Assembly: GCA_903927965.1 (NCBI GenBank)
Contig: CAIYPA010000145.1
Span: 1 to 35,182, forward strand
Reading direction: 5' to 3'
Length of the DNA: 35,182 bases
From: an uncultured Bacteroidia bacterium
Lineage (GTDB): Bacteria > Bacteroidota > Bacteroidia > Bacteroidales > Prolixibacteraceae
A program made the position numbers and the translations under genes. The notes beneath the pieces were generated by a model. It had not been told where the DNA came from and did not search any database. It saw nothing but the letters and a program-made list of their open reading frames with translations. Shown here piece by piece: positions 1 to 35,182 of the stretch. Every line of letters begins with the position of its first letter. Within the stretch, counting starts at the first letter, position 1.

Positions 1-1366
1 CCATTATAATATCCATTTTCTTAGGATCAATTCCTGTACCTGCTAAGTTTGGTGTGGGTGAAGATGTCCCCACAACCACAAATATGCTTCCCGTTTTAAT
101 AATTGCTATGTCAGGACGCTTCCGGTTCGGGGGTGATTTACTTTCTGATTGCTGGTCATTCACAGGAACAGGACTGACATAGATTACTGTACCTGATAAA
201 CGAACAGGAGCTTCATATGAATTATCTGTCATTGCCCCTACAAAGGCCTCTGCCTGACCACCAATACCGGCTTTTCGGGCGGCTTCCACCATTTCGCTTC
301 CCGGAATAGAGCAATAAAGCAGGCTTTTCCCTTTTGGAGTCTTAAATTCCGGCCGCTTCAATACTCTTGCCAAAGTCCAGGTCACCTCGCCTGAACCACC
401 ACCACCAGGATTGTCGCCCATATCGCTGATTAAGAAAGGTCTTTTATTACTGGCAACAGCCAGATCAAGGCATTTTTCGAGGGGATACCCTGGCGCTTCT
501 AAACTGAATTGCCGGCGCACATCCCAGAATCTCTGAGCAAGCTTTTTTGCACCGCTTTCCACCTGACCTTCATCATCACCTACTACCATCACCACACCCT
601 GATTACGTCTCTCGTCTCCCCATACATAGCCTATCCAAATACCAGCATCCACAACACCAGGCAACGACTCCACTTCGGGAACCATTGCGTAGAGTGATTT
701 GGCAGGTTCAACCCGCGTACTTGTCCACTCTCCGGAGAGAAGTACAGGGACTGCCACCCAGGCTTTATAAGCCGGACGTCCCTTTCCGGACGATAATCGC
801 TCAAGCAGATTAACCACGCCACGACGATGTGATTCAACCGCATCATCATGAGGAGCTTTACGATAGGTGGTAATAAGGTCAGAGTAGAGAGCCACACGCC
901 AGGAGACGTTTCCGTGGAGGTCCATCGTTGTTGTAACAAGGGCGTCGTTACCTATTACAGCCCTTACTCTCTCCATTAATTCCCCCTCCGGATCATCAAC
1001 ACCCTCAACACTACAAGCCCCATGATTGTAAAACCAAAATGCATCGTATGGCATGTTACTCCGGATAATCTCAAGCGCACTATTCACAAAAGCTTCAAAT
1101 GATTCTCTGGTTATCGGCCCTCGTCCACTGCCTCCACCAATTAAAGAAGGAAGCCAGATTGCAGACTGACCCATAACGGAATCCTTACTAAGATAGGCTG
1201 GCAAAGAAGGCTTCCCTGTTATAGCCTGTCGGTTGGGCATAAAAACGCTGTTTTCAATCTGTATTCCGGCAATTCCTATACGTGGTTTCTTTTGCTGCGC
1301 CGAGGCATCGGTAATAAACAACACTGCCAATAGACAGAAATTCAGGAGTAATAAATTGATCTTCAT
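1..1366 (-). CDS. MlrC-like M81 family protein, secreted (C-terminus outside window)
   Basis: Open frame on the minus strand from an ATG at 1366 that runs off the left edge with at least 455 codons. The first 23 residues form a signal peptide ending ASAQ, so the protein should be exported. The family signatures are visible: an N-terminal GIAGIQIENSVF segment, TTMDLHGN (Asp149, His151), TTYRKAPHDD (His173) and the glycine-rich DMGDNPGGGGSGE block. These match the MlrC/DUF1485 (peptidase M81) family, named for microcystinase C, whose members are metal-dependent hydrolases. Most are involved in unrelated peptide or amide catabolism, so a role in toxin degradation should not be assumed. An exported version is less usual than the cytoplasmic form. 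The hsdS fragment ends 54 bp upstream in the same orientation. The substrate is unknown. Family assignment is secure from the motifs. Confidence 0.85.
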   Translation of the reverse strand, partial: MKINLLLLNFCLLAVLFITDASAQQKKPRIGIAGIQIENSVFMPNRQAITGKPSLPAYLSKDSVMGQSAIWLPSLIGGGSGRGPITRESFEAFVNSALEIIRSNMPYDAFWFYNHGACSVEGVDDPEGELMERVRAVIGNDALVTTTMDLHGNVSWRVALYSDLITTYRKAPHDDAVESHRRGVVNLLERLSSGKGRPAYKAWVAVPVLLSGEWTSTRVEPAKSLYAMVPEVESLPGVVDAGIWIGYVWGDERRNQGVVMVVGDDEGQVESGAKKLAQRFWDVRRQFSLEAPGYPLEKCLDLAVASNKRPFLISDMGDNPGGGGSGEVTWTLARVLKRPEFKTPKGKSLLYCSIPGSEMVEAARKAGIGGQAEAFVGAMTDNSYEAPVRLSGTVIYVSPVPVNDQQSESKSPPNRKRPDIAIIKTGSIFVVVGTSSPTPNLAGTGIDPKKMDIIM

Positions 1367-1420
1367 TTTCTTGATTTGTTTGTTTTATGTAATGTGTTAA
1401 TTTATAATCACTCATTGGAT

Positions 1421-1655
1421 TTATAGTTGCTTCTTTCCATACCTCGCTCCATCTTCTGCCACCATCCTTAACTCATCCTCTACCTTCATCTTTTCCCCCT
1501 TCCCACCTTTCTCCAATCCTTCTTTTGCCCGTTTTATCTGCTCCAGCAACTCCCTGGCATCACCATCGGTGGGGAGCTGCGGCACCAATTCGCCACGGAA
1601 GGCTTTGGCCAGCAGGGCTTGCGGCAATTGGTCCACCTTTGCGTTTAGTTTTAGG
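1421..1655 (-). pseudogene. hsdS 3'-end fragment (distal conserved region only)
   Basis: This frame encodes only the distal conserved tail of a type I specificity subunit: KVDQLPQALLAKAFRGELVP, then QLPTDGDARELLEQI. It has no target-recognition domain. About 90 bp (1566-1655) match 2584-2673 of the full hsdS with roughly six or seven differences by eye, in the same orientation. Unlike the full gene, the fragment continues straight from LPTD into GDARELLEQI, so it records the uninterrupted state of the site where a GIY-YIG domain sits in the intact gene. Its upstream end overlaps the last codons of the YgiT gene in another frame, so it has no plausible start of its own. It is a duplication remnant or a truncated silent cassette, not an independent gene. 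Confidence 0.85.
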
Positions 1656-1881
1656 CCACCTTATCCATATTAATTACCTGAAATTCAATGCCTCTATCGA
1701 CAGCCTGCTCGGCCCTTTTCAGAACCTCTTCAGTCATTTCAGCATCAAGATAATATTCTCCACAATTCTCACAAACTTGTGCGGGTACTGCTTTGATTAC
1801 TGTCACCGATCCTCCACGTTCCAAAGTAACAGTTGCTTTCCCTTTGCGGGTAGTTCCGTTCTTACAAATTACACAATCCAT
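1651..1881 (-). CDS. YgiT-type zinc finger protein (orphan antitoxin-like)
   Basis: A 76-aa protein opening MDCVICKNG and carrying a second CENCGEYY knuckle, so two CxxC pairs form the zinc finger typical of YgiT/MqsA N-terminal-like proteins. The middle is the usual beta-rich VTLERGGSVTVIKAVPAQ segment. In many genomes such genes follow a small DUF4258 toxin gene and act as its antitoxin. Here no such toxin precedes it: the 359 bp upstream hold only a promoter and inverted repeats. Downstream the gene overlaps the hsdS remnant. It lacks the C-terminal HTH of full MqsA. It may be the survivor of a decayed toxin-antitoxin pair or serve another purpose. Family call is firm; function is inferred. 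Confidence 0.8.
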   Translation of the reverse strand: MDCVICKNGTTRKGKATVTLERGGSVTVIKAVPAQVCENCGEYYLDAEMTEEVLKRAEQAVDRGIEFQVINMDKVA

Positions 1882-1940
1882 ATTGTTATTGTTTCAGAGA
1901 AAATTTAAGCTTTTAACACTGTATTCTTTTGTAAACAACA

Positions 1941-1972
1941 CAAAATTAAATAATTAATCTTAATTGCACAAA
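1941..1972 (-). promoter_or_regulatory. Bacteroidota-type promoter of the YgiT gene
   Basis: On the minus strand TTTG (1969-1972), a 20-nt spacer and TAATTTTG (1941-1948) fit the Bacteroidota consensus TTTG-N19-21-TAnnTTTG. The expected start of transcription would leave a leader of about 50 nt before the ATG at 1881. The same TAATTTTG -7 box occurs before the two plus-strand stability cassettes at 6658 and 8482. Confidence 0.6.
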
Positions 1973-1997
1973 CACAAAAAGTTGCGAAGTTTGTTTT

Positions 1998-2042
1998 AGT
2001 GTCCGGGTGACGGTTGTTACAGTGTGTAGTCACCGGGACACT
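1998..2042. repeat. Intergenic inverted repeat (AGTGTCC-type)
   Basis: Arms 1998-2011 (AGTGTCCGGGTGAC) and 2029-2042 (GTCACCGGGACACT) are complementary except at one pair and enclose 17 nt. It lies in the 359-bp gene-free stretch between the YgiT gene and hsdS. That stretch otherwise holds the YgiT promoter and the next inverted repeat, with no coding signal seen. Confidence 0.65.
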
Positions 2043-2117
2043 TCATCCTAAAGGGTGTTTGTCCTAACCGGGTAATGGTTTATAAAGTAATAAACTATAT
2101 TTTAGTGGCTTCGGGTT

Positions 2118-2184
2118 TAGTGATAGCCTGACTTATAGCGATAGTGGTTTAAGGATACCCAGTCTTCAAGTCAGACTATCACTA
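2118..2184. repeat. TAGTGATAGCCTGACTT inverted repeat, spaced copy
   Basis: The left arm at 2118-2134 is TAGTGATAGCCTGACTT and the right arm at 2168-2184 is its complement with one change, separated by 33 nt. The same arms occur nearly back to back at 5991-6025, beyond hsdM. The two copies therefore bracket the hsdS-hsdM gene pair. It also lies 57 bp past the hsdS stop, where it could act in transcript termination. Confidence 0.7.
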
Positions 2185-2240
2185 TCTAGGCTTTTCATTT
2201 TTCATTCCCCCCTTCTCCATTCTTCGTTTTCCCTTCTCCC

Positions 2241-3824
2241 TTATTTTATTTTTACCGCTTTTGCTTTTTTGATCTCCTCCAGCAACTCCCTTGCATCCCC
2301 ACCCGCCTGCCTTAGCCGGTTTTCTTTTCCCATTTGTTTTAACCATTCACGACCTTTTCCCGATTTGAAAAATTTTTCGCGTTTTACCGCTTCTGCTTCC
2401 GATTTGAAGACCTCGTAATGGTAAACGTATAAAGGCTTATACTTGCTTGTATGTTCTGCCCCCTTTCCGGTTTTATGTTCCTCGTATCTGCGTTTAAGGT
2501 TGTTGGTAAAACCTTTATACAGAGAACCGTCAGAGCAGTAAAGCACATACGCGAAAAATTCGCCATTGCTACCGGCGGGCAGGTCGGTGGGGAGCTGCGG
2601 CACCAGTTCGCCACGGAAGGCTTTGGCCAGCAGGGCTTGTGGCAATTGGTCCACCTTTGCCTTTAACTTTTGGTAGCCCGCCTCAATCTGGTCGGCTTTG
2701 GCAAAAAGGGTCTCGACACGGCGGACGATTTCTTGCTGCTCAACCAATGGAGGAATACTAGCAATAAAATTTCTGACACCGCTAAGTGATACAGTTAATT
2801 GCGCAGTTCCTGTTGCTACATCCCTTGCTTGTTCCATGATTTTTGTTGAGCTTAATACAATCTGCAAAAAGGAAGAAATAATTTTAGAATTGTCCGGTTT
2901 TAGAATTGCAATATGTCTTTGAAAACAGAATTCTCCTTCAAAATCAACCAAAATTGGAATACCAAATGAACCAGTAACTGTATAAAGCACATCCCCTTTC
3001 TTTGGAATTCTTGTATCTTTTAACGATTCAAAATAGCTTCTTGGAACAAACCTTGTAATACTTTCAAAATCAAAAAAACCTTTACTGACATTGGAAATTA
3101 CTAGAAATGGGATTCCTTCTTTAACCTGCGGAGGTGCTTGATGATCACCATCCGTTATTGATTTGCAGACAGATTTTAACTCAATATCTTGCCATTCCCC
3201 CAACTCTCTCCCTTCCCTCCACTCCTCTGTCAGTTTGCCGGTTACGGCCTGGGTCAATACTTTTTGGCGGAACTCTTTGATTAACTGCGGGATACGTTCG
3301 AGGCGGGTTTTCAGCGCATCGAGGTGCCCAAACAACGAATCGAGCTTGTCCACAATGCGCTGCTGCTCGGGAAGTGGGGGAACGGGTATTGGGGCTTTTT
3401 CAAACCGGCCTTTATTTATTATCGAGACTGTTGTTGCTGAAGAATTTTCATAGAGCCATTCTTTTAAAGTAAGAGCATAGTAAAAACCAAAAACCGGGTT
3501 TACTATAGAACTATTGAATACCACACTATTGATTTGCTGATTTGTTGTTGCAGGTCTATCAAGTATTCCAATTTTCCCTAAATTACCTATGCAAGAAACC
3601 ATTACAGAATTTTGTGGAAGAAGTCTTGCTATTGATGCACCTGATTCTGTTAATGTCTCTTCAAATTTAATGATTTTCCTATCCAGTAAATCACCCGGTT
3701 TAATCCAAGGAATATTGCCTCCAAAATGTTCAATATTCTTCTTGGGAGGAGTATTCCCTGTCACAACATCACCAACATCCTTAAGTTGACTTAAACCCCA
3801 CCCTTTTGGTAATTCCTTCTCCAT
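2241..3824 (-). CDS. hsdS: Type I restriction-modification specificity subunit HsdS with inserted GIY-YIG domain
   Basis: A 527-aa DNA-recognition subunit. Target-recognition domain 1 covers about residues 1-150. The central conserved helix region starts PPLPEQQRIVDKLDSLF (149-165) and ends near LTQAVTGKL. Domain 2 covers about 210-355, and the distal conserved region begins PPLVEQQEIVRRVETLF. This is the standard two-half HsdS layout that sets the two halves of the bipartite site. The oddity is at 415-508: a GIY-YIG nuclease-like domain (YVLYCSDGSLYKGFT, LKRRYEEH, KREKFFK) interrupts the distal tail between LPTD and GDARELLEEI, in frame. That makes the protein longer than the usual 400-450 aa. 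It sits 330 bp downstream of hsdM on the same strand, behind palindromic repeats. Recognition sequence cannot be read from the gene. Confidence 0.95.
   Translation of the reverse strand: MEKELPKGWGLSQLKDVGDVVTGNTPPKKNIEHFGGNIPWIKPGDLLDRKIIKFEETLTESGASIARLLPQNSVMVSCIGNLGKIGILDRPATTNQQINSVVFNSSIVNPVFGFYYALTLKEWLYENSSATTVSIINKGRFEKAPIPVPPLPEQQRIVDKLDSLFGHLDALKTRLERIPQLIKEFRQKVLTQAVTGKLTEEWREGRELGEWQDIELKSVCKSITDGDHQAPPQVKEGIPFLVISNVSKGFFDFESITRFVPRSYFESLKDTRIPKKGDVLYTVTGSFGIPILVDFEGEFCFQRHIAILKPDNSKIISSFLQIVLSSTKIMEQARDVATGTAQLTVSLSGVRNFIASIPPLVEQQEIVRRVETLFAKADQIEAGYQKLKAKVDQLPQALLAKAFRGELVPQLPTDLPAGSNGEFFAYVLYCSDGSLYKGFTNNLKRRYEEHKTGKGAEHTSKYKPLYVYHYEVFKSEAEAVKREKFFKSGKGREWLKQMGKENRLRQAGGDARELLEEIKKAKAVKIK
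2301..2582 (-). mobile_element. In-frame GIY-YIG nuclease insertion within hsdS, with imperfect terminal inverted repeats
   Basis: Comparison with the uninterrupted hsdS tail at 1421-1655 delimits an extra 282 bp (94 codons) between the codons for LPTD and GDAREL. The ends are imperfect inverted repeats. In coding orientation it begins CTGCCCGCCGGT and ends ACCGGCTAAGGCAGGCGGGT, sharing CTGCC and GCCGGT in inverted arrangement. The encoded domain has the GIY-YIG core as VLYCSDGSLYKGFT, an Arg in LKRRYEEH and a Glu in KREKFFKS, as in small UvrC/URI-like nucleases. Length is a multiple of three and no stop is introduced, so hsdS stays open. I infer a homing-type or palindrome-associated cassette. 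Whether the domain cuts DNA is unknown. Confidence 0.75.
2584..2673. repeat. Direct repeat of hsdS distal region (partner at 1566-1655)
   Basis: This 90-bp block inside hsdS matches 1566-1655 in the same orientation with about six or seven mismatches by eye. The two copies bracket the YgiT gene and the inverted repeats. Recombination between them would delete about 1 kb including ygiT and the GIY-YIG insertion, leaving a shorter hsdS tail. Confidence 0.8.
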
Positions 3825-4018
3825 TTAACTATTTTGTATATGCCTATATTTCAATTAATTGCATTATCATCCTTTTGTACGGTCAATTGGTTTGTTCAAC
3901 CCCTTCGGGGCTGCGGCCACCGCTCCTTGCCAATTCGTGGGTTTCCCTTTCGACTTCGCTCAAGGTTCACTCACGGTAGAACGCACCTTTCACCGAACCT
4001 GCTCCGCAAGGGAGGATC

Positions 4019-4080
4019 TTTTATCGTTATTTTCGACCTGACAGCGTTGAAAACCTGTCAGCGTCAAAATAACGATAAAA
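4019..4080. repeat. Long palindrome between hsdM and hsdS
   Basis: Perfect 15-nt outer arms TTTTATCGTTATTTT (4019-4033) and AAAATAACGATAAAA (4066-4080) enclose an inner CTGACAG/CTGTCAG pair. With the hairpin at 4098-4161 and GC-rich small hairpins near 3898-3960, it fills the 330-bp gap between hsdM and hsdS. I see no gene in that gap. A stem this strong could attenuate hsdS transcription. Confidence 0.75.
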
Positions 4081-4097
4081 TGTTGATCGTGCTTCCA

Positions 4098-4161
4098 ATC
4101 TAAAAACGCTGACAGGACCTTCGGACGCTGTCAGGTTTTTAGAGTGTCATGTTTTTAGATT
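4098..4161 (-). repeat. Hairpin overlapping the hsdM stop codon
   Basis: AATCTAAAAAC (4098-4108) pairs with GTTTTTAGATT (4151-4161), and an inner CGCTGACAGG/CTGTCAGG pair strengthens the stem. The right arm includes the hsdM stop codon at 4155-4157. It may terminate or stabilise the hsdM transcript. It shares the CTGACAG core with the neighbouring palindrome. Confidence 0.55.
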
Positions 4162-5615
4162 GACAACTCCTTGATAATTGCATCCAGTTCGCCCATGATA
4201 TTTTTCAGCTCCAAAACGGCTTCTTTGGCAATGTCGATCGGATCGTCGAGGTCATCGCCATTGCTGAGCGAACTGTCGGCAATCAGGCCAAGATCGAGAG
4301 AGTCGTTCTTTTTGGCAATCTGCTCGCGTGTGAGGCACTGCCACCGTTCGTCGGTTACCGTTGCGCGTTTTTTGTCGTCAACCTTCCCATCGTATTCTAG
4401 GCCAACATTTTCGGTGGTCAGGCCTCCGGTATAGGCTTTGATAAAACCATCAAAAGCCGCCAAAGTAAAAGGGGTGCGTTTCCCATAATTTGGGGTGTTG
4501 GTGCGCATATCGTAAACCCACACCTTTTCGGTGTTGCCCGTTTCGGTAGTGCCACGTTCAAAAAAGAGCACATTGGTCTTTACCCCCTGGGCATAGAATA
4601 TCCCGGTTGGCAACCGCAGGATCGTATGGAGGCGGCATTTGTCCATCAGGTCGCGGCGGATTTTGGCACCATCCCCATCTTCAAACAACACATTATCAGG
4701 CAATACCACAGCCGCCCTTGCCCCACCCTTTTTGTGCAGCGAGCGGTAAATGTGCTGCAAAAAGTTAAGTTGCTTGTTGGCGGTGGGGTAAGTAAAATCG
4801 TCGCGGCTTGGGCGTTCGCCCCCCTGTTTGGTCCCGAAAGGTGGATTGGCCAATACGCCGTCGTATCCTTTGAGGCTTTTCCCAAAATCGCTTAGCGTGT
4901 CGTTGAGATAAATGGTGCTGTCGAGGCCGTGCAGTTTGGCGTTCATCAGGGCAAGGCGGTGCGCATCCTGAACCAGTTCAACACCACTCAAGGCTGTGGT
5001 CTGCTGGAAAACGCGGGTCTTCTCGTCCTTGTAAATGTAATCGTGCCGGTTGATCAGGTATTGGTTGATCGAGATCGGGAAACCGAAAGTGCCACAGGCA
5101 GGATCGTTCCACCGTTCCCCCAATTTTGGGACCACCAGATCGACCATCACATTAATTAAGGGGCGTGGCGTAAAATATTGACCTGCACCACTTTTCTTCT
5201 CGCCGGCGTTGCGTTCGAGCAGGTCTTCGTAAATATCGCCCATCACATCGCGGTCGTGCTCGTCGTACCAATCGAGCAGGTCGATGCTCGTCACCAACGA
5301 TTTAAGGTTCACAGGCTTGCGCAAAGTCGAAGAGGCATTTGTAAAGATCTCTTTGATATTGGGGTTGTCGCTTTTCGTGCTGATGGTCGCAAGCAGTTCG
5401 CGGTAGGTATCGAACAAATCTTTGTTGTCCTTGATGCTTTTCAACTTCTGCCAGCGGTATTCTTCGGGCAGCTCGTTTTCAAAACCTTTTACTTCGCTCA
5501 GTTTCAGGAAAAGGATGTAGGTCAACTCGTTGAGGTATTGGTGGTAAGTCACCCCGTCGTCGCGGAGCAGGTTACACAATCCCCAGAGTTTGGCGGCTAT
5601 TTCTTCTGCACTCAT
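4155..5615 (-). CDS. hsdM: Type I restriction-modification DNA N6-adenine methyltransferase HsdM
   Basis: A 486-aa methyltransferase subunit that with HsdS methylates adenine at the host's target site. The helical N-terminal domain (1-130, LWGLCNLLRDDGVTYHQYLN) is typical. The AdoMet-binding motif reads DPACGTFGF at 171-179 and the catalytic motif IV reads NPPFG at 257-261. Length is normal. One point to note: motif I is usually DPACGTGGF, and the second glycine is Phe here. This may be a subfamily variant or reduce cofactor binding. The ATG at 5615 gives the full N-terminal domain. hsdS follows after 330 bp. hsdR lies about 3.4 kb upstream on the same strand, separated by plus-strand stability cassettes. 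Confidence 0.95.
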   Translation of the reverse strand: MSAEEIAAKLWGLCNLLRDDGVTYHQYLNELTYILFLKLSEVKGFENELPEEYRWQKLKSIKDNKDLFDTYRELLATISTKSDNPNIKEIFTNASSTLRKPVNLKSLVTSIDLLDWYDEHDRDVMGDIYEDLLERNAGEKKSGAGQYFTPRPLINVMVDLVVPKLGERWNDPACGTFGFPISINQYLINRHDYIYKDEKTRVFQQTTALSGVELVQDAHRLALMNAKLHGLDSTIYLNDTLSDFGKSLKGYDGVLANPPFGTKQGGERPSRDDFTYPTANKQLNFLQHIYRSLHKKGGARAAVVLPDNVLFEDGDGAKIRRDLMDKCRLHTILRLPTGIFYAQGVKTNVLFFERGTTETGNTEKVWVYDMRTNTPNYGKRTPFTLAAFDGFIKAYTGGLTTENVGLEYDGKVDDKKRATVTDERWQCLTREQIAKKNDSLDLGLIADSSLSNGDDLDDPIDIAKEAVLELKNIMGELDAIIKELSI

Positions 5616-5741
5616 CTATCTAGTTTTATGCTTATTAATCAGTTTGGCAAAAGTGGCGATTTTAAACCAGAGGAGGAACAATTATTGTGAGATTAATGAA
5701 TGGTTAGCTCTTTATTTGTTAGGACGATCTCCCTCCTGAAA

Positions 5742-5932
5742 CTGTCATTGCGAACCCTGCTTCTGAATATCAAATTGTTAGTAGGATTATGATGCAGGGT
5801 GAAGCAATCCCATGTTCGAAGCACAGTCCAAAACATTGTTTTCTGGCAAGGTGCTCATTATTTTGGGATTGCTTTGGCGTGCAAATGTTTATCCTTTAAA
5901 TTTAGATTGTGCCGCACGCCGCGCAATGACAG
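5742..5932. repeat. 191-bp inverted-repeat element (CTGTCATTGCG ends)
   Basis: CTGTCATTGCG at 5742-5752 is mirrored by CGCAATGACAG at 5922-5932. Each half contains its own small hairpin (ACCCTGC/GCAGGGT and GGCGTGC/GCACGCC) plus GAAGCAATCCCA/TGGGATTGCTT in inverted order. This is a nested palindromic element of the kind dispersed through Bacteroidota intergenic DNA. The 1070-bp stretch between hsdM and the XRE gene holds four such repeats and no credible gene. Confidence 0.75.
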
Positions 5933-5990
5933 GTCCAGAGCGTGAGAGTGCCGTCAGGTTGTTTGTTTTAAGTGATAGCTTGCCCCGATT

Positions 5991-6025
5991 TAGTGATAGC
6001 CTGACTTCAAGTCAGACTATCACTA
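5991..6025. repeat. TAGTGATAGCCTGACTT inverted repeat, compact copy
   Basis: Two 17-nt arms, TAGTGATAGCCTGACTT and its complement, are separated by one base. The right arm differs from a perfect complement at one position. It is the compact form of the spaced repeat at 2118-2184. A degenerate half-copy (AGTGATAGCTTG) lies at 5971. Confidence 0.75.
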
Positions 6026-6095
6026 GCTCCCCGTTGACCACATTCCGCTACAGGAAGGTTAACAGCTATTTAAAATAGCAGCAAGTTAATCCAGT

Positions 6096-6175
6096 GAGCG
6101 TTCGGGTCCCGCGATTTCCAATCGCGGCAAAAAAGGCGACAAATGGCGATTGGAAATCGCCAGACCCGAACGCTC
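6096..6175. repeat. 80-bp palindrome with 30-nt arms
   Basis: The arm 6096-6125 (starting GAGCGTTCGGGTC) is complementary to 6146-6175 (ending GACCCGAACGCTC) with about two mismatches, around a 20-nt loop. The inner part contains GCGATTTCCAATCGC-type smaller palindromes. The frames open across it look like by-products of the palindrome. Confidence 0.75.
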
Positions 6176-6345
6176 CCGTCTCCCGGAATAATCCCCTTGG
6201 TTTGTAACAGCTTGTTCCTGCCTGCCCCGGTTTTCGGGGATTTATCGGAGAGGGGGAAATGGCTAGTCGTTTGCAACGATGGTTTGTACAGATCAATTCG
6301 ATTTCAAAATTTTGAAGGCAATTCAATATCCTAAGTTGGTCAAAT

Positions 6346-6509
6346 TCCCTGAAAGGGATACATAACAATAGCCCTGGGTAAGTGGTCTCGAGCTTAAAAC
6401 CCAAAAATGCGCCTATGTTTTCTGGACCACGCCACCCAGGGTAACGAAACAGCACAGCAAACCCGTCCGCGATCGGAGGTCCGGAAAAATAAAAGCTCCC
6501 TTCGGACGG
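6346..6509. repeat. Two-hairpin structured element, copy A (upstream of XRE cassette)
   Basis: It begins with the palindrome TCCCT-GAA-AGGGA (6346-6358). Stem 1 pairs CCCTGGGT (6372-6379) and GTGGTC (6382-6387) with GACCAC (6425-6430) and ACCCAGGG (6434-6441). Stem 2 pairs CCGTCCG (6463-6469) with CGGACGG (6503-6509). Copy B at 8266-8433 has the same order of parts with paired substitutions. Confidence 0.7.
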
Positions 6510-6657
6510 AAATGAAAAGCCCTTCTTGGCAAATAAAGATATTATCAGGAACCCCAATATCTTGATGGATAGGTTGAACCCAATTCAGCGTTCCGGATTG
6601 ATGGTGCTTCATTTCAAAATAATGTTACAAATATATGGTTAATATTTATTAATTGTG

Positions 6658-6665
6658 TAATTTTG
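6658..6665 (+). promoter_or_regulatory. Putative -7 element of the XRE/ImmA/PIN operon
   Basis: TAATTTTG fits the Bacteroidota TAnnTTTG -7 box and lies 20 nt before the ATG at 6686. The surrounding GTGTAATTTTGT is shared with the promoter region of the RelB/ParE pair at 8482. No clear -33 TTTG is seen at the right distance. Confidence 0.45.
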
Positions 6666-6685
6666 TAACAAATATCAATCCAGCC

Positions 6686-7027
6686 ATGTCCGCAAATATC
6701 GGAAGAAACATTAAATTATTTAGGGAAAAGTCTGGCATAAGTCAGGAAGAAATAGCTGATTACGTAGGGATTAAGCGGGAAGTCCTATCTTATTATGAGA
6801 ATGAGAAGCGGGAGGTTTCGCTATTACATTTGGGAAAGATTGCTGACTACCTGAATATAGATTTGGAATCATTTCTTGAAGAAGATCCAACGGAAATAAA
6901 ACCCGACCTGGCCCTTGCATTCCGGGCCAATGAATTGACCCCTTCAGATCGGGACCAAATTGTCTTTTTCAAAAGGGTGGTGAAAAATTTCCTAAAAATG
7001 AAAAATTTGGAAACCAATGGATTATAA
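6686..7027 (+). CDS. XRE-family HTH regulator of the ImmA/PIN cassette
   Basis: A 113-aa DNA-binding protein. Residues about 5-60 (IGRNIKLFREKSGISQEEIA, then YVGIKREVLSYYENEKREVS) are a Cro/C1-type helix-turn-helix with the usual Gln-Glu turn and YYEN recognition-helix end. The short C-terminal part is helical. I chose the ATG at 6686 over an upstream TTG at 6653 because the putative promoter at 6658-6665 would lie inside the longer version. The stop overlaps the next gene by 11 bp, so the two are translationally coupled. In XRE/ImmA (COG2856) pairs the protease cleaves or inactivates the repressor, so this protein probably autoregulates the cassette. Confidence 0.85.
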   Translation: MSANIGRNIKLFREKSGISQEEIADYVGIKREVLSYYENEKREVSLLHLGKIADYLNIDLESFLEEDPTEIKPDLALAFRANELTPSDRDQIVFFKRVVKNFLKMKNLETNGL

Positions 7028-7739
7028 GACCAGAATTGATACCATGGATTTCAGGAACCGTTATGGATACAACGTAACGGAACCGATCAATCTAATCAGT
7101 CTTTTACACCGATTGGATATCCTCGCAATATTTAAACCATTAAGTGAAGATTTTTCGGGAATTTCGATCAAAATAGACAACAATCGGTTTATGATGGTAA
7201 ATTGTGATCATTCTCTTGGAAGGCAGAATTTTACAATTGCACATGAATTGTACCATCTATATTTTGATAAATCTTTTGAACCTCATAAATGCCATACCGG
7301 ACTGTTTCCCAAAAATAAACCTGGCGAGCGGATTGCCGACAATTTTGCGGCACAATTGCTTTTACCTCAGGAGGGGCTTTTGCAATTGATTCCGGAAGGC
7401 GAAATGGAAAAGGATAAGATTCAATTGGCAACCATCCTAAAGTTGGAACAAACTTATGGTTCCTCGCGTTCAGCTCTATTGAATCAATTGGAAAAAATGG
7501 GATTGACAACCAAGGGTTTTGATGAAAAATATCAAAAATCTGTAAAGACAATTGCGCGTCAACATGGCTATTCGATTGATTTGTATGAACCTACCACCGA
7601 AAAGGCAATTCTGGGTACATTTGGTTCACTTGCCACTAAACTTTTTGAAAAGGATCAGATTTCGGAAAGCCATTATCTGGAGCTAATGATGTCGATCGGT
7701 ATCGATGTGAATGAAATTTCAACCGATGATGAACATTGA
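7017..7739 (+). CDS. ImmA/IrrE family metallopeptidase
   Basis: A 240-aa zinc peptidase-like protein. The HExxH motif is in FTIAHELYHLYF (His76, Glu77, His80) and the third zinc ligand is probably Glu104 in GERIADNFAAQLLLP, the standard COG2856 layout. The C-terminal 90 residues are helical and less conserved. The family includes ImmA of ICEBs1, which cleaves its XRE repressor, and IrrE/PprI of Deinococcus. Overlaps of 11 bp with the XRE gene before it and 14 bp with the PIN-like gene after it indicate a three-gene operon. The likely substrate is the upstream XRE protein, which is inference from known pairs. Confidence 0.9.
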   Translation: MDYKTRIDTMDFRNRYGYNVTEPINLISLLHRLDILAIFKPLSEDFSGISIKIDNNRFMMVNCDHSLGRQNFTIAHELYHLYFDKSFEPHKCHTGLFPKNKPGERIADNFAAQLLLPQEGLLQLIPEGEMEKDKIQLATILKLEQTYGSSRSALLNQLEKMGLTTKGFDEKYQKSVKTIARQHGYSIDLYEPTTEKAILGTFGSLATKLFEKDQISESHYLELMMSIGIDVNEISTDDEH

Positions 7740-8055
7740 TCCAGCAAAAAAAATTATTCTTGATGCCGATGTAATCATCCACTTTAGTAAAGGAGGTCAA
7801 TTGGGTATTTTGCCACAAATTTTCCCCAATTGCCGGTTTCATCACGACGTTATTGGGAGTAGCAACCTCAAAGACATCAGGTTATATTGTGAAGAAAATA
7901 ACATTGATTACCTTACAACAATGGACTTTCTTGCAGAAGCTTACCACACAAACAAGCTGGATGAAGCCGCATGTGACTTTTTTATTTACAATGTCAAACT
8001 TAAAGGAAGTAAATTGCCCTGCGATTCGATAGCTGAATACCTGAATTTAAAATAG
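7726..8055 (+). CDS. PIN-like protein, probably internally shortened
   Basis: A 109-aa product. Its start, IILDADVIIHF, is a classic PIN-domain first strand with the first acidic residue, and the later SSNLKDIRLYCEEN and YLTTMDFLAEA resemble the second half of a PIN fold. Between the two halves only about 20 residues remain. A PIN domain normally needs 120-130 residues, with a second conserved acidic residue in the part missing here. I infer an in-frame internal deletion that probably removes nuclease activity. ATGs at 7726 and 7729 are both possible and overlap the protease gene. As third gene of the cassette it would be the toxin or effector. The PIN assignment is moderately sure; the deletion needs comparison with homologues. 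Confidence 0.6.
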   Translation: MMNIDPAKKIILDADVIIHFSKGGQLGILPQIFPNCRFHHDVIGSSNLKDIRLYCEENNIDYLTTMDFLAEAYHTNKLDEAACDFFIYNVKLKGSKLPCDSIAEYLNLK

Positions 8056-8265
8056 TATTTCTTTGATCATCGTTCTGCCTTTTCTTTGCGACGCATTGAT
8101 CGTTCTCATTCCCAACAACATTCTGATTGCGCCGCTCAATACAGACTTAATCGTTTAATATACAATAGATTAACTCCAACGGAGTATCTGATAGTGCACA
8201 AAGTCCGTTTGGATTTCCGCAGACAGACAAAATTGGGAATCGTTACAAAATTCTTCCACCATCAA

Positions 8266-8433
8266 TTCTCCGTAGGAGAAGCCCTATAATAACCCCGGGT
8301 TGCATGGTCCCCAACAAATACTCATTCAAAGCACAGAGGCTTTTGTGACCATGCTACCCATGGTAACAAAAGAACACAGAAAATTCGTCCGCGATCGAAA
8401 GCCAGGAAAAGATCAAAGTTCTCTTCGGACGGG
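8266..8433. repeat. Two-hairpin structured element, copy B (upstream of RelB/ParE pair)
   Basis: It starts with the palindrome TTCTCC-GTA-GGAGAA (8266-8280). Stem 1 pairs GGGT (8297-8300) and GCATGGTC (8302-8309) with GACCATGC (8347-8354) and ACCC (8356-8359). Stem 2 pairs CGTCCG (8386-8391) with CGGACG (8426-8431). A related ACTCCAACGGAGT palindrome lies at 8173-8185. The 451-bp stretch from 8056 to 8506 holds these repeats and the toxin-antitoxin promoter, with no credible gene. Confidence 0.7.
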
Positions 8434-8481
8434 GATGGCAAATCTATTAAAAGGCAGTAGTGCAATCTGTAGCATTTTGTG

Positions 8482-8489
8482 TAATTTTG
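8482..8489 (+). promoter_or_regulatory. Putative -7 element of the RelB/ParE operon
   Basis: TAATTTTG, 17 nt before the antitoxin ATG at 8507, within GTGTAATTTTGTGA. It is the same box and nearly the same spacing as at 6658. A TTTTG lies immediately upstream, but not at the canonical -33 distance. Confidence 0.45.
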
Positions 8490-8506
8490 TGAAAAAGAAT
8501 ATTGTC

Positions 8507-8743
8507 ATGACGGTAACAGAATTAAGAAAAAAACTGATTCGAAAAATCAATGAATCAGAGAATAACGAGATCTTGGAGGAAATGTATCTTATGATCGCAA
8601 ATGAAGAAATTGAAACGGGCATTTACTTACTATCCAACGATCAAAAAAGGGCCGTAGAAGAATCTCAGGCACAGTTTAAGAACGGACAATTTTTAACGGG
8701 AGAGGCTGCGGATAAAAAAATCGATGAATGGTTAGGAAAATAA
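8507..8743 (+). CDS. RelB-like antitoxin (addiction module component)
   Basis: A 78-aa acidic protein, start MTVTELRKKLIRKI, with a C-terminal LSNDQKRAVEESQAQFKNGQ followed by LTGEAADKKIDEWL. This matches the small antitoxins that accompany RelE/ParE toxins in Bacteroidota: a helical N-terminal dimerisation part and a C-terminal toxin-wrapping tail. The ATG at 8507 is chosen because the frame upstream runs through the repeat element and promoter. The next gene starts 16 bp before this stop, giving the coupled antitoxin-first order expected of type II modules. Confidence 0.85.
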   Translation: MTVTELRKKLIRKINESENNEILEEMYLMIANEEIETGIYLLSNDQKRAVEESQAQFKNGQFLTGEAADKKIDEWLGK

Positions 8744-9030
8744 TTTGGACCGAAAGAGCCCACCAAGATAGAATTAAGATTTTTACCTATTGGAACGACC
8801 GGAACTTATCCAATATTTACAGTAAAAAGCTACAGATATTAATCAAGGAGTCTTTGAACTTAATCAGCAAACATCCCTTTGTTGGACAACTTACTGATAT
8901 GCAAAATGTCAGGACAAAAGTTTTAAAAGATTATCTAATTATTTATGAAATAACTCTGAATGAAATAGTTATACTAACTATTTGGGATTGCAGAAAAAAT
9001 CCTCAAGATTTAAACCGAGATTTAGGGTAA
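8728..9030 (+). CDS. RelE/ParE family toxin
   Basis: A 100-aa basic protein. It has the N-terminal strand-helix VRKIIWTERAHQDRIKIFTY, the middle HPFVGQLTDMQNVRTKVLKD, the strand YLIIYEITLNEIVILTIWDC and the C-terminal RKNP. These are the marks of RelE/ParE toxins, which either cleave mRNA on the ribosome or poison gyrase. The motifs do not decide which. The usual C-terminal IWDxRxNP end is present, so the gene looks intact. It overlaps the antitoxin gene by 16 bp and converges on hsdR, whose stop lies 20 bp beyond. Confidence 0.9.
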   Translation: MVRKIIWTERAHQDRIKIFTYWNDRNLSNIYSKKLQILIKESLNLISKHPFVGQLTDMQNVRTKVLKDYLIIYEITLNEIVILTIWDCRKNPQDLNRDLG

Positions 9031-9050
9031 AATGCTAACAAAAAAACCAT

Positions 9051-12000
9051 TTACGCCGTCTGGTATAAATTTTCATTTAATTGTTTGATCAACTGATCCA
9101 ACTGATCTTCAAAGACTTTGTTCAGGCGGTTGAAGCCACCGTTCTCGTTAAATGGGGCAAGGTTTAGGTCGTCGTGTTGGAGGATGTTTTCGGACAACAA
9201 TTGATTCTCGAACCGGTCGATCCATTTTTGCTGGATCTTGTTCCAGCTCTTCATCGCCCTTAGCTTTTCGACTGCCCGCCTGATCCGATCCTCATGGCTA
9301 ACCAAAACATCGCCCAAAGCCATTGTCCGGATAAAAGAGATAATGTCGGCTGCGATTTCCACATTCCGGGTCGCCTTCCATGCGGTGTTCAAAGTCCTGG
9401 AATTGAACCCTAGCCTATCGAGTTCCAACCTGAGTTCTTTGAGCGATTTCCTGTCAAGTTCCTGTGGACGTGTACAAATGACCTGAAGAGCCGCCATTTT
9501 ATTAATGTTCTCTTTTACAAACTGTTGGAAACTCAGGATGTAGTCTTCCGGTTTTTGACTGTTCCCATAACCGCGTTCTATTCCCCGGCTTTCATCGCCA
9601 TGTTCAGATACCAACGGCATAGATGGTGCAGCTTTTAACCCATCCAAAAACCGCCAAACCCCGGTCATCCGGCTGATCTGGTCCAATGAACCGTTGTTTT
9701 TAGAATCGTTCAGGAAGGTCACAAAACTTGCTGGATTATGTCCATTTGTCACGTATTCAAATTTTTCAACCTCTTCATCTACAATATATTGCCGCTTATG
9801 CTGAAATTTGGCAATCAACTGGTCTACCTGCCTCGCTGCCCTTTTGTTACTGACGATCAGTCCCAACTCTTCAGCCAGGTCGATAAACGATGCTTTGGGA
9901 TCAACAGTCACCGGCTTCATTTGCGTGTAATCCTGGAGTGCTTCATAGATCCGAACCGCATCAAAAATACGGAAAACCTCTTTGCCGATCTCATCGCAGC
10001 GGCGGGTGGCACGGCCTAGCATCTGCTCATACAAAATCCTCGATTTGACCCTTCTCAGGAACACGATGTTGCAAATGGCGGGCACATCAATACCGGTTGT
10101 GAGCAGGTCAACGGTTACGGCGATGGACGGGAACTTTTCATTTTTGTATCTTCTGACCAGTTCTACAGGATCGTACGACTTTCCGGTTATTTTCTGTACC
10201 GCATTGTCGTTGAGGTCACAACCTATTTTTTCAAATTCTTCCTTCAGAATCTTTACCACAAGATCGGCATGGTCGTCATTGGCCGCAAAAATCAGGGTCT
10301 TCTCCTCCCCCTCGGGATCGATCAACTGCACCAACTGACTCAATGCGGTCCTGTTGAACGATTCGGTGATCACCATCCGGTTGAACCCTTCGATGTTGAT
10401 GGCCAATTCATCCTCCAATTCAGCCAATTCAATGATCTGGTTGTTCTCCTTGTCGTAAACCTTTGGCTTCTCCCCGATTTCCCAGACGATCCCTTCCTCA
10501 CCAAGTTTTGTTTTGATCAGGTAGGGCGGCTCATGGTCGATCAAGAAACCATCGATCACCGCTTCCCGGTAGGAATAGTTGTAGATGGGCGACCCAAATA
10601 TTTCCGTGGTGTGCAATGCAGGGGTCGCTGTCATCCCGATGGCGGTTGCGTCGAAATAGTCGATCACGCGCCTGTATTTGCTGACATAGTCCTGCTGGTC
10701 CTTAAAACCCAGTTCTTCATCATCCATCTCTTTGTCAAGCAGATATCCGCGATGGGCTTCATCAACGATAATGCAGTCGTAGGTGTCGATGGGGATGGGA
10801 TCACCTTCGATATAGAACAACCGTTTCACCATGCTCTGCACAGTAGCAAAGTGCAAACGGGTATCGAGCTCAGGGATCAGCTCTTTTAATCCCTGAATCT
10901 GGTAAATATCCTTGAACGTATGCAGGTCCTCAATTTTGTCATCCTTAAAATGGTCCAATGCCTGGTTGGCAAGCAACCGCCGATCGACCATAAATAGGAT
11001 CCTTCGGAAACGGTTCGATTGGATCAGCCTGTATGCCAAACCAATAATGGCCCTTGTTTTGCCGGTTCCAGTAGCCATGGCCAGCAAAATCCGTTTAACC
11101 TGCGGATGATCCATGATGGTTTGCTCAACCCTGCCGATCGCTTCCATCTGGTAATCCCTTAGAGAGAGGCCGTTTTTATCCTGGAGAAAATTGGGTTTGC
11201 TGTTTTTCAACGTGTGATTGGCCTCATCAATGTCCTGCTCCCAAAGCTTTTTCAACCCTTCAGGCGAAAGCCAACCGTTTAACGATCTCGAATGGTTCCC
11301 CGGTTTTCTCACATCGATAAACCAGACGCCACTCTTGGTTGCCAATTGCTGCAAATAGGGGCGGCCATTTGTCGAGAACAGGAATGGGACTTTGTAACTT
11401 TCCCATTTGCCCAATAGTTGGACAGGAAGTTTTTCTTCGGCCAATTCGGAATACCGTTTCGATTGGGTCAGGTCGGTAGAGATGTCGAGGGCATAACGCT
11501 TAGCCTCAACGAGACCAAAAAGTTCGGTGCCGATAAACAAGGCATAATCGGCCCATTTGCTGCCACATTTCCATTCAGCGATTGCCCTGTTTTTCCCCTT
11601 TTCAGGAAGTACACCTAACATTTTGAAATTCAGGATGATCGTATCGACCTCCCAACCGGCAGCCCTCAGCTGGGCATCGATCAGAAGCCTGGTTTCAGAT
11701 TCCGACATTTCAACATTCTGGGCAGCTTTTTTTGAACGGTGTTTGATTTCCGTAGATTTCGTCAGGTTCAGGTTTCCAATTTCCCGTTCCTTTATGAGAT
11801 CAGCAAACTTCTTTTCCAGTAACAGGTATTCCTGTTCAAGATTTTTATAATCCTTATCAGGATCGACTTTTGGGGGTTTGTGAAACTTAATCAGACCAAT
11901 ATCCTCATTTAAATTTGAATAGCTTTCATAAAACCATTTGGCAATTTTGAATACGCTGAACAGCAACCCCATGGCCTGCTCATCGGACTGTTTGCCATTA

Positions 12001-12284
12001 TGGACAGCCTGGTTCCCCGACTTCCTGACCGTGTGCAACAAGCCCAGGATATTCTCTTCGAGGATGGCTTCATCCTGTAAAACATTCAACCGTCTTAAGG
12101 CTGTATTTTCATAAGGGAAGTCGAGCTGATGGATTTCGAAGATCGTTTCCACAATCTTTTCGCCAAACAGCCTCATCTTGAACAGGGAGGTGTTGGGGTC
12201 GTCGTGAATGTACCTTTCGGCCAGCATCCCGAGGTTGGCCAGGATTGGAAATTCTTTCGACAGGAACCTGAAATTGCTTTCCAT
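9051..12284 (-). CDS. hsdR: Type I restriction enzyme motor/nuclease subunit HsdR (EcoEI-like)
   Basis: A 1077-aa restriction subunit. In order: a DUF4145-like N-terminal domain (about 10-115, ending VRKSGNQAVHNG); a helical linker with coiled-coil character (140-190); a PD-(D/E)xK nuclease near 195-265 (SESETRLLIDAQLRAAGWEV, Asp246, Glu260-x-Lys262); a superfamily 2 helicase with Walker A ATGTGKT (404-410) and DEAH (508-511); a second RecA domain ending LGRATRRC; and an EcoEI_R_C-type C-terminal region. The domain set matches EcoEI-family HsdR. No truncation or frameshift is seen. The gene is separated from hsdM by 3.4 kb of plus-strand stability cassettes and repeats, so it must be transcribed on its own. 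Confidence 0.95.
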   Translation of the reverse strand: MESNFRFLSKEFPILANLGMLAERYIHDDPNTSLFKMRLFGEKIVETIFEIHQLDFPYENTALRRLNVLQDEAILEENILGLLHTVRKSGNQAVHNGKQSDEQAMGLLFSVFKIAKWFYESYSNLNEDIGLIKFHKPPKVDPDKDYKNLEQEYLLLEKKFADLIKEREIGNLNLTKSTEIKHRSKKAAQNVEMSESETRLLIDAQLRAAGWEVDTIILNFKMLGVLPEKGKNRAIAEWKCGSKWADYALFIGTELFGLVEAKRYALDISTDLTQSKRYSELAEEKLPVQLLGKWESYKVPFLFSTNGRPYLQQLATKSGVWFIDVRKPGNHSRSLNGWLSPEGLKKLWEQDIDEANHTLKNSKPNFLQDKNGLSLRDYQMEAIGRVEQTIMDHPQVKRILLAMATGTGKTRAIIGLAYRLIQSNRFRRILFMVDRRLLANQALDHFKDDKIEDLHTFKDIYQIQGLKELIPELDTRLHFATVQSMVKRLFYIEGDPIPIDTYDCIIVDEAHRGYLLDKEMDDEELGFKDQQDYVSKYRRVIDYFDATAIGMTATPALHTTEIFGSPIYNYSYREAVIDGFLIDHEPPYLIKTKLGEEGIVWEIGEKPKVYDKENNQIIELAELEDELAINIEGFNRMVITESFNRTALSQLVQLIDPEGEEKTLIFAANDDHADLVVKILKEEFEKIGCDLNDNAVQKITGKSYDPVELVRRYKNEKFPSIAVTVDLLTTGIDVPAICNIVFLRRVKSRILYEQMLGRATRRCDEIGKEVFRIFDAVRIYEALQDYTQMKPVTVDPKASFIDLAEELGLIVSNKRAARQVDQLIAKFQHKRQYIVDEEVEKFEYVTNGHNPASFVTFLNDSKNNGSLDQISRMTGVWRFLDGLKAAPSMPLVSEHGDESRGIERGYGNSQKPEDYILSFQQFVKENINKMAALQVICTRPQELDRKSLKELRLELDRLGFNSRTLNTAWKATRNVEIAADIISFIRTMALGDVLVSHEDRIRRAVEKLRAMKSWNKIQQKWIDRFENQLLSENILQHDDLNLAPFNENGGFNRLNKVFEDQLDQLIKQLNENLYQTA

Positions 12285-12414
12285 AAGTTTGTTTAAAGCT
12301 GATTATTGGTCTGCCGAAGATAGGTGAAAGATTCCAATCCGAAAAAGAAAGATTACTGAAAAGAAGAATTAATCTAATTATAAGCCAGATTTACTTTATT
12401 TTGAATTGAATGTT

Positions 12415-12540
12415 GTTACAAACGACGGACCATTAACCCCTGTTTACAAAATGGCTGGAATCCAAAATATCGTTCACGTCGTTGCAAACGACAATCCATA
12501 AACCCCACGTTGCAAACGTGGGGGATCTATGTTGCAAACG
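12415..12540. repeat. GTTGCAAACG repeat cluster upstream of hsdR
   Basis: Four copies of GTTGCAAACG or GTTACAAACG lie at 12415-12424, 12481-12490, 12509-12518 and 12531-12540, several embedded in small palindromes. They occupy the 277-bp gap between hsdR and the GH43-like gene. A related TCGTTTGCAACGA occurs near 6268. Confidence 0.65.
12503..12523 (-). terminator. Possible terminator hairpin after the GH43-like gene
   Basis: CCCCACG (12503-12509) pairs with CGTGGGG (12517-12523) around TTGCAAA, about 40 bp beyond the GH43-like stop. There is no strong T-run after the stem on the minus strand, so function as an intrinsic terminator is uncertain. It also belongs to the GTTGCAAACG repeat cluster. 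Confidence 0.35.
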
Positions 12541-12561
12541 TGGGGAATCTGTTGGATCTGT

Positions 12562-13554
12562 TTACAAAGGAGATGAAATGACCTCGACTTTTATGGGATT
12601 TTTAAGTTCTACCGGTTGGCACCAGGAATTTTGCCCATCGTAAACACCATTGATCAGATGGGTGATCTTTCCGTCGGTGATCAGCAATTGGGGCCGTTCA
12701 CGTCTGACAAGGTGCATAACCGTATTGTCTTCATAGATCAGGTCGTGGTCGTAAACAACAACAGGATCATACTTTAACCAGTTGGTTATGCCATCGGTAG
12801 AAAAAAGGTGTACTCCCCACCGTTCGTGGCCACTAACCCCACCCACATTGTCCTCACATACAATATGATACTGATGATCCGCCTTGAACATGTAAAAATC
12901 TTCGAGCTTACATTCGGGCCACACATTTTCGTTGGCTATTTTATAAGGCCCTTTGTAATTTTTGGACGTTGCAATGAAGATCTTTAATCCGGCATCGCGG
13001 TAAAGCAATCTGACCTGATTCCCATCGACCAGAATTGCCGGATTATTTGATTCAGTGTTGATTAACGGTTGATCGGTCCGTTTCCATGGCCCTTCGATCT
13101 TTTTTGAGGAAGCATAACCCACCCTTCTTAGCAATGATTTTGGGTTGTCGTCAGTAGTGGTGAAATCGCTCCCGATGTAAAACAGCACATATTCATCGCC
13201 AATTTTATGGATCGTGGGGTTGTGTGCCATATTGGAATCCCAGAAGGAACTGTCCCTTTCGCCAATCACAACCTCCTCAAATTTAAATGGCCCCAACGGT
13301 GTTCTGGAAGTTGCCCGCACGATTTCGGAGTTTTGGCGGTAACCTTCAGGGAAAGGACCTGTTTTTTTCCATCGTGATGCAAAAAGGTGGTAAATATTCC
13401 CAACTTTGATCATCGATCCTCCCCAAACCCAGTAACCTTCCATTTTGAAACCGCTCTCTTTCGGGAGTTTTTTGTATTCAAAATTCATTCCCTGGGTAAA
13501 ACCTTGGGGCGGGATTATTGAAATAAAAAAAAATAAAAAAATGGTCCTGAACAT
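12562..13554 (-). CDS. Secreted GH43-like five-bladed beta-propeller glycosidase family protein
   Basis: A 330-aa protein with a signal peptide (MFRTIFLFFFISIIPPQGFT). The body repeats beta-propeller blade motifs: WVWGGSMIKVGNIYHLFASR, NPTIHKIGDEYVLFYIGSDF, NNPAILVDGNQVRLLYRDAG and RERPQLLITDGKITHLINGV. This is the pattern of GH43/GH117-like propellers (clans GH-F/J neighbourhood) common in Bacteroidota glycan loci. I cannot identify the catalytic acid residues or the substrate. I prefer the ATG at 13554, which starts directly at the signal peptide, over 13584. It lies 238 bp downstream of the GH38 gene with a palindrome between, so it may or may not share its transcript. Confidence 0.65.
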   Translation of the reverse strand: MFRTIFLFFFISIIPPQGFTQGMNFEYKKLPKESGFKMEGYWVWGGSMIKVGNIYHLFASRWKKTGPFPEGYRQNSEIVRATSRTPLGPFKFEEVVIGERDSSFWDSNMAHNPTIHKIGDEYVLFYIGSDFTTTDDNPKSLLRRVGYASSKKIEGPWKRTDQPLINTESNNPAILVDGNQVRLLYRDAGLKIFIATSKNYKGPYKIANENVWPECKLEDFYMFKADHQYHIVCEDNVGGVSGHERWGVHLFSTDGITNWLKYDPVVVYDHDLIYEDNTVMHLVRRERPQLLITDGKITHLINGVYDGQNSWCQPVELKNPIKVEVISSPL

Positions 13555-13650
13555 AGATGTGTTTGTTATATTGTTACATAACAATATTTTACAAGCAATT
13601 CAATCCTGATATGGATAGGATACGGGTAGAAAAATGATTGAAATAAAAGG

Positions 13651-13719
13651 TTCCGTCCCGTACGGGACGGAATATCTACGGCGCATATAAATTCTACCGA
13701 TATTCTGTGCCAACGGCAC
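13651..13719. repeat. Palindrome pair between GH38 and GH43-like genes
   Basis: A perfect 22-bp palindrome (13651-13672, core CCCGTACGGG) is followed by GTGCC-AAC-GGCAC (13707-13719). The xxCC-(AAC/GTA)-GGxx style and spacing with TATCTAC resemble the palindromes at 8173-8185 and 8266-8280, so they are probably the same dispersed family. It may separate the transcripts of the two glycosidase genes. Confidence 0.65.
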
Positions 13720-13792
13720 TGTCATAAAACGATAATTAAATGAATACTAATTAGATATGAACACAAAGCCTTTTCTAAGTTGACAAACATCA

Positions 13793-16462
13793 TCACCTCA
13801 CAGGCGTAATCCCCAACGTCACAATCTCGTTTGCCCTGATTTTAACCTGAACGGAGGTACCCTTCACAATCGGTTGATTTACATTGGCCAACGGCAATTC
13901 GACCAGGTTCAACCTACGAGCAGCACTGATTTCGGCAGGTGTGGAAAGATTGACGGTGGTCTCTTTTCCAAAAACTTCGGCAAGACGGATGATCAATTCA
14001 CCGCCATCTTCCGATTGTTTCATTCCCGAAAGGACAACCCCGGGAGCATCGACAGAGAAAAACGAAGCCTCTTCTGGACGTGTGGCATGAGCCTTGACCA
14101 ATGCCAAAGATGGTGGTTCGGCAGCATAAACCGGTACATTGAACTCGTCACCCTCTGCCCAAACGCCATTTTTCCAGTCGCCGGTATGCGGATAAAGGGC
14201 ATAGCTGATGTTGAATTTGCCTAGGTTTGGATAGAGGTCGGGATCGCCTGCCGAGCGCATCAACGTAATCCTCAGATTACCACTTGCATACGAATGGCCA
14301 TATTTGGTCTTGTTCAAAAGGGCAATCCCCTCCTTTCCATCGGTTACATCCACCCATTTCTGAGCCGGGACTTCCTGGCCAGTAACAATATCTGCTTTAA
14401 CCCCATAAGCATCGGTATGTTTCAGGTATGAAGGGGCTTCTTTCCCATTCATCATTCCGTCAACCGGCCTTTCAACAACGTTAAACGGAACCTGGCTATA
14501 AAATTTTGTATGGTCCATGGCCAATGGGAACACCGCCCTCAACATCGGGGAATCTGTCGAATCGCTCCCCGTTTCCAACCAATGGACTTCCATATCGTAG
14601 TCGATACGTGGGTAAGACTGATAGATGTAAGTCCGTTCGATGAACCGAGATTTCCCCCAGGTCATCACAGTCTCAACACAAGCCCTTACTGGACCAATCT
14701 CCACAACCTTTACACTTTCAACATTGGTAACTGCCTCTTCTTTAATGATTTTGTTGATGACCCATGACTTCATCCCACCCTTTTTATCCTCAAGGTACAT
14801 CCTTAGCTGATTCAACTGCCCATTCGGTTTTACAAACTCTTTCGAAGTACGCTTGTCATACAGGCTAATGATGTTGCCCGTTTTCAAATCAAATTTGACA
14901 ATAAAGAAATCAGTCTCGAAAGTATTTTCTTTGAAGGAGATCGCACCATTTACCTCACCCGGTTTTGTAACATCCACATAAAAAGTCTTGTAACCACCCG
15001 CAGGCATATTGTCAACAACAAACTGGACTTTTGAGGTATAACCCGGAGGGGTGGATTTTCCCCAGATGATCTGTGCCGGATAGCTTTTCCCGGAGGCATC
15101 CCTCAACAACACAGTTGGAACGGCCCCCTGACCTTTATCGAGTGGCTTGATTTTCTTTGAATCGTACGGATTGCCCCAGCTTGACAGTTTTGCAGTGACC
15201 GGTTCCTGATGCGAATAAACATTGGCTTCGACAAGGTTTTTCCTGCCAAAGGGTTGAAGGTTATAGGCAACAATGGGTTGTCCCAGATTTTTTTGAAAAT
15301 TCACTTCGTCGGCCATCTTGCGGAACCCCTTGTTGCGCAGTTCGGTTGTTTTCCGCAATACCTCACTGTAACGGCTAATGGCCTCCTTGTTGGCTTCATT
15401 GATAGCCGATCCTGGAAGAATATCATGGAACTGATTAAACGTGAGTGTTTTCCACAATTCCTGAAATTCTTCAGCTGGATATTTGCCGCCACCCAACCAA
15501 CAAAGGGTATTAAAAAATTCGCCCGCAAAAAGTGCGTTTTCACTGTTCCGGTTTCCTTCCTTGATCCCTGCAACGTTGGTATAACACCCTTCAAAAATAA
15601 ATTGCATCTCGCCCCTGTGAGTCGGACGCCCTTCCATCTCCTTTGACGATTTTTTGAAAAACTCACCGGCAGTTGTGAATTTAACAGCAGGGTAGCCAGG
15701 TGTTTTGTCCAATTGGTGGACCATGTCGATGTTGGCACGTGTGGGACCTCCGCCATGGTCTCCAACACCCGTTATCTGCAAGATTCTGTGCTTGTCGGGG
15801 GAAAATGTTTTAATTTCATCTTTTAAATTTTGGGTGATCTCACCATTGTAAGTATCATTGGCATAACATAATACCTTAGAAGAATCGGGGGCGACCCACC
15901 AAAATGTACCTACATAAGGTTTTGTCCGGTGGAAATAATAATAGTCACAACCAGCAAGTTTCAGGATCTGTGGCATTTGCGAAATATGCCCAAAGTTGTC
16001 GGGAAGCCACCCAATGTTGGCCATTTTGCCAAACCGGCTTTGGAAATATCGCTGTCCCAACAAAAAAGAGCGAGTGATCGCCTCGCCCGATGAAAGGTTC
16101 ATATCCCCTTCGGTCCACATACCACCTGCCAGCTCAAGCCTTCCTGACGTGACATATTTTTTCACCTGCTCAAGTAAAGGAGGGTCAACCATCTCGACAA
16201 AATTATAGACCGAAGCCTGACTTTGAAGCATCGTGAAATCGGGGAACTCGTCCATAAAGGCGACGGTTTGCCTTAGGTTGTCGTTGCACATCTGCATCGT
16301 TTCAGAATAAGTCCAAAGCCAATTCATGTCCATATGGGCATGGCCAATCACATGGATCGTATCGGCAAACACGGGTTTTGATTTGGCTTTTTGCGCGTAA
16401 CCATTTGAATAAATTCCTATTGTAACCATTACAATAAAGAAGGAAACCAGACTTTTCTTCAT
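13793..16462 (-). CDS. GH38 alpha-mannosidase, exported
   Basis: An 889-aa glycoside hydrolase family 38 enzyme that would remove alpha-linked mannose. A signal peptide (MKKSLVSFFIVMVTIGIYSN, then GYAQ) sends it across the inner membrane. The zinc site is visible as GHAHMDMNW (His43, Asp45), the nucleophile Asp155 sits in GWLPDNFGH, and the later zinc ligand His346 is in TFNQFHDILPGS. This is the full GH38 set. The middle helical and C-terminal beta domains are present, and length is normal. The ATG at 16462 is chosen because it begins the signal peptide; 16480 is the alternative. It follows the MFS transporter by 49 bp on the same strand, so uptake and hydrolysis appear co-transcribed. Linkage preference cannot be told. 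Confidence 0.93.
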   Translation of the reverse strand: MKKSLVSFFIVMVTIGIYSNGYAQKAKSKPVFADTIHVIGHAHMDMNWLWTYSETMQMCNDNLRQTVAFMDEFPDFTMLQSQASVYNFVEMVDPPLLEQVKKYVTSGRLELAGGMWTEGDMNLSSGEAITRSFLLGQRYFQSRFGKMANIGWLPDNFGHISQMPQILKLAGCDYYYFHRTKPYVGTFWWVAPDSSKVLCYANDTYNGEITQNLKDEIKTFSPDKHRILQITGVGDHGGGPTRANIDMVHQLDKTPGYPAVKFTTAGEFFKKSSKEMEGRPTHRGEMQFIFEGCYTNVAGIKEGNRNSENALFAGEFFNTLCWLGGGKYPAEEFQELWKTLTFNQFHDILPGSAINEANKEAISRYSEVLRKTTELRNKGFRKMADEVNFQKNLGQPIVAYNLQPFGRKNLVEANVYSHQEPVTAKLSSWGNPYDSKKIKPLDKGQGAVPTVLLRDASGKSYPAQIIWGKSTPPGYTSKVQFVVDNMPAGGYKTFYVDVTKPGEVNGAISFKENTFETDFFIVKFDLKTGNIISLYDKRTSKEFVKPNGQLNQLRMYLEDKKGGMKSWVINKIIKEEAVTNVESVKVVEIGPVRACVETVMTWGKSRFIERTYIYQSYPRIDYDMEVHWLETGSDSTDSPMLRAVFPLAMDHTKFYSQVPFNVVERPVDGMMNGKEAPSYLKHTDAYGVKADIVTGQEVPAQKWVDVTDGKEGIALLNKTKYGHSYASGNLRITLMRSAGDPDLYPNLGKFNISYALYPHTGDWKNGVWAEGDEFNVPVYAAEPPSLALVKAHATRPEEASFFSVDAPGVVLSGMKQSEDGGELIIRLAEVFGKETTVNLSTPAEISAARRLNLVELPLANVNQPIVKGTSVQVKIRANEIVTLGITPVR

Positions 16463-16511
16463 AGGATAATTTTTAATCATGATGAATAGGGCATTTCAAA
16501 TATCTTATTTC

Positions 16512-17777
16512 TTAATGTATCGATACTGGTTTCATTGTTGGTGCCATAAGGTGAACAGATACAACACCAAACAGGTACCCAAACGAAGCGATCACAAATG
16601 GGAAGACATATCCGTCAACCCCCGATTTGTTCAGGACATACCCGATGAGCAATGAAGTCAACATGCCAACGATCCCGCTGACTGTTGTGGCAAACCCAAT
16701 CACGGAACCAACTGCCGAACCGGGGAAAAGGTCGGAAGCCACGGTGAAAATATTTGCCGACCATGAGTTATGGGCAGCCGCAGCCAGGGCAATCAACGCC
16801 ACGCACCAGAAAAGGGAATCCAGGAAAGGGACCATCATAACCGGCAAGACAAGGATTGCACTGGTCAATAAGGTAATTTTTCGCGCAAAATTGGCAGTTT
16901 TTCCGATCCTCAACAACCATGATGACATGGCTCCACCTGCAAGTCCACCGCAATAGGCTATCATATAAATAGTTACCAAAGGCATTGCCAATCCTGCCAG
17001 GTTGATCCCAAATTTGGCATTCAGAAATTTCGCTCCCCAGAAAAGGTAGAAATACCAAACAGGGTCTGCAAACATTTTTCCAAGTGCCACAGCCCAGGTT
17101 TGCCTGTAACAAACAAGTTTTTTCCATGGAATGACCACCTTTTCCGAATAAATAGACCCCTCCCTGATGTAATCCAATTCGCCTTGGTTCACAAAACGGC
17201 TTTTGTCTGGGGTCCTGAAAACAATCAACCAGAGGATCAGCCACAGGAAACTCAATATACCGGAAAAGATAAAGACATACTGCCACGAAAAGAATAACAT
17301 CAAAATAATGGGAATGACCAATGGGGCAACGACTTGTCCGATATTGGAACCACCGTTGAACAATCCGGTTGCAAACGCCCTTTCTTTTGGTGGGAACCAC
17401 TCTGCTACGATTTTGATGCTTACCGGATAATTCGCAGCCTGCCCGATTCCCAACCCCATCCGTGCAAATGCAAAACCGACCCAGCTCCGGGCCAACGAAT
17501 GACATGTACTGGCCAGCCCCCAAAGTACGACAGCAAGTGTCATACCCCAACGGGTGCCAAGTTTGTCGATGACATAGCCCATGAAAAAAGTGCCGATTGC
17601 ATAGGTGAGCTGAAAGGCAAAAACAATGTAACCATACTCCTGTTCGTTCCAACCAAACGCGGCACCAAGGTTCGGGGCAAGAATCCCAATAATAACACGG
17701 TCAAAATAGTTGATTGTTGTTGACAGAAAAAGCATAGCCACGATGGCCCAGCGAAAGTTCGTTTTGGCAGTTAACAT
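16512..17777 (-). CDS. MFS transporter, anion:cation symporter type (ExuT-like)
   Basis: A 421-aa membrane protein with about 12 hydrophobic segments. Signatures are TTINYFDRVIIGILAPNL in the first membrane helix and RMGLGIGQAANYPVSIKIVA followed by EWFPPKERAFATGLFNGGSN. These are typical of the ACS family (hexuronate and related sugar-acid transporters such as ExuT). It is the first gene of an operon with the GH38 alpha-mannosidase 49 bp downstream, and shares a 251-bp divergent promoter region with the second GH38 gene. The substrate is probably a monosaccharide or sugar acid released by these enzymes; the exact compound cannot be read. The locus lacks SusC/SusD, so this is the only visible sugar importer. 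Confidence 0.88.
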   Translation of the reverse strand: MLTAKTNFRWAIVAMLFLSTTINYFDRVIIGILAPNLGAAFGWNEQEYGYIVFAFQLTYAIGTFFMGYVIDKLGTRWGMTLAVVLWGLASTCHSLARSWVGFAFARMGLGIGQAANYPVSIKIVAEWFPPKERAFATGLFNGGSNIGQVVAPLVIPIILMLFFSWQYVFIFSGILSFLWLILWLIVFRTPDKSRFVNQGELDYIREGSIYSEKVVIPWKKLVCYRQTWAVALGKMFADPVWYFYLFWGAKFLNAKFGINLAGLAMPLVTIYMIAYCGGLAGGAMSSWLLRIGKTANFARKITLLTSAILVLPVMMVPFLDSLFWCVALIALAAAAHNSWSANIFTVASDLFPGSAVGSVIGFATTVSGIVGMLTSLLIGYVLNKSGVDGYVFPFVIASFGYLFGVVSVHLMAPTMKPVSIH

Positions 17778-17883
17778 TATTTTATCCTATTTTTAAGGTT
17801 GTTTGTTGGGAAATATTCATCCGATCAGTTATTTGTGTTTGCAGGATGTTAACTGGTGAACAATTTTAACGATTCCTGTTAAA

Positions 17884-17917
17884 CAAAAATAGGAAATAAA
17901 AGCCATTACCGCTTCAA
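17884..17917 (-). promoter_or_regulatory. Possible promoter of the MFS-GH38 operon
   Basis: TATTTTTG on the minus strand (17884-17891) fits TAnnTTTG. A TTG at 17915-17917 lies 23 nt upstream, slightly more than the usual 19-21. The leader would be about 100 nt. Confidence 0.3.
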
Positions 17918-17981
17918 TCTCATTTTTAAATTGAACTTAATTTCGTGCAAGGAATTCGACAAACTGTTTTGCCAAATTCAT

Positions 17982-17989
17982 TACTTTCG
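17982..17989 (+). promoter_or_regulatory. Possible -7 box of the second GH38 gene
   Basis: TACTTTCG differs from TAnnTTTG at one position and lies 39 nt before the ATG at 18029. No well-placed -33 element is seen. It would form a divergent pair with the promoter proposed at 17884. Confidence 0.3.
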
Positions 17990-18028
17990 TAACTGTCATT
18001 CAAACCTATAAATGTTAAAATATTTCAA

Positions 18029-20704
18029 ATGAAAACATGCAATGCTTTTGGCCGGAAGTGGCACATTATAATCTCAGCTTGTTTGATGATTGGAACTGCT
18101 TTCCCTGTTATAGGGCAACCGAAGGGTTCGGTAAAGGGTGGTGATTATTCCTATTTTAAAGGTGGAACCATCAGTGTAATCCCCTCCTCGCATCAGGATA
18201 TTGCCTGGATGGACAGCATTGGCAAATGTATCGAATTTCGCGACCTGAAAATGATCACCCCTGCACTGGAACGGCTTAAAAAGAATGCCCAATTCAAATT
18301 TTCTGTCGAAGATGGGTTGAGCCTCCGCGAATACCTGCAACGCCATCCAGGATCGATTGAAGAAATCCTTAAATACACCAAAGAGGGACGGCTTGAATGG
18401 GGAGCCACCTATAAACAACCCTACGAGTCGATGTACAGCGGGGAATCCTTGATCCGTCAGGCTTATCTTGGTCGCAAATGGCTCAAAAAGACGTTGCCCG
18501 GATGCGATTTCAAAACCTATTGGAATGAGGATGTCCCCGGAAGGTCGTTGCAAATGGCACAGATCCTTGCTAAATCAGGTATTCCTTATATGCAGTTCAG
18601 CCGTCACCAACCCGGCATCTACAATTGGTATAGTCCAGATGGCAGTTATATAACATGCTATACTCCTGGTCAATATGATGAAGTAGGAATTCCGGTGCGT
18701 CGTGCTGAAACCAACATCGATTCGCTTACCACAGCGTTTTCAACGATGTTGATTGACTGGAACAGCTATTTCAAGAAGTGGAAAATAACACCTGAATTTC
18801 CGTTTCTATACTCTCACGACTTTGCCACACCGCCCGATTACGATGCCTTTTTTAACGACTGGAATTCCAAATCCGCAGCTTTAAACCGTCCAAAAATCAA
18901 GTATTCAACAGGAACAGAATTTATGGAAGCAGTCACCAAAGAGAATCCGAATTTTGACAAAATTATGGGCGAACGTCCCGATGTGTGGTTGTATATCCAT
19001 GGCCCATCACACCAAAGGGCACTCAAGGCATCGAGGGAAGGATCCCGTTTATTGATAGATGCCGAAAAATTCGCCACTTTTGATGCACTTCAGGCAGGAT
19101 CGTTCAAGAATTATCCCCAGACAGCTTTTACCACTGCATGGGAAAGTGCGATTTATCCGGACCATGGATGGGGTGGCAAGCATGGCGATCTCACCGATAG
19201 GGCTTTCCGTACATCCTTTGAGAAAGCCCATTCGATTGCCTCCGAAATTGTCAGCACTTCTATGAACCATATTGCTTCGCGGATCCATTTTACCAAGCCC
19301 GCAATTCCTATTGTCGTATTTAATTCCTTGTCGTGGGAACGGACCGATATCGTTAAATTTACACTTGATGTTGAGGGCAATGAACTCAATTCGTTCAGGT
19401 TGGTGGACGAAAAGGGGGTCGAAATCCCTTACCAGCTGATCGATGAGCATCAGGTTTCGGGAAAGAAAGATGAAGTGCTCACCTTTCTGTTTGTGGCACA
19501 AAAAGTGCCTTCGGTAGGTTACAAGACCTATTACCTCGAAAAAGGTCAGCCAACAAAAATTCCACTTAGCAACCTGGCAAATAACACAGTTTGTGAAAAT
19601 CAATTCTATAAAGTTGAGTTCGCAAATGGTGGCATTAAATCATTATACGATAAAGAGTTATCTGTGAACATACTGAAAACGGATAAATTTCTGGGTGCTG
19701 AATTGTTTACAATGCAATCGGTCGGCAATGGGGCTGGCGAATTTACCGATGTACAACTGCCAACAATGGAAGGATTTGAAAAACTCAGTTCCTATAATCA
19801 GCCTTGGAGCCTTATTTCCAGCGGCCCCATCCGCGATGTTTACCAGTTTGTCAAGGAGATCAACCATGTAACGGTTGAGCAACAGGTTATTCTGTACAAA
19901 ACCATCAAGCGGATTGATATCCATGTTGACCTGAAGGGGTTTGACGGCACGCGTTACCGCGAGTTTAGGTTGGCATTTCCTGTTAATCAGGTCAAATCGG
20001 AAGTAGCCTATGAAGTTCCGATGGGCGTGGTTCGGGTTGGGAAAGACGAGATTGCCGGTGCTGCCGGCTTTTCTAAGCAATCACAGATTTACGATACACC
20101 ATGCGCCCTTGTCCATCCACGTGAGGTTCAGGATTGGTTTTCGGCTTCTGATGGCAAAACGGGGATTACGATCAGTTCAGATGTGGCGGTATTCGATTAT
20201 ATCGATCCAACAACCAACCATGCCGGAAATACAATCCTTCAGCCAATCCTGCTTGCCAGCCGTAAGAGCTGCCATGGCGAAGGGAACTATTACCTCCAAC
20301 CGGGTGACCACACCTATAATTTTTCAATTTACTCACATTCAGGTGATTGGAAAAACGGTTACCGAATGGGTACTCAATCGAACCAGCCATTGAAAGCAAT
20401 CACAGTCAGTTCAAAACAAGTCAACCCTAGGATGCCTGAATCACAAAGCTTTATATCGATCGGAAACAATAACCTGATGATCAGTACCGTAAAAAAAGGC
20501 GATGATGACGACCAGGTTGTTGTGCGCTTTTATGATGTGGAAGGGAAAGACGCAGAGGCAAAAATTTCGATATTTAGGCCCTTTCAGACGGCAGAGAAAA
20601 CCAATATGATCGAAGAAGAGGGTAAAACAATTCCCGGAGTCGGTACTACCCTAGGTTTTAAGGTTGGGCATTATGCGATCGAAACTGTAAAACTAAAATT
20701 CTAA
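18029..20704 (+). CDS. Diverged GH38-type glycoside hydrolase, exported
   Basis: An 891-aa protein with a signal peptide in the first 30 residues (ending VIGQ). The zinc motif is SSHQDIAW (His55, Asp57), a variant of the usual HxHxDxxW in which the first His is Ser. The nucleophile position is probably Asp168 in YWNEDVPGRS, replacing the usual PDxFG. A candidate last zinc ligand lies in the DHGWGGKHGD segment. The C-terminal beta domain (HSGDWKNGYR near 770) resembles the HTGDWKNGVW of the other GH38, supporting shared ancestry. It is transcribed away from the MFS-GH38 operon. The altered active-site motifs suggest a different substrate. GH38 superfamily membership is strong; mannosidase activity is not proven. 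Confidence 0.8.
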   Translation: MKTCNAFGRKWHIIISACLMIGTAFPVIGQPKGSVKGGDYSYFKGGTISVIPSSHQDIAWMDSIGKCIEFRDLKMITPALERLKKNAQFKFSVEDGLSLREYLQRHPGSIEEILKYTKEGRLEWGATYKQPYESMYSGESLIRQAYLGRKWLKKTLPGCDFKTYWNEDVPGRSLQMAQILAKSGIPYMQFSRHQPGIYNWYSPDGSYITCYTPGQYDEVGIPVRRAETNIDSLTTAFSTMLIDWNSYFKKWKITPEFPFLYSHDFATPPDYDAFFNDWNSKSAALNRPKIKYSTGTEFMEAVTKENPNFDKIMGERPDVWLYIHGPSHQRALKASREGSRLLIDAEKFATFDALQAGSFKNYPQTAFTTAWESAIYPDHGWGGKHGDLTDRAFRTSFEKAHSIASEIVSTSMNHIASRIHFTKPAIPIVVFNSLSWERTDIVKFTLDVEGNELNSFRLVDEKGVEIPYQLIDEHQVSGKKDEVLTFLFVAQKVPSVGYKTYYLEKGQPTKIPLSNLANNTVCENQFYKVEFANGGIKSLYDKELSVNILKTDKFLGAELFTMQSVGNGAGEFTDVQLPTMEGFEKLSSYNQPWSLISSGPIRDVYQFVKEINHVTVEQQVILYKTIKRIDIHVDLKGFDGTRYREFRLAFPVNQVKSEVAYEVPMGVVRVGKDEIAGAAGFSKQSQIYDTPCALVHPREVQDWFSASDGKTGITISSDVAVFDYIDPTTNHAGNTILQPILLASRKSCHGEGNYYLQPGDHTYNFSIYSHSGDWKNGYRMGTQSNQPLKAITVSSKQVNPRMPESQSFISIGNNNLMISTVKKGDDDDQVVVRFYDVEGKDAEAKISIFRPFQTAEKTNMIEEEGKTIPGVGTTLGFKVGHYAIETVKLKF

Positions 20705-20710
20705 AAATTG

Positions 20711-20812
20711 AAAAGGATGAAACCGGGCGGCTTCATCCTTTTACTAAAACTAACCAAACTAACTAACCTAACTAAACCTAAACTTATGAAAAAAATGTAG
20801 TACAAATGTAAC
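20711..20812. repeat. Hairpin plus AACCTA-leader element, copy 1
   Basis: A stem 20711-20721/20732-20742 (AAAAGGATGAA with its complement), an A-C mismatch, a CC/GG pair and a GGGC loop are followed by degenerate CTAAC/AACCTA units and then ATGAAAAAAATGTAGTACAA at 20786. Only the codons M K K M precede a stop. Copy 2 at 26567 has the same parts. Read on the minus strand it is a good terminator for the DUF1349-like gene (stem followed by TTTTCAATTTTT). Confidence 0.7.
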
Positions 20813-20879
20813 CGCCTTAAAACACTCTTCCAAATTTTTAAAGTTAAAGAATTGTAAAAAAATTGAAAATTTTGGACTA

Positions 20880-21602
20880 TTATTTCCAAAGTTGTAGCGA
20901 TGCAAATCTGGCAGTAGTATAATCATTTGATTGATGAGAAGTTACAGCCAAACCGACAAACAGTTCATTGGCCATTTTTAATGTAAAAGAGGAATAATGG
21001 ACCCATGTTTTGTTGTCGTTGCTAAAAAATGAATCAAAAATGTCACCCTGGCGTTTCATCCTTATGTATGTGTTGGGAAAATTGACCTTACATTCAACCT
21101 TTTCAACGGCATCCGCGGGATAAATTGCCTTCATGTCGCCTGTCTTCACCATCCGGTACTGGAACTCGCACCCACCATTGTTTTTATTCCTTGCCCTATT
21201 GTCTGGAAATACCTGATAGTAAACGTGTGGGCTATCATCACTCAGATCTTCACGTGCCATAATCCCGGCTTTGGTATAAGTATGTGCGGCACTCAGTCCC
21301 AAAATCTGAACACTGATGTCGAAATCGCCTATGAGTTTCTTGTAGCCAAAATGGAACTCATCGTGTTTTCCCCAAACATCAGCACCTCCGGCAATGATTT
21401 TTAATTCGTTACCTGTAATTTCGGCTGATCCAGTTTTTGTCGTTTTGCCAATATCAGCTTGTTTTAGGCTTTTCAGCGAAATAGATTTGCCTTTTGCTGC
21501 AAGGGAGTTGTCATTTTTTTGGGCTGAAGCGAATTGTACGGTTCCTGGAACCAGCATTAGCATTGTTAAAAAGATCAGGAATACCGTCTTTTTTTTGTTC
21601 AT
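20880..21602 (-). CDS. Secreted DUF1349-like concanavalin-fold protein
   Basis: A 240-aa protein with a signal peptide (MNKKKTVFLIFLTMLMLVPG and on to FASAQ). The body has the beta-sandwich pattern of the DUF1349 family: FHFGYKKLIGDFDISVQILG, KAGIMAREDLSDDSPHVYYQ, a YIRMKRQGDIFDSFFSNDNK segment and a closing FVGLAVTSHQ strand. Such proteins resemble laminin-G/concanavalin lectin folds, may bind carbohydrate, and are sometimes attached to glycosidases. No catalytic residues are recognised. It begins 39 bp after the GH26 mannanase stop, on the same strand, and is probably the last gene of the sensory-mannanase operon. Downstream is a strong hairpin at 20711-20742. Confidence 0.72.
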   Translation of the reverse strand: MNKKKTVFLIFLTMLMLVPGTVQFASAQKNDNSLAAKGKSISLKSLKQADIGKTTKTGSAEITGNELKIIAGGADVWGKHDEFHFGYKKLIGDFDISVQILGLSAAHTYTKAGIMAREDLSDDSPHVYYQVFPDNRARNKNNGGCEFQYRMVKTGDMKAIYPADAVEKVECKVNFPNTYIRMKRQGDIFDSFFSNDNKTWVHYSSFTLKMANELFVGLAVTSHQSNDYTTARFASLQLWK

Positions 21603-21641
21603 TGTAATTGATTTAGAAGTGAAATTATTTAATAAATGAAA

Positions 21642-22634
21642 TTATTTAAGACCATATTTAGCCATGATATTTGGTACTTCATCGAGAGTGATCACCAATT
21701 CATGATCATACACCTTTTTGAGGTAGGTCTTGTCAACCTTTTCCAGCCAGGAGGTATGCCATTCCATCCACCAGGACCAAATAATCCCCTCACTAATACA
21801 TTTGTCAGGGTCAGGTGGTATTCCACATTCGTGGTAAGCTATAGGAAATTTGTCACCAATGATCGATTTAACTTTGTTGAACATCTCCGGTTGTGGACCA
21901 TCACCCTTCTCATAAGTATCGGCACCTGCAATATCCACATATTGGTCACCGGGATACCAGTCAGGGTTTGGCTGGCCGGTATAGCATAGTACCCAGATCA
22001 GGTTATTTAGTTTTCGTTCTTTCACTAAGTAATCAAACATAGTAATCCACAACCTTTTAAACTTTTCCGGTCCCTGTTTGCCCCACCAAAACCAGTTGCC
22101 GTTCAATTCATGAAAGGGCCGCCACAGTATAGGTACGTTGGCATTCCTTAGATGCTCAAGCAAATCACCCTTAATCTTCAGTTCAGACCAAAAAGCTTTG
22201 TACTGAACAGAACCTTCAATAAAACAACTGTCAATATCAATTGCTTTTTTACTTGATTCGTAACCTTCTCCCTTCCCCGGGGCTCCCCAATGCCACATAA
22301 TTGTTGGGATTCCCCCTGCTTTCCACCAGTCGATTGCCTTTTGTACTTCATTCGCATTATCATTCTGTTTGATAAAATCCATCCCTTTGATGGCCGGTTG
22401 CTTTCCTGTTACCGTTTTCAGATAACTGAATTCATCAATTCCCCAGGGCGAGTCTTGCTGGCCTGAAAGGATCTTTTTACCCTTTAAATCTAAAAGATAC
22501 TTGTACAAAGCAACTGCCTCCTTCGAAGGAACCGGTGTACAAAGCAAACCATTACGGGCAGTTGTTCCAATTTGTGCGAATACGATAACAACATTAACCA
22601 GCAATAGGCCTGAAAAAACAATTAATCTCCTCAT
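21642..22634 (-). CDS. GH26 beta-mannanase, secreted
   Basis: A 330-aa glycoside hydrolase family 26 enzyme, expected to cut beta-1,4-mannan chains. A signal peptide occupies the first 20 residues (ending VFAQ). The acid/base Glu176 lies in PILWRPFHELNGNWFWWG and the nucleophile Glu269 in FPIAYHECGIPPDP; both are diagnostic for GH26 of clan GH-A. The N-terminal SGQQDSPWGIDEF and the MWHWGAPG substrate-site strand are also typical. Length is normal for a single domain. The start codon follows the stop of the REC-histidine kinase by 2 nt, so it is very likely co-transcribed with the sensor genes. This is unusual for a Bacteroidota mannanase, which normally sits in a SusC/D locus. Confidence 0.92.
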   Translation of the reverse strand: MRRLIVFSGLLLVNVVIVFAQIGTTARNGLLCTPVPSKEAVALYKYLLDLKGKKILSGQQDSPWGIDEFSYLKTVTGKQPAIKGMDFIKQNDNANEVQKAIDWWKAGGIPTIMWHWGAPGKGEGYESSKKAIDIDSCFIEGSVQYKAFWSELKIKGDLLEHLRNANVPILWRPFHELNGNWFWWGKQGPEKFKRLWITMFDYLVKERKLNNLIWVLCYTGQPNPDWYPGDQYVDIAGADTYEKGDGPQPEMFNKVKSIIGDKFPIAYHECGIPPDPDKCISEGIIWSWWMEWHTSWLEKVDKTYLKKVYDHELVITLDEVPNIMAKYGLK

Positions 22635-22636
22635 TG

Positions 22637-23836
22637 TTAATTTTTTAATGGTATAGTGAAAATGAATGTAGATCCTTTACCCATTATACTCTCCATCCTT
22701 AAAACGCCATGATGCGCTTCGACGATTTTTTTCACAATGGCAAGGCCAAGTCCCGTCGATTTTTCATTGGCTGTCGGCTTTGCAGAAGTGGTCTGAAATG
22801 GTCTGAAAAGTTTTGAATGTTCATGCTCCGGTATTCCTTGTCCCTCATCAATAATGCGGGTGATAATTTCATCCTCTGCAACAGATATATCAATTATGAT
22901 TCTAGTGTTTGGTTGCGAGTATTTGATCGCATTGCCCAAAAGGTTATTGATAACCTGCTGTATTTTATTTGGATCGAAATTTATCCAAATTGCGTTTTGG
23001 CTTGTATTGATCAGGATTATCTGTGATTTGTTTTTTGCAAGCAACTCATTCTGGATGATATTGGTCCTGATAAATGAGATGTACTCCTGTTCGGAAACAT
23101 TAAGGTCGAAGATGCCAGACTCAATTTTTGATATATCAAGAAAATCATGGATCAGGTCAAGGGAAAATTTGCAACTTTTATTAATATGGTGCAAAAATTC
23201 TAGTTTCCGCTCCTTTGGAATATCCTCATAATCTTCGATAAGAATATCTGAAAAAGACTCTGCCACGCCTATAGGATTGCGAAGATCGTGGGCTACCATT
23301 CCGATATACCTGTTTTTTTCCTTATTTAATTCGGACAGTTGTTCGTTCAGCTTGACAAGCTCAAGTGTGCGTATTTTAACTTTTTCTTCAAGGCTTTGGT
23401 TGGCATCCTGAAGTTTTTGCATCAATCGACGATTGTTGGTGATCAGTTCATATTTTTCAAACGCCTCTTTCACAATTGCGTCCAATTCATCCTGGTCCCA
23501 TGGCTTCTTTACGTAACGGAAGATTTGGCCCTCATTGATTGCACCAATAACCGCTTCAAAATCGGTATAACCGGTCAAAATAAGTTTCAAAGCATCAGGA
23601 TATTTATCTTTAATTTTCTTGAAGAAGTCGATACCGGTCATTCCAGGCATGCGCTGGTCCGACAAGACAACCTGAATGTTTTCCTTCTCCATAATGTTAA
23701 ACCCTTCAGATGGACCAATAGCTGAAAATACATTGTATTTTCTCCTGAATTGCCTGACCAAAGCCTTTGTAATCTCAACTTCGTCATCAATAATCAACAG
23801 GTTGTAATTTTTTACCATAAAATCATCATTACTCAT
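22637..23836 (-). CDS. REC-histidine kinase hybrid (receiver first)
   Basis: A 399-aa cytoplasmic signalling protein with no membrane segment. The receiver domain spans about 10-128 (acidic pair IIDDEVE, phospho-acceptor Asp60 in LSDQRMPGMTG, Lys in YVKKPW). A coiled-coil linker (130-175) leads to a HisKA domain with His183 in MVAHDLRNPIG and a HATPase with NNLLGNAIKY, DEGQGIP and GLGLAIVKKI. The receiver-first order lets it take phosphate from another kinase; the obvious partner is the PAS-kinase encoded just upstream (4-bp ATGA overlap). No HTH or other output domain is present. The mannanase gene begins 2 nt after the stop. Confidence 0.92.
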   Translation of the reverse strand: MSNDDFMVKNYNLLIIDDEVEITKALVRQFRRKYNVFSAIGPSEGFNIMEKENIQVVLSDQRMPGMTGIDFFKKIKDKYPDALKLILTGYTDFEAVIGAINEGQIFRYVKKPWDQDELDAIVKEAFEKYELITNNRRLMQKLQDANQSLEEKVKIRTLELVKLNEQLSELNKEKNRYIGMVAHDLRNPIGVAESFSDILIEDYEDIPKERKLEFLHHINKSCKFSLDLIHDFLDISKIESGIFDLNVSEQEYISFIRTNIIQNELLAKNKSQIILINTSQNAIWINFDPNKIQQVINNLLGNAIKYSQPNTRIIIDISVAEDEIITRIIDEGQGIPEHEHSKLFRPFQTTSAKPTANEKSTGLGLAIVKKIVEAHHGVLRMESIMGKGSTFIFTIPLKN

Positions 23837-25101
23837 ATGCTTAAATTTTTTGGTATTATCAGTTTAAAACTTGTCCCTTCTCCTGGTTCAGATTCCACCT
23901 CGATCGAACCTTTATGCAAATCGGTAATTATCTTATAGGTAATGCTTAAGCCCAATCCAGTCCCGCTCCCAACTGGTTTTGTCGTAAAAAAAGGATCAAA
24001 AATCTTATCACGGATCTCATGAGGAATACCACAGCCGTTGTCTTTTACCGATAGTACAACATTGGGTTCTTTTAGCTCAATGGACAAAATGATTTTGCCA
24101 CCAGAATCAACGGCATATATGGCGTTGATCAGAACGTTTAAAATCGCCTGATTGAGCTGACCGGGATAACAACCGACCAGAAGTCTGTCGGGGGCCAAAA
24201 ACTCCAGGTTTATGTTTTTACTGGTCAGTTCGGATCGTAAAATTGAAATGGTCGATTTAATGTTCTCAATAAGATCGATTGTTTTTACTGCTGAACCATC
24301 CAGTCTTGAAAACAACCGAAGGTCCTCGACAATAGTTTTTACCCGCTCAATCCCAATTTTTGATTCTTTCACCATATCGGCAAGATCCAGAGACAAAAAA
24401 TCAAGATCATTTTTTTTATGAATACCTGCAGCCTGCCTGTTCAATTCGGGTAAACCCTCCTTGCTGATCAATTCCTCGACCTCCCGATAGGATTGTATAA
24501 CCTCTTCCACATATTTTTCAATCGAAAAGAGGTTGCTGTAAACAAATGCAATCGGATTATTGATTTCGTGGGCTACTCCGGCAACAAGCCGGCCTATTGC
24601 GTTCATCTTTTCGGAATGGATCAGCATATGCTGGGTCTCCTTCAATTCCGCCAAAGTAAATTGCAACGTTTTTTTCTCCTTGATCAGTTGCCTCTGCAAA
24701 TTATTGACCTGCTGATTCAGAAGGCTAAGCTGATCATTCTGTTTGAATAAATAAGGAACATCGGCTTCAGCAAAAACCATAAACTGACCTTGTTTTCTAA
24801 ATACCTTTGAATTAAGTACATAGCTAATATCGCCAGAATTGCCAATTGTCATTAGTCCATCAAAAATTAATCCGTCAACGCTTCCATTCTTAAAAGAGTG
24901 GAATACCGGATTTACAAAACTATTTTTTGCATTTTTAAGATTTTCATCGACATCCAGAAAATAACACATCGCCCGATTGGCATCCAATAATCGGCCTTCA
25001 ATATCAAAAACGCCAATCCCAACCGAATGCCCCTTCGATATCAATTCGAAAATCAAATTGCTCCATTCTGAAATGTATTTGTTTTTGCCGGTATAAACCA
25101 T
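23833..25101 (-). CDS. PAS-domain sensor histidine kinase (soluble, NtrB-type)
   Basis: A 422-aa kinase without membrane segments. A PAS-like domain lies at about 15-115 (SVGIGVFDIEGRLLDANRAM is the usual PAS start), then a coiled coil (118-160), HisKA with His178 in VAGVAHEINNPIAFVYSN, and a HATPase domain with NVLINAIYAV, KDNGCGIP and FDPFFTTKPVGSGTGLGLS. The HEINNP H-box and FTTK F-box place it in the NtrB/AtoS-like kinase class. It overlaps the REC-kinase gene by 4 bp, so the two are translationally coupled and probably form a phosphorelay. The input is likely cytoplasmic, perhaps via the upstream B12-binding protein, which is inference from position only. Confidence 0.92.
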   Translation of the reverse strand: MVYTGKNKYISEWSNLIFELISKGHSVGIGVFDIEGRLLDANRAMCYFLDVDENLKNAKNSFVNPVFHSFKNGSVDGLIFDGLMTIGNSGDISYVLNSKVFRKQGQFMVFAEADVPYLFKQNDQLSLLNQQVNNLQRQLIKEKKTLQFTLAELKETQHMLIHSEKMNAIGRLVAGVAHEINNPIAFVYSNLFSIEKYVEEVIQSYREVEELISKEGLPELNRQAAGIHKKNDLDFLSLDLADMVKESKIGIERVKTIVEDLRLFSRLDGSAVKTIDLIENIKSTISILRSELTSKNINLEFLAPDRLLVGCYPGQLNQAILNVLINAIYAVDSGGKIILSIELKEPNVVLSVKDNGCGIPHEIRDKIFDPFFTTKPVGSGTGLGLSITYKIITDLHKGSIEVESEPGEGTSFKLIIPKNLSI

Positions 25102-25174
25102 ATCCCCTACGTTAACAGTAACAGCAAAAATACCGTATTAATTAAGCTATCGATAAATTTCCGCCACTATTTTA

Positions 25175-25636
25175 TCAATGTACTGAATACCTGATTTCAA
25201 GATTTTCTTCGGCCAATTTATTGAATGTCGGTATATTGATCTGCATCCAACAATAATATGGATAAATCTCCAGGTAACAGTCGGGCGAAAGCTCCTGTTT
25301 TAATATTTCAATCCATGTATTCAGTTGGGCGGCCCAATAGGTTGAACTGAAATTACGCGAACGGTAAGCCCTGAAAACCCAAAGGACCGTATCGGTTAAA
25401 ACTTCGGGCGACCGCTGATGGAAAATGGATTCCATAAACCGGGCATGATTGGCATGATTATCTTTCATCATGCTGACATTGTTAACACCAACAAGATCCA
25501 ATATATCAGGCCTGTCTTCCATTCTATTATTCATCAGTTCAACCAATAGACCTGTTTTAGTGCTGTATTCTGCAGCACTTTTCTCACTTACCTGCTTAAG
25601 TTGTCCGGCAGAATTGATTAAATCGTTCCGTTCCAT
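25175..25636 (-). CDS. Uncharacterised 153-aa protein of the B12/kinase cassette
   Basis: I do not recognise a family. It is a soluble, probably mainly helical protein without signal peptide or membrane segment. Notable stretches are LMNNRMEDRPDILDLVGVNN, MMKDNHANHARFMESIF and VFRAYRSRNFSSTYWAAQLN, the last followed by TWIEILKQ. An aromatic-rich end (EIYPYYCWMQINIPTF) suggests a ligand or protein contact surface. His-rich NHANHARF could bind a cofactor, but no known motif is seen. It starts 17 bp after the B12-binding gene stop and ends 73 bp before the PAS-kinase, all on one strand, so it belongs to that signalling unit. It may connect the B12 protein to the kinase. Confidence 0.7.
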   Translation of the reverse strand: MERNDLINSAGQLKQVSEKSAAEYSTKTGLLVELMNNRMEDRPDILDLVGVNNVSMMKDNHANHARFMESIFHQRSPEVLTDTVLWVFRAYRSRNFSSTYWAAQLNTWIEILKQELSPDCYLEIYPYYCWMQINIPTFNKLAEENLEIRYSVH

Positions 25637-25653
25637 TGTAAAATATTTTAAGC

Positions 25654-26316
25654 TTATTTATTGTATGTTTGAATGAATTTATCAAGAATGTAAAGGTCTG
25701 TTAGCACGATTACGTTGCCCATACGATCTGTCATATCTGCTGAAACATGATTAAATGCCTGTCCACCAATGACAATCTGTAAACCGGGAAATTCCTTTTG
25801 TAAAATATCGAGCATTTTTAGCAGGTTGGTAAAATTAAAATAAACACTTAAGGAAATAGCGATTAAATCTGGTTTTATTTCGTGGAGGTACCTGATCAAT
25901 TCATTGTTGGGAATCCCAGTTCCCAGGAAAAAAGTTTCCCACCCGTTCATCTCAAAGACATCAGCTACCATTTTAATTCCCACCTGGTGCTGTTCTTTTT
26001 CGACACAGGCTACAACAACTTTTCTATAGCATCTTTTATTTGAAATTATCTGCTCAAACAGCTCATTCAGGATACTTTCCGTAATGGCAGTCGCTATATG
26101 CTCGGTTGCGACACTAATTTTATTGGTCTCCCATAACTTTCCCACTTCATAAAGCGCCACTTTAAAAACATCCTCGTAAAGCTGAATAACGGAATGATTT
26201 GATGATAGATAACTGTGTGCAATGTCCGAACAGGCAGAACGGTTACAATTCAACAGGTTATCAAGAAATCCATTGGTGAAATTCTCACTAATACTTTCAT
26301 TCATCATTTTTTTCAA
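25654..26316 (-). CDS. Stand-alone cobalamin (B12)-binding sensor protein, CarH/AerR-like
   Basis: A 220-aa soluble protein with two parts. Residues about 15-95 form a helical cap with LYEVGKLWETNKISVATEHI (Trp62, Glu72, His73), the W...EH pattern of methionine-synthase-cap and CarH-type domains. Residues 98-215 are a Rossmann-like B12-binding domain with EKEQHQVG (His110 in E-x-H-x-x-G, the lower axial ligand position) and IVIGGQAFNH. There is no HTH domain, unlike CarH, so it resembles the stand-alone photoreceptor/antirepressor type (AerR). It is the first gene of a probable six-gene operon with two kinases and a mannanase. Light or cobalamin sensing is inferred from family; corrinoid-methyltransferase partners are not present nearby. 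Confidence 0.85.
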   Translation of the reverse strand: MKKMMNESISENFTNGFLDNLLNCNRSACSDIAHSYLSSNHSVIQLYEDVFKVALYEVGKLWETNKISVATEHIATAITESILNELFEQIISNKRCYRKVVVACVEKEQHQVGIKMVADVFEMNGWETFFLGTGIPNNELIRYLHEIKPDLIAISLSVYFNFTNLLKMLDILQKEFPGLQIVIGGQAFNHVSADMTDRMGNVIVLTDLYILDKFIQTYNK

Positions 26317-26413
26317 ATTAAAGTTTCAGAATTGGAGCTTTCTCAAAAATAATTGAAATCCGAAATTAATCAGTCAAATCAGAATGTACATGATAATCCG
26401 TAAAGTATATATA

Positions 26414-26421
26414 CAAAAATA
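26414..26421 (-). promoter_or_regulatory. Possible -7 box of the B12/kinase/mannanase operon
   Basis: TATTTTTG on the minus strand fits TAnnTTTG and would give a leader of about 90 nt. No -33 TTTG is seen at the right distance. AGGGA...TCCCT arms lie just upstream (26432-26455). The rest of the 440-bp gap (26317-26756) holds the repeated hairpin-leader element and no gene. Confidence 0.3.
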
Positions 26422-26566
26422 AGGATTACTAGGGATCTGTCGAGGATTGTCCCTAATATTTTTAATAATTATCTGTGTGATTCTGCTTCAATTATTTGAA
26501 AAGAAATCCATCTTTCCTAGTAATTTGGTAAAAGTAAAATTGTAGTAAGTGACACCTATTAAATTG

Positions 26567-26685
26567 AAAAGGATAGAGCCGGGCGGCCCTATCCTTTTGC
26601 TAAACCTAACCTAAACCTAACCTAAACCTAACCTAAACCTAACCTAAACCTAAACTTATGAAAAAATGTAATACAAATGTAACCT
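26567..26685. repeat. Hairpin plus AACCTA-leader element, copy 2
   Basis: The stem AAAAGGATAG/CTATCCTTTT (26567-26576/26589-26598), an A-C mismatch, GCC/GGC and a GGGC loop are followed by about five tandem 11-bp AAACCTAACCT units (26602-26650) and ATG at 26658. Reading from it gives MKKCNTNVTLNVLFTKLI then a stop. The stem sequence differs from copy 1 by paired changes, while loop, mismatch and the ATGAAAAAA..TACAAATGTAACC segment are conserved. Confidence 0.75.
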
Positions 26686-26756
26686 TGAATGTGCTGTTCA
26701 CCAAATTAATTTAGTTAAAAAAAGCTAAATTATAGAAAATATCTTGCCATCTCTAA

Positions 26757-27845
26757 TTATTTTACGTCTGATGTCAAAATTTTGATGAGTTCAACCTCTT
26801 CTTGCTTGTAGGGAGTACCATCAGTCCGGAATATTTCGTGAAACCAGAGTTTCGGCTCTGAACCATCCGGCATCGGCTCATCCCATGCATATTTCGTATT
26901 CGATTTACCTGAAACCAGACCCCAGTTGATCGCTCCTATGTTATTTAATTTCAATAAAGGCATGATATTGGTAAAAAGGCTATTGTTCCGCCGGGCCATA
27001 TATTCAGAGCAAATAAGGGGACGATTGTATTTTTTAAGCGTGTCAATGGCTGCTTTATGCTTTTCTGGATTCTCATAGTTGTGATACGTTATGATGTCCG
27101 AATTTTCAATCTGGAATTTATTGAGCTCTTTTAAGTTGATGCTCCATACGGCTGAAGATAACGGTTGAGACAGATCAATTTCCCGACCCCATTCAAATAC
27201 TTTTTTTAATAAAGGTAATGATTTCTCTCCATATCCTGAGTTGCCCGGTTCATTGTACAAATCCCAAAATGCAATACGTTGATCGTCTTTGAATGTGCTG
27301 AGTACGTCTTTCACATATCCTTCTAAAGTGATAATAAGGGTCGTATCTTTAAATAACAAATCTCCTGGATCGCGTACCCAACCTGAATTGTGGACACCAG
27401 GTTTTGGATCAGGCTGTTTACCAGCCTTATAGGAGGGATTCCAACAGTCATCAAAAAAGACAAAGGCTGTTTTGATTCCGTGGTTGCTTGAAATCGTCAA
27501 ATAAGTATTTAACCTTTTTTTGAACCCAGCCTGATCTACTTCCCAAGCCAGGTGATGAAGGTAAACACGCATAACATTAAGACCTAAACCTTCAGCCCAG
27601 CCCAATTCACGATCAATAGTTACTGTATCAAACGATTCTGCCTGCCATGTCTCCAACTGGTTGATTGCTGTACTTGGATTAAAGTTGGATCCACGTAGCC
27701 AACCGGTTTTTTTACCCCAGTCCTTAGCGTGTTCTTCAGTCCATCTAGGATTTTGAACAATTGGTTTTGGAGAATCAAAACAGGATTCCAGGGCACCCAG
27801 ACAGGTCACAACAAGAATTGACATCAAAATGAAAGGTTTATTCAT
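26757..27845 (-). CDS. GH5-like (cellulase-family) glycoside hydrolase, probable lipoprotein
   Basis: A 362-aa clan GH-A enzyme. Acid/base Glu199 is in IAFWDLYNEPGN and the probable nucleophile Glu281 in RPLICSEYMARR; the VMRVYLHHLAWEVD strand and the ITYHNYENP strand fit the GH5-like (beta/alpha)8 barrel. The N-terminus MNKPFILMSILVVTCLGALE followed by SC suggests a signal peptide with a weak lipobox at Cys22, so it may be anchored at the outer membrane. Substrate is not clear; GH5-like enzymes next to GH26 and GH38 often act on mannans, but xylan or glucan activity is equally possible. It is 440 bp upstream of the B12 gene with the hairpin-leader element between, so probably a separate transcript. 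Confidence 0.8.
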   Translation of the reverse strand: MNKPFILMSILVVTCLGALESCFDSPKPIVQNPRWTEEHAKDWGKKTGWLRGSNFNPSTAINQLETWQAESFDTVTIDRELGWAEGLGLNVMRVYLHHLAWEVDQAGFKKRLNTYLTISSNHGIKTAFVFFDDCWNPSYKAGKQPDPKPGVHNSGWVRDPGDLLFKDTTLIITLEGYVKDVLSTFKDDQRIAFWDLYNEPGNSGYGEKSLPLLKKVFEWGREIDLSQPLSSAVWSINLKELNKFQIENSDIITYHNYENPEKHKAAIDTLKKYNRPLICSEYMARRNNSLFTNIMPLLKLNNIGAINWGLVSGKSNTKYAWDEPMPDGSEPKLWFHEIFRTDGTPYKQEEVELIKILTSDVK

Positions 27846-27980
27846 TATAATATATTTAACAGACTAGTTTTTTTATTGGGATAAATCTATAAAACAAATA
27901 AATACAAAACAATGGTGGGTCTTGTGTTATTTTATTCCTCCTTCAGGTCTAATTTACTACGGATGATTATGTTTAATTAA

Positions 27981-28020
27981 AATAATGGAACCGGACTTAA
28001 AAAGTCCGGTTCTATTATAA
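27981..28020 (-). terminator. Intrinsic terminator after the GGGtGRT gene
   Basis: A stem with AACCGGACTT/AAGTCCGGTT core extended by TAATAGA/TCCATTA lies 14 bp beyond the stop at 28034. On the minus strand the stem is followed by TTATTTTAATT. It would end the run of minus-strand genes that begins at 32047 or at a point inside it. Confidence 0.75.
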
Positions 28021-28033
28021 TTAAAAAGGGTTT

Positions 28034-29026
28034 TTAGGCCTGTGATACCGCAACTGCAACGGCCACTGATGCACCAACCATTGGATTATTTCCCATCCCG
28101 ATAAGGCCCATCATCTCGACATGGGCAGGAACAGATGACGAACCTGCAAACTGGGCGTCTGAATGCATACGTCCCATTGTGTCGGTCATACCGTACGAAG
28201 CAGGACCGGCAGCCATGTTGTCAGGATGTAATGTACGCCCTGTTCCGCCTCCCGAAGCGACCGAGAAGTATTTCTTTCCTTGTTCAATGCACTCTTTTTT
28301 GTAAGTTCCGGCCACCGGATGCTGGAAGCGGGTCGGGTTTGTGGAGTTACCCGTAATGGAGACATCCACTCCTTCCCTATGCAGGATAGCCACACCTTCC
28401 CGTACATCGTCGGCACCATAACAATTTACTTTTGCCTTATCGCCAGTAGAATAAGCTATACGTGCCACTTCCTTTAATTCGCTCGTATAATAATCGAATT
28501 CAGTTTGTACGTAGGTAAACCCATTGATACGGGATATGATTTTTGCTGCGTCCTTCCCTAAACCGTTCAGAATCACACGTAAAGGTTCTTTCCGGACACG
28601 GTTTGCCGATTTGGCGATACCAATGGCGCCTTCTGCAGCAGCAAAAGATTCATGTCCGGCGAGAAATGCAAAGCATTTCGTCTCTTCGCGCAACAACATG
28701 GCTGCAAGATTTCCATGCCCAATCCCCACCTTGCGGTCATCGGCAACAGATCCCGGAATACAAAAAGCCTGAAGGCCAATACCCAATGTTGCGGCAATTT
28801 CGGCAGCATTGGTTTGTCCTTGTTTAATTGCTATGGCAGCACCTACGATATAAGCCCACATGGCATTTTCAAATGCGATGGGCTGGATGTCCTTCACAAT
28901 CTTGTAAACATCAACACCTTTGTCGTCGCAAATTTTTCTGGCTTCTTCAATGGAAGAAATTCCATATGAATTCAACACTTCATTGATCTTGTTGATCCTT
29001 CTGTCGTAACTTTCAAATAATGGCAT
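28034..29026 (-). CDS. GGGtGRT family protein
   Basis: A 330-aa protein with the family-defining glycine-rich block SVASGGGTGRTLHPDNMAAG followed by PASYGMTDTMGRMHSDAQFA, and a C-terminal GLIGMGNNPMVGASVAVAVA. A second hallmark is GIGHGNLAAMLLREETKCFA followed by FLAGHESFAAAEGA. The biochemical role is unknown; the family is found mainly in anaerobes and is regularly next to a NifU-like scaffold gene, as here (11 bp upstream). No signal peptide is seen, so it is cytoplasmic. The pair is probably co-transcribed and a strong terminator follows at 27981. Identification is firm, function open. Confidence 0.92.
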   Translation of the reverse strand: MPLFESYDRRINKINEVLNSYGISSIEEARKICDDKGVDVYKIVKDIQPIAFENAMWAYIVGAAIAIKQGQTNAAEIAATLGIGLQAFCIPGSVADDRKVGIGHGNLAAMLLREETKCFAFLAGHESFAAAEGAIGIAKSANRVRKEPLRVILNGLGKDAAKIISRINGFTYVQTEFDYYTSELKEVARIAYSTGDKAKVNCYGADDVREGVAILHREGVDVSITGNSTNPTRFQHPVAGTYKKECIEQGKKYFSVASGGGTGRTLHPDNMAAGPASYGMTDTMGRMHSDAQFAGSSSVPAHVEMMGLIGMGNNPMVGASVAVAVAVSQA

Positions 29027-29037
29027 ATCTTTTTCTC

Positions 29038-29736
29038 CTATTCTTTACGTGGGTCAATAATTTTAACTGCTTCGTCGATCCGACCATATTTACCGGATGC
29101 CTTTTTCAAGGCTTCGTTGGCGTCCATGCCGGTTTTGATCATGTCCATCATTCTACCAAGGCTGACAAATTCGTAACCTATGATTTCATTCCCGGCATCC
29201 AGGCCTATTCTGGTAATATAACCTTCGGCCATTTCGAGATAACGGGGACCTTTTGCTACTGTTCCATACAAAGTCCCAGTTACACCACGCAGCCCTTTTC
29301 CCAAATCTTCAAGACCGGCACCAATCGGAAGACCACCTTCTGAAAATGCCGTTTGTGTACGCCCATAAACAATTTGGAGAAATAGCTCACGCATAGCTGT
29401 GTTGATAGCATCGCATACAAGGTCGGTATTCAAAGCTTCCAGGATCGTTTTCCCTGGAAGGATTTCAGAAGCCATCGCGGCCGAATGGGTCATTCCAGTG
29501 CATCCAATCGTTTCGATGAGGGCTTCCTGAATAATTCCTTCTTTTACGTTCAGGGTGAGTTTACATGCACCCTGCTGAGGTGCGCACCAACCCACACCAT
29601 GTGTCAGCCCCGAAATGTCTTTTACCTCTTTGGCTTTTACCCAACGCCCTTCCTCGGGAATCGGAGCCGGTCCATGATTTGCCCCTTGTGCAACGCAAAT
29701 CATCCCTTCAACTTCATGTGTAAAACTCATATCCAC
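29038..29736 (-). CDS. NifU/IscU-like iron-sulfur scaffold protein, GGGtGRT-associated
   Basis: A 232-aa protein whose N-terminal two thirds resemble the IscU/NifU scaffold fold. Cysteines at 51 and 58 (GWCAPQQGACKL), 79 (IETIGCTGMTHSAAMASEIL) and 108 (DLVCDAINTA) are candidate cluster ligands; the Cys79 block matches the GCG[AS] helix of IscU in position. It is longer than IscU (about 130 aa), with an extra C-terminal helical part. The gene stops 11 bp before the GGGtGRT start and begins 44 bp after the DUF190 gene. Presumably it supplies a cluster to its partner, which is inference from constant pairing. No other Fe-S assembly genes are nearby. Confidence 0.85.
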   Translation of the reverse strand: MDMSFTHEVEGMICVAQGANHGPAPIPEEGRWVKAKEVKDISGLTHGVGWCAPQQGACKLTLNVKEGIIQEALIETIGCTGMTHSAAMASEILPGKTILEALNTDLVCDAINTAMRELFLQIVYGRTQTAFSEGGLPIGAGLEDLGKGLRGVTGTLYGTVAKGPRYLEMAEGYITRIGLDAGNEIIGYEFVSLGRMMDMIKTGMDANEALKKASGKYGRIDEAVKIIDPRKE

Positions 29737-29780
29737 TAATTTTTAATTTGAAATATATAGAGAACCTATTAGTCAAGTAT

Positions 29781-30146
29781 TTAAATATCAAACATGCGCT
29801 TTTCCCCTGATTTATAGAGCAAAACCGTCGTTTTGTCAAATGTCGCCAGACAACCGTATTTCATGGCTTCAAGTTGGGGCCGGATTCTTTCGTAGAATGA
29901 AAGCAATTTGTTTTCTTCGTCGATCAATTCAATGACGGTGGGCACTTTATCGCTGACTTCCCAAAATTTGTAGGAATGGATTACGGAACTCGCCCCATAT
30001 CCCAGCATCCCTTTTAAAACTGTGGCACCAGCAATTTTTTCTTTCTTTGCCAGCAATACAATAAATTCATAGAGAGGTGTTTGCCGAAACTGGTCCGTCG
30101 AACTGATATAGATGCGCAATATTCCTGCCTGTGTATTGTTTTCCAT
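29781..30146 (-). CDS. DUF190 family protein (PII-like), CrcB partner
   Basis: A 121-aa protein of the DUF190 family. Signatures are LRIYISSTDQFRQTPLYEFI, VLLAKKEKIAGATVLKGMLG followed by YG, and VIELIDEENKLLSFYERIRP. The fold is ferredoxin-like and trimeric as in PII signal proteins, with a nucleotide-binding possibility. The gene begins 1 nt after the crcB stop, the common arrangement, suggesting that it helps or regulates the fluoride channel. No effector is known. The C-terminal KYGCLATFDKTTVLLYK strand is complete, so the gene is intact. Confidence 0.88.
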   Translation of the reverse strand: MENNTQAGILRIYISSTDQFRQTPLYEFIVLLAKKEKIAGATVLKGMLGYGASSVIHSYKFWEVSDKVPTVIELIDEENKLLSFYERIRPQLEAMKYGCLATFDKTTVLLYKSGEKRMFDI

Positions 30147-30147
30147 C

Positions 30148-30525
30148 TTAAAAAAGTTTAGTGATTATCCGGCCAGCATATACAGCCAAAAGTCCAAGAA
30201 AAAAACTCAATGAAGTATAAAAAGCAAAACGGATCCATTCCTGTTGTTTTAACAACAAAAAAGCATCGTTCGAGAAAGTGGAGAAAGTGGTAAATCCCCC
30301 GCAAATCCCTACGGTTAAAAATAAACGGGCTTCAGGACTCAGGAAATCACCCTTTTCGGATATGCCATAAATCATTCCGATCAATAAACAACCCAGGATA
30401 TTGACGAAAAAAGTTCCCCATGGGAAAAGGGAAGAAAAGCTTACCTGAAAATAGCGGGAGATCAAAAAGCGGGCAACTGTTCCGATGAACCCACCAAATC
30501 CGACAATGATCAACGACTTTACCAT
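30148..30525 (-). CDS. crcB: Fluoride channel Fluc/CrcB
   Basis: A 125-aa inner-membrane protein with four transmembrane segments. Family signatures are GGFIGTVARFLIS at the start, the GTFFVNILGCLLIG helix with the conserved Asn, and GICGGFTTFSTFSNDAFLLL, which contains the TFSTF phenylalanine box and central break that coordinate fluoride and sodium in Fluc dimers. It functions as a dual-topology homodimer that passively lets fluoride out. A DUF190 gene follows after 1 nt. I looked for a fluoride riboswitch in the 65 bp upstream and saw none. The MBL-fold gene ends 65 bp upstream on the same strand, so it may share that transcript. Confidence 0.93.
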   Translation of the reverse strand: MVKSLIIVGFGGFIGTVARFLISRYFQVSFSSLFPWGTFFVNILGCLLIGMIYGISEKGDFLSPEARLFLTVGICGGFTTFSTFSNDAFLLLKQQEWIRFAFYTSLSFFLGLLAVYAGRIITKLF

Positions 30526-30590
30526 AAATTAAAGATCAGAATAACAAAGATAATGTTTCCACTATTGATTGAATAAAGAATCAATATAGA

Positions 30591-31439
30591 TTAACCAAAA
30601 TTATAAGTAGAACCACTGTGGAAAAGTTGAAACCGGTCATTAATTGATTCTTTGAATATCTGTTGCGCTGTTGAACCAGTGCAATGCCCGGTAATGATCT
30701 GAATATCGGGATAGCGAAGTGAAATATTGTCCACAATACCGAAAATTTCATCTGCAGTTTCAAACTGAGTAAAATCATCACTGTCAAGCAGATGTGTACC
30801 ACCGATTAGTGCAACAACTTTTTCATCTTTCGAATCTTGGGCAGCGGCCCTGAGGATGTTCAGCAATCCATGATGGGAGCATCCTGAAAATACGATGGCC
30901 CCATTTGGTGTATTGATCCTTAATGCAACTTCATGGTTGAAATCGTCAGGATGTTCCCCAAGCTCATCAGACTTGAATAGCAAGCAATTGGCTTTTGGAA
31001 AAGCATCTATCACAGGAATAGTTCGGATCAAGCTAACATTTGCCGATAATTGGAGGTCTCTATTGACAAAGCAAAACCGTCCTATAAAATCCTTGATTAC
31101 TGAATGGTCAATTGTGATATTGTGATGGATCTGTTTCCGATATGAAATAAACAACTCACCGCTTTCCAAAGATGCCATCAAAACCCTGGCCTTCTCATTT
31201 TTACGGAGAAAATATTCCAGTCCACCGGTATGGTCCCGATGAGCATGTGAAAGTATCAGGTAATCAACTTTCCGGATATCGATCCCCATTTTCCGGGCGT
31301 TGATTGCAAAGGCGGGCGATGCACCCACGTCAAATAACCATTTTAACCCATCTGCTTCAAAGTAGATACTGACCCCATGTTCCGTTATGAATTTCCCTGA
31401 GGGATCGGGATTATTGTCGATCAGTACGACTACTTTCAT
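30591..31439 (-). CDS. Metallo-beta-lactamase-fold protein (COG1237-like)
   Basis: A 282-aa cytoplasmic metal hydrolase-fold protein. The HxHxDH motif is SHAHRDHTGG (His65, His67, Asp69, His70), with further ligands in GCSHHGLLNIL, GGTHLLDSDD and ITGHCTG. This is the COG1237 pattern, often annotated 7,8-dihydropterin-6-yl-methyl-4-(beta-D-ribofuranosyl)aminobenzene 5'-phosphate synthase-like; that function is not proven for most members. The start overlaps the stop of the methyltransferase gene by 4 bp (ATGA), so translation is coupled and the two may act on one metabolite. The substrate cannot be deduced. Confidence 0.88.
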   Translation of the reverse strand: MKVVVLIDNNPDPSGKFITEHGVSIYFEADGLKWLFDVGASPAFAINARKMGIDIRKVDYLILSHAHRDHTGGLEYFLRKNEKARVLMASLESGELFISYRKQIHHNITIDHSVIKDFIGRFCFVNRDLQLSANVSLIRTIPVIDAFPKANCLLFKSDELGEHPDDFNHEVALRINTPNGAIVFSGCSHHGLLNILRAAAQDSKDEKVVALIGGTHLLDSDDFTQFETADEIFGIVDNISLRYPDIQIITGHCTGSTAQQIFKESINDRFQLFHSGSTYNFG

Positions 31440-32047
31440 TTTGATGCCACCAACAGAAAGATTGGGAAGGATCTATTTAAACCTTCAGCAATTATCTTGT
31501 TCACCAAGTAGCATTCCTCATAATCAACAGATTTAAAACCTACTTCGAGAAGCATCACCTTAAGTTTTTCCGGATCAAACCCATTGTGGACATCGAAACC
31601 AGGGCCATGAAAAGTCCCGTCTTCTGTGTAAAGATCGGCAATGGCCAGAAACCCTCCTGGTAAAATCATTTGGTAAAACTTTTCGAAAAGGGAGGGTACA
31701 TCGGCTATATGGTGTAAAACCATCTGGTTAAAAATCAGGTCAAAAAAATCATTGTACATTTCGTTCTCAAGGTTATAGCACAAAGGAACAAAGTTCACGG
31801 CTTTCTCAAAAACGACTTTTTCCTTCATCACCTCTACCATGCCAGCTGAATTGTCCATCATTACAATGGTTCCCAATTTATCCCGGAGCAGGAAACTTAG
31901 AATTCCTGTTCCTGCACCGAATTCGAGTGCCTTCATTCCATTGTGAATTGGAATCATTGTCCCCATTTTAGTAGCAATTGCATAGGATCTCTCCATATGG
32001 ATCGGGTTCTCGTCCCATGTTTTCGCCCTGACATCAAAGTCGTTCAT
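31436..32047 (-). CDS. Class I SAM-dependent methyltransferase
   Basis: A 203-aa protein with a Rossmann-like AdoMet domain. Motif I is KALEFGAGTGILSFLL (about 39-54), the acidic end of strand 2 is MMDNSAGM, and the post-II region is LIFNQMVLHHIADVPSLFEK. The last third, FEKFYQMILPGGFLAIADLY, is the usual strand 5 area. It resembles UbiE/small-molecule methyltransferases and is slightly shorter than average. The first residues (NDFDVRAKTWDENPIHMERS) are typical. The gene is coupled to the COG1237-type MBL gene by a 4-bp overlap. The methyl acceptor is unknown. Confidence 0.9.
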   Translation of the reverse strand: MNDFDVRAKTWDENPIHMERSYAIATKMGTMIPIHNGMKALEFGAGTGILSFLLRDKLGTIVMMDNSAGMVEVMKEKVVFEKAVNFVPLCYNLENEMYNDFFDLIFNQMVLHHIADVPSLFEKFYQMILPGGFLAIADLYTEDGTFHGPGFDVHNGFDPEKLKVMLLEVGFKSVDYEECYLVNKIIAEGLNRSFPIFLLVASK

Positions 32048-32133
32048 TCGAAGTAGTTTATTTTGATGGCAAATATACAGAACAATAATTCAACAATAAA
32101 TGGTTTCCTGGAATTCAAATAATCCAGTAAAGA

Positions 32134-32586
32134 TTACCAATGCGATTCGTCAAGGACAGGTTCACTTTTTGACCCTTTCACGGTACTTTTAGCCCCCTTA
32201 GCGGTATTTTTCGCGTCCTTAACAGTACTCTTTGCATCCTTCGCTGTACTCTTCGCATCCGAAACAGTATTTTTCGCTTCGTTCACAGTACCCTTCGCAA
32301 TCTCAGCAGCAGCTTTAGGATTTTTTAAAAACAATTTTGGATTGGTAACCATAAATTTCGCAGTGTTCAAAATACCTTTCGCCTTGTTGGCTGTTGCTTT
32401 TCCCTTCTCTGCTGTTGCTTTCCCCTTTTCAGCAGCTGCTTTCCCTTTTTCAACTGTGTCTTTTCCCTTGGCAACCGTAGTATTTCCCTTGGCGGACTTA
32501 ACTTTGGCATCCTGTGCCCAACCATTGGTTTGGCAGATCACTAAAACAAACATTGCAACTAACAAAATTCTCAGATGACTTTTCAT
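32134..32586 (-). CDS. Secreted lysine-rich heptad-repeat protein (KGK/DAK repeats)
   Basis: A 150-aa protein with a signal peptide (MKSHLRILLVAMFVLVICQT followed by NGWAQ) and a repetitive body. The first part contains five or so seven-residue units of the form TAEKGKA; after a short non-repeated segment (ILNTAKFMVTNPKLFLKNPK) come about six more units of the form STVKDAK. Each unit is Ala, Lys, Thr and Ser rich, predicted to form an amphipathic or charged helix, like LEA-type and histone H1-tail-like proteins. Strong positive charge could bind polyanions, DNA or teichoic/lipid phosphate. No enzyme motif is present. Homologues could vary in repeat number. I name no function. Confidence 0.75.
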   Translation of the reverse strand: MKSHLRILLVAMFVLVICQTNGWAQDAKVKSAKGNTTVAKGKDTVEKGKAAAEKGKATAEKGKATANKAKGILNTAKFMVTNPKLFLKNPKAAAEIAKGTVNEAKNTVSDAKSTAKDAKSTVKDAKNTAKGAKSTVKGSKSEPVLDESHW

Positions 32587-32714
32587 TTTTTTATCGGATT
32601 TTAGATGATGGGTTCTTATGTTGAATTTTTGATGGCAAGCAAAACAGAACCACTTAGTTTTACCTTGACCGTTATTTTCGTTAATTTCTATACATTGAGT
32701 TACAATTCAGGACG

Positions 32715-32722
32715 CAAAACTA
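32715..32722 (-). promoter_or_regulatory. Possible -7 box of the heptad-repeat gene
   Basis: TAGTTTTG on the minus strand fits TAnnTTTG and would give a leader of about 125 nt before the ATG at 32586. No -33 box is visible at the usual distance, so this is weak. Confidence 0.3.
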
Positions 32723-33194
32723 AAAATGTTTCGTGATTGGAGGGAAAAAAGAAATGAGACAAAAAGTGGACTATTAAGAAAATTGAACCCAATCTTCAAT
32801 TTCACCTTACATCCCCAATGAATCTAAAAGAATATGGAACGTCAAAATTGATCTTTTCTGCCATCATTCAAAGCCTCACCACTTTTTCAATTCCACTTAA
32901 TTTTAGGTGAGAAGTGCATCTGAAAAGATTTTTTTTGAGTTAAAAAATCCAACTGTAAAATATTTATCTTCTTTGGATAAGTGGTTTTCAATCAACAAAA
33001 TTAATTCATGTTCCTGTTATTATATTGATTATCTATTATTTAAGTCTTAGTTGCTAAAATAATGTCTTCTTAGTCAATTCCTGATAATTTTTATTCCCCT
33101 CTGAGCAAAATAGTTTTATACCATTATATTTCAATGTATTACTTGCACAACTCTATTTAGTTAAAACACCAACCGAGACAAATTAAAATATATT

Positions 33195-33202
33195 TACTTT
33201 TG
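33195..33202 (+). promoter_or_regulatory. Possible -7 box of the DUF4402 gene
   Basis: TACTTTTG fits TAnnTTTG, leaving a leader of about 80 nt before the ATG at 33285. An alternative is TTG at 33226 with TACCTTTA at 33249-33256 (20-nt spacer, one mismatch), which would give a leader of about 20 nt. Confidence 0.3.
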
Positions 33203-33284
33203 TAAATATTTATTTTACGTTTTGCTTGCATGTGTAAGATTATTGTATTACCTTTACATCGTACAAAAGATAAAAACAGACACA

Positions 33285-33704
33285 ATGAAAACTTTAGCAG
33301 CAATAATGATCGGGATGCTTCTTACCTTCACCACATCAGTGTTTGGTCAGACAGTAGCCATTGGTCATGCCACCGCTGAAGTAATCGAGGCTGTAAGCGC
33401 ATCTGCTTCAACAATCTCTTCATTTGACCTTTCAAAAGATTCCGAAACTTTAAAACTTGGAGCAATCACCGTTTTTTCAGGCAAAGACATTACCTGCAAC
33501 GTAGTTGTAAAAACAGCCAATGTTTCAGATGCATCAGGAAATGGTTTCTCAATCGAGCCAACAGTTAACAACGATACAAACACATCAGTCGCTCAGGCAA
33601 ACGGATCTCAGACCATCCAGCTGAACGGGACAACAAACATGAACAGCAATCAGGCCGCTGGCCAATATGCAGGTTCTTATACAATCGTTTTTGCTTACAA
33701 TTGA
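33285..33704 (+). CDS. DUF4402 domain secreted protein
   Basis: A 139-aa protein with a clear signal peptide (MKTLAAIMIGMLLTFTTSVF followed by GQ) and a beta-rich body that ends SYTIVFAYN, the usual closing strand of DUF4402 proteins. The repeat-like SASTISSFDLSKDSETLKLG and the Asn/Thr-rich middle (NNDTNTSVAQANGSQTIQLN) suit a surface or secreted beta-sandwich related to pilin-like subunits. Function is unknown. I use the ATG at 33285 since it starts the signal peptide; upstream in-frame codons from 33222 have no such sense. A strong intrinsic terminator follows 18 bp after the stop, so it is a single-gene transcript. Confidence 0.82.
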   Translation: MKTLAAIMIGMLLTFTTSVFGQTVAIGHATAEVIEAVSASASTISSFDLSKDSETLKLGAITVFSGKDITCNVVVKTANVSDASGNGFSIEPTVNNDTNTSVAQANGSQTIQLNGTTNMNSNQAAGQYAGSYTIVFAYN

Positions 33705-33722
33705 TTTTTGAAAAAGGATTTG

Positions 33723-33757
33723 AAAAAGGGGTGCAGTTGATGTGCCCCTTTTTTTGT
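33723..33757 (+). terminator. Intrinsic terminator after the DUF4402 gene
   Basis: AAAAAGGGGTGCA (33723-33735) pairs with TGTGCCCCTTTTT (33741-33753) around GTTGA, followed by a T-run. It begins 18 bp past the stop at 33704 and fits a rho-independent terminator well. Confidence 0.9.
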
Positions 33758-33773
33758 TTCTATTGTTTTATTA

Positions 33774-33781
33774 TATCTTTG
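33774..33781 (+). promoter_or_regulatory. Possible -7 box of the DUF5107 gene
   Basis: TATCTTTG fits TAnnTTTG exactly and lies 25 nt before the ATG at 33807. A TTTTG at 33752-33756 is 17 nt upstream, slightly closer than the consensus spacing, and overlaps the terminator's T-run. Confidence 0.45.
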
Positions 33782-33806
33782 AAAAATAAACTTACAATCA
33801 CAGAAA

Positions 33807-35182
33807 ATGAAAAGAAGGGTCCTTTGGCTGATGGTGGGAATATTTATTTCTAACTGTTCATTGGCACAAACTGCAAAAATCACAGAAACACAGGTTCCGT
33901 TGCTAACCTATGCTTTTTCTGATCCCGATCCGGTGCCAAGCCCCAGCAAGTTTTATCCCTATTTCCGTTTTGAGGGTTATTCTGACAAAGGAATAATGCA
34001 TAATTGGAAAATGGTCGTGATGGAAAACGATTACATTAAACTCTGGGTTGCACCCGAAATCGGGGGGAAAATTTGGGGCGCTATTGAAAAAGCGACTGGC
34101 AAAGAATTTGTCTATTTCAACCATGTGGTGAAATTCCGGGATGTTGCTATGCGTGGGCCATGGACTTCGGGAGGCATCGAGTTGAACTTTGGAGTGATTG
34201 GCCATGCCCCAACCACCTCTTCACCTGTCGATTATATGATCCGAAAAAATGAAGATGGGAGCGTAAGCTGTTTCGTTGGAGCCATCGACCTACCATCCCG
34301 TACACGATGGAGCGTAGAGATCAACCTGCCCAAAGACAAGGCTTATTTCACAACCCGCTCAGTATGGGACAATCCTACCAATCTTGAACAATCGTATTAC
34401 CACTGGATGAACCTTGGCATTAAAACTGCAGGGAACCTTGAATACGTCTTCCCTGGAAATACCCACCTTGGACATGACGGCGTTCCTTCTCCATGGCCGG
34501 TAGATAAGCAAGGGAGACAAATCTCGTGGTATGAGAAAAATAATTTTGGCAGCTACAAGTCTTACCATGTTTTTGGAGGGGAAACAGGATTCTATGGCGC
34601 CTATTGGCATGACGACGATTTTGGTTTTGTCCATTATGCATCGTACGATGACAAACCGGGGAAAAAGGTTTGGATCTGGGGACTTTCGGATGAAGGGATG
34701 ATCTGGGAAAAGCTTCTTACCGACAAGGACGGGCAATATACCGAAATCCAGTCGGGACGTTTATTTAACCAGGCTGCAGATCAAAGCAGCAATACCCCTT
34801 TTAAAAACAGGGGATTTGCCCCCGTTTCCACCGATGAATGGACTGAATACTGGTTTCCTGTAAAGAAAACTCAGGGCTTGAAATTTGCAACACCAGCCGG
34901 ATCCATTAACCTTGAACAAAAAGGGAAGGCCCTAAATTTATGGTTTTGTCCAAACGAAAAGATTGAAGGAAATCTGGAAGTCAGAAACGGCCAACAGGTC
35001 ATTTTTTCAAAAAAAATTGTTACTGTGCCAATGCAGGTTGTTGCAGAATCATTTGAAGTTCAAAATTCCGCCAACAATTTGTCAGTTTGGATAAATAACA
35101 GATTGTTGTATGAAAACGATCCTGCAAAAGGCCAGCTTAAGCGCCCAATAGAACCAGCAAAGGGTTTTAACTGGGAAACTGC
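33807..35182 (+). CDS. DUF5107 domain protein, secreted (C-terminus outside window)
   Basis: At least 458 codons, running off the right edge. It starts with a signal peptide (MKRRVLWLMVGIFISNCSLA followed by Q). The body matches the DUF5107 N-terminal region: YIKLWVAPEIGGKIWGAIEK, RGPWTSGGIELNFGVIGHAP and a YYHWMNLGIKTAGNLEYVFP block. The beta-rich fold resembles galactose-mutarotase-like sandwiches common in glycan-acting enzymes. Full-length members usually continue with TPR repeats, not in this window. Catalytic residues are not known. Its proximity to the glycosidases of this locus suggests a role in carbohydrate use, an inference. The start at 33807 is preceded by a promoter-like TATCTTTG. 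Confidence 0.85.
   Translation, partial: MKRRVLWLMVGIFISNCSLAQTAKITETQVPLLTYAFSDPDPVPSPSKFYPYFRFEGYSDKGIMHNWKMVVMENDYIKLWVAPEIGGKIWGAIEKATGKEFVYFNHVVKFRDVAMRGPWTSGGIELNFGVIGHAPTTSSPVDYMIRKNEDGSVSCFVGAIDLPSRTRWSVEINLPKDKAYFTTRSVWDNPTNLEQSYYHWMNLGIKTAGNLEYVFPGNTHLGHDGVPSPWPVDKQGRQISWYEKNNFGSYKSYHVFGGETGFYGAYWHDDDFGFVHYASYDDKPGKKVWIWGLSDEGMIWEKLLTDKDGQYTEIQSGRLFNQAADQSSNTPFKNRGFAPVSTDEWTEYWFPVKKTQGLKFATPAGSINLEQKGKALNLWFCPNEKIEGNLEVRNGQQVIFSKKIVTVPMQVVAESFEVQNSANNLSVWINNRLLYENDPAKGQLKRPIEPAKGFNWET

Follow-up and report, generated by a model that had tools for sequence, protein, structure and literature searches.

The current analysis describes what is probably a homing-like mobile element that inserts in frame without splicing, consists of a single GIY-YIG domain bordered by short inverted ends, and colonizes defence genes. 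Its mobility appears well supported. Selfish nucleases have been described in introns and inteins and as free-standing genes, settings in which the host escapes damage through splicing or spacing; here, the host seems to be spared by in-frame insertion and by the permanence of the insert in the protein. A concentration in anti-phage genes would tie selfish spread to the traffic of defence systems between distant bacteria. The existence of filled and empty paralogues in one genome also makes the question of homing directly testable. In practical terms, some HsdR, HsdM, and HsdS proteins in the databases carry such passengers, which could mislead annotation.

The point of departure is a type I specificity gene in the window, by which we mean the entire 35,182-nucleotide stretch of DNA that was analysed. 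This hsdS (positions 2241 to 3824, minus strand; 527 aa) was recognized as an ORF with Pfam PF01420 and PADLOC Specificity_I matches, and hsdM (4155 to 5615; 486 aa; ORF with Pfam N6_Mtase and HsdM_N) lies 5' of it on the same strand. An initial annotation had proposed that hsdS contains 94 extra codons encoding a GIY-YIG nuclease at positions 2301 to 2582. The insert is indeed present, although these coordinates were off by one, as it occupies positions 2302 to 2583 (minus strand, 282 bp). Pfam PF01541 matches the insert alone at 50.3 bits and the insert within the 527-aa HsdS at 45.8 bits, with a cut-off of 22.6. The catalytic domain spans HsdS residues 424-490 (2355 to 2555, minus strand) and comes after both Methylase_S stretches, to which Pfam assigns the remainder of the protein; the AlphaFold model of the insert, built from 37 alignment rows, has a mean pLDDT of 90. 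Approximately 1 kb away, a decayed duplicate of the hsdS tail (1421 to 1655, minus strand) retains the empty site, just as had been claimed, with the junction falling between positions 1565 and 1566. This copy reads CCCACCGA followed directly by TGGTGATGCC, straight across the insert position, and its alignment to the filled gene yields the insert as one clean gap: CCCACCGA, then the insert or nothing, then TGG. Relative to the neighbouring empty copy, the insertion is precise, with zero bases duplicated or lost, and the flanks of the two copies differ at 2 of the last 77 bases upstream and at 7 of 44 downstream. The upstream end of the element is CCTGCCCGCC (2574 to 2583, minus strand) and the downstream end is GGCAGGCGGG (2302 to 2311, minus strand). 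As the initial annotation had noticed, these are imperfect inverted repeats, 8 of 10 terminal bases matching by eye, and ends of this type reappear at unrelated hosts, including HsdM, HsdR, and ISP genes; the ten bases of the downstream end are identical in 7 of the 9 C-terminal-site HsdM inserts that were read. Within its own genome, the exact end pattern is found only at the window element and no further copies were detected; the five matches obtained with one mismatch allowed are rarer than those of the backward control (25). The same genome has four other GIY-YIG matches, which are 32-48% identical. Between both hsdS copies, on the minus strand at 1651-1881, there is also an ORF of about 76 aa with the look, by eye, of a YgiT-type zinc finger.

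An alignment of three inserts was scanned against a collection of one genome per species (84,980 species), and 65 related loci were found: 37 lie within another gene, 3 are small ORFs just upstream of hsdS, and 25 are stand-alone. Pfam, PADLOC, and in some cases sequence similarity identify the 37 host genes as HsdM (10), HsdR (10), HsdS (7), Type ISP (4), HmaB/DUF1156 (2), HmaA-type SNF2 helicase (2), AbiEii (1), and UvrD-PDDEXK (1). All are DNA-processing or defence proteins, 34 according to Pfam or PADLOC and 3 by sequence similarity (HsdS at L027 and L041, HsdM at L042); the HmaB call at L056 comes from PADLOC only and the ISP call at L072 from its likeness to L058. Save perhaps for the UvrD-PDDEXK protein, all 37 hosts are anti-phage genes, a count to be read with the composition of the query in mind, as it was built from three restriction-modification inserts and may favour defence hosts. 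The embedded loci carry the labels of 16 phyla in the domain tree, with the proviso that most derive from metagenome bins and some labels may be wrong. HsdR alone is occupied at no fewer than four different sites, as read from the loci. A stop or a break in the frame disrupts four of the 37 embedded copies (L041, L052, L056, and L060), and L072 is cut by a contig end; in L056 and L060, the stop lies inside the GIY-YIG domain itself, as would be expected of decaying selfish elements. Among eight whole genomes chosen for their known loci, 11 of 19 GIY-YIG matches are in long frames, ten being known and one new, within an HsdR named by eye, and the genome of L052 contains an additional filled HsdM. 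Two scans of viral contigs revealed no viral relatives, searches of phages and plasmids with three different inserts returned only matches under 60% identity, and NCBIfam had no family covering the insert among the proteins scanned. The lack of near relatives in the viral, phage, and plasmid collections counts against the mobile-element reading.

The inverted ends are the second defining feature. For the end count, 30 of the 37 embedded loci were used, with six HsdS N-terminal-site loci counted apart and L072 left out. Motifs of the CCTGCC...GGCAGG type are present on the left at 25 of these loci, on the right at 24, and on both sides at 23, the pair being absent from the other 7. The initial annotation had suggested searching unrelated genes for the insert and its ends; ends of this type were indeed present there around related domains, while its portrayal of the element as an hsdS insertion was too narrow, as the element is not bound to HsdS and resides in several kinds of defence gene. 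Neither motif was found around any of 23 stand-alone genes (from the 25, the short L071 and L082 were left out), nor in 300 shuffles of the flanks; the motifs were drawn up from the same loci in which they were then counted, which makes the stand-alone genes the fairer control. The window element is outside the 30-locus count and fits both motifs by eye. Terminal inverted repeats, a trait of DDE transposons and MITEs, are thus present at 23 of 30 loci and imperfect in the window. The HsdS N-terminal-site loci have a palindrome upstream, with the left motif at four of six and the right at none, and the three hsdS-adjacent loci have the left motif once and the right never. Among the 23 elements with both ends, which measure 279-324 bp, all except L052 (286 bp) have a length divisible by three. 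At 13 hand-picked sites, the base preceding the element is A in 10 and the base before that is G in 12. Insertion occurs mostly after NGA, within a split Asp codon, and adds a multiple of three bases.

An in-frame ATG precedes the domain in a single one of the 22 elements with ends that were inspected, and in no case is a start codon, whether before the domain or at it, accompanied by an SD-like site. It is therefore probable that the nuclease is not produced by itself but only together with its host protein, which agrees with the earlier proposal that the element uses the host frame as its start. Given that the insert is in frame and without sign of splicing, the nuclease is also probably only a lobe of the host protein. 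Within the inserts scanned, Pfam gave GIY-YIG only, with no separate DNA-binding region of the kind by which homing elements recognize a long target, a point that speaks against homing. A model of HsdM was considered for placing the domain within its host and was set aside, its mean pLDDT of 73 being too weak for the purpose. An endonuclease domain inserted in frame at conserved positions is also what a degenerate intein or intron would present, but such an origin is extremely improbable: the 94 codons comprise the GIY-YIG domain plus short linkers, Pfam gave no splicing domain in the proteins scanned, and Rfam had no match in window positions 2200-2700 at E up to 1 and only one tRNA at gathering scores in eight other loci.

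Empty sites are found well beyond the window. When 296 genomes from the phylum of the window were searched with the part of HsdS just upstream of the insert (E up to 1e-12), six other HsdS homologues were recovered, all six lacking the GIY-YIG domain. For HsdM, the best 30 loci from 395 genomes are empty in 29 cases and filled in one, despite the use of a filled HsdM as query. When the filled hsdM of L030 is compared with the empty L090 and L091, a single 297-bp gap between GA and TG separates them, with no duplication; a target site duplication, which DDE transposons and MITEs would leave, was absent from all three filled-empty comparisons. Filled and empty alleles at one defined site, as are typical of homing, hence occur in the window and for HsdM, L030, ISP, and HsdS. 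The initial annotation had reasoned that a lack of empty sites and of shared ends would point to an ancestral fusion, and had instead favoured an in-frame element with terminal inverted repeats, of the homing or protein-coding repeat type. Both empty sites and shared ends were found, which lends support to the latter interpretation.

The most direct indication of movement comes from a metagenome bin, G395, with four Type ISP paralogues, three of them filled and the fourth empty at the same place. The DNA of the three inserts is 94% (274/291), 98% (179/183), and 96% (175/183) identical, the shorter comparisons reflecting the contig end that cuts L072, whereas the adjoining 60-bp (20-codon) windows of the flanks are 67-78% identical and other windows as little as 37%. 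Since the inserts are far closer than their flanks and one paralogue is empty, whole-gene exchange alone would be insufficient to account for this pattern. Near-identical inserts in three diverged paralogues imply what would be recent copying. Outside G395, the similarity between inserts often does not exceed that between their hosts: L061, which comes from another genome, shares 76% identity with L059 across the insert and 71-83% in the upstream region, and most HsdR pairs show lower conservation of the insert than of the host portions. HsdR inserts have diverged about as much as their hosts. This parity fits old insertions passed on with the gene. The insertions in G395 thus look recent, and many of those elsewhere look old. 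The HsdR parity is also compatible with an old functional fusion, in which the nuclease would be an accessory cutting lobe of restriction or defence proteins, inherited and exchanged together with the whole gene. Such a lobe would suit hosts that are all DNA-processing or defence proteins, and whole-gene transfer would fit two Prevotellaceae loci, L033 and L034, in which 224 of 225 insert bases and 92 of 93 bases of the upstream part are identical. Nevertheless, we consider a fusion of this kind distinctly unlikely, as empty sites are the rule, the G395 paralogues have inserts far closer than their flanks, and the sites within HsdR are several.

The domain tree (62 rows, 85 columns; L071, L072, L078, and L082 were dropped as too short) has many unresolved forks, and it separates 40 embedded or hsdS-adjacent domains plus 1 stand-alone from 21 stand-alone ones with a branch support of 95/82. 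Domains from the same type of host gene tend to cluster even when they come from different phyla, although only partially, as the host type changes 15 times. A tree of HsdM was built solely from the region upstream of the insert, and on it the filled genes require two changes, which are forced by starred branches; gain and loss of the insert are indistinguishable in this tree, its empty rows come from the window's phylum only and its filled rows from many phyla, and three rows have long branches. The UPF0213 GIY-YIG proteins, with solved structures 1zg2 and 1ywl, are the nearest solved sequences and folds to the embedded domains. These were deposited as proteins of 96-107 residues, whereas the embedded domains stand apart from most sampled stand-alone relatives.

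With its central Arg and C-terminal Glu, the domain belongs to the GIY-YIG superfamily. Across all 40 aligned domains, fourteen columns do not vary, among them R25, H29, and E62, the catalytic-type Arg, His, and Glu, so that the Arg and Glu previously read from the insert by the initial annotation are both upheld. Furthermore, dN is lower than dS in all 11 pairs compared, dS being saturated in three of them; for L058/L059, the values are 0.029 and 0.181. Together, the invariant columns and the dN and dS values indicate that the domain is kept under selection. This bears on the possibility that it is the palindromic ends that move, through the action of another enzyme such as a REP-type Y1 transposase, with the GIY-YIG domain as cargo trapped between two palindromes. 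Short palindromes with similar ends do exist without any nuclease, the HsdS N-terminal-site loci have a palindrome on one side only, and in L048 a HmaB-type methylase frame (4317-7790) with several palindromes contains a Y1_Tnp match just below the Pfam cut-off (22.4 vs 23 bits). However, the domain is kept under selection, and the domains around which the ends are found, in many different hosts, belong to one side of the GIY-YIG tree; accordingly, we regard this scenario as unlikely.

The short palindromes themselves are in frame within host genes of these loci, have ends similar to those of the nuclease element, and read as DLPA...QAG or similar. Such mini-elements were scanned in six genomes, five in which palindromes had already been listed plus the genome of L058, where the pattern CCTGCCTGC-N4-30-GCAGGCAGG has 29 genome-wide matches and its backward control has 0. 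Lengths are divisible by three in 25 of the 29, and 21 are inside defence or helicase frames (HsdR, HsdM, HmaA, HmaB, PglX-type, SNF2-HKD, and UvrD), assigned via Pfam and PADLOC results except for two HsdR cases recognized by sequence motif. All 21 of the latter have lengths divisible by three, as an unbroken frame demands. Two others, ahead of the recognized domain in Schlafen and DUF1156 frames, are not divisible by three, and the remaining six are in frames that were not scanned or in which no family was found. The mini-elements are probably non-autonomous derivatives, partners, or relatives of the nuclease element. They resemble the Rickettsia palindromic elements, which are likewise palindromic and in frame within protein genes; the latter are not known to carry a nuclease or to be tied to defence genes. 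In REP elements moved by TnpA-REP, a tag sequence adjoins the palindrome. A plain 18-base palindrome, CTGCCTGCCGGCAGGCAG, was considered as an in-frame element by itself. It occurs in 27 of the 395 genomes searched from the window's phylum, with up to 13 copies per genome, and is absent from the window's genome, where its backward control has 4 matches per strand. Among 28 loci read, the longest frame across the palindrome is under 200 aa in 22 and the palindrome is at or near a frame end in 6, and this candidate was consequently rejected.

Based upon these features, the preferred reading of a homing-like nuclease element can be given a provisional mechanism. As a lobe of its host protein, the nuclease would most likely cut an allele or paralogue at its empty site, and the element would then be copied into the break during repair. 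In-frame insertion with neither duplication nor deletion would leave the host protein readable, and an insertion that splits an Asp codon, often one followed by Gly, may land in turns of the protein and leave its fold intact. On this reading, the family has spread over many phyla by way of the anti-phage defence genes that bacteria have in common. We infer the cutting by the element's own nuclease and the copying by repair, as well as the mobilization of the mini-elements and the reason why defence genes are hosts: these genes are perhaps favoured by being dispensable, tolerant, and constantly exchanged, such that empty sites keep arriving. More tentatively, it is quite possible that this represents a class of transposable element with a single protein domain as its coding unit, having neither a start nor splicing of its own, residing permanently inside defence proteins, existing both as full copies and as short in-frame palindromes, specialized on anti-phage systems, and perhaps reaching its targets through the contact with DNA that the host restriction protein provides.

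Two published cases come close to this. Dunin-Horkawicz et al. (2006) reported a GIY-YIG domain inserted at approximately residue 800 of HsdR in Methylococcus capsulatus (MCA0838), which has a close homologue of 80% identity without the domain, and stated that the insertion appears very recent (PMC1564403). The same survey called this insertion unique and asked whether other GIY-YIG proteins are molecular parasites (PMC1564403). As here, a type I R subunit contains a GIY-YIG domain that its homologue lacks, whereas the passages on MCA0838 make no mention of ends, an element family, other hosts, paralogue copies, or mini-elements (PMC1564403). The ShiLan element of Arsenault et al. (2025) shows homing-like insertion in phage DNA methylases, in which a lone LAGLIDADG insertion is mentioned as well (PMC11855218). 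ShiLan likewise exhibits no detectable splicing, an open host methylase frame, and a homing-like distribution, but it belongs to phages and its HNH nuclease is read in a different frame from a GTG start of its own, whereas the present elements encode GIY-YIG in the host frame of bacterial genomes and have shared ends (PMC11855218). One HsdR case (PMC1564403) and a phage analogue (PMC11855218) are thus already in print. Among the matches listed in a search of the open-access literature, which excludes bioRxiv and most subscription papers, no title or start of an abstract concerned the family, its ends, or the mini-elements.

Several additional observations pertain to loci at the margins of this family. 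At three Bacillota loci (L023, L024, and L025), the domain is the small ORF just upstream of hsdS, the latter identified by eye, and a palindrome or related repeat is close by. Stand-alone GIY-YIG genes in tandem or adjacent to tRNA genes were set aside as family members, none of the 23 stand-alone genes having the ends. Among them, L022 has at least seven closely similar ORFs in tandem (2980-5752), and tRNA genes are close to L015, L018, L019, L077, L079, L083, and L086, with L083 adjoining three tRNA-Asp copies. Finally, the HsdR frames of L046 (4254-8270, 1339 aa; the same gene as L013 and L020) and L049 (4263-8255, 1331 aa) contain in-frame DUF559 in addition to GIY-YIG, which makes DUF559 another type of domain inserted into HsdR genes.
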